A stretch of 64,000 nt of DNA from an uncultured Treponema sp. (GTDB lineage Bacteria; Spirochaetota; Spirochaetia; Treponematales; Treponemataceae). The notes below the pieces were generated by a model. That model did not search any database, was not told where the DNA came from, and worked only from the letters and a program-made list of their open reading frames with translations. A program made the position numbers and the translations under genes. Of this stretch, positions 1-64,000 are shown in pieces (positions within the stretch are counted from its first letter, which is position 1; each line of letters begins with the position of its first letter). Location of the stretch: NCBI GenBank assembly GCA_946410085.1, contig CAMJZA010000010.1, forward strand, positions 1 to 64,000, in the 5' to 3' direction.

Positions 1-1529
1 GCCATGTCGTAGCCGTCCTTGATGCTCTTCGCCTTGCCTGTCAGGTAGAGCAGTGCGCCCGAGTTGAGTCCGACCGCATAGCGGAGGGTCTTGCGTCCCT
101 TTCCGTCGAGCAGTTCCATCGCAATTTTTGCGTTCTCCTCGCCGATGCCGCCGGAAAGCTCTTCCTCCCGTGCGTCGGTGATGCCGTAGTCGGCAGGGTT
201 GATGGTATAGCGGTATTCCTTCCCGTCCTTGTTTATCTGGAAGACTTTGGTCGGTGCGCAGGGGGAAATCTCGTCAAGCCCGTCGTCACTTGCAATGACC
301 ATGACCCGCTTGATGCCGAGGTTCTTGGCTGCATGGGCGTATGTTTCGAGCAGCTCGGGACTGTAGACGCCCAGAACCGCATACTTTGCTTCGGCTGGGT
401 TCAGCAGGGGGCCGAGCAGGTTCATGACGGTCTTGATGCCCAGCGCCTTGCGGACGGGAGCTGCGAAACGCATGGCGGGGTGATAGACGGGGGCCATAAG
501 GAATGCGAATCCCGTCCGGGCGATCATTTTTTCCGTGTTGCACGGCTTGTTGTCGATCTTGATGTTGAGTGCTTCAAAGAAATCCGCCGCACCGGACTTG
601 CTGGAGACTGCCCGGTTGCCGTGCTTGGCAACCGTCTGTCCGCAGGAAGCAACAATGATGGAACTGAGGGAGGATATGTTGAAGCTGCCCTTGCAGTCCC
701 CGCCCGTACCGACTATCTCTGCAATGGACTCGGAGTCCACGTGGAGCGGGGTTTTCTTTTTCAGGAGGACTTCGGCACATCCGGCCAGCTCGTCTGCGCT
801 GATGCCGTTTCCTGCCATTGCAGTCAGCATGGATGCCGTGATGCGTTCGTCTATGTCTCCGTCCGTCAGGTTGTCCATAAAGAGGGCTGCCTGTTCCCGG
901 CTCAGGTGCTTTTTTTCAAAGAGCAGCTGGTTCAGGTATGCGGAGGCCGGGAATTTTTCCCGCCGGTAGTTCAGGAAGGACTTGAAAATCTCGTCTCCCT
1001 GCTGGCTTGCAATGGACTCGGGGTGGAACTGGACGCCTTCGATGAGCATGGACTTGTGGCGGACTCCCATGATGTCGCCGTCACGTGAGCGAGCCGTTAC
1101 CTCAAAATCCCTGCTGAGCGTGCTGCCATCTATTGCCAGCGAGTGGTAGCGGGTGAACGATGCCTTGAGCCCGATTGTCCTGAACAGTCCCTTTCCGTCA
1201 AGGTCCAGTTCTTCCACAACGCCGTGGCAGATGCGTTTTGCCTGGATGATTCTGGCGCCGAAAGCTTCTCCGATCGCCTGATGGCCCAGGCAGATGCCGA
1301 GAATCGGGATTTTTCCCGCAAAGTGCCTTATTGCTTCTACGCTTATTCCTGCGTCGGCCGGTGTTCCCGGTCCGGGGCTTATGACCAGACGGCCCGGCTG
1401 CAGGGACTCAAGTTCTTCTACCGTCACTTCCTTTGAGCGGACGACCTTTACCTCGTCCCCGGAGAGCCGCTGCAGGGCCTGCACCACGTTGTAGGTGAAG
1501 CTGTCGTAGTTGTCTATTACCAGTATCAT
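1..1529 (-). CDS. trpGD: Anthranilate synthase glutaminase / anthranilate phosphoribosyltransferase fusion (3' end beyond window)
   Basis: This bifunctional tryptophan enzyme pairs a glutaminase that feeds ammonia to TrpE with the phosphoribosyltransferase of the next step. I translated it by hand because it runs off the window edge. The class I amidotransferase triad is visible: Cys80 in GICLGH, and His169 and Glu171 in HPE. A linker near residue 190 leads into the TrpD domain, which carries the PRPP-binding GTGGD at about residues 274-278. About 509 residues lie in the window; the E. coli TrpGD fusion is about 530, so only the last few tens are missing. The start ATG at 1529 has an AAGGAG site. 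It follows trpE by 25 nt and is surely cotranscribed with it. Confidence 0.95.
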   Translation of the reverse strand, partial: MILVIDNYDSFTYNVVQALQRLSGDEVKVVRSKEVTVEELESLQPGRLVISPGPGTPADAGISVEAIRHFAGKIPILGICLGHQAIGEAFGARIIQAKRICHGVVEELDLDGKGLFRTIGLKASFTRYHSLAIDGSTLSRDFEVTARSRDGDIMGVRHKSMLIEGVQFHPESIASQQGDEIFKSFLNYRREKFPASAYLNQLLFEKKHLSREQAALFMDNLTDGDIDERITASMLTAMAGNGISADELAGCAEVLLKKKTPLHVDSESIAEIVGTGGDCKGSFNISSLSSIIVASCGQTVAKHGNRAVSSKSGAADFFEALNIKIDNKPCNTEKMIARTGFAFLMAPVYHPAMRFAAPVRKALGIKTVMNLLGPLLNPAEAKYAVLGVYSPELLETYAHAAKNLGIKRVMVIASDDGLDEISPCAPTKVFQINKDGKEYRYTINPADYGITDAREEELSGGIGEENAKIAMELLDGKGRKTLRYAVGLNSGALLYLTGKAKSIKDGYDM

Positions 1530-1554
1530 AGTGTATTCTCCTTTCCTTCTGTCC

Positions 1555-3030
1555 TCATTTTTTTCCTTCCAGAACTGCCTTGAGTGCGCCGAGTTTTTCG
1601 TTCGTCTCTTCCCATTCACGGTCGGGATTGGAGTCGTAGACGATGCCGCCGCCTGCCTGCAGGGTCCAGGTGCTGCCCTGCTTGAGGGCACAGCGGATGC
1701 CGATGCAGAAGTCCAGGTCCCCCGTTGTCTGCAGGTAGCCGATTGCTCCGGCATAGAAGCGCCGCTTTATATGCTCCAGGCGGCTCAGGATTTCAATCGC
1801 ACTGATTTTCGGCGAGCCGGAGACCGTTCCTGCCGGAAATGCCGAACGCAGGACCTGAATCTGCTTTATGCCCGCTTTCACCTTGCCCTGCACGTCGCTG
1901 ACCAGGTGCATGACGTGGCTGAAGAATTCGCAGTCCATGAAGCGCGTTACTTCTACGCTGCCGCTTTCGCACACCCTGCCCAGGTCGTTGCGGGCAAGGT
2001 CAACGAGCATCAGGTGCTCCTGCCGTTCCTTGTTGTCGGCGAGCAGTTCCGCCTTGAGGGCATCGTCTTCGAGCGCATCCTTGCCCCGCCGCCGTGTTCC
2101 CGCGATGGGGCGGATTGCGGCAATGCCCTCCCGGACGCGCACGAGGCTTTCCGGCGAAGAGCCGATGAGCTGCCTGTCACCGAAGTCCAGGTAGACGAGG
2201 TAGGGGGAGGGGTTGAGTGAGCGCAGGCGGCGGTATATTTCCAGTGCCGACGATTCGCATTCCAGCTGCAGGCGGCGGCTGGGAACCGCCTGAAAGATGT
2301 CGCCTGCGACGATGTGCTTCTTGAGCTCAACGACCTTGTGCTTGTACTCTTTTTCGGACAGGGCCAGGTCGGTCAGCGTCCGGCAGGGCTTTGCTTCTTC
2401 CGGCGGGGCAAGATAGCTGAAGTCCAGATCGTTGAGCCGTTGTTTCAGGTCGTCGACGGTTTTCTGCAGGTCAATCTGGTGTTCGGTATAGTTGAAGGCA
2501 AAGATGTGCATCGTCTCGGTAAAGTGGTCAAAAACAATGTACAGGTGGCCCACGATGAACTCGCTTTCGGGGATTTTCAGTTCATCGGTCTGGGGGGCGA
2601 GCTGAATCGTGTCGCAGCGGGCACAGAACTCGTAGCTCAGGTAGCCGACGCCGCTTGCCGGGACGGGAATCCCCTGCACGGGCAGTTTGTTTTCTCCGGC
2701 GACATACAGGAGCGCATCGAGGATATCTTCCTTGTGCGGAATTTTGCTTCCGGGGGAGATTGTTTCTATTGTCGCACCGGAACTGCTTGCGGTTTTCTCC
2801 GTGAAGGGAACCCGGCGGCCGTCGATGATGAAGGCGATGCCCTCATCATCCTGCAGGATGTGGAAGGCTTCTTCGGCCATGATGATTGAATAGCGCTCCT
2901 TGCCCAGGTTGAATCTTGCACTTTCAAGAATGGCCTTTGCTCCTATTTTCCTCGCGAGCAGATAGGGCGTATAGCGGTCACTCGGCAGTTTCATGTATAT
3001 GGTGTCGGTTCTCTGTATCATTGTGCTCAT
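1555..3030 (-). CDS. trpE: Anthranilate synthase component I
   Basis: Makes anthranilate from chorismate together with the TrpG domain encoded next. The 491-residue length is normal. An N-terminal ILES stretch corresponds to the tryptophan feedback region (LLES in characterised enzymes), and the chorismate-binding core shows IAGTRRRG, LMLVDLARNDLG and GTVSGSPK. Two starts are possible. The ATG at 3030 is only 2 nt from a strong AGGAGG, while the ATG at 3021 has a better 11-nt spacing. A consensus promoter lies about 60 nt upstream. I see no run of Trp codons, T-box or TRAP-like repeats in the short leader, so attenuation is not evident. Confidence 0.95.
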   Translation of the reverse strand: MSTMIQRTDTIYMKLPSDRYTPYLLARKIGAKAILESARFNLGKERYSIIMAEEAFHILQDDEGIAFIIDGRRVPFTEKTASSSGATIETISPGSKIPHKEDILDALLYVAGENKLPVQGIPVPASGVGYLSYEFCARCDTIQLAPQTDELKIPESEFIVGHLYIVFDHFTETMHIFAFNYTEHQIDLQKTVDDLKQRLNDLDFSYLAPPEEAKPCRTLTDLALSEKEYKHKVVELKKHIVAGDIFQAVPSRRLQLECESSALEIYRRLRSLNPSPYLVYLDFGDRQLIGSSPESLVRVREGIAAIRPIAGTRRRGKDALEDDALKAELLADNKERQEHLMLVDLARNDLGRVCESGSVEVTRFMDCEFFSHVMHLVSDVQGKVKAGIKQIQVLRSAFPAGTVSGSPKISAIEILSRLEHIKRRFYAGAIGYLQTTGDLDFCIGIRCALKQGSTWTLQAGGGIVYDSNPDREWEETNEKLGALKAVLEGKK

Positions 3031-3092
3031 TTCCTCCTGTTGAAGCAGAGACGACCTGCGTGATGCGGTCTTTGTTACTTCTTACAGAAACC

Positions 3093-3121
3093 AGTATACA
3101 GTGAAGCACTGCTACTGTCAA
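3093..3121 (-). promoter_or_regulatory. trpE promoter
   Basis: On the minus strand TTGACA (3116-3121), a 17-bp spacer and TATACT (3093-3098) form an almost perfect sigma-70-type promoter. The predicted leader to trpE is about 55 nt. No leader peptide with tandem Trp codons is visible. Confidence 0.85.
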
Positions 3122-3266
3122 GAGTATCGATGTAAAAAAGCTGTACGCAGTTCCAAAAGACTGGACAGACTGCGGAACAGGCACAGGGCTCAAGGTATCT
3201 TGATATAAATCTTGATATAAAATATTGTTTTTCCCCCCGTCTGAAACCAGGCTTTCGGCTATCTGC
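3122..3266. other. Spacer between trpE promoter and small RNA promoter
   Basis: This short gap contains no ORF that looks real. It holds a short direct repeat, cttgatataaa followed by a second copy, around 3199-3224, near the promoter of the small RNA. The repeat could be an operator, but nothing else supports that. Confidence 0.3.
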
Positions 3267-3295
3267 TTGACAGTTTCCCGGAAAAGCCCTATACT
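3267..3295 (+). promoter_or_regulatory. Promoter of small RNA
   Basis: TTGACA (3267-3272), a 17-bp spacer and TATACT (3290-3295) match the promoter consensus nearly perfectly. No start codon with a plausible ORF follows before a terminator about 60 nt downstream, so the product should be a short untranslated RNA. Confidence 0.8.
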
Positions 3296-3301
3296 CAAAT
3301 C

Positions 3302-3392
3302 AGCTTGTAAATAAGCTGATAAACTCTCTCCGATTGCCCGAAAGGGCAGGGCGGTCTTGGGATGTAAGTCTCGAGACCGCCTTTGTTTTTTG
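3302..3392 (+). ncRNA. Predicted free-standing small RNA (~90 nt)
   Basis: A strong promoter, three successive hairpins and an intrinsic terminator define an RNA of about 90 nt. The hairpins are CAGCTT/AAGCTG with a 6-nt loop (3301-3318), TGCCC-GAAA-GGGCA with a GNRA tetraloop (3335-3348), and the terminator stem (3350-3381). The downstream glycosyltransferase has its own promoter after the terminator, so this RNA is not obviously its leader. I do not recognise it as a known riboswitch or as 6S RNA. It could be a trans-acting sRNA or a terminated leader with occasional read-through. Confidence 0.6.
3350..3392 (+). terminator. Intrinsic terminator of the small RNA
   Basis: The 8-bp stem GGCGGTCT/AGACCGCC (3350-3357 with 3374-3381) is followed by TTTGTTTTTT, a typical rho-independent terminator. 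Confidence 0.85.
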
Positions 3393-3443
3393 TCCTGTCC
3401 GAAGCATCCGGCGTGCCGCTTTCCTTCGCCAGTTTCCGTCTCC

Positions 3444-3472
3444 TTGAAAAAGAAGCCTTAGTCTGCTATACT
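3444..3472 (+). promoter_or_regulatory. Leaderless-type promoter of glycosyltransferase
   Basis: TTGAAA (3444-3449), a 17-bp spacer and TATACT (3467-3472) lie directly before the gene. Only 6 nt separate the -10 box from the ATG at 3479, so transcription should begin at or next to the A of the start codon. Confidence 0.75.
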
Positions 3473-3478
3473 CATTTC

Positions 3479-4267
3479 ATGGCTGCGCTAAGCGAATCAC
3501 TGAAGCTTCTTGTTGTTATTCCTACCTATAATGAGATTGAAAATATCCGGGACATTATTCCTGCCGTGCTGGCGGTGATACCGCAGGATGCTGCCGTTCT
3601 TGTTGCGGATGACGCTTCCCCGGACGGTACGGGAGCAGCCGTGCGGGAACTGATGAACGAATTTTCCGGCAGGCTGTATCTCAAGGAAGGGCAGGGAAAG
3701 CAGGGGCTTGCCACTGCCTATATCTCGTCTTTTAAGTGGGCTATGAATCCTGCGAATGTCGATGGAAAAGAATTCACCGCCTTTCTTGAGATGGACGCAG
3801 ATTTTTCCCATAAGCCGGAGTATATTCCGCACATGCTGGAAGCCCTTGCCTCCTGTGATGTCGTCATCGGAAGCCGGAATATCAGGGGCGGGGCGGTTGA
3901 AGGCTGGTCAGCCCTGCGGAACTGCATATCAAAGGGCGGTTCCCTCTATTCCCGCCTGGTTCTGGCATGTCCGGTAAAGGACCTGACGGGAGGCTTTAAC
4001 CTCTGGCGCAAAACGGCACTGGAGCGGATAGGGCTTGATTCCATAATCTCCCGGGGCTACGCATTCCAGATCGAGATGAAGTACCGGGCGTACAGGGCCG
4101 GCTGTTCCATCAAGGAAATCCCCATCGTTTTCCCTGACCGTAAGCGCGGTCAGTCAAAGATGAGCGGGGGAATCTTTACCGAAGCACTGAAAGCTGTCTG
4201 GAAGATACGGAAGGATTGCCGGACTGCCGGTAAAACCGGGACTGCTGCGGGAGTTACCGCCCGGTGA
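3479..4267 (+). CDS. Polyprenyl-phosphate glycosyltransferase, GT2 (dolichyl-phosphate-mannose synthase-like)
   Basis: A 262-residue cytosolic GT2 enzyme of the DPM1 type, which moves a sugar from a nucleotide donor to a polyprenyl phosphate on the inner face of the membrane. Visible motifs are VVIPTYNE near the N-terminus, VADDASPDGT, the metal-binding DAD in FLEMDADFSHKP, and TGGFNLWR. It has no C-terminal membrane segments, so it is the short soluble form. An upstream in-frame ATG at 3383 would put the promoter inside the gene, so ATG 3479 is preferred; it has no ribosome site because the mRNA should be leaderless. The stop overlaps the next gene by 4 nt, which points to a lipid-linked sugar synthase-flippase unit. 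Confidence 0.88.
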   Translation: MAALSESLKLLVVIPTYNEIENIRDIIPAVLAVIPQDAAVLVADDASPDGTGAAVRELMNEFSGRLYLKEGQGKQGLATAYISSFKWAMNPANVDGKEFTAFLEMDADFSHKPEYIPHMLEALASCDVVIGSRNIRGGAVEGWSALRNCISKGGSLYSRLVLACPVKDLTGGFNLWRKTALERIGLDSIISRGYAFQIEMKYRAYRAGCSIKEIPIVFPDRKRGQSKMSGGIFTEALKAVWKIRKDCRTAGKTGTAAGVTAR

Positions 4268-4674
4268 AAAAGTTTGTCCTGCTGCACCTGACTTTTCTGG
4301 AATATGCCGTTGCGTCGATTTTCATGAAGAAGGCGGCCCTGTTCGGGGTCATAAATGCCCGGTCGTTCCTGTTTTTTTTCACCGGCATCATGCTTTTCGG
4401 CGGCTATTCCTTCATGTGGCAGCAGGACTTGAAGCACTTTCCCCTTTCGGTTGCGATGGCAAGCAAGCCGGTCTGTCTCCTGTGGAGTACGCTCTTCGGC
4501 TTCTTGATTTTCGGCGAAGTCGTGTCCCTGCGCTTTTTCATCGGCGTCATCGTCATCGTTGCCGGGATCATCATCGTGTCGGGGGAAAAGACCGGCGCTT
4601 CAGCTCCGCAAAAGGGCAGTGCGGAATCCTGCGCTGCCAATGCAGTCGGCCCGGGAGGGACGGCAGATGCTTAG
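4264..4674 (+). CDS. Small multidrug-resistance/EamA-like membrane subunit A
   Basis: A 136-residue membrane protein with four predicted helices, starting at a GTG that overlaps the glycosyltransferase stop (GTGA). Its size and pattern match small SMR/EamA-type transporters such as the ArnE/ArnF pair, which flip lipid-linked aminoarabinose. The C-terminal tail after about residue 105 is hydrophilic and Ala/Gly-rich. It overlaps the next gene by 8 nt, so the two subunits are probably made in equal amounts and form a heterodimer. The substrate is unknown; a polyprenyl-phosphate sugar made by the preceding enzyme is the natural guess. Confidence 0.75.
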   Translation: MKKFVLLHLTFLEYAVASIFMKKAALFGVINARSFLFFFTGIMLFGGYSFMWQQDLKHFPLSVAMASKPVCLLWSTLFGFLIFGEVVSLRFFIGVIVIVAGIIIVSGEKTGASAPQKGSAESCAANAVGPGGTADA

Positions 4675-5005
4675 CTATTACCTCGTCATTGTCCTGGTGG
4701 TCATCCTGTCTACCGCGGCCCAGCTGCTGATGAAAAAGTCGGCGGCAAAAGCGCACCGGTCCCTGCTCTTTGAGTACCTGAACCCGGTCGTCCTGTCAGG
4801 CTATGCGCTCTTCCTGACCGGCACAATCATCAACCTCTACGTGCTCAGTCACGTCAAGCTGGCCGTCGCGTCTGCCCTGACCGAGTCGCTTACCTTCCTG
4901 CTTGCAATCATTACCGGACGCATTTTCTTTGCCGAACGCCTGACCCGGCGCAAAATACTCGGTTCAGCAATCATCCTCGTGGGCGTGATGATTGTCGCAG
5001 GCTGA
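4667..5005 (+). CDS. Small multidrug-resistance/EamA-like membrane subunit B
   Basis: A 112-residue, four-helix membrane protein. It begins with a hydrophobic segment, has a conserved QLLMKKSA stretch after the first helix, and ends in VGVMIVAG. It is the likely partner of the preceding protein, with which it overlaps by 8 nt. Split four-helix EamA subunits usually work as heterodimers, as in ArnE-ArnF. A bidirectional terminator follows at 5062-5095. The two-subunit structure is seen; the flippase role and lipid-linked sugar substrate are inferred from the glycosyltransferase at the head of the operon. Confidence 0.75.
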   Translation: MLSYYLVIVLVVILSTAAQLLMKKSAAKAHRSLLFEYLNPVVLSGYALFLTGTIINLYVLSHVKLAVASALTESLTFLLAIITGRIFFAERLTRRKILGSAIILVGVMIVAG

Positions 5006-5061
5006 CCGCCTCCGCAGGACAAAACGCCCCCGCCGGCTTCGTCCGATTCCTGCGGCAACAA

Positions 5062-5095
5062 AAAGCCCCTGCCGGATTCCTCCAGCAGGGGCTTT
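5062..5095. terminator. Bidirectional intrinsic terminator
   Basis: The 11-bp stem AAAGCCCCTGC/GCAGGGGCTTT with a 12-nt loop lies between the convergent transporter operon and pyruvate formate-lyase. On the minus strand it is followed by a T-run, so it works best for pflB. Confidence 0.85.
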
Positions 5096-5159
5096 GCTAT
5101 TTCTAGCTCAACCTACAGGCTTGCGTGCGCCTGCCGCGCAGGGCAGGCACATTGCAAAT

Positions 5160-7511
5160 CTACAGGCTCGCGTGGCAGGTGCGGGCGATAACGTCGTCCT
5201 GCTGCTCCTTGGTCAGGTTGATGAAGCGCACGGCGTAGCCTGAAACGCGGACCGTGAAGTTCGCATACTCGGGCTTCTCGGGGTGTGCCTGGCAGTCCTT
5301 GAGCTTCTCAACGCCGAAGACGTTGACGTTCAGGTGGTGGGCACCGCGCTCAAAGTAGCCGTCCATGACGTTGACCAGGTTCTCGGTCTGCTCGTCCTCA
5401 TTGTGGCCGAGAGCGCCGGGGTTGATTGTCTGCGTGTTGGAGATTCCGTCGAGCGAGTACTCATAGGGAACCTTGGCGACGGAGTTCAGGGACTTTACGA
5501 GGCCCTTGGTCTCCGCACCGTATGAGGGGTTGGCTCCCGGTGAGAAGGGCTCGTGGGCCTTGCGTCCGTTCGGCAGGGCACCGGTCGCCTTACCGTAGAC
5601 CACGTTTGAAGTGATCGTCAGGATAGACGTCGTCGGCTCCGCGTTGCGGTAGGTGTGGTGCTTCTTGATCTTGCCGATGAAGGTCTTGAGCAGCCACTTT
5701 GCGATCTCGTCGGCGCGGTCGTCATCCTGACCGTAGCGCGGGAAGTCGCCCTCGATCTGGAAGTCGTATGCCATGTTCGGAGCGGTTCCGATGACCTTGG
5801 TCTTGTCCTTCTTGTCGTGAATCTGGATGTCGCGGCGAAGGACCTTGACCTTGGCGTACTTGATGGCGGACAGGGAGTCAACCACGTGGCTGAATCCGGC
5901 AATACCCGTCGCGAAGGTACGGCGCACGTTCGTGTCGATCAGGGCAAGCTCGGCTGCCTCATAGTAGTACTTGTCGTGCATGTAGTGGATCGCGTTGAGC
6001 GTGTTCACGTACAGGCCGGCGAGCCAGTCCAGCATGACGTCATACTTGTGCATGACCTCATCGTAGTCCAGGTACTCGGAAGTGATCGGGGCAAGCTCCG
6101 GTCCGACCTGCACGCCGGGCGTAAGGCCGGCTTCCTCGTCCTTTCCGCCGTTGATCGCGTAGAGGAGGGCCTTTGCAAGGTTGGCGCGGGCGCCGAAGAA
6201 CTGGAGTTCCTTTCCGGTCTGCGTTGCGGAAACGCAGCAGCAGATGGAGTAGTCGTCACCCCAGACCGGGCGCATGATGTCATCGTTCTCGTACTGGATG
6301 GAAGAGGTGTCCACGGAAATCTTCGCAGCATACTTGCGGAAGGTCTTGGGCAGCCGCTTGGAGTAGAGGACCGTGATGTTCGGCTCCGGTGAGGGGCCCA
6401 TGTTCTCGAGCGTGTGCAGGAAGCGGAAGTCGTTCTTGGTGACCATGGAGCGGCCGTCCTGTCCAAGGCCTGCAACCTCGAGCGTTGCCCAGATGGGGTC
6501 GCCGGAGAAGAGCTGGTTGTAGCTCTCGATGCGGGCAAAGCGGACCATGCGGAACTTCATGACGATGTGGTCGACGAGCTCCTGAGCCTGCTCCTCGGTG
6601 AGGATGCCGTTCTTGATGTCGCGCTGGATGTAGATGTCCAGGAAGGTAGAGATGCGGCCGACGGACATGGCAGCACCGTTCTGCGTCTTGATGGCAGCCA
6701 GATAGCCGAAGTAGAGCCACTGGAAGGCTTCTGCGGCGTTCTTGGCGGGCTTGGAAATGTCAAAGCCGTAGGAAGCAGCCATTTCCTTGATCTGTCCGAG
6801 GGCCTTAATCTGCTCGGCGACTTCCTCGCGCAGGCGGATCACGTCATCGGTCATCGTTCCGTCACCGATGTTGTCAAAGTCCTTCTTCTTGGATGCAATG
6901 AGGAAATCGATTCCGTAGAGGGCAACGCGGCGGTAGTCACCGACGATGCGTCCGCGGCCGTAGGTATCCGGCAGACCGGTCAGAATGTGGGCTGAGCGGG
7001 CCCTGCGGATCTCGGGTGAGTAGACCTGGAAGACGGCATCGGAGTGGGTCTTGTGCCATTCGGTAAAGACCTTGTGGATCTCCGCGTTGGGCTTGTAGCC
7101 GTACATCTCGCAGGACTGCTCTGCCATGCGGATTCCGCCGAAGGGCATGAAAGCGCGCTTCAGGGGCTTGTCCGTCTGGAGACCGACGACCTTCTCCAGG
7201 TTCTTCTTGGAACCGTCAGCGAAGATGTAGCCGGGCTTGTGGGAGGTAATCGTTGAAACGATGTCGGTGTCCAGGTCAAGGACGCCAGAGCGCTCCTTTC
7301 CGTCAAGACCCGTACACTTCTTGTTATGCTCTTCTTTCTGCAGGCGCTGAAGCTCGCCGAACAGCTCCTTCGTTGCCGCAGTCGGCCCTGCGAGGAACGA
7401 ACTGTCCCCGTCGTAGGGCGTATAGTTTAACTGGATAAATTCGCGGACATTAACTTCGTCCTGCCAAAGCCTACCGGTCTTAAAACCGTTCCACTCTTCT
7501 CTCTGGACCAT
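5160..7511 (-). CDS. pflB: Pyruvate formate-lyase
   Basis: Splits pyruvate plus CoA into acetyl-CoA and formate, the central step of anaerobic mixed-acid fermentation. From ATG 7511 (AAGAGG site) the protein has 783 residues, close to the family norm of about 760; an upstream ATG at 7547 would add 12 residues but lacks a site. The glycyl-radical motif VSGYAV is near the C-terminus with Gly758. The active site reads ICCCVS at Cys424-426, where E. coli has ACCVS, so there is one extra cysteine. No activating enzyme (PflA) gene is adjacent. It is a single-gene unit with its own promoter and terminator. Confidence 0.97.
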
Positions 7512-7595
7512 CTTAAACCTCTTGTATGATGTTAGATTGCAAGCCAAGGGGCGAGCCCCTCCAGCGATACAAACTGCTGTAAATGACCTGCCCTA

Positions 7596-7624
7596 AATAT
7601 AGAACAAGATGAACAAATATGCAA
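7596..7624 (-). promoter_or_regulatory. pflB promoter
   Basis: On the minus strand TTGCAT (7619-7624), a 17-bp spacer and TATATT (7596-7601) precede pflB. The leader to ATG 7511 is about 80 nt. Confidence 0.7.
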
Positions 7625-7828
7625 GCGTTTCTGGCGTAAATACACAATAAATAGTGGAATTTTAGCAGAAACATCCCCGAAAGACACTAGAACTGGGTAG
7701 GGACGGAAAGCACTGGCATGTCAGGCTTCCGTCCCCGCCGCAGTGTCCCTACGGACTTCCCGCAGTCCGGCTGACTGCCATGCCGGCCTGCAATCCGTGT
7801 CTTTCCGTCATGCCGTCCTCCTGCCGGA
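7625..7828. other. Gap between pflB promoter and cytidylate-kinase-like gene
   Basis: No gene is visible. The stretch contains an inverted repeat, GGGACGGAA/TTCCGTCCC (7700-7708 with 7727-7735, 18-nt loop). It could be a weak terminator for the minus-strand gene ending at 7829, but there is no T-run after it. Confidence 0.4.
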
Positions 7829-8650
7829 CTACTGGTAGGTCTTGAAGTCCTGCACGATGCTTATCGCGGACCGGACTTCGCAGCTGGGCAGGATGCGGGC
7901 TGCCGTCTGTACGGCGCGTTCCGCCAGTCCCTGGGAGTCGGCAACCCCCATCAGGGTCACGACATTGCCGTCTATGGCGGCCCGCAGGAAGTTGATGTTG
8001 ATGTGGAAGTCGAAGATCAGCTGGTTGACGAGCCGCTGCCCCTTGAGCCGCTGCTCGACCTCGGTTTTGCCGTCCGCTTCCTTCTTTGCATTGATGTGGA
8101 TTTTAACCAGATCTTCGATGAGCTTCACCGCTTCGTCAATCGACAGGATGCTCGTGTTTATCGTCGCGAGGTAGTGCTGGGGATCGCTGTTGGAGATGTT
8201 GAAGAAGCTCTTGTGAAAGCCTTCCCGGTTGCTGTCGCTTTCATTTATGCGCTGCTGGGCCTGCTTGTCGTTCCAGCTGAACTCCTTCTTGAGCCGTTCC
8301 AGGCGGACGCTGTCATTGGAAACAAAGCGGAGTGATACAAGGTTCGGCACATTTTCGAGGATGGCAAAGGCACCACGCCCGATAAGGATGCAGTTGCCCT
8401 TTTCCGCCGCTTCAAGTTCGGCATACTGCAGGTAGTTCAGGTACTCGTCCCGGTCCTTCACGAGGCTTGCAAAGAAGCCCGGCTTGCGCTCGTCGTATTT
8501 GGAAAGCTTTTCCTGCGGAAAGCCCAGTTCGACAATCCGTTTTTCAATCTGCTTCCGGTCGATGAATGCATAACCGGTCTTTTTTGCCAGGGCGGTCGCA
8601 ATCTCATCGCCGAGCGCCGCCACCTGCCGTGAAATGGAAATGATAGCCAT
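7829..8650 (-). CDS. Cytidylate-kinase-like protein with C-terminal BON-like domain
   Basis: A 273-residue protein. The N-terminal ~200 residues match the cytidylate kinase-like family: IISISRQ start, GDEIA near the nucleotide loop, FIDRKQIE, and GNCILIGRGAFAILE. A classical GxxGxGK P-loop is not obvious, so the phosphate donor and substrate are uncertain. The last ~65 residues (INFLRAAIDGNVVTLMGVAD...) look like a BON domain, a lipid- or ligand-binding module normally found in envelope proteins. ATG 8650 has an AAGGAGG site. Longer upstream starts would lie at or before the -10 box and are rejected. The role is unknown; nucleotide sensing is possible. Confidence 0.75.
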   Translation of the reverse strand: MAIISISRQVAALGDEIATALAKKTGYAFIDRKQIEKRIVELGFPQEKLSKYDERKPGFFASLVKDRDEYLNYLQYAELEAAEKGNCILIGRGAFAILENVPNLVSLRFVSNDSVRLERLKKEFSWNDKQAQQRINESDSNREGFHKSFFNISNSDPQHYLATINTSILSIDEAVKLIEDLVKIHINAKKEADGKTEVEQRLKGQRLVNQLIFDFHININFLRAAIDGNVVTLMGVADSQGLAERAVQTAARILPSCEVRSAISIVQDFKTYQ

Positions 8651-8678
8651 AGTCTTGTCCTCCTTATCCTTTCCTTCC

Positions 8679-8707
8679 ATTATACCACCCTTTCCGTGAA
8701 CTGGCAA
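8679..8707 (-). promoter_or_regulatory. Promoter of cytidylate-kinase-like gene
   Basis: On the minus strand TTGCCA (8702-8707), a 17-bp spacer and TATAAT (8679-8684), with a conventional leader of about 22 nt carrying AAGGAGG. It is divergent from the lipoprotein promoter at 8721-8749, so the two promoters lie back to back. Confidence 0.8.
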
Positions 8708-8720
8708 AGGAAATCCTCTG

Positions 8721-8749
8721 CTGACAAATGGCCGGGCTTGTGGTATACT
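8721..8749 (+). promoter_or_regulatory. Leaderless-type promoter of repeat lipoprotein
   Basis: CTGACA (8721-8726), a 17-bp spacer and TATACT (8744-8749). The ATG at 8756 follows the -10 box after only 6 nt (GACGCC), and no ribosome site exists. Confidence 0.72.
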
Positions 8750-8755
8750 GACGCC

Positions 8756-9994
8756 ATGCGTTCATGCCGGGGCCTGCCGCTCTTTCCGCTCTTTCCGCTC
8801 CTCTCTGCCTGCCTGCTTGCGGGGGCTGCCGTTTCCTGCAGCGGAATCGGCGGGGGGAAGGCGATCTCATACGACTCGGTGTACGGGAACGGTACGTCTG
8901 GCGGATCATCGGGCGATTCATCGGGTTCTTCCGGCGACGGCAGTTCGACAGGCGTCTTTGTTCCCATAAGCATTACGCCCTTCATAACCCCGGATAACAT
9001 AGATGCGTTCATCCGACTCTTTCAGTCGGGCGGCGATGGGGGAGGGGCCGGCCCCATAGTCCTGGACCCGGATGAACTGGGGCTCCCTGCCGGCGGCTCT
9101 GTTACCCTGACCATGAGATGGGCCGGCGGCAGCTATACAAGGACGGTTCAGAAGAATGCGGACGGTAGGGTCATGTTCGATGGCATTCCCTCCATAGCGG
9201 ACGGTACGCAGGTGTCCGTAGACCTGACCGTGGAGAATGCCGGTCATGAAAAAGTCTGGGAAGGCAGCGGCAGCAATGAAGTCAAAGACGGCTTATGCAA
9301 CGTAGACGTCAAACTGAAACGCTTCCTGCCCCTCAGCGAACTTGCCGACTACATTGCGGCCAAGGGGCCGAATACCGCCGCTACCGCCTATAAACTGCCT
9401 CCGCTGTCAGGCCTGACTGCAGGCAATCTGGGAACGCTCACAGGCATCCTGCAGGGAATCGGTGACTATTCTATCGGAACGGGGTGGACTCCGGTCGGTA
9501 CGTTTGTAGACCTGTCGGCAACAACCTTGCCGTCCGGTATCACATCCCTTGCCGATGCGTTCAGTGATTGTTATACGCTGGTGAAGTCTCCTGTGCTCCC
9601 TGCCGGAGTCGAAGACTTGAGCAACTGTTTTGCACGTTGCCGTAGCCTTTCCAATGCTCCTGCTATACCCGCAGGCGTAAAGAACATGGAGTCCTGTTTC
9701 ATTTGTTGTGACGTCCTGACCACCGCCCCGGTCATCCCTGCAAGCGTGACCGACATGAGTAACTGCTTCCAGAGCAGTTTCAGTACCGGACCGGGACTCT
9801 CAACCCCCCTCGTCATCAAGGCGAACATAACCGATCCGGCTAAGATAGCTAATGTGTTTACAGGTGCTTATTTCTTAGATTCAGTAAACGTGTATTTTGC
9901 CAGCGAGGAGTCAAAAAATAAATTCCGTGCTGACTCTAGCAACTCCACCCTTATCGATGCCAGCAGGTGCCACGTCGGCCCCCCGTGGCCGTAA
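8756..9994 (+). CDS. BspA-type leucine-rich-repeat surface lipoprotein
   Basis: A 412-residue putative outer-surface lipoprotein. The signal peptide holds two possible lipidation cysteines, Cys19 in LSAC (the better lipobox) and Cys28 in AVSC. A Ser/Gly-rich linker follows at about residues 40-65. Residues 105-185 look like a beta-sandwich segment. From about residue 265 a repeat of roughly 22 residues recurs three or four times (IPAGVKNMESCF, IPASVTDMSNCF), the pattern of BspA-like leucine-rich repeats, unusually with paired cysteines. Such proteins often mediate adhesion; that role is inferred. It is a single-gene unit followed by a 23-bp tandem repeat array. Confidence 0.75.
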   Translation: MRSCRGLPLFPLFPLLSACLLAGAAVSCSGIGGGKAISYDSVYGNGTSGGSSGDSSGSSGDGSSTGVFVPISITPFITPDNIDAFIRLFQSGGDGGGAGPIVLDPDELGLPAGGSVTLTMRWAGGSYTRTVQKNADGRVMFDGIPSIADGTQVSVDLTVENAGHEKVWEGSGSNEVKDGLCNVDVKLKRFLPLSELADYIAAKGPNTAATAYKLPPLSGLTAGNLGTLTGILQGIGDYSIGTGWTPVGTFVDLSATTLPSGITSLADAFSDCYTLVKSPVLPAGVEDLSNCFARCRSLSNAPAIPAGVKNMESCFICCDVLTTAPVIPASVTDMSNCFQSSFSTGPGLSTPLVIKANITDPAKIANVFTGAYFLDSVNVYFASEESKNKFRADSSNSTLIDASRCHVGPPWP

Positions 9995-10025
9995 TCCGCC
10001 GCCGGCCGGCCTGATTGGGTACCGA

Positions 10026-10131
10026 ACCCTCTAACGTCCGTAATCGAGACCCTCTAACGGGCTGTAGAGACACCCTCTAACGTCCGTAATGCAGACCCTC
10101 TACAGGCCGTAATTGAGACCCTCTACAAGCT
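10026..10131. repeat. Tandem array, exact 23-bp period (array A)
   Basis: Units begin with ACCCTCTA at 10026, 10049, 10072, 10095 and 10118, exactly 23 bp apart, with imperfect copies (tails such as GTCCGTAATCGAG or GGCCGTAATTGAG). The last copy is partial. It sits between the lipoprotein stop and the MATE promoter and does not encode protein in any obvious frame. The unit resembles that of the array at 38986-39123. Confidence 0.9.
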
Positions 10132-10155
10132 GCTTCCCCCGACTTCGGCACCCCT

Positions 10156-10183
10156 TTGCAATCCTGCCTCCAATCAGTATAAT
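10156..10183 (+). promoter_or_regulatory. Near-leaderless promoter of MATE exporter
   Basis: TTGCAA (10156-10161), a 16-bp spacer and TATAAT (10178-10183). The ATG at 10192 is 8 nt after the -10 box, leaving room for a leader of only 1-2 nt. Confidence 0.7.
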
Positions 10184-10191
10184 GCACGGAA

Positions 10192-11571
10192 ATGAAATCC
10201 ATCGTCGTGAAGGGCACATTTTCGGGAAATTCCGCATCCATCGTTGAGGGGACCATCTGGAAGGCCCTGCTTGCCTTCTTCTTTCCCATCCTGTTCGGGA
10301 CTTTTTTCCAGCAGCTCTACAATACGATTGACGCGGTCATCGTCGGCCGTTTTGTCGGCAAGGAAGCCCTTGCCGCCGTCGGCGGCGGTTCCGCCGTATT
10401 CGTGAACCTCATCGTCGGCTTCTTCGTAGGACTCACGAGCGGGGGCGGGGTCCTCATATCCCAGTTCTACGGGGCAAAAAACCTGTCGGGCATTTCCCGC
10501 TCCGTGCATACGGCGCTGGCGCTCAGCCTGGTCTGCGGCCTCCTCATGTCCGTCCTGGGCGTACTGCTCGCCCCGCCCATGCTCACGCTCATCAGGACAC
10601 CCGCCGACACCTACGGGCAGTCGGTCCTCTATTTGCGCATCTTCTTCCTGGGCATGATTCCCATGTCCGTCTACAACATGGGTTCGGGCATCCTGCGGGC
10701 GGTCGGGGACTCCCGCACGCCCCTCATCATCCTCATCGCGGGCTGCGGGGCAAACATCGTGCTTGACCTCCTGTTCGTCGTGCTGCTCGGGGCGGGCATT
10801 GCAGGGGCGGCGGCGGCGACCGTCATCTGCCAGCTGATTACCGCTGCCATAACGCTCGCCGTCCTGCTCAGGACCCGGGACAGCTACCGGCTCTCGCTCA
10901 GGAAAATCGCCTTTACGCCTCATATCCTTGCCAAAATCCTCCGGCTCGGCTTCCCTGCCGGCGTGCAGTCCAGCCTGTATACGGTGAGCAACCTGATCAT
11001 CCAGACCTTCATCAATTCCTTCGGGACCGACTGTGCGGCGGCATGGGCGGCCTACGGCAAGCTTGATTCAATCTTCTGGATGATTATAAACGCGATGGGC
11101 ATTGCAATCACGACTTTTTCCGGCCAGAATTACGGGGCGGGGAAATACGCCCGGATCCGGAAGGGCATGTGGCAGAGCCTTGCGATGGCCTTTGTCTTTA
11201 CGCTGGCGATGAGCAGCAGCTTCTACGTCTGGGTGGACCGCCTGCTCCTCATGTTTACGACGGATACTGCCGTCATTGCCCAGGGAGCGGCCATGCTGCG
11301 CTTCCTGACCCCCTTCTGGGTCACCTACATTTCGATCGAAATCCTGAGCGGTACGATCCGGGGTGCGGGCAGGAGCTTCATCCCCATGCTCATTACGGTG
11401 CTGGGCGTGTGCCTGCTCAGGATCGTCTGGCTTTTTACCGCCGTTTCCAGAAACAACACGATCCCGATGGTGATGGCAAGCTATCCCATTACCTGGACCA
11501 TCACCTCCCTCCTCTTCTGGATCTACTACCTGAGCGGCAAGTGGCTCAAGACCGGCCCGGAATTCCATTAA
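10192..11571 (+). CDS. MATE-family multidrug/organic cation efflux protein
   Basis: A 459-residue inner-membrane protein with about twelve predicted helices and the two-bundle layout of MATE exporters, which use a Na+ or H+ gradient to expel drugs or metabolites. Typical motifs are seen early (FFQQLYNTIDAVIVGRFVG) and midway (GFPAGVQSSLYTVSNL), where family members carry similar sequences at equivalent places in the two halves. Length is normal. The substrate cannot be told from sequence. There is no ribosome site; the promoter places transcription almost at the start codon. It converges with the PAS-GGDEF gene. Confidence 0.92.
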   Translation: MKSIVVKGTFSGNSASIVEGTIWKALLAFFFPILFGTFFQQLYNTIDAVIVGRFVGKEALAAVGGGSAVFVNLIVGFFVGLTSGGGVLISQFYGAKNLSGISRSVHTALALSLVCGLLMSVLGVLLAPPMLTLIRTPADTYGQSVLYLRIFFLGMIPMSVYNMGSGILRAVGDSRTPLIILIAGCGANIVLDLLFVVLLGAGIAGAAAATVICQLITAAITLAVLLRTRDSYRLSLRKIAFTPHILAKILRLGFPAGVQSSLYTVSNLIIQTFINSFGTDCAAAWAAYGKLDSIFWMIINAMGIAITTFSGQNYGAGKYARIRKGMWQSLAMAFVFTLAMSSSFYVWVDRLLLMFTTDTAVIAQGAAMLRFLTPFWVTYISIEILSGTIRGAGRSFIPMLITVLGVCLLRIVWLFTAVSRNNTIPMVMASYPITWTITSLLFWIYYLSGKWLKTGPEFH

Positions 11572-11643
11572 GACAGGCGGGTCGCAGCCGCCGCTTCCGC
11601 TCGTGCAGCGTTCAGGAATACTTCTGCCCTTGCCGCAGCGGCT

Positions 11644-12519
11644 TCAGCTTCCCCGGGGGACCCTGGCGTGGTGTTCCCGCTTCTGCTCGTACATGTTGGC
11701 ATCGGCCTGATTGATTGCGTCCTGCAGGCTCATGCCCGGGCCCGTCAGCGTCACGGTGCCGAGCGACACGCTCATGGAAACCATTTCGACCGTACAGGCG
11801 CTGAATGCGTCTGTAATCTTCCTGACAAGCTCCCTGCTCTGCTCCCTGCTGCAGAAGGGAACCGTTGCAAGGAACTCATCGCCTCCGGTCCGGTAGATGC
11901 TCGCATCTGCGGGCAGGATGTCCTGCATGATTTTTGTTCCTGCCTTGAGGTACTTGTCTCCGGCGTCGTGCCCGTGGTTGTCGTTCAGTATTTTCAGGTT
12001 GTCGAAGTCCGCCGAAATGATCGTGAGCGGCAGGCTTTCCGCGGGGAAGGGCTGCGAAAGCCAGAGCATGAGGCTGGCCCGGTTCTTCAGGCCCGTCAGG
12101 GCGTCCGTGCTGCTCAGGTATTCCAGCCGCTGCCGCAGGACGGTTTCCTGCGTTATGTCGGTGACCACGCCGACCACGCCGATGACGGCATCCTTTCCGT
12201 CAATGCTGCTGTGGACGGCGCGCTTCTGGATTTTATAGTAGTAGATGTCACTGCCGAACTGCATCCGGCTCACGTATTCCAGTTCGCCGCCGCTGCGCAG
12301 CAGCTCCTTGTCTTCCTTATAGTACTGCTCGCCGAGTTCCTTCTGAACCTGCACCTCCAGGTCGGTCTTTCCGATAATCGTGAAGTCCGGCCGCCCCGCC
12401 GTGTTCAGCATGGAGCACAGGTGGCTCGTGTAGAGGTATCTGCATTCCGTGTCCTTGAAGAACACGTTGCCCGGAATTGCATTGATGATCGCCTTGAGGT
12501 CTTCCGCATTCATGTCCAT
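11644..12519 (-). CDS. PAS-GGDEF diguanylate cyclase
   Basis: A 291-residue soluble signalling enzyme expected to make cyclic di-GMP. Residues ~8-120 form a PAS sensor (AIPGNVFFKDTECRYLYTS...), and the rest is a GGDEF domain with an intact GGDEF signature in YRTGGDEFLA. The position of the RxxD inhibitory site reads LPAD, so product inhibition is probably lost. No membrane segment is present, so the PAS domain must sense an intracellular cue. The start ATG 12519 is chosen because the promoter -10 box lies 6 nt upstream; a longer reading to 12582 would run through the promoter. Next in-frame ATG is 12513. Confidence 0.9.
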   Translation of the reverse strand: MDMNAEDLKAIINAIPGNVFFKDTECRYLYTSHLCSMLNTAGRPDFTIIGKTDLEVQVQKELGEQYYKEDKELLRSGGELEYVSRMQFGSDIYYYKIQKRAVHSSIDGKDAVIGVVGVVTDITQETVLRQRLEYLSSTDALTGLKNRASLMLWLSQPFPAESLPLTIISADFDNLKILNDNHGHDAGDKYLKAGTKIMQDILPADASIYRTGGDEFLATVPFCSREQSRELVRKITDAFSACTVEMVSMSVSLGTVTLTGPGMSLQDAINQADANMYEQKREHHARVPRGS

Positions 12520-12525
12520 AACAAC

Positions 12526-12554
12526 ATGATATATGAAAACAGTCTGATAATCAA
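12526..12554 (-). promoter_or_regulatory. Leaderless-type promoter of diguanylate cyclase
   Basis: On the minus strand TTGATT (12549-12554), a 17-bp spacer and TATCAT (12526-12531), then 6 nt (GTTGTT) to ATG 12519. It abuts the terminator of the upstream cstA unit. Confidence 0.68.
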
Positions 12555-12558
12555 GCAA

Positions 12559-12589
12559 AAGCCCCGCACGGAATGTCCGCACGGGGCTT
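12559..12589 (-). terminator. Intrinsic terminator of cstA unit
   Basis: The inverted repeat AAGCCCCG/CGGGGCTT with an inner CGGA/TCCG stem lies downstream of cstA and is followed on the minus strand by TTTTGC. Confidence 0.75.
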
Positions 12590-12643
12590 GTTAGTATGTC
12601 CTATTTCAGTTTGGTCTCAGTTCGGACTAAGGAAACCGGACGC

Positions 12644-14329
12644 CTACTTCTTCTGCTTTGAGAAGGTCTTGACACCCTGAATGATCAGGATGATTGCCAG
12701 GACGGTCATTGCAGCTGCGAAAATGAGCTGGAACCAGTCGCCCCAGACGGCACCTTTTGCAATGAGGGTAAGCTTTGCCAGAACCGTCTTGATGAGGAAG
12801 GTAAGCGTTGCAATGAGCATGAACGCCGTCGGGATGAGGAACATCTTGTTGTTCTTGCCGACTTCACCGAGCCATGCGGCAACCGCCATGAGGGCAATTC
12901 CGGCGAGCAGCTGGTTTGCCGCACCGAACAGACCCCAGATCTGGGAGAGCGAGAGGCCTCCGAGGATACAGCCGATGACGACCATGAGGGTCGTACCGAA
13001 CAGCGGGTGTGCCAGAATCTTGCGGATTCCGTCAGCGTCTTTCCAGGTCTTCTCGTTGTCCTTCAGGAAGAGCTCGCTGAACATGAAGCGGCTCAGGCGG
13101 GTTCCCGTATCAAGCGAGGTCAGGGCGAACACGGAAACGGCGAGCGTCAGCAGGGCGTTGATCGTGTTGTATGTGACGGAGCCTTCCTTTCCGAACATCG
13201 TTGCAATACCAGCTCCGAATGCGGCAGAAGGAGAACCGAAGCCCTTGCTGGTCCACTTGCTGTAGACCATGCCGACTGCGATCAGGGAGATGATGCCCAG
13301 CGCAGACTCAATGAGCATGGAACCGTAGCCGATTGCCTTTGCGTGCTTCTCGTTGTCCAGCTGCTTGGACGTGGTTCCCGTGGAAATCAGTGAGTGGAAG
13401 CCCGAACAGGCGCCGCAGGCAACGGTGATGAACAGCGTGGGGAACATGCTTCCGGTCATCTTTGCATTAACTGCGGGAATCTCGAATGAAGCGCTTCCTG
13501 AGAATGCGGAATAGATGATACCGACGACCGCAACGATCATCATGCCGTAGAGCAGGAATGATGACAGGTAGTCGCGGGGCTGGAGCATGATCCAGACCGG
13601 AATGAGCGATGCAACCGCAATGTACACGCCGATCAGGATGATCCAGGTCGTGCGGCTCATTGCAAGACCGAAGTTAAGGCCGATGATGATGGAAATCACA
13701 ATGCCGGCAAGACCGATGAGCGTGGCGGGCAGGGTTCCCAGTCCGCACTTGTTGGTCAGAATGCCGTAGATGATTGCAAGGATGATGAAGAGGACGGAAA
13801 CGATTGCCGTCGTCTGATTGTTTGTCGGATTGCTGCAGAAACCGGAAGCCTGTCCGGCAGCGGTCAGGAAGGTTCCGGCAACGACGTTCACGAAGGACGC
13901 GATGACGAGAATCAGGACGAGGAGGGCGAAGATGATGAAGAGCTTCTTCGCGTTCTTGCCCATGGAAGCCTTGATGATTTCGCCGACTGACTTTCCGTTG
14001 TTGCGGATGGAAGCGAAGAGGGAACCGAAGTCCTGCAGGCCGCCGAAGAAAATGCCTCCGATGACGCACCAGAGGAACACCGGCACCCAGCCGAAGACTG
14101 CTGCCTGAATGGGGCCGTTAATCGGACCGGCTCCGGCGATTGACGAGAAGTGGTGTCCCATGAGGACCGCAGGCTTGGCGGAAACATAGTCTACGCCATC
14201 AGGGGTTGCTTCTGCAGGGGTTTTCTTTTTCGGGTCGATTCCCCACTGCTTTGCCAGCCATGAACCGTAGGTCACGTACCCGCACAGAAGCAGGGCGACT
14301 GCGGCCAGAATGATTAACAATGCTGTCAT
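12644..14329 (-). CDS. cstA: Carbon starvation protein CstA family peptide/pyruvate transporter
   Basis: A 561-residue polytopic membrane protein with about 15 hydrophobic segments. CstA-family members import peptides, and some (BtsT) import pyruvate. Family hallmarks seen include the N-terminal GYVTYGSWLAKQWGID, KPAVLMGHHFSSIAGAGPI and ACGACSGFHSLISTGTTSKQ. At 561 residues it is shorter than E. coli CstA (701) and matches the compact form common in anaerobes. ATG 14329 has a GGAG site. It follows a small conserved gene by 38 nt, in one transcript with a terminator at 12559-12589. The substrate is uncertain. Confidence 0.92.
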   Translation of the reverse strand: MTALLIILAAVALLLCGYVTYGSWLAKQWGIDPKKKTPAEATPDGVDYVSAKPAVLMGHHFSSIAGAGPINGPIQAAVFGWVPVFLWCVIGGIFFGGLQDFGSLFASIRNNGKSVGEIIKASMGKNAKKLFIIFALLVLILVIASFVNVVAGTFLTAAGQASGFCSNPTNNQTTAIVSVLFIILAIIYGILTNKCGLGTLPATLIGLAGIVISIIIGLNFGLAMSRTTWIILIGVYIAVASLIPVWIMLQPRDYLSSFLLYGMMIVAVVGIIYSAFSGSASFEIPAVNAKMTGSMFPTLFITVACGACSGFHSLISTGTTSKQLDNEKHAKAIGYGSMLIESALGIISLIAVGMVYSKWTSKGFGSPSAAFGAGIATMFGKEGSVTYNTINALLTLAVSVFALTSLDTGTRLSRFMFSELFLKDNEKTWKDADGIRKILAHPLFGTTLMVVIGCILGGLSLSQIWGLFGAANQLLAGIALMAVAAWLGEVGKNNKMFLIPTAFMLIATLTFLIKTVLAKLTLIAKGAVWGDWFQLIFAAAMTVLAIILIIQGVKTFSKQKK

Positions 14330-14367
14330 ACCGTTACTCCAAACGTTTTATTTCCAGGTCCGCGTCC

Positions 14368-14904
14368 TCAGGACTGCGTACCCGTTTTGCTCAGTAAAGA
14401 CGGCGCAGCCTGTACTGCTGCCTGTATCGTCGCCTTCAGGTTCCTGCCCAGGCGGTTGCAGGTGACCGTACCGCCTTCCGCCTCCCAGACTGCAAGCCGG
14501 TAGCCGCTCCAGCCTTTGAAGCCCCACTGATAGGACTTGTAGCGGTAGAGGCGCCGTGCTGCCTTGAGTACCGCCCGGTCTGCCCGGTCGCAGAGGATGA
14601 TGAGGCTTATGTCGGAATTGCGGTGTCCGTCCCCGGCCCTGACGCGGGAAAGGCCTTCCTCCCAGGCGCGTTCGTCCAGCGTCCTGAGCCTGTCCGGCGT
14701 CAGCTCTTCCTCGTCCGCAAAAAAGACGAATTCGTTGGAATCAATGTCGGCAATATGGGCTGCCTTGATGAGGATATACTGCTCGGTGTGGGAGTGAAAT
14801 TCCGCTTCGGCGGCAAACGGGGCTGCGGCGTCGTTCCGCCTGACGGTATAGTATCCGCCGAATGAGGTGAGCAGTCCTTCCAGCATGTCCCCGTGCGTCT
14901 TCAT
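14368..14904 (-). CDS. Uncharacterised soluble protein upstream of cstA
   Basis: A 178-residue protein with no signal peptide or membrane segment and no motif I recognise. The middle contains acidic and aromatic stretches (SNEFVFFADEEELTPDRL), and the C-terminal half is basic and aromatic (RRLYRYKSYQWGFKGWSGYRL). Because it is the first gene of the cstA transcript it may regulate or assist that transporter, but this is position-based inference only. It could also be a nuclease-like or ligand-binding domain. Confidence 0.7.
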   Translation of the reverse strand: MKTHGDMLEGLLTSFGGYYTVRRNDAAAPFAAEAEFHSHTEQYILIKAAHIADIDSNEFVFFADEEELTPDRLRTLDERAWEEGLSRVRAGDGHRNSDISLIILCDRADRAVLKAARRLYRYKSYQWGFKGWSGYRLAVWEAEGGTVTCNRLGRNLKATIQAAVQAAPSLLSKTGTQS

Positions 14905-14931
14905 TGCCGCAATTCCCTGTCTATTCTTTTT

Positions 14932-14960
14932 ATATTACCGCAAAATGAACTATTTGTAAA
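14932..14960 (-). promoter_or_regulatory. Promoter of the cstA operon
   Basis: On the minus strand TTTACA (14955-14960), a 17-bp spacer and TAATAT (14932-14937). The leader before ATG 14904 is about 20 nt and carries AGGGAA. Confidence 0.72.
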
Positions 14961-15003
14961 GAGGGTTTAGCGGGAGTAAAGCGTCCGCCGCCGCCGGTCC
15001 TTC

Positions 15004-15187
15004 CTGTCAGGTGACACACGAATGGACTGTCAGGTGACACACGAATGGACTGTCAGGTGTGACACGAATGGACTGTCAGGTGTGACACGAATGGACTGTC
15101 GGGTGTGACACGAATGGACTGTCAGGTATCATGCGAATGGACTGTCAGGTTCTGTCCGAATGGACTGCCCGCTGTCCGACTGTCTGT
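15004..15187. repeat. Tandem array, exact 23-bp period, eight units (array B)
   Basis: CTGTCAGGT-type units begin at 15004, 15027, 15050, 15073, 15096, 15119, 15142 and 15165, exactly 23 bp apart. The first six or seven are near identical (CTGTCAGGTG followed by a CACGAATGGA tail) and the last two decay. The array lies between the divergent cstA-operon and AraC genes. No spacers and no coding frame are evident. Confidence 0.95.
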
Positions 15188-15238
15188 TTGCAGCCCCTAG
15201 ACATTTTCCTGTGTTTCTGCAATACTGAACAGACTTGC

Positions 15239-15287
15239 AAAGGCGCAGGGCTGTGGAACAACCGCAATCCTGGGCCTTTTTGTTTTT
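15239..15287 (+). terminator. Terminator-like hairpin in the leader of the AraC gene
   Basis: AAAGGCGCAGG (15239-15249) pairs imperfectly with CCTGGGCCTTT (15269-15279), followed by TTTTTGTTTTT-like sequence. A possible promoter, TAGACA (15198-15203), 17 bp, AATACT (15221-15226), lies just upstream. It could stop transcription before the regulator (attenuation) or simply end a short RNA. Confidence 0.5.
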
Positions 15288-15391
15288 AAATGCGCATGGG
15301 GAGCAGCCCTGCCGGGGACTGGCATGAAGGCCTGCAATGCAGCAGCCTGCTCCTGCACGTGCCGCATACAATGCCATAGGGAGCCTTTGTT

Positions 15392-16216
15392 GTGGAGAAA
15401 AGCCCGCTTGTGTCAATCCAGCCGTATTTCGTCATGGACTCGGATGATTTCTGCCAGCGCCTGCTGTTTGAAAACGGCATATCGCACTTTTACAGTTTTT
15501 CCAACAGGACGCAGGATGATATTGCCGTACCGATCCTGACGGACGGATGCAGCAATATCATGTTTGAATATCGGGGCGAAACGCTGCGGACCCATTTTGT
15601 GGGGAGCACGATAGAAACCCGGACTTTTTCAGTCAGGCAGGGGGCTCAGTATTTCGGGGTACGGCTGGCACCGGGCTGTGCATTCGGCATTCCGGGCATT
15701 CTGCCGAAGGAAACGGTCGGAAAGGTATTCATCCTTGATGACCTTGATTTTGCCCGGGATTTCTGTGCCATCATGGGGCGGCAGCGGGATTTTGACTCGC
15801 GCATGCAGACCTTCCTGCGGGAATTTCCTTCCCTCTGCGGAATGGGGCAGAAGAATGCCGGGAAGACGGCGCTGTTCAATCAGATTGCCGGCATTATCAT
15901 CGGGCATCGGGGGATGGTGAAGGTGAAGGAGCTTGAAACGCTTTCCGGTTACAGTTCCCGCTACATAAACAAGATATTCGAAAGGGAAATCGGCTTCAGT
16001 GCGAAGCAGCTGTGCGCCAGCGTCAAGTTTCAGTTCCTTTTAGGCGACATACACCGGGGAAAGGCTGACACCCTGACGGAAATTGCTTCCGAATATGATT
16101 TTTACGATCAGTCGCATTTTACCCGTGAGTTTAAGGAATGTGCGGGAAGCACGCCGTTTCAGTATGCGAAGACAATCGAACGGAAAAAGTATGCCGAGAA
16201 CGTACGGAACGTGTAG
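15392..16216 (+). CDS. AraC-family transcriptional regulator
   Basis: A 274-residue DNA-binding regulator. The N-terminal ~140 residues form a ligand-sensing beta domain (DGCSNIMFEYRGE, FGVRLAPG), as in AraC proteins with a DUF6597-like sensor. The C-terminal ~100 residues hold the two helix-turn-helix motifs, with SGYSSRYINKIFEREIGFSAKQ in the first and ASEYDFYDQSHFTREFKECAG in the second. The likely start is GTG 15392, with AGGGAG about 10 nt before it; the next in-frame ATG is 15434. Targets are unknown; the neighbouring nitroreductase is the nearest candidate. Confidence 0.88.
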   Translation: MEKSPLVSIQPYFVMDSDDFCQRLLFENGISHFYSFSNRTQDDIAVPILTDGCSNIMFEYRGETLRTHFVGSTIETRTFSVRQGAQYFGVRLAPGCAFGIPGILPKETVGKVFILDDLDFARDFCAIMGRQRDFDSRMQTFLREFPSLCGMGQKNAGKTALFNQIAGIIIGHRGMVKVKELETLSGYSSRYINKIFEREIGFSAKQLCASVKFQFLLGDIHRGKADTLTEIASEYDFYDQSHFTREFKECAGSTPFQYAKTIERKKYAENVRNV

Positions 16217-16230
16217 GGAGAACCGGCCGA

Positions 16231-16305
16231 TCCGTACATGCCGAACAGCCGTTCTGGACACGCATAACGGCTGATTCTGGACGTGCATAGCGGCCGTTCC
16301 GTGTT
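16231..16305. repeat. Degenerate 22/23-bp tandem repeat (array C)
   Basis: Three to four diverged copies beginning TCCGTACATG, TCTGGACACG, TCTGGACGTG and TCCGTG start at 16231, 16253, 16276 and 16298, a spacing of 22, 23 and 22 bp. The array directly follows the AraC stop and looks like an eroded member of the same minisatellite class. Confidence 0.6.
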
Positions 16306-16380
16306 CTGCTTGACGGGTTTCCTGTAATTCAATTACTATGATATTACTATAAATAGAAAACTCTTTATATCCCGGAGGAA

Positions 16381-16908
16381 ATGATGAACGAGATTATCAA
16401 GGCGATGAAGGAACGCAGGAGCGTGCGGAAATACACGTCCAAAATGCCCGCGAAATCAGACATCGAGCAGATTGTCGAGGCCGGTCTGTTTGCGGCGAAC
16501 GCGATGGGAAAGCAGGAGACCGCGATTGTGGCCGTGACGAACAAGGAGCTTCGCGACAAGCTCAGCAGGATGAACGCAAAGGTTCTGGGAAACGAGGCGT
16601 TCGACCCCTTCTACGGGGCACCCGTCATCCTTGTCGTCCTTGGCAAAAAGGACTGGGCGAACCGCGTCTATGACGGCTCTCTCGTGATGGGAAACCTGAT
16701 GCTCGCAAGCCATGCTCTCGGATTGGGGAGCATTTGGATTCACCGCGCGAAAGAGGAGTTCGAGAGCGAGGAAGGCAAGGCCATACTGAAGGAGCTGGGA
16801 ATCAGCGGTGAATGGGAAGGGATCGGACACTGCGCAATCGGCTATGCCGACGGCGAGATTCCGGCTCCAGTCCCCCGCAAAGAAGGCCGGGTCTACTGGA
16901 AGGAATAG
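16381..16908 (+). CDS. Nitroreductase-family flavoprotein
   Basis: A 175-residue FMN-dependent oxidoreductase of the NfsB-like fold that reduces nitro or quinone compounds with NAD(P)H. Seen are the N-terminal FMN-binding pattern RRSVRKYTSKMP, ANAMGKQET, and the C-terminal GIGHCAIGYADG. Length is normal for the short single-domain form. Two adjacent ATGs (16381 and 16384) follow GGAGGAA; the second has the better spacing. An 11-bp inverted repeat follows the stop. The physiological substrate is unknown. Confidence 0.88.
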   Translation: MMNEIIKAMKERRSVRKYTSKMPAKSDIEQIVEAGLFAANAMGKQETAIVAVTNKELRDKLSRMNAKVLGNEAFDPFYGAPVILVVLGKKDWANRVYDGSLVMGNLMLASHALGLGSIWIHRAKEEFESEEGKAILKELGISGEWEGIGHCAIGYADGEIPAPVPRKEGRVYWKE

Positions 16909-16917
16909 GGCCGCATA

Positions 16918-16945
16918 TCCCGGACGAAGCTCGATTCGTCCGGGA
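16918..16945 (+). terminator. Hairpin after nitroreductase
   Basis: A perfect 11-bp inverted repeat (TCCCGGACGAA/TTCGTCCGGGA, 6-nt loop) begins 10 nt past the stop. There is no T-run, so it may act as a 3'-end stabiliser or a weak terminator. Confidence 0.5.
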
Positions 16946-17096
16946 ACTCCGCCGTGTACCACGCTATGTCCTGACCGCCGACGATGTCCGGGCGGTAGAA
17001 GGAAACTAGCCGTCTCCGGCGATGTGTGGTACACTGAGGATATAGAGGTAATGGGCGCGTGTGCAGGAGGGGCATAAAGGCAGTTCCGATTTTTAC
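16946..17096. other. Gap before the catabolic operon
   Basis: I see no gene or repeat here. A short stretch around 17030-17045 (ACTGAGGATATAGAGG) is purine-rich but has no ORF behind it. Confidence 0.3.
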
Positions 17097-17097
17097 A

Positions 17098-17125
17098 ATG
17101 ACTGATTTTTTCAATATGCTATAGT
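17098..17125 (+). promoter_or_regulatory. Candidate promoter of the amino-acid catabolic operon
   Basis: TATAGT at 17120-17125 is a good -10 box. The best -35 is ATGACT at 17098-17103 with a 16-bp spacer, a weak match, so activation by a regulator or another sigma factor is possible. Confidence 0.45.
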
Positions 17126-17127
17126 GC

Positions 17128-17193
17128 TGTCAGCAAGACAACAAAGGCGTTGGTTCTTCCCTTACTGCAGGGACGGGGCCAGCGCCTTTTTTG
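17128..17193 (+). promoter_or_regulatory. Leader attenuator with alternative hairpins (ANTAR-target-like)
   Basis: A 10-bp stem AAGGCGTTGG/CCAGCGCCTT (17144-17153 with 17179-17188, one G-T pair) followed by a T-run forms a terminator inside the 5' leader. Its 5' arm is also part of a smaller hairpin, CAAC-AAAGGC-GTTG (17139-17152), whose six-base loop has A at position 1 and G at position 4. A short stem TGTC/GACA (17128-17140) precedes it. Overlap of an A1/G4 hexaloop hairpin with a terminator is the known arrangement of ANTAR-protein antitermination targets. The first hairpin does not fit that model well, so this is tentative. Confidence 0.5.
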
Positions 17194-17221
17194 TTAATCT
17201 AAGCATTGTAAGGAGAAAACT

Positions 17222-18373
17222 ATGGCAGACGCAAAAGCACTGTATCCGAAGGTCGATTTCCTGTATCTCAGCGAGGACGACATGATTGCGGCCGGAGTCA
17301 AGGACATGGCCGGCTGCATTGAGGCGATGGAAGAGATGTTCAAGCTGATGAAGGTCGGCAACTACCGCATGGGCGGGGCAAACGGCAACAGCCACGGCAC
17401 GATGGTCTCGTTCCCCACAAGCTCTCCTTTCCCGGAGATGCCGACGGATGCCCCGGACCGCCGCTTCATGGCGATGCCCGCCTACCTTGGCGGCAAGTTC
17501 GACATGGCGGGCTGCAAGTGGTACGGCTCCAACCCCGACAACAGGGAGAAGGGGCTTCCCCGCTCCATCCTCATGCTGACGCTGAACGACAAGGACACCG
17601 GGGCCCCCGTCGCCCACATGAGCGCGAACATCCTTTCCGCCTACCGGACAGGCGCGGTACCCGGAGTGGGATTCAAGTACTTCGCCAAGGAGGATGCTGA
17701 GGTCGCGGGAATCGTCGGCCCCGGCGTCATGAGCAAGACCGCGCTCGCCGCGATTATGGCGGTCCGCCCCGGCATCAAGACCGTAAAGGTCAAGGGCCGC
17801 GGCAAGGGCAGCCTTGAGCGCTTCATTGCCGGGGCAAAGGCGGATTACCCCTCGGTGGAATTCGTTCCCGTGGACACGATAGAGGCGGCGACGCGGGACA
17901 GCGACATCGTGTACGTCAGCACCTCCGTCCCGACCGGAAAGCTGGACGAGTACCCCTACATCAAGGAGGAGTGGATCAAGAAGGGGGCGATGATATGCTC
18001 CACCGCCGCCCTGCGCTTTGACGATGACTTCATCATCAAGCGCGCCCGCAACGTCGCCGACAACATCCTGCTCTACGAGGCCTGGGAAGAGGAGTATAAG
18101 CCAGATGCATTCATGACGATCCCGATTCCCGCAGTGAAGGTGGAGGATCTTGTCGCGGAAGGCAAGATGACCAAGGACAGGCTGGACGACCTGGGCGACA
18201 TCCTGATGGGCAAGGTTCCCGTGCACCGCGATCCGGACGAGATTGTCGTATACTCCGTCGGCGGTATGCCGGTCGAGGATGTCGCATGGGGAACGATTGT
18301 CTACCGCAACGCGCTTGCGAAGGGTATCGGCACCAAGCTCAGCCTCTGGGATTCTCCCAAGATGGTCGTGTGA
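17222..18373 (+). CDS. Ornithine cyclodeaminase / mu-crystallin family enzyme
   Basis: A 383-residue NAD(P)-dependent enzyme of the family that includes ornithine cyclodeaminase, ketimine reductases and alanine dehydrogenases. Substrate-side motifs (RRFMAMPAYLGG, MAGCKWYGSNP) precede the Rossmann region (GIVGPGVMSKTAL, then VKVKGRGKG in place of the usual nucleotide-specificity loop). From memory, close relatives are labelled tyramine oxidase subunit B in databases, a name I would not rely on. The chemistry probably makes or reduces cyclic or open imines. First gene of the operon, with AAGGAG before ATG 17222. Confidence 0.8.
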   Translation: MADAKALYPKVDFLYLSEDDMIAAGVKDMAGCIEAMEEMFKLMKVGNYRMGGANGNSHGTMVSFPTSSPFPEMPTDAPDRRFMAMPAYLGGKFDMAGCKWYGSNPDNREKGLPRSILMLTLNDKDTGAPVAHMSANILSAYRTGAVPGVGFKYFAKEDAEVAGIVGPGVMSKTALAAIMAVRPGIKTVKVKGRGKGSLERFIAGAKADYPSVEFVPVDTIEAATRDSDIVYVSTSVPTGKLDEYPYIKEEWIKKGAMICSTAALRFDDDFIIKRARNVADNILLYEAWEEEYKPDAFMTIPIPAVKVEDLVAEGKMTKDRLDDLGDILMGKVPVHRDPDEIVVYSVGGMPVEDVAWGTIVYRNALAKGIGTKLSLWDSPKMVV

Positions 18374-18383
18374 TTGAGGCGTT

Positions 18384-18510
18384 TCCCGGAATCCTGAGAG
18401 GGCTTCCGGGATGATTTAAGGTCTGACTGCGGGAGGGCGGGCAGGCCGCCATGTCTTTTATTTTTACATGCGGGGGCCTCTGCAGGCCCTCGTGAGCCTG
18501 TGCGACAGGC
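18384..18510 (+). other. Structured intergenic leader before the P-II-like gene
   Basis: Three inverted repeats lie in this 150-nt gap: TCCCGGAA/TTCCGGGA (18384-18391 with 18404-18411), GGGCCT/AGGCCC with a CTGC loop (18474-18489), and GCCTG/CAGGC (18496-18510), the last ending next to the AGGAGG site of the P-II gene. They could be processing sites, a partial terminator or a translation control element. I do not recognise the glutamine riboswitch consensus here. Confidence 0.45.
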
Positions 18511-18524
18511 AGGAGGAACACACT

Positions 18525-18884
18525 ATGAAGTTTTCACGGGTCGAGGTTATCACCGGCATATCAAAGATTACGGCATTGCAGAAGGCGCTGGGCAAGTTCC
18601 GCATAACGGGCATGACAGTCTATCAGGTCCTGGGCTGCGGCGTGCAGCACGGCACGCAGGAATTCGAGCTGGAGGAAAAGAAGGACATCCAGCTTTTGCC
18701 GAAAGAGGTTGTGATGATGGTGCTCCCCAAGGAGGACGTGCCCGAGCTGATAGAGTTCCTGAAGAAGGAGCTGTACACGGGGCACATCGGGGACGGAAAG
18801 ATTTTTGTCAGCGAGGTGACGGACATCGTCCGCGTCCGCACGGGTGAGGAGGGCGAGGCTGCCCTCATATCCGGGGAGAAATGA
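18525..18884 (+). CDS. P-II-like nitrogen signalling protein
   Basis: A 119-residue P-II family protein, normally a trimer that binds ATP/ADP and 2-oxoglutarate and touches a partner through its T-loop. The signature IGDGKIFVSEV with VRVRTGE near the C-terminus is intact, and ITGMTVYQVLGCGVQHG matches the first half of the fold. The T-loop reads EFELEEKKDIQLLPK and lacks the tyrosine (YRGAEY) that GlnB/GlnK proteins use for uridylylation. Instead of sitting beside an ammonium channel it is within an amino-acid catabolic operon, four nucleotides or fewer from RidA. ATG 18525 has AGGAGG at good spacing. Confidence 0.85.
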   Translation: MKFSRVEVITGISKITALQKALGKFRITGMTVYQVLGCGVQHGTQEFELEEKKDIQLLPKEVVMMVLPKEDVPELIEFLKKELYTGHIGDGKIFVSEVTDIVRVRTGEEGEAALISGEK

Positions 18885-18886
18885 AT

Positions 18887-19285
18887 ATGAAAAGGAAGAA
18901 TTTTTCTTCGGGCGCACCGCTTGAGCAGAAGATGGGATATTCCCGCGCCGTCAGAATAGGGGATTTCATATTCGTGGGCGGAACGACCTCCGTGCAGCCG
19001 GACGGTTCCGTGTACGGGGAAGGGGATTCCTATGCACAGATGAAGTACGTGCTGGAGAAGCAGCTCGGCATCATCGAGAAGGCCGGGGGAAAGAAAGAGG
19101 ACGTGTATGAGATTCAGATTTTCCTTACGCCAGGATTCGACAAATCCGGCTGGCAGGCATACACTGAGATATTCCACGATGTCATGCCCCTCTGCACGGC
19201 AGTGACGGTCGCTTCTTTGAACAGGTCCGCGCAGCTTTTGGAAGTGCAGATGTCGGCGGCGCTCCATACGGAGCTGGAAAGCTAG
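18887..19285 (+). CDS. RidA/YjgF-family imine deaminase
   Basis: A 132-residue member of the Rid family, small trimeric enzymes that hydrolyse reactive enamine/imine intermediates to keto acids and ammonia. Family patterns seen are GYSRAVRIGDFIFVGGTTSV, YAQMKYVLEKQLGIIEKAG and the C-terminal AVTVASLNRSAQLLEVQMSA. The usual Arg that binds the carboxylate (R in xxRSxV) appears as NRSAQ. ATG 18887 is preferred over 18881 because GGGGAG is better spaced. With the flanking dehydrogenase it likely clears imino acids released during oxidation. Confidence 0.88.
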   Translation: MKRKNFSSGAPLEQKMGYSRAVRIGDFIFVGGTTSVQPDGSVYGEGDSYAQMKYVLEKQLGIIEKAGGKKEDVYEIQIFLTPGFDKSGWQAYTEIFHDVMPLCTAVTVASLNRSAQLLEVQMSAALHTELES

Positions 19286-19296
19286 GAGGTCCTTTT

Positions 19297-20796
19297 ATGG
19301 AACAGAAATCTTTGGGGCTTGCGAGCGTCATAGCCACGGGAGTGGGCCTTATCGTCGCGACGAGCTGCCTGCTTTCGATCGGGCAGGGCTCCAGCGCGAT
19401 AGGCCTTCCGTTCATCATAAGCATGACCGTCGCATGCGCGTTCAACATACTGACGGCCCTGTCGATATGCGAGCTGAACGCCCTCATGCCCAACCTGACG
19501 GGCGGGATGGCGCAGTTCACGCTCGCCTGTGCCGGCCCCTTCCTGACGATCATAACGAGCATGGGAGGCTTTCTTGCCTGCCAGATGATACTCATCTCCA
19601 GCGAGGCGGCCATGTTCGGCAACACGCTTGGCGCGGTCATAGGAGAGACGCTTTTCGGCATACCCGTGACGGGAACGGCCTACACGGTCACCCTCGTCCT
19701 CATCCTGTTTATGCTGAACCTGCGCGGGGTGGACATGTTCGCCAAGATTCAGAATGTCGTCGCGTATGCCCTCATCGGCTCGCTCGTCGTGATGGGAATC
19801 CTCGGCTGCATCAAGGTGAACCCCGCCACAATCGTGGAGCAGCCGGCCGTCCTCTCCACGGACATCGGCGACATATTCTCCCTTCTGGGACTGTCTTTCT
19901 TCCTCTTCATCGGGGTTGAATACATCGTTCCGATATCGAGCGAGGTCAGGAACGCGCGCAGGATGGTTCCGCTCGGGATGGTGCTGAGCCTGGTGATTAT
20001 CCTCGTGATGCAGGTTTTCATCGTCATCGGATTCAGCCACTATACCCCCTGGGCTGAGCTGGGCGAGAGCACCGTTCCCCACATGCTCTACGGGACGGCC
20101 CTGCTCGGCAAGGCAGGGACCGCATGGATGACGGTCGTCTCCCTGCTCGCTGTCGTCAGCACGGTGAACACCGCGATGTTCGGGGTGAGCCAGCTCTGCT
20201 TCGGCATGGCGAAGATTGACCTGCTCCCCAAGCTCTTCATGCGGCGGAACAAGAGCGGGACCCCTTACGTGGGCCTCATCCTCATCACCACTGCGCTGAT
20301 TGCGATAAACGCGACCGGCCTGGGGACGAGCGAGAAGATAGTCTTCCTGATAAACACGGGCTGCGTGTTCTGGATTTTCTGCTATGTCATCCTGCACATA
20401 GACGTTATTGTCCTGAGGTTCAAGCTGCCCAAGGCACCGAGGACGTTCAGGCTGCCGTTCGGGATTCTCATCCCGCTGGTCGGCGTCATCGGGAACCTCT
20501 TCATGATCTGGAACATCGCGCCCGACATGAAGAACCGCCTGATTATCTTCGGGATATTCGCCGCGGTTTCCCTGCTGCTCGCCCTGTATGCGTTCTTCTG
20601 GGTATGCTTCAGGATGAAGCGGCCCCTGTTCAAGGCCTACCCGATCAAGGAAGTCATGGCGATGGACACGGACTTGTACCAGATGCGGCATTACCCCCTG
20701 CTCGCCAGGAAGCTGCACATAGAGGCGGTTCCCGACGTGCAGGCGGTGAGCGCGGAACAGAACACGGGCACAAGACCCGAACAGAAAGATTTGTAG
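19297..20796 (+). CDS. APC-family amino acid permease
   Basis: A 499-residue inner-membrane transporter with about twelve helices. The N-terminal segment (GLASVIATGVGLIVATSCLLSIGQGSS) carries the small-residue break of helix 1 where APC proteins bind the amino acid backbone. GVEYIVPISSEVRNARRMVP matches the helix 6 region of the superfamily. An unusually long hydrophilic C-terminus (about residue 455 on) ends the protein. It starts with a textbook TAGGAGG site 11 nt after ridA. Given the operon it should import the amino acid that the downstream dehydrogenase oxidises. A P-II-like gene beside it suggests flux control. Confidence 0.9.
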   Translation: MEQKSLGLASVIATGVGLIVATSCLLSIGQGSSAIGLPFIISMTVACAFNILTALSICELNALMPNLTGGMAQFTLACAGPFLTIITSMGGFLACQMILISSEAAMFGNTLGAVIGETLFGIPVTGTAYTVTLVLILFMLNLRGVDMFAKIQNVVAYALIGSLVVMGILGCIKVNPATIVEQPAVLSTDIGDIFSLLGLSFFLFIGVEYIVPISSEVRNARRMVPLGMVLSLVIILVMQVFIVIGFSHYTPWAELGESTVPHMLYGTALLGKAGTAWMTVVSLLAVVSTVNTAMFGVSQLCFGMAKIDLLPKLFMRRNKSGTPYVGLILITTALIAINATGLGTSEKIVFLINTGCVFWIFCYVILHIDVIVLRFKLPKAPRTFRLPFGILIPLVGVIGNLFMIWNIAPDMKNRLIIFGIFAAVSLLLALYAFFWVCFRMKRPLFKAYPIKEVMAMDTDLYQMRHYPLLARKLHIEAVPDVQAVSAEQNTGTRPEQKDL

Positions 20797-20807
20797 AGGG
20801 AAGAGAT

Positions 20808-21131
20808 ATGGAAGGACAAAGAATCACCGAGCATCCTGTCCTGGGAACGCCCGAGAAAGGACTGCTCGTCAGCTTCACGTTTGACGGAAAAGAGATGCGG
20901 GGCTACGAGGGCGAGCCTGTCGCCGCAGCCCTCCGCGCGGCGGGCGTTCTCAAGCACCGGGAGACGGCCCGCCTGCACAAGCCGAGGGGTATTTTCTGCG
21001 CGATCGGACGCTGCACGGACTGCGTCATGGTCGTGGACGGCGTGCCGAACACGAGGACCTGCATTACCCCGCTGAAAGCCGGGATGAAGGTGGAGACCCA
21101 GTACGGCTGCTCTGACAAAAAGTCATGGTAG
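20808..21131 (+). CDS. [2Fe-2S] subunit of amino acid dehydrogenase (HcnA/SoxD-like)
   Basis: A 107-residue ferredoxin-like protein. The cluster ligands are visible as CAIGRCTDCVMVVDG with a fourth Cys in RTC, the pattern of the small 2Fe-2S subunit in hydrogen cyanide synthase, opine/octopine oxidase and hydroxyproline dehydrogenase complexes. It should pass electrons from the flavin subunits. It starts at ATG 20808 (GAGGGAAGAG), 11 nt after the permease, and is followed by the FAD subunit after 9 nt. Confidence 0.9.
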   Translation: MEGQRITEHPVLGTPEKGLLVSFTFDGKEMRGYEGEPVAAALRAAGVLKHRETARLHKPRGIFCAIGRCTDCVMVVDGVPNTRTCITPLKAGMKVETQYGCSDKKSW

Positions 21132-21140
21132 GAGAAAGCT

Positions 21141-22739
21141 ATGGAACGATTTAACCTTATAGTTGTGGGCGCGGGGCCTGCCGGCCTGAGCGCGGCCATA
21201 GAAGCCGCACGGCAGGGGATGAGCGTGCGCGTCTTTGACGAGAACGCGCGCCCCGGCGGCCAGCTTTTCAAGCAGATACACAAGTTCTTCGGCAGCAAGG
21301 AGCACAAGGCGAAGATACGCGGATTCAACATCGGCGAGGAGCTTCTGAAAGAGGCCTCCGATGCCGGCGTGCAGGTCAAGCTGGACGCGACCGTCATAGG
21401 GATTTTCGAGAACAAGGAAGTGACCGTCAGCCACGACGGGGCCGTGCACCATTACAAGGCTGACTCCGTCATCATCGCGACCGGGGCCGCGGAGAACATG
21501 GTTCCCTTCGAGGGCTGGACGCTTCCCGGCGTCATCGGTGCGGGGGCCGCCCAGACCCTGATGAACCTGCACGGCATAAAGCCGGGAAGGAAAATCCTCA
21601 TGCTGGGGAGCGGCAACGTCGGCCTCGTCGTCAGCTTCCAGCTCCTGCAGGCGGGCTGCGAGGTCGTCGCCCTCGTCGATGCCGCCCCACGGATAGGAGG
21701 GTATGGTGTCCACGCCGCGAAGGTCGCGAGGACGGGCGTGCCTTTCTACCTGGGCTACACGATTAAACAGGTCGAGGGAACGGAGAAAGTCGAGGCTGTC
21801 GTCATCGGAAAGGTGGACGACAAGTTCAGGATTATCCCCGGCACGGAAATCCGCTTTGACGCGGACACGGTCTGCGTCGCCGTCGGCCTGAGCCCGATGA
21901 GCCAGCTGCTCAAGATGACCGGCTGCGCGATGGAGGACAACCCCAGGCGCGGCGGGCAGGTTCCTGTGGTCGATGAGTACGGCGAGACGAGCGTCCCCTG
22001 CCTGTTCGCGGCGGGCGACGTGAGCGGCATTGAGGAGGCAAGCTCCGCGATGATAAAGGGCCGCATGGCAGGGCTCCGTGCGGCCTACAAGCTGGGCTTC
22101 ACCGAAGAGAAAGCCATGCTTGACACCGAGGGCAGGTACGCCAAGGATCTGGACAGCCTGAGGCAGGGCATGTTCGCCCCCGGGAACAGGGGCAGGGCCA
22201 TCGAGAAAACCGATGAGGGCATTCCGGTCTCGCAGAGTCTCCTGACGAAAGGCTTTGTCAGCGATGATGAAATAGGGCGTTTCCCCGGGGTCACGAGGAG
22301 GAAAGGAATACACCCGGTCATCGAGTGCACGCAGAATATCCCCTGCAACCCCTGCCAGGACGCATGCAGGAAGCACTGCATCAAGATAGGCTCCTGCATA
22401 ACCGCACTGCCCTCCGTCACGGAGGACGCGGAGTGCACCGGCTGCGGGATGTGCGTCGCAAACTGCTCCGGGCAGGCAATCTTTTTGGTGCAGGAAGATT
22501 ACGAGCCGGGATTTGCGAGCATCACGCTGCCCTATGAGTTCCTGCCCCTCCCGCAGAAGGGCGACAAGGGAACCGCCCTGTCACGGAGCGGGCAGCCCCT
22601 GTGCGAGGCGGAGATAGTCGTCGTGCGCACGAGCCCCGCGTTTGACCACACGAACCTTCTGACGATGAAGGTTCCGAACGACTTCGCGATGACCGCGAGG
22701 TTCTATAAGGCCGGAAAATGTCCGGCCGGGGAGGCCTGA
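21141..22739 (+). CDS. FAD/NAD-dependent oxidoreductase fused to 4Fe-4S ferredoxin domain (HcnB-like)
   Basis: A 532-residue alpha subunit. The N-terminal FAD site is VVGAGPAGLSAAIEA (residues ~6-20), a second GSGNVGL dinucleotide site lies near residue 155, and CLFAAGDVSG closes the FAD domain. Around residues 395-450 there is a dense cysteine region, CTQNIPCNPCQDACRKHC then CTGCGMCVANCSG, that should hold two 4Fe-4S clusters. Ordinary HcnB-type subunits are shorter and use a BFD-like cluster there. Here the BFD module is a separate gene next door. This suggests electron delivery to a low-potential carrier rather than oxygen, fitting an anaerobe. Confidence 0.88.
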   Translation: MERFNLIVVGAGPAGLSAAIEAARQGMSVRVFDENARPGGQLFKQIHKFFGSKEHKAKIRGFNIGEELLKEASDAGVQVKLDATVIGIFENKEVTVSHDGAVHHYKADSVIIATGAAENMVPFEGWTLPGVIGAGAAQTLMNLHGIKPGRKILMLGSGNVGLVVSFQLLQAGCEVVALVDAAPRIGGYGVHAAKVARTGVPFYLGYTIKQVEGTEKVEAVVIGKVDDKFRIIPGTEIRFDADTVCVAVGLSPMSQLLKMTGCAMEDNPRRGGQVPVVDEYGETSVPCLFAAGDVSGIEEASSAMIKGRMAGLRAAYKLGFTEEKAMLDTEGRYAKDLDSLRQGMFAPGNRGRAIEKTDEGIPVSQSLLTKGFVSDDEIGRFPGVTRRKGIHPVIECTQNIPCNPCQDACRKHCIKIGSCITALPSVTEDAECTGCGMCVANCSGQAIFLVQEDYEPGFASITLPYEFLPLPQKGDKGTALSRSGQPLCEAEIVVVRTSPAFDHTNLLTMKVPNDFAMTARFYKAGKCPAGEA

Positions 22740-22740
22740 G

Positions 22741-23055
22741 ATGATGAATGACAGGAACCGGGACATCGGCGGCTTTGTCCCGCATGACGATGACGATATG
22801 ATTATCTGCCGCTGCGAGGAAATCACGCGGGGAGAAATCCGCTGTGCGGTCCATGACGGCATGTTCACCATGCAGGAAATCCGCCGCTACCTGCGGGCGG
22901 GCATGGGCCTCTGCCAGGGGCAGACCTGCTCGCGTCTGGTCAAGGGCATAGTCGCCTCCGAGCTGGGGGCCAGCCCCGCGACCATTACTCCCGCAACGAG
23001 CAGGGGCCCCATACGGCCGACTGAGATGCAGACCCTTGCGGCAGAAGTCTTGTAG
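22741..23055 (+). CDS. BFD-like [2Fe-2S] protein of the dehydrogenase
   Basis: A 104-residue protein with the bacterioferritin-associated-ferredoxin cluster pattern: ICRCEEIT near residue 22 and GMGLCQGQTC near residue 60, giving four Cys ligands. In related oxidases this module is fused to the alpha subunit; here it is free-standing. Starts at ATG 22741 (or the adjacent ATG 22744), immediately after the alpha-subunit stop, with GGGGAGG overlapping the end of that gene. Translational coupling is likely. Confidence 0.88.
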   Translation: MMNDRNRDIGGFVPHDDDDMIICRCEEITRGEIRCAVHDGMFTMQEIRRYLRAGMGLCQGQTCSRLVKGIVASELGASPATITPATSRGPIRPTEMQTLAAEVL

Positions 23056-23081
23056 CCGCTTGATTCTTTGGAGAGTGAGAT

Positions 23082-24215
23082 ATGGAACATACATCTGATG
23101 TAATCGTAATAGGCGCGGGCATCGTCGGAAACGCGACCGCGTACTATCTTGCAAAACATGGCCTGAGCGTCAGGGTGCTTGAGGCCTCGGACTACATAGG
23201 AAACGGAGGCTCCTCGCGGAACGGAGGCGGGGTACGGCAGAGCGGCCGCAACCCCAAGGAGCTTCCCCTGATGATGTGGGGAGTGAAGAACATCTGGCCG
23301 GGCATGAGCGATGAGCTGGGGGTAGACACGGAGTATACCCGGGGCGGCAACCTGCGCCTTGGCAAGACCGAGCAGCACCGGGCAATCCTGAACGGGCTCA
23401 CCGAGAACGCCGTCAAGTGCGGGGTAGGTGTCCGCATGATAGATGCCGCCGAGGTCAAGGAGATAAATCCCTACCTGTCCGACGAGGTTCTCTGCGCGAG
23501 CTGGTGCCCGACCGACGGACATGCGAACCCGCTCGTTACGACGCTCGGCTACTACCGGAAAGCGAGGGAGCTCGGGGCAAAATTCCTGACGGGCGTTTTT
23601 GTCTCCGGCCTTCTGACCAAGCGGGGCAGGATATGCGGGGCAAAGACGAGCGAGGGAGATTTCTTTGCGGACACAGTCATCGTCGCGGCGGGATTCGAGA
23701 GCAACCCGATTCTTTCCACGGCGGGAATCACGATTCCCATGAAGAAGCAGGCGGTCTCCTGCCTGGTGACTGAGGCGGAGCCGGTGATGTTCCCCCAGAT
23801 GCTCGGCACGGCGATGGCGGACTTCTACGGGCACCAGACCAGGCACGGTTCCTTCGTCATGGGCGGTACGGACGGATTTGACGAGGTTCACTTCCGCATT
23901 GACGACTCGTACCCCCTCGTCGGAAGCAGCATGGTCAGCGCGACCAGCCGGGGCATCCTGGGCTACTTCCCCATCCTGAAGACCGCGAAGGTCGTCCGTG
24001 CATGGGGCGGCTACATAGACTGCGGCGTGGATGCGGTCGCCACCGTCAGCAAGTGCGACGAGGTTCCCGGCCTGTACGTGGAGTGCGGTTTCACCGGGCA
24101 CGGGTTCGGGCTGGGGCCGGCTGCCGCCTACAACATCGCGGAGCTTGTCGCGACGGGGACCTGCCCGGCTGACATCTCCCCGCTCCGCTACGACAGGTTC
24201 AGGCCGTCAAAGTAG
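23082..24215 (+). CDS. FAD-dependent amino acid dehydrogenase, DAO/HcnC family
   Basis: The 377-residue catalytic flavoprotein. The FAD-binding VIVIGAGIVGNATAYYLA is at the N-terminus and GGSSRNGGGVRQSGRNP follows, as in sarcosine, glycine and D-amino acid oxidising enzymes. The C-terminal CGFTGHGFGLGPAAAYNIAEL closes the FAD site. Together with the 2Fe-2S, FAD/4Fe-4S and BFD subunits it forms a four-part complex that should oxidise an amino or imino acid to an imine. The substrate (proline, hydroxyproline, sarcosine, a D-amino acid or a monoamine) cannot be settled by reading. Last gene of the operon; a hairpin follows. Confidence 0.88.
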   Translation: MEHTSDVIVIGAGIVGNATAYYLAKHGLSVRVLEASDYIGNGGSSRNGGGVRQSGRNPKELPLMMWGVKNIWPGMSDELGVDTEYTRGGNLRLGKTEQHRAILNGLTENAVKCGVGVRMIDAAEVKEINPYLSDEVLCASWCPTDGHANPLVTTLGYYRKARELGAKFLTGVFVSGLLTKRGRICGAKTSEGDFFADTVIVAAGFESNPILSTAGITIPMKKQAVSCLVTEAEPVMFPQMLGTAMADFYGHQTRHGSFVMGGTDGFDEVHFRIDDSYPLVGSSMVSATSRGILGYFPILKTAKVVRAWGGYIDCGVDAVATVSKCDEVPGLYVECGFTGHGFGLGPAAAYNIAELVATGTCPADISPLRYDRFRPSK

Positions 24216-24233
24216 CCCTCATGTATGCCGGCG

Positions 24234-24258
24234 GGAATCCACCGTCCCCGTCGGCATA
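24234..24258 (+). terminator. Hairpin at the end of the catabolic operon
   Basis: TATGCCG (24234-24240) and CGGCATA (24252-24258) form a 7-bp stem, possibly extended inside by GGG/CCC. It lies 19 nt past the last stop. No T-run follows, so it may be rho-assisted. Confidence 0.45.
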
Positions 24259-24326
24259 GCTGCCTGGTCAAGACAAAATCGGTAACTTTGGACGCGGTCT
24301 GGTGTTTACCGGGTGGAAGAAGAACT

Positions 24327-25160
24327 ATGAAAAAGGTGCTGTGTTTTTGTACGCTGTTTCTTGCCGCCGTCAGCCAGTTTTTTCCTTTCGGCTCTGAAAC
24401 CTTGGATACCTGCAACGAATTCGGCGGGATTACGGTGGAATATACGTTTATTCCCCTTGAGCCTCAGTACGAGGACTTTTGCAAAATGCAGGTCTTTTAT
24501 GATGATTCGGACAGCAGGCGGAAAGAGGTGTATTACCTTTCTGAAAAAAGGCAGGATGAAAAAGGCATCCTGAGTCAAACCAATGTTTACAACAACGGAA
24601 AGATAGAGGAATACAGGATTCAGCTTACCGAACATGAAGCAGCGAAAAAAGGTATCTCAATCCTGATTGAAAAGGTTGACGAGGATGATGCTGTCTACGC
24701 ATACGGTTATTCGGACGGGTATGTGACGGCGTATTCGTTCATAGACTCTTTTGTTTCCGACTATCCCCTGTATTCGCTCAATTATATTGAAAAACAAATG
24801 CTCCCCCCGGAGAAAGACAGCGGAAAGAAAGCGGTGTACCGGCTGAGTGCAAAATTCAAGAAGGCAAGGACGTTCGTGCGCTTTTCTCCGGAGGCTTCCG
24901 AAATGACAGGCGCAGACAGGGAGCTGGTCAGCAAATACACTCTGTTTCTGAATGATCCCGATAAGGCTGAGCTCTACAACAAGAAGTATCAGGTTGAATC
25001 AGGAGGCAAGGTGTATACCGTCTATGTGCAGGATTCTCTTGTCCCGTTTTTGACGCCCCCGCACCTGACAGAAGACGGTGCCTGCCTGCTGGCATACGGC
25101 ACGATCGGCTATAATGACAAGCTGTACCTCATCGCGACAGAATTTTCTGAAATCAGATGA
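24327..25160 (+). CDS. Secreted protein of unknown function
   Basis: A 277-residue protein with a signal peptide (MKKVLCFCTLFLAAVSQFFPFGS), so exported. Cys at positions 6 and 8 lie within the hydrophobic part and do not make a clear lipobox. The mature part is rich in Tyr, Asp and Lys with no motif I know. Its base composition is noticeably lower in GC than both neighbours, which hints at a different origin. ATG 24327 has GGAAGAAG upstream. A longer reading to 24225 lacks a signal peptide and is rejected. The alpha-2-macroglobulin gene follows after about 55 nt, so the two may be expressed together. Confidence 0.7.
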   Translation: MKKVLCFCTLFLAAVSQFFPFGSETLDTCNEFGGITVEYTFIPLEPQYEDFCKMQVFYDDSDSRRKEVYYLSEKRQDEKGILSQTNVYNNGKIEEYRIQLTEHEAAKKGISILIEKVDEDDAVYAYGYSDGYVTAYSFIDSFVSDYPLYSLNYIEKQMLPPEKDSGKKAVYRLSAKFKKARTFVRFSPEASEMTGADRELVSKYTLFLNDPDKAELYNKKYQVESGGKVYTVYVQDSLVPFLTPPHLTEDGACLLAYGTIGYNDKLYLIATEFSEIR

Positions 25161-25215
25161 TGCCCGGTACAGGGATATTGTGACGTAAATAAGGCAGAGT
25201 CGGAGGCCAGACAGC

Positions 25216-28200
25216 ATGTTTTTTTCGAGGGTTTCAAAGGTGGCGGCAGTTGCATTTCTTTCACTTGTGACACAGGCGGCGGTACTTCCAGTCGGGGCGC
25301 AAAGTTCCTCGGTTGAGTCTGCCGGGGGGCAGTCAGGCGGGGCGGGGGAGGGCTTCCGCGTCATCTCCATGACACCCGCGGGCGAACTTCCCTCGCAGGT
25401 GAAGTATCCTTCCATACAGCTGCAGTTCTCCGAGCCGGTTGTCGCGCTCAAGGCCCTGGGCACGCAGTCCTCGTCCTCGGAATACCTGACGATTGAACCC
25501 AAGCTGAACGGCGTGTTCCGCTGGAAGGGGACGAGCATCCTGAGCTTCGACAGCACGGACGAGGTCCTGCCACAGAAAGAGTATACGATAAAAGTCAGCC
25601 CCAAGACGAAGTCCGTCAAGGGCAATGCCATAACCGGCCAGCTGGAATACCGCTTCCACACCGAGGAGCTCAAGCTGACTGCCGTCCGCCCCGCATACGC
25701 GGAATACAAGGATGGCCGGTACGTCAACACGGCAAGCGTCCCCCTCGAGGCCTCCCGCGACATAGGCGTATCCTTCAACTTCCCCGTCAACTGCGCGGTC
25801 GTCAGGGACTACATCAGCGTGACGGATTCCAGCGGAGCGAGCCTGCCGTTCTCTGCCTCCCAGAACCTCAAGTCCAAGGATGAGCGGGCCTTCATCCGGT
25901 TGACGCTGGACGCCCAGCCCCCTGAGGACACGGACGTCATCGTGACGCTCAGGAAAGGGGCGATGGCAGACAGGGACTGCTACCCGACGTCCGCTGACCG
26001 GCAGAAGAAGTTCCATACCCTCGTCAAATTCCGCGTGACGGGCGTTGACTGGAGCCGGAGCAGCAGGAACGCGAATGATGACTTTCCGGTCTATATCTCA
26101 TTTTCCGCCCCGCTCACGGAGGGCAGCGAGGAGAAACTTGCAAAGAGCATCTCCACGTCGCTTGGCCGGGCTGTCACGAAGGACAATCTTTCCGTGTCGG
26201 GCAGTTGCCTGACGGTCTCCGGTCTGGGCGTGACGTACGGCGACACATACAGGATTCTCATTGCGAAGACGCTGACCGACATCTACGGCAGGCAGTTGGA
26301 CAAGGACTACAGCTACGACATCACGGTTCCGCAGCCTGAAAGCTACGCTCTCTTCCAGAACTCGGGCTTCAAGGCGCTGGAAGCGAACGCAAGCCCGACC
26401 ATCACATTCTATCACCAGAACATCAAGGCGGGCTCGTATTATAAGCTGGAAAGCCTGTCGGGAGCGGGATCAGGCTCTGGCAGAGCCGAAGGAACCGGAG
26501 CGGCCGCCAAGACCTTCGTGCTCGACCCCGCACGCATACCGCAGGACAAGAAGATTACGGAAGTCGTTGACCTGCGCCCCTTCCTGGAAGAGACGGGCGG
26601 CACATACCACGGGGCGGTCAAATTCACCGCCCGCATCGTCTACGAGTATGCTCCCTCGTGGCTCAAGGATTCCAAGCCGAGCCTTGAGACGATGGAGAAC
26701 GAGCAGATCCTGCAGGTGACCGACCTGGGCATTACGTCCCGCTACGCCTACGACAAGGCCGTCCTCCTCGTGACGAGCCTGAAGGACGGAAAGCCCGTCG
26801 CAGGGGCGGATGTCAGCGCGTATTTCATCCCCTACCCGGACTACGACAAGCAGGAGTTGATTCTTACCGGCAGCCACAAGGCGGTCGCAACGGCGGTGAC
26901 GAACAAGGACGGCATCGCCGAGTTCGACTTTTCGGCGGGCGGTGACAGGAGCCTGCTTGACAGGAACGACAATACCGGCCTCTACTTTGAGGCGCGGACG
27001 AAGGACGACCGCGTCATATATTCCCCCGGTTCATTCTACGGCATCGTCCGCTACCGGAGCGAGCCTGTCTACACGAAGGCCTTGATTGAGAATTCCGCCA
27101 GCCCCGATGAGCCTGAGGAGACCGGGGACAGCCACAAGCGGATGGTCGCCTACGGGTTCAGCGACAGGAGGCTCTACAAGCCGGGCGAGACCGTCTCCTT
27201 CACCCTGATTGACCGAAACCTCCTCCGCGACGGGCGCTATGAGACGCCGTCCGGGAATGAGGCGAAGTACACGATACAGCTGACCGACGGCGGCTGGCGG
27301 AATGCCAAGGTCTATTACTCCGGCGAGGGAACGCTGGACGGCGAGGGCATGATGAGCGCGGTGATGAAGCTTCCCGACGACATCGCCCCCGGAAGCTACA
27401 CGATAGCGTACAAGCGCAGGTGTGGCACGGGATCTGCCGCGAGCGAGCAGACCTATAATGAAAGCATAGACGTGCAGTTCTTCGAGAAGCTGAGATTCGA
27501 GGCTTCTACGGGGATTGCTGACCTGACCTACTTCCGGGGAGACACGCTTTCCGCCGACGTGCAGGCGAGCTACCTGGGAGGCGGCAGCATGGGCGGGGCG
27601 AGCACCCGCTCCTTCTGGTCAAGCGATGCAGGCTATTTCTCACCGAAGGGCGACGACTACAAGGGTATGAGCTTTACTCCGCTGGAGCATACGGTCTGGC
27701 ACAACTGGCACGGTGACGAGAACGGTAGTCTTGACGGGAACGGGAAGCTTTCTTCCAGCCACAGCACGAAGGACGACGGTTTTGACGGCTTTCCCCGCAC
27801 ATACACGATAGAGACGCAGATAAGTGACAGCGGGAACCAGGCGGTCAGGACGACCGCGAGCACGACCGTGCACCCCGCCCGCTATTACCTCGGAATCGGC
27901 AATGTGAAGAAAGGCGGGCGCGGCGCGACAGGCTTCCCCAAGAAGGGGGAGCAGGTCAGCTTTTCGTACACGGCGATAACCCCGCTTGAAAAGCTTCCGT
28001 CCGCGCGTGACCGGGGCAGGAACACGAAGATAAAGATGGAGCTCGTGCACGAGAGCTGGAAATCCGTGCAGGAGATGAGCGGTCGGGGCGTGGTGACGAC
28101 CCGCTGGGTGCGCGAGCTTGTGACCGAGGAGGAGAGGGAGCTTTCCTTCCCGTCATCTGCCAAGCCCGCGAGCTTCTCAGTCAAGCCAAAAGAGGGGGGC

Positions 28201-31200
28201 GTGTACAAGATCCGCCTTTCTGCGGTTGACGGCGACGGCAACAGCGTCGTCAGCGAGCGGAGCTTCTACGTCATCTCAAGTGACTGGTATTACCGGGGCA
28301 ACAACGGGGATGCGATAACGCTCAAGACCGACAAAGAGGAGTACAATGTCGGCGACACGGCGAGCATCCTGCTTGAGTCCCCGTTGGAGAAGGGAAAGTA
28401 CCTTGTCTGTGTGGAGCGCGAGAAGCTGATTTCCCACAAGGTCATCGACATTGACTCCCCCGTCTCGGAGATAAAGATTCCGATAGAAGAAAGCTACGTC
28501 CCCGTCGTATACGTCTCCCTCTCCTCCTTCAGCGAGAGCGGCGGCAAGACCGGGGCAGAGGCGCTGATCCATAGCGTCTTCGGCGTGACGAGCCTGAACG
28601 TCAGCACGAGGAGCCGTGCGATAGACGTGGAGATACGCGCCGACCAGAAGAGCTACGAGCCGGGCAGCAAGGTGACGCTGACCCTCCGTGCGACCAGGGA
28701 CGGCAAGCCCGTTCCGGATGCCCGCATCGCATTGCAGGCGGTGGACCGGGGAGTCATTGATCTGATAGATTACCACGTGGAGAACCCGCTAGACCGCTTC
28801 TATGCCCGCTGGCTCTTTAACGACGGGGCTTCCGGCGGCGACTCCCGCTCCCTCCTCGTCGCGCAGGAGGAGGCGACCATGGAGGCCGAGGAAGATATGG
28901 TCTATGCGACGAACGGCATGCGGATGTACAAGTCCGCCGCGACGGCCGACATGGCGGAGGCCGAGATGGAGCCGATGGCCGCCGATGCGGGTGGGGAAGC
29001 GGGCGGCATGAAAGTCCGCAAGAACTTCGCCTCGACCGCCTACTATAATCCGTCCATCGTGACCGATAAGAATGGCAAGGCGACCGTCAGCTTCACCCTG
29101 CCTGACAGCATCACCGCCTACCGGCTGACGGCGGCGGCGGTCAAGGCGGACTTGTTCGGCCTGGGCGAGGAGGAGATGAGCGTCGCGGAGCCTGTTTCCG
29201 CCCGTCCCGTCCTGCCCCGCGTCCTGCGCCTTGACGACAGGGGCGAGGTCGGCCTGACGGTTTCCAACCTCAAGTCCTCCGCATCCGAGGTGAACGTTAA
29301 GCTGGAAATCCTTGAGGGAACCGAGGCCGCGGGCGAGAAGCAGGATGCCTCTTCCGTGCAGAAGCTGCCCGGCAGGGCTTCGGTCAAGGGCAAGGACACC
29401 AAGAAGCTCAAGGTCGCGGCGAACACGACCAAGGCCTTGATGTTTGACATCACCGCCGAGAAGCAGGGCTGGGTGACGCTTGCGTTCACGCTGACTGGAA
29501 AGGACATCAACGAGAAGATGCTGCTTCCGCTCGAGATAGAGAAGCCCTATATCTTTGAGACCGTGACGACCGTCGGCTCGGTCGAAGGGTCGGAAGGCGT
29601 ACGGGAGCTGCTGGTCATTCCGGGAGACGCGGAGGACGGGCGCGGAAGCCTCTACGTGCAGCTTGACCCGACCCGGCTCGGCGTGCTGCGCGAGGCTATC
29701 GGCTATGTGTTCCACTATCCCTACGGATGCCTTGAGCAACGGTCGTCCGCGACGCTGCCGCTCGTCGCGTTCGGCGATTACATCAAGCTCTTCGGCCTTG
29801 AGAGCGAGGTCGCCTACCCCAAGGGTGTCGCGGAAAGTGAGATACGGAGCTGGGCGGGCAGCCAGCGGTCTGACGGCGGCTTCCCCTACTGGCCGGGCGG
29901 CAGCGAGAGCAGCAACTATGTTTCCATGCGGATTGCCGAGATCCTCGCGCTCGCCAAGGAGAACGGCATACCGGCCGGGGACATAAACCAGACGCGCCTT
30001 GCCGCTTACCTCATAAACAATGCGGACGAGAACCTACGGAAGTACCCGGGTCAGGCATGGTCGCTCTACACGGCGGCATACGCCTACTATGCGGCGGACA
30101 GAATCGGCGGAAAGGTTGACGCTGCCAGCCTGGACAAGATACTTGCCTCTGACGAGGTGGACGTGGAGACGCTCGCTCTCGTCGGCCTGACTTACATGAA
30201 CAGGGGGGATGCCGAGAAGGCGCGGACGATTGCCACGAAGCTCCGTTCCTTCACGCGGCTCACCGCGCGCGGCATAGACATCACGGGCAAGTACGAGGGG
30301 CACCGCTGGTGCTTCCTCAACGACACGTCCGAAAAATACGCGCTCTGCCTCCAGTTCTTCACCAGACTGGACCGCAGGGACGAGATAAACCAGCACCTCG
30401 TATACGAGCTCCTGAAGATGCAGCGGGCGGGCAACGGCTACTGGAAGTCCACCGCAGCGACGAGCCGCGTCCTCATCGCGCTGAACTCCTACATCAGGGA
30501 GAACAGGCTGGAGGGGCTGGACTTCACCGCACAGGCACTTCTGGGCGGAAAAGAGCTGCTTTCCGGCAGCTTCAAGGGCGTCACAGCGGAGGCCGTGGAA
30601 AGCGAGGTGCAGTTCAACAAGGAGCTCAAGAAGCTTGCCCGTGACAAGGAGCTGGAGCTTGACTTCACCAGGAGCGGAACGGGAACCCTCTATTATACCG
30701 CCTCCATGCGCTATGCTATTCCTGCGGGGAAGCAGACTGCGCGGGATGAGGGCATCTGCGTGTATACCGAGATATACGATGCGGAGACAGGCGAGAAGGT
30801 CATGGGCGACAAGCTCGTTTCGGGCCGCATGTACCGGGAGACGATATGCCTTTCTTCCACGATGGACCTTGAGTTCGTCGCCCTCCGCGCACCGGTTCCG
30901 GCGGGTGCTGAGATACTGAACTCAGCCTTCGTCACGACGATTTCCGCCCCGGAGCGGCAGCCGTCCGCGGAGGAGAAGGCATACCCCTGGTGGGGAGGCA
31001 GGAGCTACGGCCTTTCCTACAAGAAGATTTATGACGATGAGGTACAGTACTTCTGGAACTACATGCGGCGGGGCAGCCAGAACATTGAGTTCGTCTTCCG
31101 GGCGACCCGCACGGGCAGTTACGGCACTCCCGCCGCAACCGCCGAGTGCATGTACGAGGAGGAAATCTTCGGGCGGTCTGACGGCAAGGTCTGGAAGATC

Positions 31201-31206
31201 GAATAG
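25216..31206 (+). CDS. Bacterial alpha-2-macroglobulin family protein
   Basis: A 1996-residue exported protein. After a signal peptide (cleavage near residue 29) come serial MG-type beta domains, a long low-complexity acidic/Met-rich stretch at about residues 1215-1255, and the thioester motif YGCLEQ with Cys1505 and Gln1508. These proteins trap proteases in the periplasm by covalent thioester attack. Enteric relatives (YfhM type) are usually paired with the peptidoglycan enzyme PBP1C. Here the partner is instead an ATP-grasp gene only 2 nt downstream. No lipobox Cys is seen, so it is likely soluble or periplasmic. GGAGG precedes ATG 25216. Confidence 0.92.
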   Translation: MFFSRVSKVAAVAFLSLVTQAAVLPVGAQSSSVESAGGQSGGAGEGFRVISMTPAGELPSQVKYPSIQLQFSEPVVALKALGTQSSSSEYLTIEPKLNGVFRWKGTSILSFDSTDEVLPQKEYTIKVSPKTKSVKGNAITGQLEYRFHTEELKLTAVRPAYAEYKDGRYVNTASVPLEASRDIGVSFNFPVNCAVVRDYISVTDSSGASLPFSASQNLKSKDERAFIRLTLDAQPPEDTDVIVTLRKGAMADRDCYPTSADRQKKFHTLVKFRVTGVDWSRSSRNANDDFPVYISFSAPLTEGSEEKLAKSISTSLGRAVTKDNLSVSGSCLTVSGLGVTYGDTYRILIAKTLTDIYGRQLDKDYSYDITVPQPESYALFQNSGFKALEANASPTITFYHQNIKAGSYYKLESLSGAGSGSGRAEGTGAAAKTFVLDPARIPQDKKITEVVDLRPFLEETGGTYHGAVKFTARIVYEYAPSWLKDSKPSLETMENEQILQVTDLGITSRYAYDKAVLLVTSLKDGKPVAGADVSAYFIPYPDYDKQELILTGSHKAVATAVTNKDGIAEFDFSAGGDRSLLDRNDNTGLYFEARTKDDRVIYSPGSFYGIVRYRSEPVYTKALIENSASPDEPEETGDSHKRMVAYGFSDRRLYKPGETVSFTLIDRNLLRDGRYETPSGNEAKYTIQLTDGGWRNAKVYYSGEGTLDGEGMMSAVMKLPDDIAPGSYTIAYKRRCGTGSAASEQTYNESIDVQFFEKLRFEASTGIADLTYFRGDTLSADVQASYLGGGSMGGASTRSFWSSDAGYFSPKGDDYKGMSFTPLEHTVWHNWHGDENGSLDGNGKLSSSHSTKDDGFDGFPRTYTIETQISDSGNQAVRTTASTTVHPARYYLGIGNVKKGGRGATGFPKKGEQVSFSYTAITPLEKLPSARDRGRNTKIKMELVHESWKSVQEMSGRGVVTTRWVRELVTEEERELSFPSSAKPASFSVKPKEGGVYKIRLSAVDGDGNSVVSERSFYVISSDWYYRGNNGDAITLKTDKEEYNVGDTASILLESPLEKGKYLVCVEREKLISHKVIDIDSPVSEIKIPIEESYVPVVYVSLSSFSESGGKTGAEALIHSVFGVTSLNVSTRSRAIDVEIRADQKSYEPGSKVTLTLRATRDGKPVPDARIALQAVDRGVIDLIDYHVENPLDRFYARWLFNDGASGGDSRSLLVAQEEATMEAEEDMVYATNGMRMYKSAATADMAEAEMEPMAADAGGEAGGMKVRKNFASTAYYNPSIVTDKNGKATVSFTLPDSITAYRLTAAAVKADLFGLGEEEMSVAEPVSARPVLPRVLRLDDRGEVGLTVSNLKSSASEVNVKLEILEGTEAAGEKQDASSVQKLPGRASVKGKDTKKLKVAANTTKALMFDITAEKQGWVTLAFTLTGKDINEKMLLPLEIEKPYIFETVTTVGSVEGSEGVRELLVIPGDAEDGRGSLYVQLDPTRLGVLREAIGYVFHYPYGCLEQRSSATLPLVAFGDYIKLFGLESEVAYPKGVAESEIRSWAGSQRSDGGFPYWPGGSESSNYVSMRIAEILALAKENGIPAGDINQTRLAAYLINNADENLRKYPGQAWSLYTAAYAYYAADRIGGKVDAASLDKILASDEVDVETLALVGLTYMNRGDAEKARTIATKLRSFTRLTARGIDITGKYEGHRWCFLNDTSEKYALCLQFFTRLDRRDEINQHLVYELLKMQRAGNGYWKSTAATSRVLIALNSYIRENRLEGLDFTAQALLGGKELLSGSFKGVTAEAVESEVQFNKELKKLARDKELELDFTRSGTGTLYYTASMRYAIPAGKQTARDEGICVYTEIYDAETGEKVMGDKLVSGRMYRETICLSSTMDLEFVALRAPVPAGAEILNSAFVTTISAPERQPSAEEKAYPWWGGRSYGLSYKKIYDDEVQYFWNYMRRGSQNIEFVFRATRTGSYGTPAATAECMYEEEIFGRSDGKVWKIE

Positions 31207-31208
31207 AT

Positions 31209-32651
31209 ATGCGGATAGTCGTTTACAGCACGAACTCGAACCGCTTCGAGGCCGCCGACTATGAGATAACGAGCTTCCCGTCCCGCGCGCACGAGTGGGA
31301 GTCGGTCGCCTCGGCATACCCGGAGCACCGGTTCGTGCTTGCAACGCAGCTCCCCGGCACGTTTCTTCTGGACTTGTCCGGGGGCGGGCTCGGGGAAAAA
31401 GCTCCGTCCGTTGAGTACGCGGTCCTGAGGGGTAAGGCCCCGGCCGCGCTTGCGGACGAGATTGCTTTGCTCCGCCCCGACCTTGCGATCGCATACTCCT
31501 TTTGGGAACCGCCCTTCGACTGGATGGCCCTGCAGGACTCGATGATCGGTGAGCGGCTCAGGGAGAAGGGAATCCGCACGCTCTGCAATCCGTCCAGGAG
31601 CCAGCTCCTTTGTTTTGACAAGGCGGAAGCCTCCCGATTTTTTGCGGCGCGGGGCTTTGCTTGCGCGCGCTGCGTCCACGTCAAGCGGGAGCTTTACTGG
31701 TGCGAGCGGGGCAACAGCGCGATAGAGAGCAACGTCTACAAGGAATACATTTTCCGCGAGCTTGAACCCCTTCGTTACCCTGTCATCGTCAAGCCAGCCT
31801 ACGGGCTCAGCTCCTATTCCATGCTCAGGGCGGTCTCGCCCCGGCAGGTCGTCGCCTGCCTGAACTCCGGCAAGACCAAGACGGACAGCCTGGTGGAAGA
31901 ATACATCGACGGCATACAGGCGGGGGCGGAAATCTACGGGAGGAAAGGGGCGTATACGGTCCTTCCGCCCTTCCTCTTTTCGACGGACAAGTGGGGCATC
32001 ACCAGCCCCAAGCAGGGGATAAAGCTCGGGCCAGTACTGCCGGTGGCCTCGTGCGGGGACGGGGACGGCTCAGCTGGCGTAGGGCTCCGCCGGTCTCTCG
32101 GCGCACTTGAGCAAACCCTTACCCGCCTTGCAACGGAACTGGAACTGGACGGCGTTGCACAGGTTGACTTGGTTTTCTCTGATGGGAAGTGGTACATAAT
32201 CGAAGTGAACCCCCGCCTTTCCGGCCTGAGCGACACCAATGCTATCGCATTCGGGAAGTCCCCGATAGAGCGGCTGCTTGAGGCGGCACTGGGTGGTGGT
32301 GACGCGGGCTTTGGAGGCGACAATGCGGGCTGCGGGCTGCCTCTTTCCAGGTGCTCCCTTTGCGGTTTGCTTCCGCATCCCCGTCCTGTCTGCAACTTCA
32401 AGATTCCGATCATGACGCAGGAGGATTTGCGGAAAATCGCCTCTCTCCCATACATCCGCGCCGTCCGCCAGCTTGAGAACAAGGCCGCCCGGCAGAAGCG
32501 CGAGGTCGGCTACTCGGAAATCATCATAGAAAGCGAGGACGGATTCGCGAGCATCGTCCGGCACCTGGAGGAGCTGGAGAGCCTCTTCCCCGGCAGCATA
32601 GACGCGGACTTCCGGGCCAAGCTCACCGGGATGGCTGGATTGCTTGGGTAG
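31209..32651 (+). CDS. ATP-grasp ligase of unknown specificity
   Basis: A 480-residue cytosolic enzyme with the ATP-grasp fold: PVIVKPAYGLSSYSM, VEEYIDGIQAGAEI, and the metal site IIEVNPRLSGLSD (residues ~335-350) are all present. The N-terminal ~100 residues include a GKAPAAL-type surface loop and LAIAYSFWEPPFDW, resembling the D-alanine ligase/peptide ligase branch. Near residue 375 there is a small cysteine set (CGLPLSRCSLCG) that could bind a metal. It begins 2 nt after the alpha-2-macroglobulin stop, so it is coupled to it, but no functional link between these families is known to me. Confidence 0.75.
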   Translation: MRIVVYSTNSNRFEAADYEITSFPSRAHEWESVASAYPEHRFVLATQLPGTFLLDLSGGGLGEKAPSVEYAVLRGKAPAALADEIALLRPDLAIAYSFWEPPFDWMALQDSMIGERLREKGIRTLCNPSRSQLLCFDKAEASRFFAARGFACARCVHVKRELYWCERGNSAIESNVYKEYIFRELEPLRYPVIVKPAYGLSSYSMLRAVSPRQVVACLNSGKTKTDSLVEEYIDGIQAGAEIYGRKGAYTVLPPFLFSTDKWGITSPKQGIKLGPVLPVASCGDGDGSAGVGLRRSLGALEQTLTRLATELELDGVAQVDLVFSDGKWYIIEVNPRLSGLSDTNAIAFGKSPIERLLEAALGGGDAGFGGDNAGCGLPLSRCSLCGLLPHPRPVCNFKIPIMTQEDLRKIASLPYIRAVRQLENKAARQKREVGYSEIIIESEDGFASIVRHLEELESLFPGSIDADFRAKLTGMAGLLG

Positions 32652-32799
32652 GATATGTCCGGCTGTTTGTTTGCAGATTTGTTTGCTGAAATTTAGTATT
32701 TTCTGCTTCTTTGTTTGCAAAAATTGATGAGTTACTTGAAAAATCTTTGTATATTTTGTTTTTTTGTTTGTATAAATTGTGTAAAAACTGGAGAAATTG

Positions 32800-34248
32800 A
32801 TGAATACAGACGATTTAACAAATTTAGTTCGAGAGATACAAAGAACGAAGTGTGAACGGCAGGATCTTGAAGTCAAGAAGGCTGAGTCAGGAACTCCCAG
32901 GTGCTTGTACGATACATTTTCCAGTTTTGCGAACCAGCGTGGTGGCGGAATAATCGTTTTTGGAATTGATGAAAGTCAGGACTTTACTTTAACCGGCGTT
33001 CAAAATCCGCAGGATTTACAGAAAGATGTTACGAACCAGGCGTTGCAGATGGAGCCTGTCGTTCGGCCTGTTTTCACGATTGCCGAGGTTGACGGAAAAG
33101 TCATCGTCAGCGCGGAAATTGCCGAATGCGATGACTTTGACAAACCGTGCTATTATCGAGGTGTCGGCAAGATGAAAGGGGCCTATGTCCGTGTCGGCGA
33201 TGCCGACATTCCGATGACCGATTATGAGGTTTACAGTTACGAGGTTTTCAAGCGGAAGATTCAGGACGAGTTTCGTCTGGTTGAAAGGGCGGATCAGGAT
33301 TCATTTGACCAGGACCGGCTCGGCGAATACTTTTCCGCATTGCGGAGGGCAAAACCCCTCCTGTCTCATCAAAGTGAGGAAAAAATCCTTCAGTTGCAGG
33401 GAATCACCGAAAAGGGGATTCCGACTTTGGCGGGAATCATGCTGTTTGGTGAGTACCCGCAGGCTTATTTCCCTCAGCTTTCTGTGACAGCCGTTTTAGT
33501 TGATGGATATGAAATAGGGGACAGCCTTGCTGATACGGCGCGGTTCATTGACAACCAAAGGTTTGAGGGACCCATTCCTCGTATGCTTGAAGATTCCTTG
33601 GCTTTTGTCCGCAGAAATACAAAAACAGCGACCGTTATAAACGCAGACGGAAAACGTTCCGACAGGGACGAGTATCCGATGCTTGCCGTGCGTGAGATTA
33701 TCCTGAACGCCTTGATTCATCGGGATTACAGTCTGCACACGGAGAATTCGCCGGTTCGGATACTGATTTTCAAGAACAGGATGGAAGTTGAGAATCCCGG
33801 CGGCCTGTATGGACGTATGACGGTAGAGGAACTTGGAAAGACTGCCGGTGATACGAGGAATCCGTTTATCGCTGGGGCATTGGAAGTCCTTAAAATCACG
33901 GAGAACCGTTTTTCTGGAATTCCGACAATCAAAAGCGAGATGGAAAAAGCCGGGCTTCAAGGTCCGGTATTCTCAAGTTTGCGGGGAAGGTTCAAGGTTA
34001 CCCTTTACAACAGGGCTTCCGATTCCGGCAGTTTTCCGAATGAAGCTTCGGGAGGATCTTTCATGTCATTGCTTGATTTCTGCGCCGTTCCCCGGAGCCG
34101 GGAGGAAATCGCTGCCTTTGTGGGGGTAAAGACGGTTTTCTATGCCGTAGAGCATTACATAAAACCGCTTCTCCTTTCGGGAAAGCTTTGTATGACGATA
34201 CCGGAAAAGCCCAAAAGCAAGCTGCAGCGCTATGTGAGGAAGGGGTAG
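32800..34248 (+). CDS. AlbA-type DNA-binding/ATP-binding regulator
   Basis: A 482-residue protein of the Schlafen AlbA_2 plus HATPase_c_4 class. The N-terminal domain shows LEVKKAESGTP and FANQRGGGIIVFGIDE, and the middle shows the conserved ILNALIHRDYSLHTENSPVRI with VENPGGLYG. The C-terminus looks like a winged helix. Such proteins are thought to be transcriptional regulators, and some act in defence islands. Composition is lower in GC than the neighbours, and the 140 nt upstream is strongly AT-rich with a possible TTGTAT-18 bp-TATAAA promoter. ATG 32800 has GGAG; an in-frame TTG precedes it. Possible horizontal acquisition. Confidence 0.82.
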   Translation: MNTDDLTNLVREIQRTKCERQDLEVKKAESGTPRCLYDTFSSFANQRGGGIIVFGIDESQDFTLTGVQNPQDLQKDVTNQALQMEPVVRPVFTIAEVDGKVIVSAEIAECDDFDKPCYYRGVGKMKGAYVRVGDADIPMTDYEVYSYEVFKRKIQDEFRLVERADQDSFDQDRLGEYFSALRRAKPLLSHQSEEKILQLQGITEKGIPTLAGIMLFGEYPQAYFPQLSVTAVLVDGYEIGDSLADTARFIDNQRFEGPIPRMLEDSLAFVRRNTKTATVINADGKRSDRDEYPMLAVREIILNALIHRDYSLHTENSPVRILIFKNRMEVENPGGLYGRMTVEELGKTAGDTRNPFIAGALEVLKITENRFSGIPTIKSEMEKAGLQGPVFSSLRGRFKVTLYNRASDSGSFPNEASGGSFMSLLDFCAVPRSREEIAAFVGVKTVFYAVEHYIKPLLLSGKLCMTIPEKPKSKLQRYVRKG

Positions 34249-34321
34249 GGCTGTGAACGTGACCTGTCAAAACAGAGAAGTTGGGATGCCTCCATGTTCT
34301 CCGAGTTTATGGCTTTGAATT

Positions 34322-34341
34322 CCGCAGTTGAATAACTGCGG
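34322..34341. terminator. Inverted repeat between convergent genes
   Basis: CCGCAGTT/AACTGCGG with a GAAT loop lies between the stops of the AlbA-type gene and the TPP enzyme. It lacks a T-run on either exit side, so terminator function is uncertain. Confidence 0.4.
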
Positions 34342-34379
34342 GAAAATGTCAGGAGCCTATACTGTTCTACCAGGAAGTC

Positions 34380-36239
34380 TTATCCTTCTTGTTCCAGCAT
34401 CTTGATGAACATATTGCTTTTCAGTTCCTCTCGTGGAAGGAATGGGGCCAAGTCCTCAAGCGGTGCGCTGACGAGCGTTCCGTCCTCGAGCTTCCGGGCT
34501 GTGTTCTTTGGCTCAAAAAACTGTGCGGGCGATACAAAAATCTCAAGCATGGCAAAACCGTCAGATTTCATCATCGTATCGAACTGTGTCCTGACCTCAT
34601 CGTTCGAATGTGCTTCAGCGTAGGGAATACCGAATGCTGCAGCAATTTTCTTGTATTCAGGGAAAGACAGGTCTTTGCTCTCCGGTCCGATTCCTACCTT
34701 CGAATGTGCAGAAAATAAATTGCTTTGCGTCTGGCGGATCGAATGATAGCCCTGATTGTTTATCAGGATTATCTTTATGGGGAGCCTGTTCGTTACGATT
34801 GTCTGGAGTTCCTGCAGGTTCATCATGATGGAACCGTCGCCTTCCAGGCATATCGTCGTCTGCTGTCCGTTTGCCACACATGCGCCGATTGCGGCGGGAA
34901 GTCCATAGCCCATGCTTGCGATGGCGTTGTTGTTGAAGAAACGGGATCCTTTCTTGATGAACCAGGTCTGATGGCCCGCTACACAGCAGGTGCCGTTGCT
35001 CGTAACTGTGACCATGTTCTCCGGCAGTGAACGGCTAATGATGTCAAATGCCGCATATGCATTGGCGAAGCCGTCGCTTTCATTTTTATGTTTCTCAAGT
35101 ACGACCGGATATTTCTTCTTCCAGTTCCGGCATGCGGCAATCCAGTCTGTACCGGCAAAAACAGGAGATGATTCGTTTTTCAGACATTCATAGATGCTTG
35201 TAAAGAAGTCCTTTGCATCGGCATGTATCTGCATCTCCACGTGGATTGTCCGCTTTTTTAATTCTGCAGGGTCTATGTCAACCATGATGACTTCGGCTTC
35301 CCGTGCCCATGTCTTGTAGTCGTAGCCTGTCACCCTGATGGGGAGGCGGTTCCCGACGGCAAGAATGAGGTCGGCATTCTGGACGGCGAAGTTTCCCGGT
35401 CTGTCGCCCATGTTACCGCCCCGTCCGACATACAGGGGGTGCTCTGTCTCGATCAGATCTATGGCATCCCAGTAAGTACAGACAGGAATGCCCAGTTTTT
35501 CTACTGCTGTCCTGAATTCGGGATATCCGCCGGACAGACGTATTCCGTTTCCTGCATACAGAACGGGACGGCTGGCATTCTTTATTTTTCCGATGACTGT
35601 TTTGACGGTTTCCTGCGGAACTTTGGCAGGGAGGAGTGAGTCGTCCTCCTTCTGTTCAGCACTTCCGTAATATCCTCTCAGGCCGACAGTCTCTATCTCT
35701 GCGCCCTGAAAATTTACCGGAATGTCAATCCATGCGGGGCCGGGCCTTCCTGTCGTGGCAGCATGAAGTGCCCTCTCCAGAACAAAACGGATGTCTTGCG
35801 GATTTTCCAGCATGACGGCGTATTTGCACATACAGGAAACGGATTTTGTTATGTCGAACTCCTGATCGCCCACTGCGCGAAGCTTATAGCCTTCCGTGAA
35901 CTGTTCGTTGTAGCGTGCGGTCGTATCATAGCGTACCTGCCCGGAAAGGATGAGCATGGGAATGGAATCCAGCCATCCGCCTACTACACCGGTAATTGCG
36001 TTTGTTCCTCCTGGTCCTGTCGTGACGCAGACAGCTGCAATTTTGTTATTGAGCCGTGCATAGCCTTCTGCTGCCATTGCACATGCCTGTTCGTGGTGGT
36101 TGTATGTACTGTGGAGTCCATCCTTGTGGCCGAGAGCATCGTTCAGGTGCATTGCACCTCCGCCGACGACCGTGAAAACATCGGTAATACCGTTGTATAC
36201 CAAAAAATCCGCTATGTAATCTGCAAGCCGCTGTTTCAT
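34380..36239 (-). CDS. TPP-dependent enzyme, acetolactate-synthase-like
   Basis: A 619-residue thiamine-diphosphate enzyme. The catalytic Glu lies in NHHEQACAMAAEGYAR (residue ~51). The middle domain has YVGRGGNMGDRPGN, and the cofactor motif GDGSIMMN...NNQGYHSI is in the C-terminal third. Length is about 50 residues above usual acetolactate synthases, and no regulatory subunit is nearby. Relatives of this kind also occur in polysaccharide gene clusters, where they modify sugar precursors. As it stands beside the glycan cluster and downstream of a phosphohexomutase, a role in precursor synthesis is possible. It lies 9 nt after the exonuclease gene and is moderately AT-richer. Confidence 0.8.
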   Translation of the reverse strand: MKQRLADYIADFLVYNGITDVFTVVGGGAMHLNDALGHKDGLHSTYNHHEQACAMAAEGYARLNNKIAAVCVTTGPGGTNAITGVVGGWLDSIPMLILSGQVRYDTTARYNEQFTEGYKLRAVGDQEFDITKSVSCMCKYAVMLENPQDIRFVLERALHAATTGRPGPAWIDIPVNFQGAEIETVGLRGYYGSAEQKEDDSLLPAKVPQETVKTVIGKIKNASRPVLYAGNGIRLSGGYPEFRTAVEKLGIPVCTYWDAIDLIETEHPLYVGRGGNMGDRPGNFAVQNADLILAVGNRLPIRVTGYDYKTWAREAEVIMVDIDPAELKKRTIHVEMQIHADAKDFFTSIYECLKNESSPVFAGTDWIAACRNWKKKYPVVLEKHKNESDGFANAYAAFDIISRSLPENMVTVTSNGTCCVAGHQTWFIKKGSRFFNNNAIASMGYGLPAAIGACVANGQQTTICLEGDGSIMMNLQELQTIVTNRLPIKIILINNQGYHSIRQTQSNLFSAHSKVGIGPESKDLSFPEYKKIAAAFGIPYAEAHSNDEVRTQFDTMMKSDGFAMLEIFVSPAQFFEPKNTARKLEDGTLVSAPLEDLAPFLPREELKSNMFIKMLEQEG

Positions 36240-36248
36240 ATACTGAAT

Positions 36249-36935
36249 TCAACCTTTCGAGTTAATGTACTTTTGTTGTTCCGGGCGTTTCTGTACGCTG
36301 TCGGTGTCCCTGAGAATCCGCAGGAAGAGTTCCATGCAGACACGGGCATCGTCTTCGGCCCGGTGGGCATTGAGGACCTCTATGCCGAAGCGTTTGGCAA
36401 GGGACTGGAGCTTGTAGGGACCTTTCTCCTCCCCGTTCGCCAGCAGCGGGTATGCCCAGCGGGAAAAGGTCAGGGTGTCTACCGTCATGTTGCTCAGCTG
36501 CGGCAGCCCCGCCCTGATCAGGCTGGCGTTCACGAATTTCACGTCGAACTGCGCGTTGTGCGCGACAAGCACCGCCTTTTTGCCTGCGTATTCGCAGAAA
36601 CGGCGGACGACTTCGGCAGCGGGAGGTGCGTCCTTTACCATTTCGTCATCGATGTGGTTTATGGACGTAATGAACGCACTGATGGGCTTCTCCGGCTTTA
36701 TGAGGCAGTTGAAGCTTTCGCCGATAGGCCCGTCTTTGTTGAACTTGACTGCCCCTATTTCAAGCAGTTCGTCGTGTTCCGCCTTGAGACCCGTTGTTTC
36801 CGTATCGAATGCGACAAACGGCCGCCCTCCTTCAAAGAGGGCTGCCATCTGCCTGAATGCGCGGAAGAGCCTTGCTTTCTCAATCCTGATGCCGCCTATC
36901 TCTCCCGCACAATCCCCTTCATTATTTTGCAGCAT
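36249..36935 (-). CDS. DnaQ-like 3'-5' exonuclease
   Basis: A 228-residue DEDDh exonuclease: ExoI FDTETTG with HDELLEIGAVKF, ExoII HNAQFDVKF and ExoIII HRAEDDA are all intact, so it should be active on single-stranded ends. It resembles the stand-alone epsilon-like proteins rather than full PolC. The start overlaps the end of the phosphohexomutase gene by 14 nt, and the stop is 9 nt before the TPP gene, so the three form one transcript although their roles do not match. An internal start near the FVAFDTETTG motif is possible but lacks a site. Confidence 0.9.
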   Translation of the reverse strand: MLQNNEGDCAGEIGGIRIEKARLFRAFRQMAALFEGGRPFVAFDTETTGLKAEHDELLEIGAVKFNKDGPIGESFNCLIKPEKPISAFITSINHIDDEMVKDAPPAAEVVRRFCEYAGKKAVLVAHNAQFDVKFVNASLIRAGLPQLSNMTVDTLTFSRWAYPLLANGEEKGPYKLQSLAKRFGIEVLNAHRAEDDARVCMELFLRILRDTDSVQKRPEQQKYINSKG

Positions 36936-38715
36936 TCAAAATCGTGTTTATTTCTGCTACAATCTTGTCACAGAGACTGCCGGCTTCTTTGCGGGCTGCC
37001 TCAAGACCTGCATCGTTTCCTCCGGCAACGGGAACGACGCTGTTGACGTAGAACTTGATTTTGGGCTCAGTTCCGCTCGGCCGGGCGCTGACGACCGTAC
37101 CGCCTTCAAGGAAGAACTGAAGCACATTGCTCTTTGTCCAGGGCAGGCTCTTCTTTGCGGCCGGATTGGCCGGGTCAAATTCGACCTGCTGCTGGATATC
37201 GCGGATCTTGACGACCTTCCTGCCGCCCAGACTCTTAAGCCCGTCCTCGCGCAGCTTCGTCATGATGCCTTTCATGATGCCGGGGCCGGAGATGCCTTCA
37301 AAGTATTTGCTGATGGCCCGGTCTTCAAAGTAGCCCAGGTTCCTGTACAGCTCGTTCAGGCGCTCCAGAAGGCTCTTGCCCTTGCTTGCCCAGTAAAGGG
37401 TCATTTCGGCACACATAGCGGCCGCAGAAACGCCGTCCTTGTCGCGGACTTCGGTTTCAACCAGGTAGCCGTAGCTTTCTTCGAGGCCGAAGGCATAGTG
37501 TTCTTTTCCTTCCTTTTCCATCTGGGCCTCGTCAAAGGCAATCCACTTGAAGCCGGTCAGCACTTCATGCACGGCAACCCCGTAGCTTTTTGCAACGGCA
37601 TCGCAGAAGGGGCTGGTAACGATGGAGCGGACGAGCACCGGGTTTGCCGGCATACGGCCGAATTCTTTCTTGGACAGCAGCACGTAGTCGGCAAGGAGGG
37701 CGGCCATCTGGTTTCCGCTGACGAGGACATACTTTCCGTTCTTGTCGGGGAATGCAGTGCCGAAGCGGTCTGCGTCCGGATCCGTTGCCATGACGACGTC
37801 GGCCTTCTCTTTTTCCGCAAGGGCAACCGCCATCTTGAGTGCGGGTGCTTCCTCGGGATTCGGCTTTTCGACGGTCGGGAAGTTGCCGTCTCCCTCACGC
37901 TGCTCGGGGACGGTGATGACCTTGAGTCCCAGGTCTCCCAGGACTTTCTCGACGTGCATTGCGCCCGTGCCGTGGAGCGGGGTGTACACGATCTTGACGC
38001 TGCCTGCCTTTTCCTTGATGAGTTCAGGGCGGAAGAGCTGCTTCTTTATCATCGTCTGGAACTTGTCGTCGATTTCCTTGTCAATGAGGACGATTTTGCC
38101 GCTCTTGATCCCTTCTTCGCGGGAAATCAGCTTGACTTCCTGAACGGCGTTTACTTCGTCTATGATGCCGACGTCATGCGGTTCAACAACCTGCGAACCG
38201 TCTGCCCAGTAGGCCTTGTAGCCGTTGTACTTGGGCGGATTGTGGCTGGCGGTAACGACGACGCCCGTCTGGCAGCCCAGCTCACGGATGGCGAAGCTCA
38301 GCTCCGGCGTGGGACGCAGGCTGGTGAACAGGTATGCCGTGATGCCGTTTGCGGCGAAAACACGGGCAGTAATGTCCGAGAATTTGTCGTGATTGCGGCG
38401 GCTGTCGTAGGCGATGCAGGCCTTGAGGGTGCCGGCCTTTGCCTCCGCAGGGAATGCCTTTATGATATAGGAAGCAAGGCCCTGGGTAGCCTTGGAGATG
38501 TTCAGCGTGTTCATGCGGTTCGTACCGCCGCCCATGACGCCCCGCAGGCCTCCGGTACCGAACTCGAGGCTCTGGTAGAAGCGGTCCTCAAGCTCTTTAT
38601 ACGCAGCCTCGTCTGAGGACTTCGCAAGAAGATCCTCCACTTCCTTGCGGAAAGCCTCGTCCTTCTCTTCGGCAATGTATTCCTTTGCCTTCTTCAAAAT
38701 CTCGTTCTTGTCCAT
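36922..38715 (-). CDS. Alpha-D-phosphohexomutase (phosphoglucomutase/phosphomannomutase)
   Basis: A 597-residue enzyme that interconverts hexose 1- and 6-phosphates to feed glycolysis and glycan precursors. The phosphoserine loop VVTASHNPPKYNGYK, metal loop ATDPDADRFG, sugar loop FGLEESYGYL and phosphate loop ARPSGTEPKIKFY are all intact. The length fits the long PGM2/PgcA type. ATG 38715 has GAAGGAC; an upstream ATG at 38745 is close to a TATACT (38748-38753) and is unlikely. First gene of an operon with the exonuclease and TPP enzyme. Confidence 0.93.
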   Translation of the reverse strand: MDKNEILKKAKEYIAEEKDEAFRKEVEDLLAKSSDEAAYKELEDRFYQSLEFGTGGLRGVMGGGTNRMNTLNISKATQGLASYIIKAFPAEAKAGTLKACIAYDSRRNHDKFSDITARVFAANGITAYLFTSLRPTPELSFAIRELGCQTGVVVTASHNPPKYNGYKAYWADGSQVVEPHDVGIIDEVNAVQEVKLISREEGIKSGKIVLIDKEIDDKFQTMIKKQLFRPELIKEKAGSVKIVYTPLHGTGAMHVEKVLGDLGLKVITVPEQREGDGNFPTVEKPNPEEAPALKMAVALAEKEKADVVMATDPDADRFGTAFPDKNGKYVLVSGNQMAALLADYVLLSKKEFGRMPANPVLVRSIVTSPFCDAVAKSYGVAVHEVLTGFKWIAFDEAQMEKEGKEHYAFGLEESYGYLVETEVRDKDGVSAAAMCAEMTLYWASKGKSLLERLNELYRNLGYFEDRAISKYFEGISGPGIMKGIMTKLREDGLKSLGGRKVVKIRDIQQQVEFDPANPAAKKSLPWTKSNVLQFFLEGGTVVSARPSGTEPKIKFYVNSVVPVAGGNDAGLEAARKEAGSLCDKIVAEINTILNAAK

Positions 38716-38985
38716 AGTCTGTCCTTCACGTATGTACTTTAGCAATTAGTATATCACATAATGCCGTTTTGTGCTATAAGGATTTTTATGCCCGGCGAAA
38801 AATCCCGGAACTTGCAGAACCGGCAAAAAAGCGGTATATTTAGTGCCTGCCGCGTTTTAGGCGCAGCTTTCTCTGTCTGTTTTGCCGTGTAAGGACTGTT
38901 TTCCCGGGTAGATGCGCCGTACTTCCTAATTAGATTATCTGAGTATCCTAACTGGAGTGCCGGGTACACTCTAGCTAGAGTGTAC
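38716..38985. other. Gap upstream of phosphohexomutase
   Basis: Contains a probable -10 box (TATACT, minus strand, 38748-38753) with only a weak -35, AT-rich sequence to about 38800, and then sequence leading into array D. A palindrome, TACACTCTAGCTAGAGTGTA (38965-38984), sits just before the first repeat unit and could be a protein-binding site. No gene seen. Confidence 0.5.
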
Positions 38986-39123
38986 ACCCTATACAGGCCT
39001 GGAGACACACCCTATACCGAGCTGGAGACACACCCTATACAAGGCTGTAGACACACCCTATACAGGACTGTAGATACACCCTATACAGGGCTGTAGATAC
39101 ACCCTATACAGGGCTGTAGGTAC
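38986..39123. repeat. Tandem array, exact 23-bp period, six units (array D)
   Basis: Units begin ACCCTATAC at 38986, 39009, 39032, 39055, 39078 and 39101, exactly 23 bp apart, with tails such as AGGGCTGTAGATAC. The unit closely resembles that of array A at 10026 (ACCCT-TACAGG-C-GTA core), although the loci are 29 kb apart. It lies between the phosphohexomutase promoter region and the 3' end of the methyltransferase gene. Confidence 0.93.
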
Positions 39124-39174
39124 AGCCGCTTTCGTCCTGTTTCCGTGCTGTATTTGTTCCGATGCAGCTGCCGT

Positions 39175-40077
39175 TTATGTGCGCTTTATCTTTTTCAGCA
39201 GCCACTCCACGGCTCCGAACAGCGTACGGTGGCGGGTGTTCATGATGAGCCCGCGAAGCTCGTTAAGTTCCTGCTCCTGGGCGGCAATCCGGCTGGACTG
39301 CTCGCAGATTGTCGAGTTCAAACGGTCTATGAGCTGGTGAAGTTGCGAGTCATAGGACTGGCACAGTTCCTCCAGCGTGATGCCATAGTCGGCCTGAAAG
39401 AGGCTGTCGAACTCAACGGTCAGATTCTGGGCGGCCTGTTTCTGCGCGACTATCGAATAGTCGGGACTGCTCCCCGTAAGCACGTGGAAAAGAGAGAGGT
39501 TCTCCGGCTCGTGAAGTCTTTTGTCTTCCTGCAGCCGCAGTATCTTGGTCCTGTGGAAGCCTACGTGTTCCGGGAGGAAGCTGAGCAGGACCGGCGTCAG
39601 GGGCCGTATGTGCGATGGGTCGTTGTAGAAGTTGCAGCTCCCTACGGCAGGATTCTCCGGGTTTGGAGTCTCCAGAATCAGAAGCCCCGCCGGTTTGAGA
39701 ACCCGTTTTGCTTCGTGGACAAGCTGCATCAGTATGTCGAACGGAACGTGCTCCGCGATGTGGAAACCCGAGACAATGCACAGGCTTTCATCGGCTGCCT
39801 CTTTCAAGGCTGCGAGGGCATCTTTTTTCTGACATGAGAAATTCTTCTCCGTACAGTATGCGACCATGGCATCGTCCAGGTCAACACCGGCTGCATCAAT
39901 GCCGTTCTCCTGCATCAGCTCAAGCCATTCCCCGCGCCCGCAGCCAAGGTCCAGGGCCTTGCAGTCAGCATACAGGCTGCGGCACTTCTGCACGAAGGGA
40001 AGGTATGCTGACAGCCTGCTCTTTATCTGCTCCCGTGAACCGCGGTATTTCTGTTCGAATTCAAAGTAAAAGTCCAT
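39175..40077 (-). CDS. SAM-dependent methyltransferase with C-terminal coiled coil (WbdD-like)
   Basis: A 300-residue class I methyltransferase. The SAM site is ALDLGCGRGEWLELM (residues ~40-55) with GVDLDD as the acidic loop, and FHIAEHVPFD then LKPAGLLILETPNPEN complete the core. After about residue 230 a heptad-rich helix (YDSQLHQLIDRLNSTICEQ...) precedes a basic amphipathic end (VEWLLKKIKRT). WbdD proteins cap O-antigen chains by methylation and use a coiled coil to measure chain length. The architecture here is the same but lacks the kinase domain. Last gene of the minus-strand glycan unit. Confidence 0.8.
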   Translation of the reverse strand: MDFYFEFEQKYRGSREQIKSRLSAYLPFVQKCRSLYADCKALDLGCGRGEWLELMQENGIDAAGVDLDDAMVAYCTEKNFSCQKKDALAALKEAADESLCIVSGFHIAEHVPFDILMQLVHEAKRVLKPAGLLILETPNPENPAVGSCNFYNDPSHIRPLTPVLLSFLPEHVGFHRTKILRLQEDKRLHEPENLSLFHVLTGSSPDYSIVAQKQAAQNLTVEFDSLFQADYGITLEELCQSYDSQLHQLIDRLNSTICEQSSRIAAQEQELNELRGLIMNTRHRTLFGAVEWLLKKIKRT

Positions 40078-40106
40078 GGTTCAGTCTCCTGCATGATTTT
40101 TTTGTT

Positions 40107-42119
40107 TCATTTTTGCTCATCTTCTTGTCTTATGAGCGTCCATGATGTTATTGATACTGTCCTGTCAGACCTGTTTTCACTGAACAGCTCAAAGTCCTGG
40201 ACGATTTCCGGAATCTCAAAATCAAATGCAGCTCGGGTACTTTCTGCAGTATATGTAAATGGATAGTGTAAATCTCCAAGATGGGAATAGATTTTGACTT
40301 GTAGGCAATCAAGATTACTTCCCGTCATTACGACCTTGTATTTTCCGGGAAGTACCGTCCAATATGGTCCCCAGCATGTACCTGCCGGCTCCAAGAACCT
40401 TGTTCCGTCTCTATCATGCCCCCCCTTTATATTTCTTCCATCAAATTTTTGCATTCGTTCTTTCATCATTAGTATGGGGGAAAATGCATGCGGATACCAT
40501 GTCTTTGTGGCTAAATCAAAGCCATAGATGCCTTTGAGCTGTTTTTTCATAACTATATAGTCAACTGCGAGAGGATAGTTTTCATGTGAGATGTCAAAGA
40601 GATTCCATTCTGCTGGTGTACTTCCTGAATAGCCGTTCATCGTTGGTACGTTTTTATGAGTTGCAATCTCATACGCATCCATCATGTATGCAGTTGGCGA
40701 ATTGCTTGATTTGCGGGAGTCAGTTACGAAAAAAGCCTTGCATTCGCTGGGAGGAGAAGGAATAGATGCCAAGAAAACTTTCTGTTCATCGGAATTCCAT
40801 TTTGAATATATTCCTCCAATGCGTATTTGTGATAGAAACAGGAGAGGAATCAAAACTATGGCGGTGAAAGCTGCAGGACGAGTCATTTGGAGCTTCTTTT
40901 GCCAGAGGTTTCCATATACAGAGACGGATATTGAAACTGGAAGGCTAAGAAAAAACATGAATCTTGCTGCTGCACGGATGGATTTTCCACCTGGAATCAA
41001 TTTCCAGATAAAATACCACATGGAGAGTCCCGAATTACTTAGCTTTATCACAAGGAGATATCCGATAACACTGGAAATGGAGAGTGCATGTATGAGGGAA
41101 AAATATATACTGTTGTTTGGTAGGAGTTTTTTTGAAAAGAATAGTGAATATACGAAGAGACTAAAAAGAATGAAGCTCATTCCCGCTTCAAGCTCTCCCC
41201 TTTCTGCCATTCCAAGTTTTCGTATGAGCCTGCCCAGTAAAAAGTTTTCGGTGCCAACATTCAATATGTCAGCCAGCTCTGGCAGATAGAAAAAAGTATC
41301 ATCCCATGTGTACCCGCCAGACTCCTTAAGTATTGGCAGATAGACAAATAAGAATGGTATAAGTAAAATTATGGTAAATAGAATATACTTAGGAAGATCC
41401 AATTTAAATATTGACAAGACCTGAAGAGTTTCTTTTAAGGGATTATTTCCTTTTGCATTTTCTATGCATAAATAGACAGCAAGGAGAATAAGTGAGAATA
41501 TGGTTGTAAAAAAAGCGATGTACCACCCGGTGTAAACAATAAGGACATATACTGTGATAAATGCATAGCAATTCTTATTTCTTACTTTTCTGTTTGAAAA
41601 ATTTTGGATGATGTTTGCCAGTAATATCGAAAGGAATGGTAGTATGCTGATACAATATAATTGCGTATGCCCTGCTGCAAGGGTTGCAAATGTTGTAGAG
41701 TGAAAAAAAGCAATTACTCCGAATAGACTCCATGCAGCATTTATGCCTAGTTTCTTTCTTAGTAAGAAATACAGGGAATAGGAACCAAAAATATGGAGCA
41801 AAATCAAAGTGAACTTGTATGCCTTGTACATGCTGCAGCCGAAAAAACGAAAGAGGCTGGAGATGATTCCAAATCCAAGAAACATATCGGATCGACCGAG
41901 AGCCCCTGCGTAAGGGTAAAACATTGCTAAATCGGCAAATTTTTCTTTCCCGGTAAAAAAACGAAACCAATGTTCAGTTAAAAGCATGGTTAACCTTCCG
42001 TCGCCACAGTCACCGAACAGGTTTGAATTCCCTATGACATTGCGAAAGAAAAAGGTTTCAAGCGCGATTATTACACCTGCACAGATGAAATCTTCCTTGT
42101 GCTTCTGTATTGTATTCAT
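40107..42119 (-). CDS. Polytopic membrane protein, GT-C-like glycosyltransferase
   Basis: A 670-residue membrane protein with about 11-13 helices in its first 430 residues and a soluble beta-rich C-terminal third. Early acidic residues (GDCGDGRLTMLLTEHW) resemble the catalytic first loop of GT-C lipid-linked-sugar transferases. The AT-richness is striking compared with every neighbour, pointing to separate acquisition. It begins at ATG 42119, overlapping the preceding stop by 4 nt (ATGA); a longer reading to 42233 is rejected. It probably adds a sugar to the exported glycan on the periplasmic side, but the donor is unknown and it could be YfhO-like. Confidence 0.72.
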   Translation of the reverse strand: MNTIQKHKEDFICAGVIIALETFFFRNVIGNSNLFGDCGDGRLTMLLTEHWFRFFTGKEKFADLAMFYPYAGALGRSDMFLGFGIISSLFRFFGCSMYKAYKFTLILLHIFGSYSLYFLLRKKLGINAAWSLFGVIAFFHSTTFATLAAGHTQLYCISILPFLSILLANIIQNFSNRKVRNKNCYAFITVYVLIVYTGWYIAFFTTIFSLILLAVYLCIENAKGNNPLKETLQVLSIFKLDLPKYILFTIILLIPFLFVYLPILKESGGYTWDDTFFYLPELADILNVGTENFLLGRLIRKLGMAERGELEAGMSFILFSLFVYSLFFSKKLLPNNSIYFSLIHALSISSVIGYLLVIKLSNSGLSMWYFIWKLIPGGKSIRAAARFMFFLSLPVSISVSVYGNLWQKKLQMTRPAAFTAIVLIPLLFLSQIRIGGIYSKWNSDEQKVFLASIPSPPSECKAFFVTDSRKSSNSPTAYMMDAYEIATHKNVPTMNGYSGSTPAEWNLFDISHENYPLAVDYIVMKKQLKGIYGFDLATKTWYPHAFSPILMMKERMQKFDGRNIKGGHDRDGTRFLEPAGTCWGPYWTVLPGKYKVVMTGSNLDCLQVKIYSHLGDLHYPFTYTAESTRAAFDFEIPEIVQDFELFSENRSDRTVSITSWTLIRQEDEQK

Positions 42120-44320
42120 TCGGTCTTTTCCCCTGTCAGTATTTCGAGCAGCTTTTTGCCGTGCTCCTGCCAGCTGGTGAGATGTATTCCTGAGCTGGCA
42201 GGTGCCTTGCCCGCACGGAACAGGGAAATCCACTCCTCCACTGCATCTGCAAGGTTTTCAGGCTCAAAACCCGAGAAATAGAAGGCATTGTCCCCTGCAA
42301 TTTCACGGAATACCGGGATGTCGCGCAGTATGAGGGGCTTGCCGTAATAGGCCCCTTCGGTCACTGCGAGGCCGAAGCCCTCCCATTTGCTCGGGACAAG
42401 CACAGCATCAGCGGATTTATACAGGCTGTCGAGCTCCTCGTCGCTTATGCCGCCTTTGTGCCAGAAGAGGTTTGTCCCATAGTTCGGGCTTGACTCTATG
42501 AGCCGGACGGTCTTTTCTACCTTCCAGCCCTCCCTGCCGACAATATCCAGTCGGACGTTCACGTCCCGCTTCCTGAGCAGGTCGAATGCCTGTACCGCCT
42601 GGTCATGCATCTTGCGCGGCTCCACGGTGCTGACCATGAGCAGGCGGACCGCATTTCCTTCGCTGCAAGGAGTCTTGGGTTCCGTTTCTGTGGCTGGCCG
42701 GATCCCACAACGGCTGGAAAAGTCGCAGCCCAGCCAGGAGTATCCGAATGTGAGATTTGCAGACCGCTCTCCATCCGGGTGGCTGCGGAAATAGGCTTTT
42801 ACGTCATCTATTGTTGCTTTTGAGTTGCCAATGATTCCCGTGTAGCGTACTATGACCGTGAGCCACTTACTGAATGCAGTAACCAGAGCATCATCACATG
42901 TTTCGGGAAAGCGAATGGGAATCAGGTCATGAATAAAGAACCATATTTTCACACCCTTTGTGTATAATTTATCAAGCGAAGTCGTGTTTTTGGGTGTTTC
43001 CACAAGGCTGATATCGGAGGAATAGATTATGTCTCCGGGGAGAGGGGTTATTTCCAGTCCCGTTTCACAGTCAAACAGGCCTTCCCCTTCTTCGTCAAAG
43101 TAGAAAGGGACAATCTTGAATTCACCGTTCAATCCGTACAGGAATTTCAGCTCTTCTTTTTCTACCCTTTGAACTCCTGTTCCTGCATCAATTTTACGCT
43201 GCACTGTTACATCAAAGAACAGTGTTTTTTCCTTTTTCCAATAATCCGTATAAGCTTTCAGTTCGTTGAGCAGTAAGGCTTTCACGTTCTCCGGTGCGAA
43301 ATCCTTCAGCCGCTCCCGGCCATTCGCAATCAGCGAGTTGCGCAGCTTTTCGTCCGTCATCACCATGTCAATCGCTTCCGCTACGATTTCAGGTTCCTTG
43401 CGTTCAAGCAGGAGTCCTGCCCCGCCCAGTGTCTCCGTGACCGCACTGGATTTGTATGCGATGATGGGAACTTCATAGTGCATGGCTTCCAGCAGGGGAA
43501 CGCAGAATCCCTCATGCTCGCTCAGGCAGAGGAACACATCGGCATTCCTGTAGTATGCATCCTTCTCGCTGTCAGATACATGGCCTGTGAAAGTTACGCC
43601 GTCCAGAGCTGTGAAGCGCGGGTATGCTTTGAGGGCCTCTGCATAGTCATCTTCTCCGCCTCCAAGCAGAATCAGGCGGCTGCTTGGGTTGATGTTCTTG
43701 TGGTAGATGTAAAATGCTTCCAGTATATCATGCTGCTTCTTGTTTGGAGCAAGCCGACCGACAAAGAGGATGTTCGCGGAGTCGCCTTTGTCCTTCCGTA
43801 CGGCAGCCTGCTCCCTGAACTGGCAGATGACGGGCAGGACGTGGACGGGACAGAGGTAGCCGGCTTTTTCCAGTTCTGCCTTGTTGTAGGCTGAGACTGC
43901 AAGACAGAGGGAAGGTACCAGACGCAGGAATTTGAGCTGCTTCAGACCCTCTCCGCAACGTTCCGCAGCTGCCGGGTCTTCGTAGTCTTTGAAGAAGTGC
44001 GGCGGAGTTATATTGTGGTAGATGAATATCTTGTGTCCCGGCCTTTCGCCGAGCGTGAGCATATAATCCCATGCAACGGAGACATGGCAGATGAGTATGT
44101 CCGCATCATCCTGATACTCGTGTATGCTCTTTATGCCGCTTATGCCGTTGTTTTGCAGTTTGGGGTCTATCTGCTCCGCATAGATGTCACCGCCGTAGCC
44201 TGCTTCCCTCAGGCAGTCGCGGATGGCAAGGCAGTCGTTCCCGATTGCGTCCCCGTAGGATATGGTGGGGAGTATCTGAATTATATGCGGTAAACGGGAT
44301 GTGGTATATTCCTGCTTCAT
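42116..44320 (-). CDS. Double GT4 glycosyltransferase (two modules in one chain)
   Basis: A 734-residue cytosolic enzyme with two complete GT-B (GT4) modules. Module 1 (residues ~10-370) has ILFVGRLAPNKKQHDILEAF and SEHEGFCVPLLEAMHYEVP. Module 2 (~375-730) has the DVTVQRKIDAGTGVQRVE opening, FIHDLIPIRFPE, STVEPRKMHDQAVQAF and KWEGFGLAVTEGAYYGKPLILRD. Each has the nucleotide-sugar EGFG/EGFC loop with the conserved glutamates. Module 2 is clearly related to the first half of the GT gene at 46516. Two modules suggest alternating linkages in a polymer repeat. Confidence 0.85.
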   Translation of the reverse strand: MKQEYTTSRLPHIIQILPTISYGDAIGNDCLAIRDCLREAGYGGDIYAEQIDPKLQNNGISGIKSIHEYQDDADILICHVSVAWDYMLTLGERPGHKIFIYHNITPPHFFKDYEDPAAAERCGEGLKQLKFLRLVPSLCLAVSAYNKAELEKAGYLCPVHVLPVICQFREQAAVRKDKGDSANILFVGRLAPNKKQHDILEAFYIYHKNINPSSRLILLGGGEDDYAEALKAYPRFTALDGVTFTGHVSDSEKDAYYRNADVFLCLSEHEGFCVPLLEAMHYEVPIIAYKSSAVTETLGGAGLLLERKEPEIVAEAIDMVMTDEKLRNSLIANGRERLKDFAPENVKALLLNELKAYTDYWKKEKTLFFDVTVQRKIDAGTGVQRVEKEELKFLYGLNGEFKIVPFYFDEEGEGLFDCETGLEITPLPGDIIYSSDISLVETPKNTTSLDKLYTKGVKIWFFIHDLIPIRFPETCDDALVTAFSKWLTVIVRYTGIIGNSKATIDDVKAYFRSHPDGERSANLTFGYSWLGCDFSSRCGIRPATETEPKTPCSEGNAVRLLMVSTVEPRKMHDQAVQAFDLLRKRDVNVRLDIVGREGWKVEKTVRLIESSPNYGTNLFWHKGGISDEELDSLYKSADAVLVPSKWEGFGLAVTEGAYYGKPLILRDIPVFREIAGDNAFYFSGFEPENLADAVEEWISLFRAGKAPASSGIHLTSWQEHGKKLLEILTGEKTE

Positions 44321-44325
44321 TTTTT

Positions 44326-44796
44326 TTACTTTCCGCTCCTGTTTCCGCTCTTGCAGGGATTTCCGTGTGCTGCGTTCAGTTCCTGCGTATACTGACGCTG
44401 CAGGATGTCAAGCTGCTGCTGCAGGGTGTCAATCCGCTTGCTCAGGATGAGGTTTGCTTCAAGCAGGGCTTTGTTAAAGTTCCGCTGTCTGTCCATGTTC
44501 CGGAAGAACAGAAATTTGTTTGCCTTGCGGATAAGTTTCTTGACGAGGAGCCTAAAGCCCGTGTCGTTCAAGTCAAAGTAGTAGTCTATGTCCTTGCAGG
44601 CATCTGCTTCTTTCAGGTATTGCCGCGTTGTCCGTGAAAGGTCACACAGTGATTCGGAAAGGCATTTCTGTTTCCCGGTAAGGTAGTCTGCTGTGAAAAA
44701 CTCATCAAAGCTCTTTTTGGGTTTCAGACGGGCATTTCGTGCTGCCGCCCGTGCGGCAAGGTCCCCGGCAATCTTTGTGAAATCCAATTCCGTCAT
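44326..44796 (-). CDS. Coiled-coil protein of the glycan cluster
   Basis: A 156-residue soluble protein with no catalytic motif. Residues ~25-45 (LKPKKSFDEFFTADYLTGKQ) and YYFDLNDTGFRLLVKKLIRKANKFLFFRNMD look like the region that follows the catalytic domain in cluster methyltransferases. The C-terminal third is a heptad coiled coil (SKRIDTLQQQLDILQRQY). It may be a chain-length or membrane-tethering factor, or the remnant of a larger methyltransferase. Start ATG 44796 is chosen from the promoter at 44826-44854; longer frames cross it. It is 5 nt from the double GT. Confidence 0.65.
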   Translation of the reverse strand: MTELDFTKIAGDLAARAAARNARLKPKKSFDEFFTADYLTGKQKCLSESLCDLSRTTRQYLKEADACKDIDYYFDLNDTGFRLLVKKLIRKANKFLFFRNMDRQRNFNKALLEANLILSKRIDTLQQQLDILQRQYTQELNAAHGNPCKSGNRSGK

Positions 44797-44825
44797 TACA
44801 AGCAGCGCCTCCGTCCTGCCGTGCA

Positions 44826-44854
44826 AGTATAGCATAAAGAGGGCAGGGACGGAA
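44826..44854 (-). promoter_or_regulatory. Promoter of the minus-strand glycan operon
   Basis: TTCCGT (44849-44854), a 17-bp spacer and TATACT (44826-44831) on the minus strand, with a leader of about 23 nt containing GGACGGAGG. It is divergent from the Wzm promoter 50 bp away. Confidence 0.65.
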
Positions 44855-44903
44855 AGGGGGCACCGGGCCCGCATCCGCGGTATTGCACGGAAATGCCGGG
44901 AAA

Positions 44904-44932
44904 TTGACTTGTTGCCGGAAATTGCATATACT
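44904..44932 (+). promoter_or_regulatory. Near-leaderless promoter of wzm
   Basis: TTGACT (44904-44909), a 17-bp spacer and TATACT (44927-44932). The GTG start at 44941 is 8 nt after the -10 box, and no ribosome site fits between. Confidence 0.75.
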
Positions 44933-44940
44933 TTAACGCC

Positions 44941-45738
44941 GTGAACCGCTTGCAAAAGATACTGCTGTACCGGGAAATGATTGCCAGTCTCGTCAGACGC
45001 GATCTGAAAGGACGTTATAAGGGGTCTTTTCTGGGGTTTCTGTGGACCTTCATCAATCCCCTGCTTCAGATGCTTGTCTATACCCTTGTTTTTTCAATCA
45101 TCATGAAAAGCGGCGTGGATCATTATTACATATTCCTCTTTGTTGCGCTTATTCCCTGGATATTCTGTTCATCCTGCGTGAGCGGCGGGTCCGACTGCGT
45201 GTTCTGTTCCAAGGACCTCGTGAAGAAGATTTATTTTCCCCGGGAAGTCCTTCCCATATCCTTCGTGACGGCTGCCTTCATCAACATGCTGCTGTCATAC
45301 CTTGTCGTGTTTGCCGTCATCGTCATCAGCGGTTTCGGCATCCGCTGGGATATCCTGTACTATCTTGTTCCGGTAGTCATCGTTGAGTATTTCCTTGCGC
45401 TCGGCCTCTGCTTCCTGTTTTCCGCCCTGACGGTCTACTTCCGGGACCTCTTTTATTTCCTGGGCATCCTGACGATGCTCTGGCAGTTCCTGACCCCGGT
45501 GATGTTCTCCCAGGACCGGGTCGTTGAGGCGCTGTCGGAACGTTCCCCCCTTCTGCTCAAGCTCTGGTACCTGAATCCCATGACTCCGGTCATAAACTGC
45601 TTCCGGGACGTCATGTACTATAAGCGGGTGCCGGATCTGGCCATGCTTTCTTCTGCCGTGGGCTTCGGCCTTTTTTTCCTCATAACCGGCTGGTTTGTCT
45701 TCGGCAGGCTCCAGAAAGGCTTTGCGGAGGTCATGTGA
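44941..45738 (+). CDS. wzm: ABC-2 polysaccharide exporter permease
   Basis: A 265-residue inner-membrane protein with six helices, the channel half of the ABC exporter that moves undecaprenyl-linked glycans to the periplasm. Seen are the amphipathic N-terminal MIASLVRRDLKGRYKGSFLGFLWTFINPLLQM typical of Wzm/TagG proteins and the WYLNPMTPVINCFRDVMYY motif before the last helices. It starts at GTG 44941. The stop overlaps the ATPase start (TGATG), so the two are made together. Confidence 0.93.
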   Translation: MNRLQKILLYREMIASLVRRDLKGRYKGSFLGFLWTFINPLLQMLVYTLVFSIIMKSGVDHYYIFLFVALIPWIFCSSCVSGGSDCVFCSKDLVKKIYFPREVLPISFVTAAFINMLLSYLVVFAVIVISGFGIRWDILYYLVPVVIVEYFLALGLCFLFSALTVYFRDLFYFLGILTMLWQFLTPVMFSQDRVVEALSERSPLLLKLWYLNPMTPVINCFRDVMYYKRVPDLAMLSSAVGFGLFFLITGWFVFGRLQKGFAEVM

Positions 45739-46499
45739 TGAACCCGGAGAACATCATTGAAGTCCGGGATCTGGTCAAGCAGTTCAAGGTCCGCTCGGAT
45801 TCAGGGTTCAGCCTGAAGCGGCTGGTCCTTTTTGGCAGGGGACGGAGCCGTCCCTACGAACTCCGCCCGGTCCTGAAAGGAATCAGTTTTGCCGTGAAGG
45901 GGGGGGAGTCCGTTGCCCTGATCGGGCACAACGGCTGCGGCAAGAGTACGACGCTCAAGCTTTTGAGCGAGATAATCTATCCGACATCCGGCACGATAGA
46001 AAAGAAAGGCCGGGTTTCCAGCCTGCTTGAACTGGGGGCGGGCTTTCACCCTGACATGAGCGGCAGGGAGAATATCTTCATAAATGCTTCGATTTTCGGC
46101 CTGCCGAAGAAGGAGATAAGCCGGCGGCTGGATGACATCATCGCATTTTCGGAGCTGGAACACTACATTGACAATCCGGTCCGTACCTATTCTTCGGGAA
46201 TGTACATGCGCCTTGCCTTTTCCGTCGCGATAAACGTCGATGCCGACATCCTGCTGGTGGACGAGATTCTGTCCGTCGGCGATGCGGCCTTTCAGGCCAA
46301 GTGCTTTGCGAAGATCAAGGAAATAAAGCGTTCCGGGACGACCATCGTCCTGGTTTCGCACAGCATGGATCAGGTGCGGCAGGTCTGTGACCGTGCCATC
46401 TGGCTCAACGACGGCCTGATTGCGGCCGAAGGGGACTGCCGGGACGTGACGGAACGCTATCTGGCGTTCATGCAGGACAGGATAGACGGACGGGGCTAG
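45738..46499 (+). CDS. wzt: ABC polysaccharide exporter ATPase without carbohydrate-binding domain
   Basis: A 253-residue ATPase partner of Wzm. Walker A GHNGCGKST, the Wzt-type LLELGAGFHPDMSGRENI, signature YSSGMYMRLAFS (ABC C-loop) and Walker B DILLVDEILSVGD, and the H-loop VSHSMDQV are all present. At 253 residues it stops after the nucleotide-binding domain. The long C-terminal carbohydrate-binding domain that reads the capping group in O8/O9-type Wzt proteins is missing, so recognition of the finished chain must work differently. ATG 45738 with GGAGG, overlapping wzm. Confidence 0.93.
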   Translation: MNPENIIEVRDLVKQFKVRSDSGFSLKRLVLFGRGRSRPYELRPVLKGISFAVKGGESVALIGHNGCGKSTTLKLLSEIIYPTSGTIEKKGRVSSLLELGAGFHPDMSGRENIFINASIFGLPKKEISRRLDDIIAFSELEHYIDNPVRTYSSGMYMRLAFSVAINVDADILLVDEILSVGDAAFQAKCFAKIKEIKRSGTTIVLVSHSMDQVRQVCDRAIWLNDGLIAAEGDCRDVTERYLAFMQDRIDGRG

Positions 46500-46515
46500 G
46501 GAATAGTAAATAGGC

Positions 46516-48705
46516 ATGGATATCTTTACCCCCTTCCGCCTGCTGCGGGGGCATGCGGGCGGTCTGATCAATTATCTTTTCCTCTTTGACCGTCAGCGGC
46601 CGGCAGGCGAAAAGCATCTGTTCGTCGATGTGACGGAGATTCACCGGGTGAATTCCCATACGGGGGTTCCGCGGGTTACCAGCAGTGTCCTGAAGGAACT
46701 GTACCGGCTGAACCTGCCCTACCGCATTGTGGAAGTCTATGCCCGTCCACACCACGAGGGTTTCTTTTCCGTTGCCCGGCGGCGGCCCATACGGGTTGCC
46801 CGGGGCGATGTCTTCTTTGGCCTGGATCTTTCCAAGTTTTTGACCCAGAAAAACCGCTGGTTCCTCGACCGGATGTACCGTTCGGGCATTCCCGTCTACT
46901 TTTATGTCCACGACCTTATTCCGATTACCTTCCCGGAAAACTGCAGCCCCAACGTCGTCAGGGCCTTCCCCAGGTGGCTTGCAACGGTCTCCCGCTATTC
47001 CGGTCTCATTGCGAACTCCCGCAGTACCCGCGATGAATTTGCCGACTATTTTTCCAGGGGGGAGCACCGGGCAGCCAATGAACGCCTCCTGATTGATTTT
47101 GCCTATCCGGGAACGGACTTTGCCTCTCTGGCTCCCGGCGGGGCGGGCCTGCGGGACGGGCAGCCCGGATTGCAGGCAGGCCGCCGTGACGGCCGGATTG
47201 CCTTCATTGCGGTCGGCGCCATTGAAAAGCGGAAGGGCTACGGTCAGCTGCTGGGCGCCTTTGAACTGCTGCGGAAGAAGGGTGTTGACCTGTCGCTGAC
47301 CATTGTCGGTCCTGCGTATGAGCGGGGCGGAGCGGTGGAGCAGGCGATTTTTTCCAGTTCCCATTATGGCACGAGCCTGTTCTGGTACGACAGCTATGTC
47401 AGCGATGAAAAGCTTGCGTCCCTCTATGCCGAAAGCGATGCCTATATTTCGGCAAGCTGGGCGGAAGGCTTTGGCCTGCCGGTCATCGAGGCCGCCAGCT
47501 ATGACAAGCCGCTCATCCTCCGTGACATTACCGTGTTCCGTGAGCTGGGTGGGGAAGGGGCCTTTTATTTTTCCGGGGTCTCGGCGGAAAGCCTTGCAGC
47601 CGCCCTTGAAGACTGGATTTCCCTTTACCGGACGTCGCAGGTTCCCCTGCCGTCCGTCAGGGGGCGGAGCTGGCGCTCGTGTGCAGAAGATATATGCCGG
47701 ATAATCCTCCCCGAATACCGTGCTGCAGCCGCTGCCGAGCAGGAAAAGCGGAAGGCTGCGAAGCCTGCCTGCGATGTTTCGGTCATTATCGTCAACTATA
47801 ATACCTGCAGCCTGCTCCGCGACTGCCTTGCGTCGATATATGCAAGGACGGAGGGAATTGCCTTTGAAGTGCTGGTCAGCGACAATGGTTCGACGGACGG
47901 CTCTGCCGAGATGGTGCGGAAGGAGTTTCCGCAGGTGGAACTGCTGGAAAACCGGGCGAACCTGGGCTTTGGGGCTGCAAACAACCGTGCCCTGGACCGG
48001 GCGGTCGGGAAGTATGTCTTCTATTTAAATAGCGATACGGTGCTCGTCAATAATGCCGTGAAAGTCTTCTTTGACTACTGGGAATCCCATGCCGGTGATG
48101 CCATCAGCTGCCTGGGCTGCAACCTGATGTGGCCGGACGGGCAGTTCTGCCGGTCGGCGGGTGAAAGCCGGAACGGACGCTTTAAGTCGGCTGCCGATTT
48201 CAGGCGCAACCAGCGTAAGCTGTGCTTCCGCTCCTATCGGGTTGCGATGCGGCACTATGTTTTTAAGCGGCCCTTGCGGCTCGTGGAAGACCAGGACCCT
48301 CCGGTGGAAAAGCGGGTTGGCCCGGTCGGCTATGTGACCGGTGCCGACCTGTTTCTCCTGAACAACGGGCAGGCACGCTTTGACGAGGGCTATTTCATGT
48401 ATTACGAGGAGGTAGACCTCGAGTATGCCCTTTCTGCCGCAGGGAAGCAGCCCGTATTGATTGACGGACCGCAGATTATCCATCTTGAAGGGGCGTCATC
48501 GGTCAGGAACAGGTACGAAATCAAGGATCAGACCGACTTCTCCAAGATACAGATGAGCCTGTCCGCCATCCGCTTTTTCAAGAAGCATGCGCTCATCAGC
48601 CCCGGGACGCTCTTCCTTACCAAGCTCTATACGGCCCTGCTGTGGCTGAACCCCCTCATTTTCAGGAGTACCCGGCGCTATATACGGCGCCTGGCCTCGC
48701 TCTAG
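46516..48705 (+). CDS. GT4-GT2 fusion glycosyltransferase
   Basis: A 729-residue cytosolic protein. Residues ~35-400 form a GT4 module (VDVTEIHRVNSHTGVPRV, YVHDLIPITFPENC, VGAIEKRKGYGQLL, AEGFGLPVIEAASYDKPLILRD). Residues ~415-725 are a GT2 module (VSVIIVNYNTCSLLRDCL, SDNGSTDGSAE, FYLNSDTVLV, GYFMYYEEVDLEYAL), like rhamnosyltransferases. The first module is a close relative of the second module of the double GT at 42116. Two modules again point to building a two-sugar repeat. It is 17 nt after wzt, in the same unit. Confidence 0.88.
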   Translation: MDIFTPFRLLRGHAGGLINYLFLFDRQRPAGEKHLFVDVTEIHRVNSHTGVPRVTSSVLKELYRLNLPYRIVEVYARPHHEGFFSVARRRPIRVARGDVFFGLDLSKFLTQKNRWFLDRMYRSGIPVYFYVHDLIPITFPENCSPNVVRAFPRWLATVSRYSGLIANSRSTRDEFADYFSRGEHRAANERLLIDFAYPGTDFASLAPGGAGLRDGQPGLQAGRRDGRIAFIAVGAIEKRKGYGQLLGAFELLRKKGVDLSLTIVGPAYERGGAVEQAIFSSSHYGTSLFWYDSYVSDEKLASLYAESDAYISASWAEGFGLPVIEAASYDKPLILRDITVFRELGGEGAFYFSGVSAESLAAALEDWISLYRTSQVPLPSVRGRSWRSCAEDICRIILPEYRAAAAAEQEKRKAAKPACDVSVIIVNYNTCSLLRDCLASIYARTEGIAFEVLVSDNGSTDGSAEMVRKEFPQVELLENRANLGFGAANNRALDRAVGKYVFYLNSDTVLVNNAVKVFFDYWESHAGDAISCLGCNLMWPDGQFCRSAGESRNGRFKSAADFRRNQRKLCFRSYRVAMRHYVFKRPLRLVEDQDPPVEKRVGPVGYVTGADLFLLNNGQARFDEGYFMYYEEVDLEYALSAAGKQPVLIDGPQIIHLEGASSVRNRYEIKDQTDFSKIQMSLSAIRFFKKHALISPGTLFLTKLYTALLWLNPLIFRSTRRYIRRLASL

Positions 48706-48778
48706 TGTCCTTGTGCCGCGGCAGGCTGACTGGCCGACAGGCCGGTGCAGTTCCGGCGGACAGCCGGAGCCTCCCTGC

Positions 48779-49009
48779 TTACAGGTTCATGCCCTCAAGG
48801 ATGGCCTTGAGCGACTTGAGTTCGTCCGCCGTCAGCGTAATGCCCTTTCCCATCTTTTCATGGTCGGGAGACCAGGAGCGGATGTCGTATTTTGCGGGCC
48901 GGTCACCCCAGGAAACGAGGTTCAGCTCCAGATTCCAGCCTCCCTTGCCTTCTGAAATCACCTTCCGGTCGTTATTGTCTGCAAATTTGAACGTAAACGA
49001 ATCTGCCAT
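48779..49009 (-). CDS. YdbC-like PC4 single-stranded DNA-binding protein
   Basis: A 76-residue protein: GGWNLELNLVSWGDRPAKYDIRSWSPDHEKMGKGITLTADELKSLKAIL matches the YdbC/PC4 fold, homologues of the eukaryotic transcription coactivator PC4 that bind single-stranded DNA as dimers. The motif YDIRSW...HEKMGKG is highly conserved. Start ATG 49009 is preferred, with AAAGGGG upstream and a promoter at 49051-49079; longer readings cross the promoter. It stands alone as a single-gene unit converging with the glycosyltransferase gene. Confidence 0.88.
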   Translation of the reverse strand: MADSFTFKFADNNDRKVISEGKGGWNLELNLVSWGDRPAKYDIRSWSPDHEKMGKGITLTADELKSLKAILEGMNL

Positions 49010-49050
49010 AATTTTCCCCTTTGTCCTTAACAATCTTTCCTGTATGCTAT

Positions 49051-49079
49051 ATAATAGCACAAAAATGCGCCTGGTGGAA
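49051..49079 (-). promoter_or_regulatory. Promoter of YdbC-like gene
   Basis: TTCCAC (49074-49079), a 17-bp spacer and TATTAT (49051-49056) on the minus strand. The leader before ATG 49009 is about 35 nt. Confidence 0.6.
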
Positions 49080-49158
49080 GTTTTAAAATACAATACAAAA
49101 ATTCTGCTAAATGGCCGATAACCTAGGTGGTATTTCATTTAAAACTATGGGAGGAAAA

Positions 49159-50433
49159 ATGGTAACGGTAAAGCGTTTAGCGCTTGTGCTTCTCGCAGTA
49201 AGTTCCCTGTTCTTTGTGGCATGCGGTTCTACTCCGAAAGATGATTCAAGCTCCTCAAGCAGTGCGGGCTCCTCTTCGCAGTCACGTACGGGGTCGGGAT
49301 CAGGTTCCGGCTCAGACTCTTCTGACGCCAATGGAAGCGGCAGGAACTCCTTCAGTGACGGCAGCGGCTCCGGTTATGGTGATGATGACTCCGCTTACGG
49401 CGATGACGACTCCGATTATGATGATTCCGACTCTGACGATGATTCCGGCTCTGATGACGATGAAGATGGTTCCGGTTCCGGGTCGGGAAGCTCATGGGGC
49501 TTCGGTTCCGGCTATGACGACGACGATGAAGATGAAGAGTTCGATGAGGATACTGCGTCAAACTATAATGCCCTTTTCAGGATGATAGAGAAGTCCCGGG
49601 CCAAGGCGATTGAAGCCGGTGCCGAGGATGATGATGCGACGTCCGATTTCCTTGCTGCCCTTGACGAAGAGTACCTCAGGCAGAAAGCCCTTGCCGAAGA
49701 AGACGGCATTTCTCCCGAGATGACGAACATCCTCCGGCAGATACAGGCAGCCTATGCCGGGCTTGAGCAGTATGAGCAGGCAAAGGCAAAGAAGCAGATC
49801 ATAGACGACAACGACTATGCTTCGAACAACGAGCGGGCGTACAACGAAGGTGCAGGCCTGCTCGAAGAGCTTGAGGAAATCATGGCGGACAGCGACAGCT
49901 TCTTTGAAGAGCTCCGCTCCGGCGATTCCGATGTCGGTACTCAGTTCCTGAACAAGGCAACGAAGGCAAACACGGACTTTACGAATGTCCTCAAGGCTGC
50001 CGCAAACAATATGCGCACCGAGGCCTTTAAGGCGAAGAAGCAGGCGGACAGCGTAAAGGCATCCGTTTCCCGCAAGGACGACTACGATGACGGTGTTTCC
50101 GAGTTCCGTGCCGGTGATTCCAACTACATTACCGGCAGCGTAGACGAGTCCATTGAAAACTATACGAACGCACGGGATATCTTTGCAACCCTGTATGAAG
50201 AGGTTTCTGCTGCCCGTGCCGAAGCCCAGAAGAAGATTCAGGCGGCAAAGCAGCGGGTCAAGAAGGCCCGGGGTGTTGCCGACGAAGCTGACAAGACGGA
50301 TCCGCTGACCGAAAAGATTGACGGCATTGAAGACCACGACGCCAAGCTCCTTGAAGACGATGACTTCTCCGATGCGGAGAATTCCTACGTCGAGATTGAC
50401 GAGGAGCTGGATGCCGATGGAGGTGACTTATGA
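49159..50433 (+). CDS. Ser/Asp-rich lipoprotein with helical C-terminal domain
   Basis: A 424-residue lipoprotein. The signal ends in LFFVAC with Cys22 as the relaxed spirochaetal lipobox. Residues ~25-135 are a low-complexity Ser/Gly/Asp stretch that becomes almost purely acidic (DDEDEEFDEDTA), likely a flexible tether or metal-binding tail. The rest is helical with heptads, and the segment KKIQAAKQRVKKARGVADEAD is basic. Start ATG 49159 has GGAGGA. The stop overlaps the next gene by 4 nt (ATGA), so the two are translationally coupled and probably form an envelope pair. Confidence 0.8.
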   Translation: MVTVKRLALVLLAVSSLFFVACGSTPKDDSSSSSSAGSSSQSRTGSGSGSGSDSSDANGSGRNSFSDGSGSGYGDDDSAYGDDDSDYDDSDSDDDSGSDDDEDGSGSGSGSSWGFGSGYDDDDEDEEFDEDTASNYNALFRMIEKSRAKAIEAGAEDDDATSDFLAALDEEYLRQKALAEEDGISPEMTNILRQIQAAYAGLEQYEQAKAKKQIIDDNDYASNNERAYNEGAGLLEELEEIMADSDSFFEELRSGDSDVGTQFLNKATKANTDFTNVLKAAANNMRTEAFKAKKQADSVKASVSRKDDYDDGVSEFRAGDSNYITGSVDESIENYTNARDIFATLYEEVSAARAEAQKKIQAAKQRVKKARGVADEADKTDPLTEKIDGIEDHDAKLLEDDDFSDAENSYVEIDEELDADGGDL

Positions 50434-51149
50434 TCAAGAAGTGTACGTGTGTCATCGCGGCGTTGTTTCTGTCAGCAGCCTTTGCTTTTGCGGTGAAATA
50501 CAGCTATAGGGACAATGTGTACCAGAAGCTTGCGGAAGAGTATTCGGTCAAGGCCGACAAGGCCCTTGATGCGGGTGACTACGATCTCGCAATCGAGTAT
50601 TCCGAGAAGGCGGAAGAGAATGCCGCCCTTTCCGAGGAGTTCATCAGGAGTCTGCGGCGGCGGGCCGAGGCAGAAGAACTGCTTGCCAAGGCAAAGGAAC
50701 GGCTTGACTACGCGCGCAAGATCGGTGCGGACGAAAACTATCCGGTTGCCTTCAATGCTGCTTCCGACTATTACGACGAGGCGGAAGAGGCATTTGACGA
50801 TGAGGATTACGAGAATGCAGCCGACCTTGCCCGCAAGGTACTCGATACCCTGTCCGGCATAAAGGGCATTTACGGACTGCCGCGCTTCTACATCGTCCAG
50901 CCGTGGGAAATCACGAGGGACTGTCTGTGGAACATCTCCGGCCGTACCTACGTCTACAACAACCCCTGGCTGTGGGAGAACCTCTACCGTGCCAACCGGG
51001 AGAAGCTGCCGGATCCGAATAATCCCAACCTGATTCTGCCGGGCATGAAGCTGGAAATTCCGTCCATTTCGGGCGAATACCGCAGCGGAACCTACGATCC
51101 GAATCAGACCTACGATACCTACAGTCCCAACTACAGCCATAAACGCTAG
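50430..51149 (+). CDS. Exported coiled-coil protein with LysM domain
   Basis: A 239-residue envelope protein. A signal peptide (residues 1-22, AFAFA end) is followed by helical TPR-like repeats with many Ala and Glu (residues ~30-145, including YDLAIEYSEKAEENAA and YENAADLARKVL). Residues ~150-210 are a LysM peptidoglycan-binding domain (FYIVQPWEITRDCLWNIS...NPWLWENLYRANREK...ILPGMKLEIP). Similar LysM lipoprotein-operon pairs are familiar in treponemes. The gene overlaps the Ser/Asp-rich lipoprotein by 4 nt and is followed by a strong terminator. Probably anchors the outer membrane to the cell wall. Confidence 0.82.
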   Translation: MIKKCTCVIAALFLSAAFAFAVKYSYRDNVYQKLAEEYSVKADKALDAGDYDLAIEYSEKAEENAALSEEFIRSLRRRAEAEELLAKAKERLDYARKIGADENYPVAFNAASDYYDEAEEAFDDEDYENAADLARKVLDTLSGIKGIYGLPRFYIVQPWEITRDCLWNISGRTYVYNNPWLWENLYRANREKLPDPNNPNLILPGMKLEIPSISGEYRSGTYDPNQTYDTYSPNYSHKR

Positions 51150-51198
51150 TGGCGGACCGTTTCTGAGGAGGGGGCAGCCCCTCTTCCGCGACTGCTGG

Positions 51199-51240
51199 GC
51201 CAGTGTGAAAGCTTCTGCTTTTGCACTGGCTCTGTTGTTT
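51199..51240 (+). terminator. Terminator of the lipoprotein-LysM operon
   Basis: GCCAGTG (51199-51205) and CACTGGC (51224-51230), with an inner GAAAGC/GCTTTT stem, are followed by TCTGTTGTTTT. The T-rich tail itself supplies the -35 hexamer (TTGTTT) of the next gene's promoter. Confidence 0.82.
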
Positions 51241-51263
51241 TAAACCCGCCTTTCTGCTATACT
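51235..51263 (+). promoter_or_regulatory. Near-leaderless promoter of LolD-like ATPase
   Basis: TTGTTT (51235-51240), a 17-bp spacer and TATACT (51258-51263). The ATG at 51272 is 8 nt after the -10 box. The -35 overlaps the upstream terminator tail. Confidence 0.65.
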
Positions 51264-51271
51264 TTCCCGAT

Positions 51272-52015
51272 ATGACGATTGTAGAGCTTGAGAATGTAAA
51301 CAAGAAATACCAGCAGGGAAAGGTTTTTGTCCCTGCAGTCAATGACATGTCCTTCAAGATAGAGAAGGGGGAGTTTGCCGCCATTTCCGGTCCGTCCGGT
51401 TCCGGCAAATCCACCCTGCTGAACCTGATAGGCCTCATTGACCTGCCTTCTTCCGGCCGCATCGTCATAAACGGAATCGACGTATACGAGGGCTTTACCC
51501 TGCCCGACAACGACAAGCTGCCGTCCGACCTTGACCGGCGCATAACGGGCATCCGGTCCGCAAACCTTGGATTCATCTTCCAGAACTTTAACCTGATTCC
51601 CGTCCTTGACGTCTTTGAGAACGTTGACCTGCCCCTCAACCTGCTGGACAAAAAGGGTGCGGGGCTCTTTAAGCATAAGAAGGAACGGGACGGCTGGATA
51701 AACTACCTGATCGATACGGTCGGTCTGACCGACTGGAAGGCCCATCGGCCTGCGGAACTTTCCGGCGGCCAGCGGCAGCGGGTGGCAATAGCCCGGGCGC
51801 TGGCAACCAAGGCGCCGGTCATCCTTGCCGACGAACCGACTGCCAACCTTGATTCCCGGAACAGCGAGCAGATCCTGCTCCTGATGCAGAAGCTCAATAA
51901 GGAACTTTCCACGACCTTTATCTTTTCGACTCATGACCAGCGGATTGTCGAGATGTGCAATCACGTCATCTACATCCTTGACGGCCGCGAAGTGGACGAG
52001 AAGCACCGGGACTAG
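51272..52015 (+). CDS. LolD/MacB-type ABC transporter ATPase (no permease adjacent)
   Basis: A 247-residue ATPase. Walker A SGPSGSGKSTL, Q-loop GFIFQNFNLIPVLDVFENV, C-loop LSGGQRQRVAIA, Walker B VILADEPTANLD and H-loop FSTHDQRI are intact and match the MacB/LolD group, which drive lipoprotein release or extrude substrates through the periplasm. A MacB-like or LolCE permease is usually beside such an ATPase, but here the downstream gene is unrelated, so the permease is elsewhere. The start follows a near-leaderless promoter without a ribosome site. Confidence 0.88.
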   Translation: MTIVELENVNKKYQQGKVFVPAVNDMSFKIEKGEFAAISGPSGSGKSTLLNLIGLIDLPSSGRIVINGIDVYEGFTLPDNDKLPSDLDRRITGIRSANLGFIFQNFNLIPVLDVFENVDLPLNLLDKKGAGLFKHKKERDGWINYLIDTVGLTDWKAHRPAELSGGQRQRVAIARALATKAPVILADEPTANLDSRNSEQILLLMQKLNKELSTTFIFSTHDQRIVEMCNHVIYILDGREVDEKHRD

Positions 52016-52090
52016 CAGGCGTTCCGCGCGGGGCGGGCGCCGGTCAGCGGAACATGCCGGCTGCAACCCGTGCCCGTGCCGGCAATTGCG

Positions 52091-52315
52091 TTAGTAGTGG
52101 GGCGGCTTCCTGTTCGGTATGTCGCCTTCAAGCAGGTCTGACATATCCCGTATTTTTGCTGCCATGAGCCTGTTTTCATCGCGGAGCCGGGCAAGTTCCT
52201 CGCTGTGGGAGACCGTGACTTCCTGCAGCTGCTTGACGAAGTCTTCCATATAGGTGAGCTTTATCTCAAGAGCCGTCAGCCGTCCGTCCATCCGTTCATA
52301 GTCGTTTTCTGCCAT
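52091..52315 (-). CDS. slyX: SlyX-family protein
   Basis: A 74-residue protein of the SlyX family: LTALEIKLTYMEDFVKQLQEVTVSHSEELARLRDENRLM forms a coiled coil and the C-terminus ends in the diagnostic PPHY. The family has no settled function. ATG 52315 is used because a promoter -10 box lies 6 nt upstream; a longer frame to 52450 crosses that promoter and lacks family similarity. It is divergent from the PfoR-like permease, with promoters only about 55 bp apart. Confidence 0.85.
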   Translation of the reverse strand: MAENDYERMDGRLTALEIKLTYMEDFVKQLQEVTVSHSEELARLRDENRLMAAKIRDMSDLLEGDIPNRKPPHY

Positions 52316-52321
52316 AAGCCG

Positions 52322-52350
52322 ATTATCCCCTTTGGACTGCCCCCTGTCAA
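52322..52350 (-). promoter_or_regulatory. Leaderless-type promoter of slyX
   Basis: On the minus strand TTGACA (52345-52350), a 17-bp spacer and GATAAT (52322-52327), then 6 nt (CGGCTT) to the ATG at 52315. The -35 is a perfect consensus. Confidence 0.8.
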
Positions 52351-52404
52351 GGCGGGAACTGCGGGAGTCGTGCGGCCTGCCGGAATACGGGGCCTGTACG
52401 GCTC

Positions 52405-52433
52405 TTGCAATGCCCTGTTTTTTTGTGTAGTAT
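52405..52433 (+). promoter_or_regulatory. Near-leaderless promoter of PfoR-like gene
   Basis: TTGCAA (52405-52410), a 17-bp spacer and TAGTAT (52428-52433), with the ATG at 52443 only 9 nt after the -10 box. Confidence 0.62.
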
Positions 52434-52442
52434 TGCCTGCAA

Positions 52443-53510
52443 ATGAACAAATACGCAAAACGCTACCTTATTGATGCTCTGGGTGGAATGGCCCAGGGCC
52501 TGTTTGCATCCCTTCTGGTGGGAACAATCGTCAAGACACTCGGTCAGGTCCTGCTCAAGCTGGGGACGAATCCGCTGTTTCAGTTTCTTATTGATGCGGG
52601 CAACTTTGCTTCAAGTGCTCCGATTGTCGGCGCGGCGATGGCGGTCGCAATCGGCTATTCGCTCAAGGCTCCGGCCCTCGTGTTTTTTTCACTTGCGGCA
52701 GTCGGTTCCGCAAGCAATCAGCTGGGCGGTGCGGGCGGCCCCCTGTCCGTTCTGGTCATCGCCGTCATTGCCTGTGAGCTGGGCACGCTCGTCAGTAAGA
52801 AGACCAAAGTCGATATCCTCGTCACCCCGCTCGTGACGCTCCTTTCCGGCTGCCTGCTTGCCGTCCTAACCGCCAAATGGATTGGTCTTGGTGCTTCTTC
52901 CGTGGGCAACCTGATTATGTGGGCGACCCAGCTGCACCCCTTCGTGATGGGCATCATCGTTTCCGTCGTCGTGGGAATCGTGCTGACCCTGCCCATTTCG
53001 TCCGCCGCCATCTGCATGGCGCTGGGACTGACCGGCCTTGCGGGCGGTGCTGCCGTCGCGGGCTGTTCTGCCAACATGGTCGGCTTTGCGGTCGCTTCGT
53101 TCCGCGAGAACAGGTGGGGCGGCCTTGTCAGCCAGGGACTCGGCACTTCCATGCTGCAGATGCCCAACATCGTCAAGAACCCCCGCGTGTGGCTGCCCGC
53201 CATCCTCGCTTCGGCGGTTACGGGGCCGCTTTCTACCTGCCTGTTCAAGCTTGAGATGAACGGCGCGCCGGTCAGCAGCGGTATGGGTACCTGCGGCTTT
53301 GTCGGTCAGATCGGCATGATTACCGGCTGGTATGCCCCGGTGGAAAGCGCCGTTGCGCAGGGTGCTGCCGCCATTACTCCCGGTGCATGGGAGTGGCTGG
53401 GCCTCATCATGATAAGCTTTGTCCTTCCCGCCGTCCTTGCCTGGGCCTTCGGTCTTTTCTTCCGCAAAATCGGCTGGATCAAGGACGGGGACATGAAGCT
53501 GGAGGCATAA
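52443..53510 (+). CDS. PfoR-like PTS EIIC-family membrane protein
   Basis: A 355-residue inner-membrane protein with about 9-10 helices. The family (PTS_EIIC_2, named for the perfringolysin regulator PfoR) resembles the EIIC channel of sugar phosphotransferase systems but lacks EIIA/EIIB domains. Seen are PISSAAICMALGLTGLAGGAAVAGCSANM, SQGLGTSMLQMPNIVKNPRVWLP, CGFVGQIGMI and TPGAWEWLGLIMISFVLP. Transport substrate and any regulatory role are unknown. Start ATG 52443 has no ribosome site. A T-run terminator follows at 53550. Confidence 0.85.
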   Translation: MNKYAKRYLIDALGGMAQGLFASLLVGTIVKTLGQVLLKLGTNPLFQFLIDAGNFASSAPIVGAAMAVAIGYSLKAPALVFFSLAAVGSASNQLGGAGGPLSVLVIAVIACELGTLVSKKTKVDILVTPLVTLLSGCLLAVLTAKWIGLGASSVGNLIMWATQLHPFVMGIIVSVVVGIVLTLPISSAAICMALGLTGLAGGAAVAGCSANMVGFAVASFRENRWGGLVSQGLGTSMLQMPNIVKNPRVWLPAILASAVTGPLSTCLFKLEMNGAPVSSGMGTCGFVGQIGMITGWYAPVESAVAQGAAAITPGAWEWLGLIMISFVLPAVLAWAFGLFFRKIGWIKDGDMKLEA

Positions 53511-53549
53511 GCCGAGCGGGTGTCATTCCTGCATCTTTCGTCTGCATAC

Positions 53550-53584
53550 AACGCCCGTCGGCTCATGGCGGGCGTTCTTTTTTT
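53550..53584 (+). terminator. Terminator of PfoR-like gene
   Basis: AACGCCCG (53550-53557) and CGGGCGTT (53569-53576) form an 8-bp stem followed by C and a run of eight T on the plus strand. Confidence 0.85.
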
Positions 53585-53607
53585 CTGGTCACGATGGTGT
53601 TTTCGCC

Positions 53608-53754
53608 AATAGCGCAGTTTAGCATGCGGAAAACTCGAAAATAGCGCAGTTCAGAAGATGAAAAACTCAAAAATATCGCAGTTTGTGACGTGAAAATTTA
53701 AAAAATAGCGCAGTTTGACTTGTAAAAAACTCGAAAATATCGCAGTATAGGAGC
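53608..53754. repeat. Tandem array, exact 32-bp period, five units (array E)
   Basis: Units start with AATAGCGCAG or AATATCGCAG at 53608, 53640, 53672, 53704 and 53736, exactly 32 bp apart; most tails contain AAAAACTCGAA or a variant. The last unit runs into the ribosome site and start codon of the AAA ATPase gene. It is AT-richer than its surroundings and could act as an operator array or a repeat-tuned promoter region. Confidence 0.93.
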
Positions 53755-55026
53755 ATGGATCGGGATAGTATGGAGACGGCTCTGCTTGAGCAGAAAGCAG
53801 AATTCGAGGAGCGCCTCAAGACGGACACGTGCGGCCGGCCGGAGGAGGCCCTTGTTGACCTGAACAGCAGGCTGGCCCAGGTGGTCATCGGTGTCAGGCG
53901 GAGCGGCAAGTCAACCCTGTGCTTCAACGTCATCAAACAGTCCGGCCTCAAGTTTGCCTACGTGAATTTTGACGATGAGCGGCTCGTTTCTTCCGGCCCG
54001 CAGGATTTGAACGTCGTCCTTGAATGCCTCTACAAAATGTACGGCGAGTTTGACCATCTCTTCATGGATGAGCTTCAGAACATAGAGGAATGGTATCTGT
54101 TCGTGAACAGGCTGCTGCGTTCAGGAATGCATCTGCTCATAACCGGTTCCAACGCGAAGCTCCTTGCCGGAGAGCTGGCAACCCATCTTACCGGCAGATA
54201 CTTGGAGATAGAGCTGTACCCTTTTTCGTTCAGCGAGTACTGCGCATACAGGCAAATCAGTACTGCCCACGGTACGACGAAGGAGAAGGGGCTTTTGCAG
54301 GCGGCTTTCAGCGAGTACCTGCATGAGGGCGGTTTCCCGGAACTGCAGGGGGAACGCCGCAAGCAGGCCTACATAAACACATTGGTCACAAACATCCTCG
54401 TGAATGACATAGAGAAGCGGTATGCAATAAAATACAAGGCGGCCTTTGAGCAGCTTGCGAATCACCTGCTGAATAGTGCCCCGGCCGCAATCAACTACAA
54501 AGATTTGCAGGAGACATTCGGCCTTAAGTCTGACCACACGGCGGAAAACTACGTCAGCTACTGCAAGAATGCCTTCCTGATATGCGGGTTGCACAAGTAT
54601 TCGCCGAAGAGCAAAATACGGATACGCGGCGAGAAGGCGTATGCCGTCGATGTCGCCTTGATGAACAACAGGGCGGATGCCTTTGCCGGGGAGAACCTGG
54701 GCTGGCGGCTTGAGACGCTTGTCTACATTGAGCTTCTTCGCCGCTACAGGAACGATGGCTGTGACATCTGCTATTATGGCGAGACGGCGGGTGAAACGGA
54801 TTTCGTCGTCTGCCGGGGAAGGGAAGTGCTGAGCCTCATACAGGTAAGCTATGACATCTCCTCTCCGAAGACCCTGAAGCGCGAGCTGAACGGACTCCTG
54901 CTCGCGTCCTCCAAAACGGGCTGCAATGACCTTCTGCTGATTACCGACCACGATGAGACCCGGCTGGAGAAAGACGGCAGGCAAATCCGCGTCGTTCCCG
55001 CCTATGCCTGGCTTGTGGACAGGTGA
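53755..55026 (+). CDS. AAA-family ATPase with DUF4143
   Basis: A 423-residue protein of the AAA_14/DUF4143 group. Walker A is GVRRSGKSTL near residue 46, Walker B LFMDELQNIEEW follows, and LLITGSNAKLLAGELATHLTGRY is the typical sensor segment. The C-terminal half (HKYSPKSKIRIRGEKAYAVDVAL...ETDFVVCRG) is DUF4143, a PD-(D/E)XK nuclease-like fold, with E-x-D in GETDFVV. The family is abundant in treponemes and anaerobes, but its role is unsettled (possibly DNA-related or defence-like). It starts with GGAGC next to ATG 53755 inside the repeat array. Confidence 0.87.
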   Translation: MDRDSMETALLEQKAEFEERLKTDTCGRPEEALVDLNSRLAQVVIGVRRSGKSTLCFNVIKQSGLKFAYVNFDDERLVSSGPQDLNVVLECLYKMYGEFDHLFMDELQNIEEWYLFVNRLLRSGMHLLITGSNAKLLAGELATHLTGRYLEIELYPFSFSEYCAYRQISTAHGTTKEKGLLQAAFSEYLHEGGFPELQGERRKQAYINTLVTNILVNDIEKRYAIKYKAAFEQLANHLLNSAPAAINYKDLQETFGLKSDHTAENYVSYCKNAFLICGLHKYSPKSKIRIRGEKAYAVDVALMNNRADAFAGENLGWRLETLVYIELLRRYRNDGCDICYYGETAGETDFVVCRGREVLSLIQVSYDISSPKTLKRELNGLLLASSKTGCNDLLLITDHDETRLEKDGRQIRVVPAYAWLVDR

Positions 55027-55145
55027 AGGAACGCGTCGAGGCTGCAAAACCGCCTGGCCCGTGGTCTGCAAACTGCATGGCAGACGACTGAGCGGCATAC
55101 CGGGGGCATTTGCCCCCGTCTGCCCAGCTGCGCTTCGTCTGCAAG

Positions 55146-55300
55146 CCTTGTGGAATCATTTCATAGGCCTTGTCGAATCATTTCATAGGCCTTGTCGAAT
55201 CATTCCATAGGCCTTGTTGAATCATTCTATAAACCTTGTGGAATCTTTCTATAAGCCTTGTGGAATCTTTCTGATAGGCTTGCAGAATCTTTTCTGGAAT
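55146..55300. repeat. Tandem array, 22-bp period, seven units (array F)
   Basis: CCTTGT-type units start at 55146, 55168, 55190, 55212, 55234, 55256 and 55279, 22 bp apart except the last step (23). Consensus tail is GGAATCATTTCATA or GGAATCTTTCTATA, with gradual drift from one end to the other. It lies between the convergent AAA ATPase and FAD protein genes. Confidence 0.92.
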
Positions 55301-55314
55301 GCTTTTACAGATTC

Positions 55315-56943
55315 CTACGCCCCCAGCGCTTCCATAATCCTTTCGCACTGGGCTATGCCGTCCATCGCACTGCTCGCGATGCCGCCGGAGTAGCCTGAGC
55401 CTTCGCCCGCCGGGTAGAGGCCGTGCAGGACGGGGGACTCGCCGCTCGCCTTGTCGCGCAGGATGCGGACCGGGGTGCTCGTGCGGGTTTCACTTGCGAT
55501 AATCAGGGCTTCATCCGAGATATAACCTTTCATCTTGCCGTCAAAAATGCGGAATGCCTCGCCGAGCCTGCCGTTCAGGTGCGGGGGAAGCCATTCGTCC
55601 AGGCGGCTCGCCGCAAGCCCCGGGGCGTAGCTCGTGCGGGGCAGGCTGCCGCTTTCCCGGCGGGCAAGATAGTCCGTAAGCCGCTGTGCGGGGGCCTGCT
55701 GCCTGCCGTCGCCGTGGCGGCAGGTCTCTTCTTCCAGCCGGGTCCGGGCGAGCAGTCCTGCGAGGGCGGAACAGCCCAGAGCCTCTGCCTCGCGGCGGAA
55801 GTGCTCGGGTATGTCTTCCGGGTGGGTTTCCACGACGATTGCCGCATTGCTCCAGGCGCTGTTCCGCCCCGCCGCCGACATCCCGTTGATGACGATCTGC
55901 CCCGGAGAGCTTGCGCTCGGCACGACAAAACCGCCCGGGCACATGCAGAAGCTGTACACCCCGCGCCCGTCCACCTGACTGGTCAGCCGGTATTCTGCAG
56001 CGCCGAGCTTTTGGGCTGCTGCCGCATCCCCGTGGTACTGAATGCGGTCTATGAGGGCGCGGGGGTGCTCCACGCGCACGCCGAACGCAAAGCCCTTTGC
56101 TTCCAGGCTGTCCGGTGCGATGCGGGCGAGCGTCATGTAGATGTCGGCGGCGGAGTGCCCCGTGGCAAGCAGGACTGCGTCTGCTCTGATTTCCTGCTCT
56201 TCGCCGCTCTTCGTGTCCTGTATGCGTATGCCGCGGACCCGTTTTTCACCGTTTTTTTCTTCCATTATAAAATCCGCACAGCGGCTGCCGAAGCGGAACT
56301 CGCAGCCCAGTTCCTCTATCTGTGCCCGCATTGCGTCGATGACGGCTGGCAGCCGGTCGGTGCCGATGTGGGGGTGGGCGGCGGTCAGTATGGACGGGTC
56401 CGCTCCGAAGTGATGGAATATCCGCAGAACCTGGGCCAGGTTGCCCCGCTTGTCGCTCCGGGTGTAGAGCTTGCCGTCCGAAAAGCAGCCGGCCCCGCCT
56501 TCTCCGAAGCAGTAGTTGGAGTTGCCGTCAACCAGCCCTTCCCGGCTTATGCGGGCAATGGTCACCTTGCGCCGGGAAACCTGTTCGCCCCGCTCGACGA
56601 TGATGCAGCGGATGCCTTTTTCCAGTAGCTTGAGCGCACCGAACAGGCCTGCGGGGCCGGCGCCGACGATGACGACCGTCTTGCCGGAAGGCGCCGCGGG
56701 AAGCCAGGCCGGCAGGCTTTCTTCTGCCGCCGCCGCTTTTTCTCCGACGTAGAGCCTGCAGCGGAGGACGATTTTAATCTGCCGCCTGCGGGCATCGACC
56801 GAGCGCTTTTCGATGACGAGCTGCGCCCCGTTCAGGTTCACCCGCTGCCCCTGTGCCTGCAGGATGCGCCCTGCCTCCTTGCGTATGTATCCTTCATCCC
56901 TGTCCCTGCCTTCCGGGACAATCACCGTCACGTCATAGACCAT
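55315..56943 (-). CDS. FAD-dependent oxidoreductase of the YtfP/uncharacterised NAD(FAD)-utilising family
   Basis: A 542-residue cytosolic flavoprotein. An N-terminal ~90-residue domain (beta-alpha-beta with VIVPEGRDRDEGYIRKEA) precedes the FAD site VVIVGAGPAGLFGALKLLEKG, and GEGGAGCFSDGKLYTRS, GPEVLLATGHSAADIY-like and GVEHPRAL-type motifs follow the pattern of the uncharacterised FAD-dependent proteins found with anaerobes. The C-terminus shows GLYPAGEGSGYSGGIASSAMDGI, the closing FAD motif. ATG 56943 is preferred to the longer reading from 57009, which runs through the promoter at 56971-56999. The substrate is unknown. Confidence 0.85.
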   Translation of the reverse strand: MVYDVTVIVPEGRDRDEGYIRKEAGRILQAQGQRVNLNGAQLVIEKRSVDARRRQIKIVLRCRLYVGEKAAAAEESLPAWLPAAPSGKTVVIVGAGPAGLFGALKLLEKGIRCIIVERGEQVSRRKVTIARISREGLVDGNSNYCFGEGGAGCFSDGKLYTRSDKRGNLAQVLRIFHHFGADPSILTAAHPHIGTDRLPAVIDAMRAQIEELGCEFRFGSRCADFIMEEKNGEKRVRGIRIQDTKSGEEQEIRADAVLLATGHSAADIYMTLARIAPDSLEAKGFAFGVRVEHPRALIDRIQYHGDAAAAQKLGAAEYRLTSQVDGRGVYSFCMCPGGFVVPSASSPGQIVINGMSAAGRNSAWSNAAIVVETHPEDIPEHFRREAEALGCSALAGLLARTRLEEETCRHGDGRQQAPAQRLTDYLARRESGSLPRTSYAPGLAASRLDEWLPPHLNGRLGEAFRIFDGKMKGYISDEALIIASETRTSTPVRILRDKASGESPVLHGLYPAGEGSGYSGGIASSAMDGIAQCERIMEALGA

Positions 56944-56970
56944 TGTGCGCCATACCTCCGTGCTAGGGCC

Positions 56971-56999
56971 ATTATACGGGCAGGGGCAGCTTTGGGCAA
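56971..56999 (-). promoter_or_regulatory. Promoter of FAD-dependent oxidoreductase
   Basis: TTGCCC (56994-56999), a 17-bp spacer and TATAAT (56971-56976) on the minus strand, giving a leader of about 22 nt with GGAGGT. Divergent from the galT promoter. Confidence 0.72.
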
Positions 57000-57081
57000 G
57001 GGCGCGCATTCACACGGTATTTACAAGCGGCTTTGGGCAAAGGCCTGCCTGCCGTCCTGTATTTCGCGTCCTGCATTTCAA

Positions 57082-57111
57082 TTGACAGAGGCGCTTTGTT
57101 TGTTCTATTAT
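57082..57111 (+). promoter_or_regulatory. galT promoter
   Basis: TTGACA (57082-57087), an 18-bp spacer and TATTAT (57106-57111). The ATG at 57110 lies within the -10 box and cannot be translated from this promoter. Confidence 0.72.
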
Positions 57112-57139
57112 GGTCGTATGTGTAAACACGGGTGCAATC

Positions 57140-58666
57140 ATGTCTGAAGCGAGATCTGTTTTTGATGCGGTAAACGCGCTTACCGGTTATGGACTGGTAA
57201 CCGGCCTCATAGAAAAAGAAGATGTCATCTATACGAAGAACCGCCTGCTGGAGCTGCTCCGGCTGGACGGCTTTGAAACTGCGGAACAGGCGGAAGCCCT
57301 GCCTGCGGTGGAAATCACCGACCTTGAGGGGATCCTGAAGGACCTGCTGGACTATGCGGCGTCAAAAGGGCTTTTCCCTGATGAGGGCGTCGTATACCGG
57401 GACCTTTTTGATACGAAACTGATGTCCTGCCTTGTTCCCCGCCCCTCGTACGTTGAGGCGGAGTTCCTGAAGCGCTTCAAGAAATCATCGAAAGACGCAA
57501 CGGACTGGTTCTATAAGTTCAGCCAGGACACCGACTACATCCGCCGCTACCGGATCTGCAGGGACGTCAAGTGGAAGACCCGGACCGAGTACGGCGACAT
57601 TGACATCACGATAAACCTTTCCAAGCCGGAAAAAGACCCCAAGGCAATTGCCGCCGCCCGTAACGCGCCGCAGGGGGGCTATCCTGCCTGCCTTTTGTGC
57701 AAGGAAAACGTCGGCTACGCTGGCCGGGTGAACCACGCCGCCCGCCAGACCCACCGGATCATCCCCCTCCGCCTGTGCGGAACGGAATGGGGCTTCCAGT
57801 ATTCTCCCTACGTCTACTATAACGAGCACTGCATCGTGTTCAGCTTTGCGCATACGCCCATGGTCATCGGCCACGAGACCTTTGCCAGCCTCTTTGACTT
57901 CATCAAGCTTTTCCCCCATTATACGGTCGGAAGCAATGCCGACCTGCCGATCGTCGGCGGTTCCATCCTCTCGCACAACCACTTTCAGGGCGGCTGCTAC
58001 GAATTCCCGATGGCACGGGCGGACTATGAGGAGTCGTTTACAGTGTCGGGCTTTGACGACGTGAAGTGCGGCATCATCAAGTGGCCCCTTTCGGTCATAC
58101 GGCTCACCGGCAGGAACAGCGAACGGCTCGTGCAGCTTGCAGACAAAATCCTGCTGAACTGGCGGGGCTACAGCGATAAGGACGCCTTTATCTTTGCCGA
58201 AACGGACGGCGAAAAGCACAATACGATTACGCCGATTGCCCGCAAGCGCAACGGCCTGTACGAGCTTGACCTTGTCCTGCGCAACAACATTACGACGGAA
58301 GAACACCCGCTCGGCGTCTTTCATCCCCATGCCGACAAGCACCACATCAAGAAAGAGAACATCGGCCTCATCGAAGTGCTGGGGCTGGCAATCCTGCCTG
58401 CCCGCCTCAAGAAGGAACTGTCCGACCTGGCGAATGCAATCGTGCAGGGGCGGGACATTGCAGCGGACCCGGAGCTTGCCAAGCATGCCGACTGGGTCAG
58501 GGACATCCGCGCAAACTACGGCTGCCTGACAAGGGAGAACGTGGGGCAGATCCTGAAGGTCGAGACAGGAAAGGTCTTTGCGGCGGTCCTTGAAGACGCC
58601 GGCGTGTACAAGCGGACCGAGGCGGGAAAGGCCGCATTCAGGAAGTTCATCAGGACATTCGCATGA
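57140..58666 (+). CDS. galT: Galactose-1-phosphate uridylyltransferase, class II
   Basis: A 508-residue class II (Firmicute-type) GalT, which exchanges UMP between UDP-glucose and hexose 1-phosphate in the Leloir pathway. Hallmarks include GGYPACLLCKENVGYAGRVNHAARQTHR, the HIP-like NEHCIVFSFAHTPMVI, and IVGGSILSHNHFQGG. Class I enzymes are about 350 residues, so the length also fits class II. Start ATG 57140 is preferred, as the ATG at 57110 sits in the -10 box; the site before it (CGGGTG) is weak. asnA follows about 65 nt after, in the same direction, and may share the transcript. Confidence 0.92.
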   Translation: MSEARSVFDAVNALTGYGLVTGLIEKEDVIYTKNRLLELLRLDGFETAEQAEALPAVEITDLEGILKDLLDYAASKGLFPDEGVVYRDLFDTKLMSCLVPRPSYVEAEFLKRFKKSSKDATDWFYKFSQDTDYIRRYRICRDVKWKTRTEYGDIDITINLSKPEKDPKAIAAARNAPQGGYPACLLCKENVGYAGRVNHAARQTHRIIPLRLCGTEWGFQYSPYVYYNEHCIVFSFAHTPMVIGHETFASLFDFIKLFPHYTVGSNADLPIVGGSILSHNHFQGGCYEFPMARADYEESFTVSGFDDVKCGIIKWPLSVIRLTGRNSERLVQLADKILLNWRGYSDKDAFIFAETDGEKHNTITPIARKRNGLYELDLVLRNNITTEEHPLGVFHPHADKHHIKKENIGLIEVLGLAILPARLKKELSDLANAIVQGRDIAADPELAKHADWVRDIRANYGCLTRENVGQILKVETGKVFAAVLEDAGVYKRTEAGKAAFRKFIRTFA

Positions 58667-58733
58667 AGCTGCCGGGATAGCGTGCAGATAGAGAACGTAA
58701 TAGAAGAATTCTAGATAGAGAAGGAAATACCGT

Positions 58734-59771
58734 ATGGCAAACGTGCAGATACCGGCTGGTTATAAGCCGCTTTTGAACGAGAAGGAAACCGAGCACGCAA
58801 TCGTGCTGATTAAGGACTTTTTTCAGCTGTCGCTTTCGACGGCGCTCAACCTGACCCGCGTGACGGCGCCGCTGTTCGTGCAGTCCGGGCTGGGAATCAA
58901 TGACGATCTGAACGGCGTGGAGCGGCCGGTCCGCTTTCCCGTCAAGGACATGGGCGAGCGGCAGCTTGAAATCGTCCACTCGCTTGCAAAGTGGAAGCGG
59001 CTCAAGGTAACCGAGCTGGGCCTGGGGCGGGGCTTCGGCATCTACACCGACATGAACGCAATCCGTGCCGACGAGGATCTGGACAACCTGCACTCGCTCT
59101 ACGTGGACCAGTGGGACTGGGAGCTGTGCATCGAGGAAAGGGACCGGACGGTGATGTTCCTGAAGGAAACCGTCGGCAAGCTGTACGCCTGCCTCAAGCA
59201 GACCGAGTTCTACATCTATGACAATTACGAGCACATTGAGCCGATCCTGCCGGAGCACATCACCTTCATCTATGCCGACGACCTGCAGAAAGCCTATCCC
59301 CACCAGACGCCGAAGGAACGGGAGGCAATCGTGACGAAAAAGTACGGTGCGGTCTTCCTGATCGGCATCGGAGGCAGGCTGGGCGACGGGTCCATCCACG
59401 ACGGCCGTGCGCCCGACTACGACGACTGGATTACCGAGAGCGGTGACGGGCACCGGGGCCTGAACGGCGACATCCTCGTGTGGAACCCGGTCCTGAACTC
59501 GGCGATGGAGCTTTCTTCCATGGGAATCCGCGTGAGTCCCGAGTCGCTGACGGCCCAGCTTGCCGAGCGCGGCTGCCCGGAGCGGGCGGAACTGGCGTTC
59601 CACAAGAAGCTCCTGTCCGGTCAGCTGTCCCAGACCCTGGGCGGCGGCATCGGCCAGAGCCGCCTGTGCATGTACTTCCTGCGCAAGGCCCACATCGGCG
59701 AAATCCAGGTCAGCACCTGGCCGGAGGACATGCAGGCGCAGTGTGCCGCCGCCGGAATCCGCCTCCTGTAG
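58734..59771 (+). CDS. asnA: Aspartate-ammonia ligase (asparagine synthetase A)
   Basis: A 345-residue enzyme that makes asparagine from aspartate, ammonia and ATP. It aligns over its whole length with AsnA, with ARVTAPLF-type (TRVTAPLFVQSGLGINDDLNG), DMNAIRADED, DQWDWE, and GGIGQSRLCMYFLRKAHIGEIQ visible. The family is related to class II aminoacyl-tRNA synthetases. Length (E. coli 330) is normal. A site AAGGAA lies 7 nt before ATG 58734. Confidence 0.96.
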   Translation: MANVQIPAGYKPLLNEKETEHAIVLIKDFFQLSLSTALNLTRVTAPLFVQSGLGINDDLNGVERPVRFPVKDMGERQLEIVHSLAKWKRLKVTELGLGRGFGIYTDMNAIRADEDLDNLHSLYVDQWDWELCIEERDRTVMFLKETVGKLYACLKQTEFYIYDNYEHIEPILPEHITFIYADDLQKAYPHQTPKEREAIVTKKYGAVFLIGIGGRLGDGSIHDGRAPDYDDWITESGDGHRGLNGDILVWNPVLNSAMELSSMGIRVSPESLTAQLAERGCPERAELAFHKKLLSGQLSQTLGGGIGQSRLCMYFLRKAHIGEIQVSTWPEDMQAQCAAAGIRLL

Positions 59772-59849
59772 GAAGGAGCCGCCTTTTCCCCTCAGAAACG
59801 CATTTCCCCGGCACGCCGGTCCGAACAGCTTCGAACCGGTGTGAAAATG

Positions 59850-59878
59850 TTGAAAATTTTGCCTGCATCGTGTATAAT
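59850..59878 (+). promoter_or_regulatory. Promoter of hybrid histidine kinase
   Basis: TTGAAA (59850-59855), a 17-bp spacer and TATAAT (59873-59878). The leader of about 21 nt has AAGGAG. Confidence 0.8.
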
Positions 59879-59905
59879 GAAACGAATAAGGAGTAGGCGG
59901 TTTCA

Positions 59906-62900
59906 ATGGAGAAACTGGAGTACAAGGAAAGGGGCGCAAACAGCCAGCTTCTCACACAGTGCGGTGCATTGATGAACAGGCCGCTGCGGACGGACGAAAA
60001 CGTGAGCAGTGCCCTTTCCGTTCTGGGATCGGCGCTTGAGGCGTCGAGAATCGGCCTGTTCGTAAAGGAGACGCCGGATTCCATCCTTCAGCTCTTTGAG
60101 TGGAGCCGCGAGAAAGGCTTTTCCGCCTTCGGTTCATCCAACGTATTTCTGACGGGCAAGGCAGCGAAAGAGTGCCTGTCCATGTCCGGTTCCCTCCTGT
60201 ATAACGAGGATGACATCGGCCGCATGGATAAGCACGTGTTCGAGGCGTACGGACTCCTGCTCAATCACACGGCAAAATCCATCCTTGCGCTGCCGCTCGA
60301 ATGGAACGGCTGCATGAGGGGCTTCATCGGCATAGAAGACCCTTCTGCCGAAAAAGTTTCCCAGCTTTCTGCCTTTCTGCTTTCCGCCCCCTATATCATA
60401 CTGGAGCCCGTCATAAGGGAGCAGGAAGAAATTCGGCTTAAGCGGGCGCTTGCCAGCCTGTCCGACCGGAAGCTCGTGTATGAGATGACGGCGGAGAACG
60501 CCAAGCTGATCGTCTTTGAGACGGACCTCGTAAAGAAAGTAACTGTTGCCGTTGACTCCCCCTATTCACGCCGCTTCATGCGGAAGGCAGGCTTTCCCAA
60601 GCTCATGCAGGATCCCGTTGCAGTCCTTTCTTCCCACACCGACGAGGAGGGGAAGCAGGCATTTTCAACGTGTCTGAGGCAGGTCATGCAGGGTCAGAAA
60701 GACGCCGGATGCAGCTTCCGCCTTTCCCTGCAGACAGGGGAGGAACCGCTGTTCATCAAGGCGAACCTGTACGGCGCCTGCAACAGGACCGGGCAGGTGG
60801 TCAAAGTCTATTCAGTGCTCCAGGACATCAGCGACTATGTCCGCAGCGAGGAACTGCTGAAGGCGGAAAGCGAGCGTGCCATTGAGCTCAAGCGGCGCGA
60901 GGACGAGCTTTCGGCCATGAAGAACCGCGAGCTGGAACTCCTGCAGAAGCACAAGATCGCAATAGACTCCCTTGAGTTCATCCTGTGGGAGATGGACCTG
61001 TATGCCGAGAGCATGATTCCCATGCCGTCCCCCTTCTTTGAAAAATGCCGGAAGCTCTACAACATTCCCGCCGATGATGCTGCCATTCCCGATTACCTCT
61101 ACCACATGCTCGATACCGAGGATCAGCTGCGGGTCAAGAAGATGTTCACGAGCCTGCGGCAGGGACGGCGCTATACGATGGACGTGCGGTTAGCGACGGA
61201 AAAGGGCGGTGTGGTGCGGACCTTCCGCCTTGCCGCGACGCCGTCCAAGAGCGAGGCAGGGGACTGGGACAGCGCGGTTGCCACGACCTACGACGTAACC
61301 GACCAGCTGGTAAAGAGCAGCGGCTACGAGCAGGAGCTTGCCTACTTTACCCTTTCGCGCGATGACAGCGTCATGATGTCGACCCGCGTGAACCTGACGA
61401 TGAACAGCTTCATCGACTGCTATCCAGCCCTGCCGCCTGAAACAAAGGGCTTGTCCTATGATGCAATCGTTGCCCGGGGCAAGGGCCTGGAAGGCTACCT
61501 GAAAGACGGGCGTCCTTCTTCCGAAGTCGTCTCCCGCTCCTTCCTCCTCAATGAATGGGCGAACGGCAGGACAAAGAACTCGTACGTCATCCGCTATACG
61601 GGACAGGGTTCCGTCAAGTGGTGCCGGGCAGATATGCGCCTCATGGAGAACCCCGGTACGAAGGACGTGGAATGCTTCTTCTACCTGACTGACGTGACGC
61701 GGAACGAGCTGATGACCCGGCTGCTGGAGCGCCTGGGTGATGTGGTCTACGAGTTCATCGGCATCATGAACCCTGCCAACAATACGATCGGCTTCATCGG
61801 TCACTCCGATTACGATGACCTGCAGTATATCGACTACGATGCATTTGTTACCCGGGAGCTGAAAGAGCATGTTATCCTGCAGGGAACGGAGCAGGAATTC
61901 CGGGACGAGGTTTCCTTTGCGTCCATTCAGAAGGAGCTTGCCGCGGATTCGCATTTTTCCCGGATTATCACCTGGGCGGGCAGGAACGGTGAACCGCTGC
62001 GCAAGATGGTCCAGTACTTCTATCTGGATCCGGGGAGGGAGCTCATCCTCTGCTGCCTTACGGACGTGACCGATCAGTACCGGCAGGACCAGATGCGCCT
62101 GCTGGAAGTCGAAGACGCCCTGCACCGTGCCGACGTGGCGAACCGGGCCAAGTCCGAGTTCGTTTCCCGCATAAGCCACGACATCCGCACGCCGATCGGT
62201 GCCGTCCTGAACCTGACTCAGTTTGCCGAGGAGGACATCGGGCATGAGGACAAGCTGATCGATGATCTTGCCAAGATAAAGACGTCCGGCCGCTTCCTCC
62301 TCTCGCTCATAAACGATGTCCTTGACATCTCCAAGATAGACTCCGGCAAGATTGAACTGCTGCCCGAAGCCTGTTCCTATGATGCCTTCATCGACGAGAT
62401 AAGCAACCTGCTGGAGTCCATGTGCTACGACAAGGGGCTTGACTGCATCATCAATGCGGCTCCCCCGCAGGTACGGGCCTTCATGGCCGACAAGGTGCGC
62501 CTGAATCAGGTGACGCTCAACCTGCTTTCCAATTCCGTCAAGTACACTCCCGCCGGAGGGGCGGTCAGTTTCTTTGTGGATCAGGAAGTCCGTTCCGGGG
62601 ACACGGTCATCCTGCACATCTGTGTTGCCGACAACGGCATCGGCATGACCGAAGAATTCCAGCGCAAGATGTTCGATGAGTTTACCCAGGACAGCAAGAA
62701 CCCCCTGCGCGACAAGACGACGCCGGGTACGGGGCTGGGCCTTTCCATCGTGAATAAGATGGTGCAGCTGATGGGCGGTCAGATCAAGGTGTTCAGCAAG
62801 GTGGGAAAGGGCAGTTCCTTCCTGGTCAGCATACCGATGCGTATTGCCGACGAGAAGAATGTCAAGAACACCGCAAAGAAAACGACCGCCGGAGCGGATG

Positions 62901-63295
62901 CACCGATTGCAGCGACAATCCTGCTCGCCGAAGACAACCTGATAAACAAGGAAATCGCCGAGCGTATCTTTACCAAGATGGGCGTGACCGTGGAGCATGC
63001 CGACAACGGTGAAGAAGCGGTTACCCTCTTTTCCGGTGCTGCGCCGGGGCATTTTGATATCATCTTCATGGACATCCAGATGCCCAAGCTGGACGGCTAT
63101 GGGGCAACGAAGGCCATCCGTGCCCTGGACAGACCGGATGCGCAGAAGATACCGGTCGTTGCAATGACGGCAAATGCCTTTGCGGATGCAGTGCAGAAGG
63201 CGAAGGATGTGGGGATGGACGAGTACGTTACCAAGCCGCTAGACCCCGACCGGATCCGGGAGGTCCTGCAGGACCTGCTGGCAAAGCGCCGCTAG
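59906..63295 (+). CDS. Cytosolic multi-PAS hybrid histidine kinase
   Basis: An 1129-residue sensor. Residues ~15-170 form a GAF-like domain, and about 200-740 hold several PAS-like units. The kinase core begins with the H-box SRISHDIRTPIGAVL (His758), then N-box LNQVTLNLLSNSVKYTP, G1 DNGIGMTEEF and G2 GTGLGLSIVNKMVQLMGG. A C-terminal receiver from about residue 1005 has acidic residues in LLAEDNLINKE, the phospho-acceptor Asp1056 in FMDIQMPKLDGY, and the conserved Lys in EYVTKPLD. No membrane helix is seen, so the signal is intracellular. No output regulator is nearby. It is convergent with trkA. Confidence 0.93.
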   Translation: MEKLEYKERGANSQLLTQCGALMNRPLRTDENVSSALSVLGSALEASRIGLFVKETPDSILQLFEWSREKGFSAFGSSNVFLTGKAAKECLSMSGSLLYNEDDIGRMDKHVFEAYGLLLNHTAKSILALPLEWNGCMRGFIGIEDPSAEKVSQLSAFLLSAPYIILEPVIREQEEIRLKRALASLSDRKLVYEMTAENAKLIVFETDLVKKVTVAVDSPYSRRFMRKAGFPKLMQDPVAVLSSHTDEEGKQAFSTCLRQVMQGQKDAGCSFRLSLQTGEEPLFIKANLYGACNRTGQVVKVYSVLQDISDYVRSEELLKAESERAIELKRREDELSAMKNRELELLQKHKIAIDSLEFILWEMDLYAESMIPMPSPFFEKCRKLYNIPADDAAIPDYLYHMLDTEDQLRVKKMFTSLRQGRRYTMDVRLATEKGGVVRTFRLAATPSKSEAGDWDSAVATTYDVTDQLVKSSGYEQELAYFTLSRDDSVMMSTRVNLTMNSFIDCYPALPPETKGLSYDAIVARGKGLEGYLKDGRPSSEVVSRSFLLNEWANGRTKNSYVIRYTGQGSVKWCRADMRLMENPGTKDVECFFYLTDVTRNELMTRLLERLGDVVYEFIGIMNPANNTIGFIGHSDYDDLQYIDYDAFVTRELKEHVILQGTEQEFRDEVSFASIQKELAADSHFSRIITWAGRNGEPLRKMVQYFYLDPGRELILCCLTDVTDQYRQDQMRLLEVEDALHRADVANRAKSEFVSRISHDIRTPIGAVLNLTQFAEEDIGHEDKLIDDLAKIKTSGRFLLSLINDVLDISKIDSGKIELLPEACSYDAFIDEISNLLESMCYDKGLDCIINAAPPQVRAFMADKVRLNQVTLNLLSNSVKYTPAGGAVSFFVDQEVRSGDTVILHICVADNGIGMTEEFQRKMFDEFTQDSKNPLRDKTTPGTGLGLSIVNKMVQLMGGQIKVFSKVGKGSSFLVSIPMRIADEKNVKNTAKKTTAGADAPIAATILLAEDNLINKEIAERIFTKMGVTVEHADNGEEAVTLFSGAAPGHFDIIFMDIQMPKLDGYGATKAIRALDRPDAQKIPVVAMTANAFADAVQKAKDVGMDEYVTKPLDPDRIREVLQDLLAKRR

Positions 63296-63377
63296 ACTGC
63301 GGTTTCAGGCGGACTGCCGGGACGCTGCAGGAGGCGCCAGCACGCATCTGCAGTCCGTCAGGCTGTCCCGCAGTCCT

Positions 63378-64000
63378 TTAGGCTGTTCCGCTGAAGCGTT
63401 CCAGTACCTTTTTATTCCCCGTTTTCTCTATGAGGACCAGATGGTCTCCCGCGTTGAGGATTGTATTTCCGCCGGGAATCTCGTAGTCTTCTGCCCCGAC
63501 TTTCTTGATGAGCAGCAGAAGGTATTCTCCCGCTTTTGCAATGTCCTTCAGCGCCTTGCCGGAGAACTTGCTTGATGACGGCAGGTCGCACTCGACGAGT
63601 TCGAAGGCGCCGTTGGCGACGGTGTGGATGCCGGTGACGTTCTTGCCGTGCAGGTGGCTCATGATGCTGTCGACGATGGTATCGCGGAGGGGAATGGGGA
63701 CTTCGACGCCCAGCTTGCGGGCTATGTCGGCAAACTGGGACTGGGCAACGAGGGCAATCGCCTTTTCCACGCCGAGCGATTCCATGTAGGCGGAGATGAT
63801 CATGTTCATCTCGTGGTTGTGGGTCGCCGCAATCAGCAGGTCAAACTTGTCCAGCCCTTCTTCCTTGACCATGTTTTCGTCGGTAATGTCCCCGCAGAGG
63901 ACCTTGGCGTTCGGGAACAGGTCGCAGGCTTCCTTGCTCCGCTCCTTGTTGCTGTCCACGATGACAAGATTGTTCATGTTCTTGTTTGCGGCGCTGTCAA
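63378..64000 (-). CDS. trkA: Trk potassium uptake protein TrkA, C-terminal part (5' end beyond window)
   Basis: The open frame continues to the window edge, reading DSAANKNMNNLVIVD before the internal Met at 63977, so the gene is not starting here. The visible ~207 residues include the second Rossmann NAD-binding domain (NNLVIVDSNKERSKEACDLFP, VLCGDITDENMV, DLLIAATHNHEMN) and the RCK-C regulatory domain (GKALKDIAKAGEYLLLLIKK, GGNTILNAGDHLVLIEKTG). It gates a TrkH/TrkG potassium channel. TrkA is about 450-460 residues, so roughly half lies outside. Confidence 0.92.
   Translation of the reverse strand, partial: DSAANKNMNNLVIVDSNKERSKEACDLFPNAKVLCGDITDENMVKEEGLDKFDLLIAATHNHEMNMIISAYMESLGVEKAIALVAQSQFADIARKLGVEVPIPLRDTIVDSIMSHLHGKNVTGIHTVANGAFELVECDLPSSSKFSGKALKDIAKAGEYLLLLIKKVGAEDYEIPGGNTILNAGDHLVLIEKTGNKKVLERFSGTA

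Follow-up and report, generated by a model that had tools for sequence, protein, structure and literature searches.

What is encoded by the DNA between trpE and a glycosyltransferase gene in the 64,000-nt stretch of an uncultured Treponema sp. that we analyzed (hereafter the window)? A near-consensus promoter had been proposed here in the first-pass annotation and was borne out, with a -35 element TTGACA (3267..3272, + strand; kept at a fixed distance in homologues) and a -10 element TATACT (3290..3295, +) separated by a 17-nt spacer, scoring 11/12 across 3267-3295 and placing the expected start at ~3302. Based on the positions of the promoter and the terminator, from which both ends are deduced, the predicted sRNA would occupy 3302..3390 (+, ~88 nt). 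Folding of this putative transcript yielded three hairpins (MFE -46.2 kcal/mol, z -6.94; 0/200 shuffles as good), the same count as the two internal hairpins, one with a GNRA loop, and intrinsic terminator noted earlier: hairpin 1, AGCUUG-UAAA-UAAGCU (3302..3317, +, with pairing out to 3299-3320 in the fold); hairpin 2, UGCCC-GAAA-GGGCA with its GNRA loop (3335..3348, +); and hairpin 3 (3349-3383), which is followed by TTTGTTTTTT and together with this U-tract makes up the intrinsic terminator (3349..3391, +). Between hairpins 1 and 2 lies a single-stranded linker, GAUAAACUCUCUCCGAU (3318..3334, +), which we propose as the seed, with an 11-nt invariant core, AAACUCUCUCC (3321-3331, +). The absence of a plausible ORF was likewise upheld, as all three frames of the conserved 5' part are interrupted by stop codons; a peptide gene was rejected on these stops and on the conservation of promoter, fold and terminator. 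Judged from sequence evidence, the locus has what an independent trans-acting sRNA unit should have, namely a promoter and an intrinsic terminator of its own and no ORF.

The neighboring genes are trpE (anthranilate synthase component I, 1555..3030, - strand), which is divergent with a promoter at 3121-3093 on the minus strand, and a glycosyltransferase family 2 gene (3479..4267, +). By eye, the gene adjoining trpE (1-1530, minus strand) resembles a trpG-trpD fusion. The separate promoter anticipated for the downstream gene beyond the terminator was found at 3444..3472 (+), outside the sRNA; it ends ~7 nt before the ATG (3444-3479), and the glycosyltransferase mRNA may be leaderless.

Is this arrangement peculiar to the window? 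A DNA search with a 98-nt stretch gave matches in 32/59 related genomes, always to the same ~40 nt. Covariance model R1 matches 3300-3384 of the window at 72 bits. For the distribution, the covariance model was built from 19 copies and the search, which the first-pass annotation had suggested as a check, found the sRNA in 173/200 genomes of the genus (80/85 good ones) and spoke for neither a peptide gene nor a single-gene leader. Conservation on this scale makes a chance origin untenable. Each genome has 1-3 copies, with 36 genomes harboring two or three (counted from the result table). Across the order, 86/294 genomes carry the sRNA, in 8 of 83 sampled genera, all from one family, the Treponemataceae, and a phylum-wide sample gave a single match outside this family, which was at chance level (E 0.008). 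Among the named carriers are T. bryantii, T. ruminis, T. berlinense, T. porcinum, T. socranskii and a T. brennaborense MAG; in the large searches, which had stricter filters, there was no match in the genera that probably include T. pallidum and T. denticola. As judged by these matches, the predicted sRNA gene is present in nearly every gut and rumen Treponema.

The copies also carry their own signals for transcription. Promoter hexamers scoring at least 9/12 precede 144/151 distinct copies vs. 36 expected from shuffled upstream sequence, and 142/151 end in 5 or more consecutive T; these 151 copies were chosen by the linker 11-mer, the 100% presence of which among them is by construction. In most, the spacer is 17 nt long and the -10 element lies 24-26 nt before the linker; the distance to the invariant linker is 25 nt in 97/144 scored copies, as in the window. 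The commonest locus is radA-sRNA-cysE, with cysE on the opposite strand and facing the sRNA (names such as radA, cysE and nusG were assigned by reading translated sequences), and the window copy lies elsewhere, between trpE and the glycosyltransferase gene. About 87/149 sites adjoin radA and/or cysE, 34 of these also being near secE/nusG/ribosomal protein genes; 56 sites are at other places, represent chance matches in loci added later or lie in loci too short to judge. Since the loci differ between genomes, the sRNA is not the leader of any single gene, and the conservation of promoter, fold and terminator amid varying neighbors supports, at the level of sequence, the free-standing sRNA originally proposed.

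These loci bear on the question of whether the element acts in cis on the downstream gene, as a leader or riboswitch. The position of the window copy upstream of the glycosyltransferase gene would fit such a role, but the strong terminator, the separate downstream promoter, the lack of an Rfam match and neighbors that elsewhere are different or convergent (cysE at the commonest locus) render it very improbable; neither a constant downstream gene nor the lack of an independent end, as a riboswitch or cis leader would have, was found. For the glycosyltransferase gene in particular, we rejected a riboswitch or cis leader on account of the terminator, the downstream promoter and the changing neighbors. 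As for known families, Rfam 15 gave none at the gathering threshold in the window, with chance-level matches only in a permissive search, and tRNAs only in 20 homologous loci, in agreement with the earlier remark that the hairpins match no known riboswitch class. A CRISPR tracrRNA would share the size, the three hairpins and the terminator, but has next to no chance of being correct, given several unlinked copies per genome, no Rfam match and a linker antisense that has few matches per genome and never occurs as a repeat array; it was rejected because no array, and hence no complementarity to CRISPR repeats, was seen among the matches to the antisense pattern. We found no description of this RNA in the literature searched. 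A 2022 survey listed no more than 6 annotated sRNAs across the Spirochaetes (PMC9029176), the Treponema candidates named in another study lie upstream of ribosomal protein genes (PMC8040213), and Hfq is reported to be present in Leptospiraceae and absent from Borrelia (PMC11607428).

Which part of the RNA is under constraint? In an unguided alignment, the three hairpins showed 48 double-changed cells vs. 14.6 in shuffled alignments and 4-18 with the partners slid. Among 80 distinct copies, 22/24 pairs had double changes, with a score of 0.607 vs. 0.176 shuffled and at most 0.125 slid, in an alignment that was made on the model, leans to it and includes three phage sites. Compensatory changes were present in 7/7 pairs of hairpin 2 and 10/10 pairs of hairpin 3, while hairpin 1 is swapped in distant species for GCCAC/GUGGC, GAACC/GGUUC or GAUUG/CAAUC with AAACUCUCUCC unchanged. 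Both hairpins flanking AAACUCUCUCC vary in distant species while the linker core stays, and its constancy is based on its retention in nearly all copies found by the covariance model. In many homologues (e.g., L022, L052 and L075), the terminator hairpin is also topped by a GUU loop on a short stem that covaries (AGU-GUU-ACU, GGC-GUU-GCC and AAC-GUU-GUU), a feature absent from the window copy. On the alignments, what stays fixed in this predicted RNA is the single-stranded linker rather than the hairpins. A pairing seed looks like this, conserved and unpaired with variable stems on either side, and an unpaired conserved putative seed with covarying flanking stems, as expected of a trans-acting sRNA, was found here.

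The trans-encoded base-pairing sRNAs RsaE/RoxS and LhrC have C/U-rich, anti-Shine-Dalgarno-like seeds. The Treponema RNA resembles them in its small size, its own promoter and terminator, an unpaired pyrimidine-rich putative seed between hairpins and several copies in some genomes, but differs in sequence and fold, in its restriction to Treponemataceae and in the lack of an Rfam match. Our best reading of the sequence is that it represents a new family of trans-acting base-pairing sRNA. It is probably, we surmise, a free-standing trans-acting RNA of ~88 nt with a CU-rich linker that would pair with G-rich leader sites, altering translation.

Host targets are less evident. The extended seed complement was not enriched in host genomes, with 49 matches of DGGAGAGAGTTT, some of which are the sRNA genes themselves, vs. 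44 for reversed controls; a seed complement before ATG in host genomes (GGAGAGAGN3-8ATG, 29 vs. 17) was not counted as enrichment, and a bipartite linker-plus-loop pattern yielded no enrichment or mostly noise in these genomes. When a Shine-Dalgarno site was required, there were 15 matches vs. 4 controls in 196 host genomes. Four of the 15 have TTTCGGAGAGAGTTT in common and lie in intercistronic gaps, where TCGGAGAGAGUUU is followed by AGGAG and ATG; three of the four are behind BspA-like leucine-rich-repeat genes, three of the four show UUUAC near the expected position of a second contact, and predicted duplexes for the four gave z of -1.1 to -4.4. The candidates at L424:10000, L425:10000 and L426:1080 lie in gaps that immediately follow BspA-like LRR_5 genes and precede small genes, most of them unknown. 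As candidate targets, these intercistronic sites are suggestive only. Given the lack of long-site enrichment, host targets may use shorter pairing. A host target that is not evident, and a linker more constant than seeds usually are, would also be in keeping with a binding site for a pyrimidine-rich RNA-binding protein, with the RNA sequestering that protein; we deem this unlikely, as exact antisense copies in phage leaders, described below, would be unexpected if the sense linker only bound protein.

Where, then, are strong partners of the linker? A scan of IMG/VR for the linker core gave one contig, L207, in which the copies lie antisense to the surrounding operon, and the antisense element also occurs in relatives of the L207 phage, found by protein search, and in one further contig. 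Altogether, the exact linker antisense, CGGAGAGAGUUUAUC, is found just upstream of Shine-Dalgarno sites at 8 sites in five IMG/VR contigs (3, 2, 1, 1 and 1 per contig in whole-record searches); a whole-record search of a sixth, more distant relative found no antisense site. Read in the phage sense, the order is CGGAGAGAGUUUAUC, usually a hairpin, AAGGAG(G) and ATG, with AAGGAG(G) and ATG following 7/8 sites and five sites lying 17-19 nt before the Shine-Dalgarno sequence. No promoter was recognized by eye on the strand opposite to the sites, and since a Shine-Dalgarno sequence follows, we read them as mRNA elements. The L305 contig has no detectable protein in common with the first phage group (11 kb compared), implying that by sequence the sites occur in at least two kinds of phage, unrelated to each other. 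Other virome matches to the antisense pattern, looser scans included, are almost all inside long reading frames, and the leader element is therefore seen only in the five contigs; a bipartite linker-plus-loop scan of the virome gave coincidences only. Public phage records had no match to the sRNA and plasmid records had chance-level matches only. When 17 kb of phage sequence was compared by blast with 196 Treponema genomes, scoring only two candidates per genome, the sRNA gene was the best match in most, the longest match being 34 nt. A single relative of the phage terminase, 38% identical, was found among 274 genomes of Treponemataceae, in a prophage region of Treponema sp. Marseille-Q4130, 60 kb of which contained no antisense site. 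We infer that the phages with antisense sites infect Treponema.

The phage leaders appear to offer a second contact. Their hairpin stems differ (AGCUU/AAGCU, CUUGG/CCAAG, GUAC/GUAC and GUAG/CUAC), while the sequence at their tops (UUACAAG, AUUUAC or UUAUAAG) is kept and complements CUUGUAAAU atop hairpin 1 of the sRNA. Predicted sRNA-phage duplexes have energies of -34.7 to -63.5 kcal/mol (z -2.9 to -7.8) and use both contacts. Antisense control with structured partners is known from CopA/CopT of plasmid R1 and from OxyS-fhlA; the modeled pairing is similar in joining linear pairing to contacts between hairpin tops, but here one partner is encoded by the host and the other by the phage, and the stems on the two sides vary independently. 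AAAACUC or AACUCU precedes sites 1 and 3 of L207 and site 2 of L274 and can fold back on GAGAGUUU; by such a fold-back, the phage leader may keep its own site hidden until the sRNA frees it. The genes downstream of the sites are small and unlike each other, and two encode 7-residue peptides, MRMPQAP and MYWPTAP (L207:11204-11260, +, and L298, minus strand, with the site at 1986), which have equal length and ending and are perhaps leader peptides.

These findings suggest, from sequence, a base-pairing interaction between phages and a core RNA of their host. In the literature searched, the nearest concept by analogy is AgvB, a phage-derived anti-sRNA acting against GcvB in E. coli (PMC4104026). 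As in that pair, a core sRNA of the host has its seed matched by complementary phage RNA; unlike AgvB, the phage complement is no separate small RNA and resides in leaders and intercistronic gaps by Shine-Dalgarno sites, within the gene leaders of an operon and up to three per contig. One rival to our reading is accordingly that the phage sites are decoys or sponges, antisense copies of the seed that titrate the host sRNA and free host genes, like AgvB and GcvB. Perfect complementarity of 14-15 nt in most sites, and up to 33-34 nt in one, together with three sites within one phage operon, would suit a sponge, but the sites are within mRNAs and not in a separate small RNA, and 7/8 stand directly before a Shine-Dalgarno site, five of them at 17-19 nt, a placement that a mere sponge would not need. 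We regard titration as a serious possibility, though not the one we would expect. Another rival is that the sRNA is an innate anti-phage RNA that binds and blocks the leaders of early phage genes. The phage leaders are the only strong antisense partners found, as this predicts; however, the sites are intact in diverged phages though few mutations would suffice for escape, and the sRNA varies very little and is carried almost universally, making an anti-phage function quite unlikely. Because the sites are nearly fixed in place before the Shine-Dalgarno sequence, we favor, on the strength of this placement, a model in which the host RNA controls the phage cistron that follows, with titration as the main rival. 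As a tentative extension, unrelated Treponema phages might use the core host sRNA as a regulator in trans, with a portable leader element (the linker antisense, a hairpin matching the top of sRNA hairpin 1 and a Shine-Dalgarno site) controlling several small non-homologous genes.

We therefore propose to view the trans-acting sRNA as follows: 1) transcription from a sigma-70-type promoter of its own would begin at hairpin 1 and stop at the intrinsic terminator; 2) GAUAAACUCUCUCCGAU would be exposed between hairpins 1 and 2 and would pair with G-rich sites (CGGAGAGAGUUUA...) that closely precede Shine-Dalgarno sequences, both in mRNA leaders and between cistrons, phage mRNAs with G-rich leader sites probably being among the targets; 3) in some targets, the top of hairpin 1 (CUUGUAA) would additionally pair with a target hairpin (UUACAAG); and 4) pairing would change translation of the next cistron, in either direction. 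If this is true, the Treponemataceae possess a family-wide sRNA whose seed can be tested and for which phages supply natural partner sites. It then becomes directly testable which genes such a core sRNA of spirochaetes regulates, and whether antisense copies of a host sRNA seed are kept in phage leaders for reading that RNA or for titrating it.
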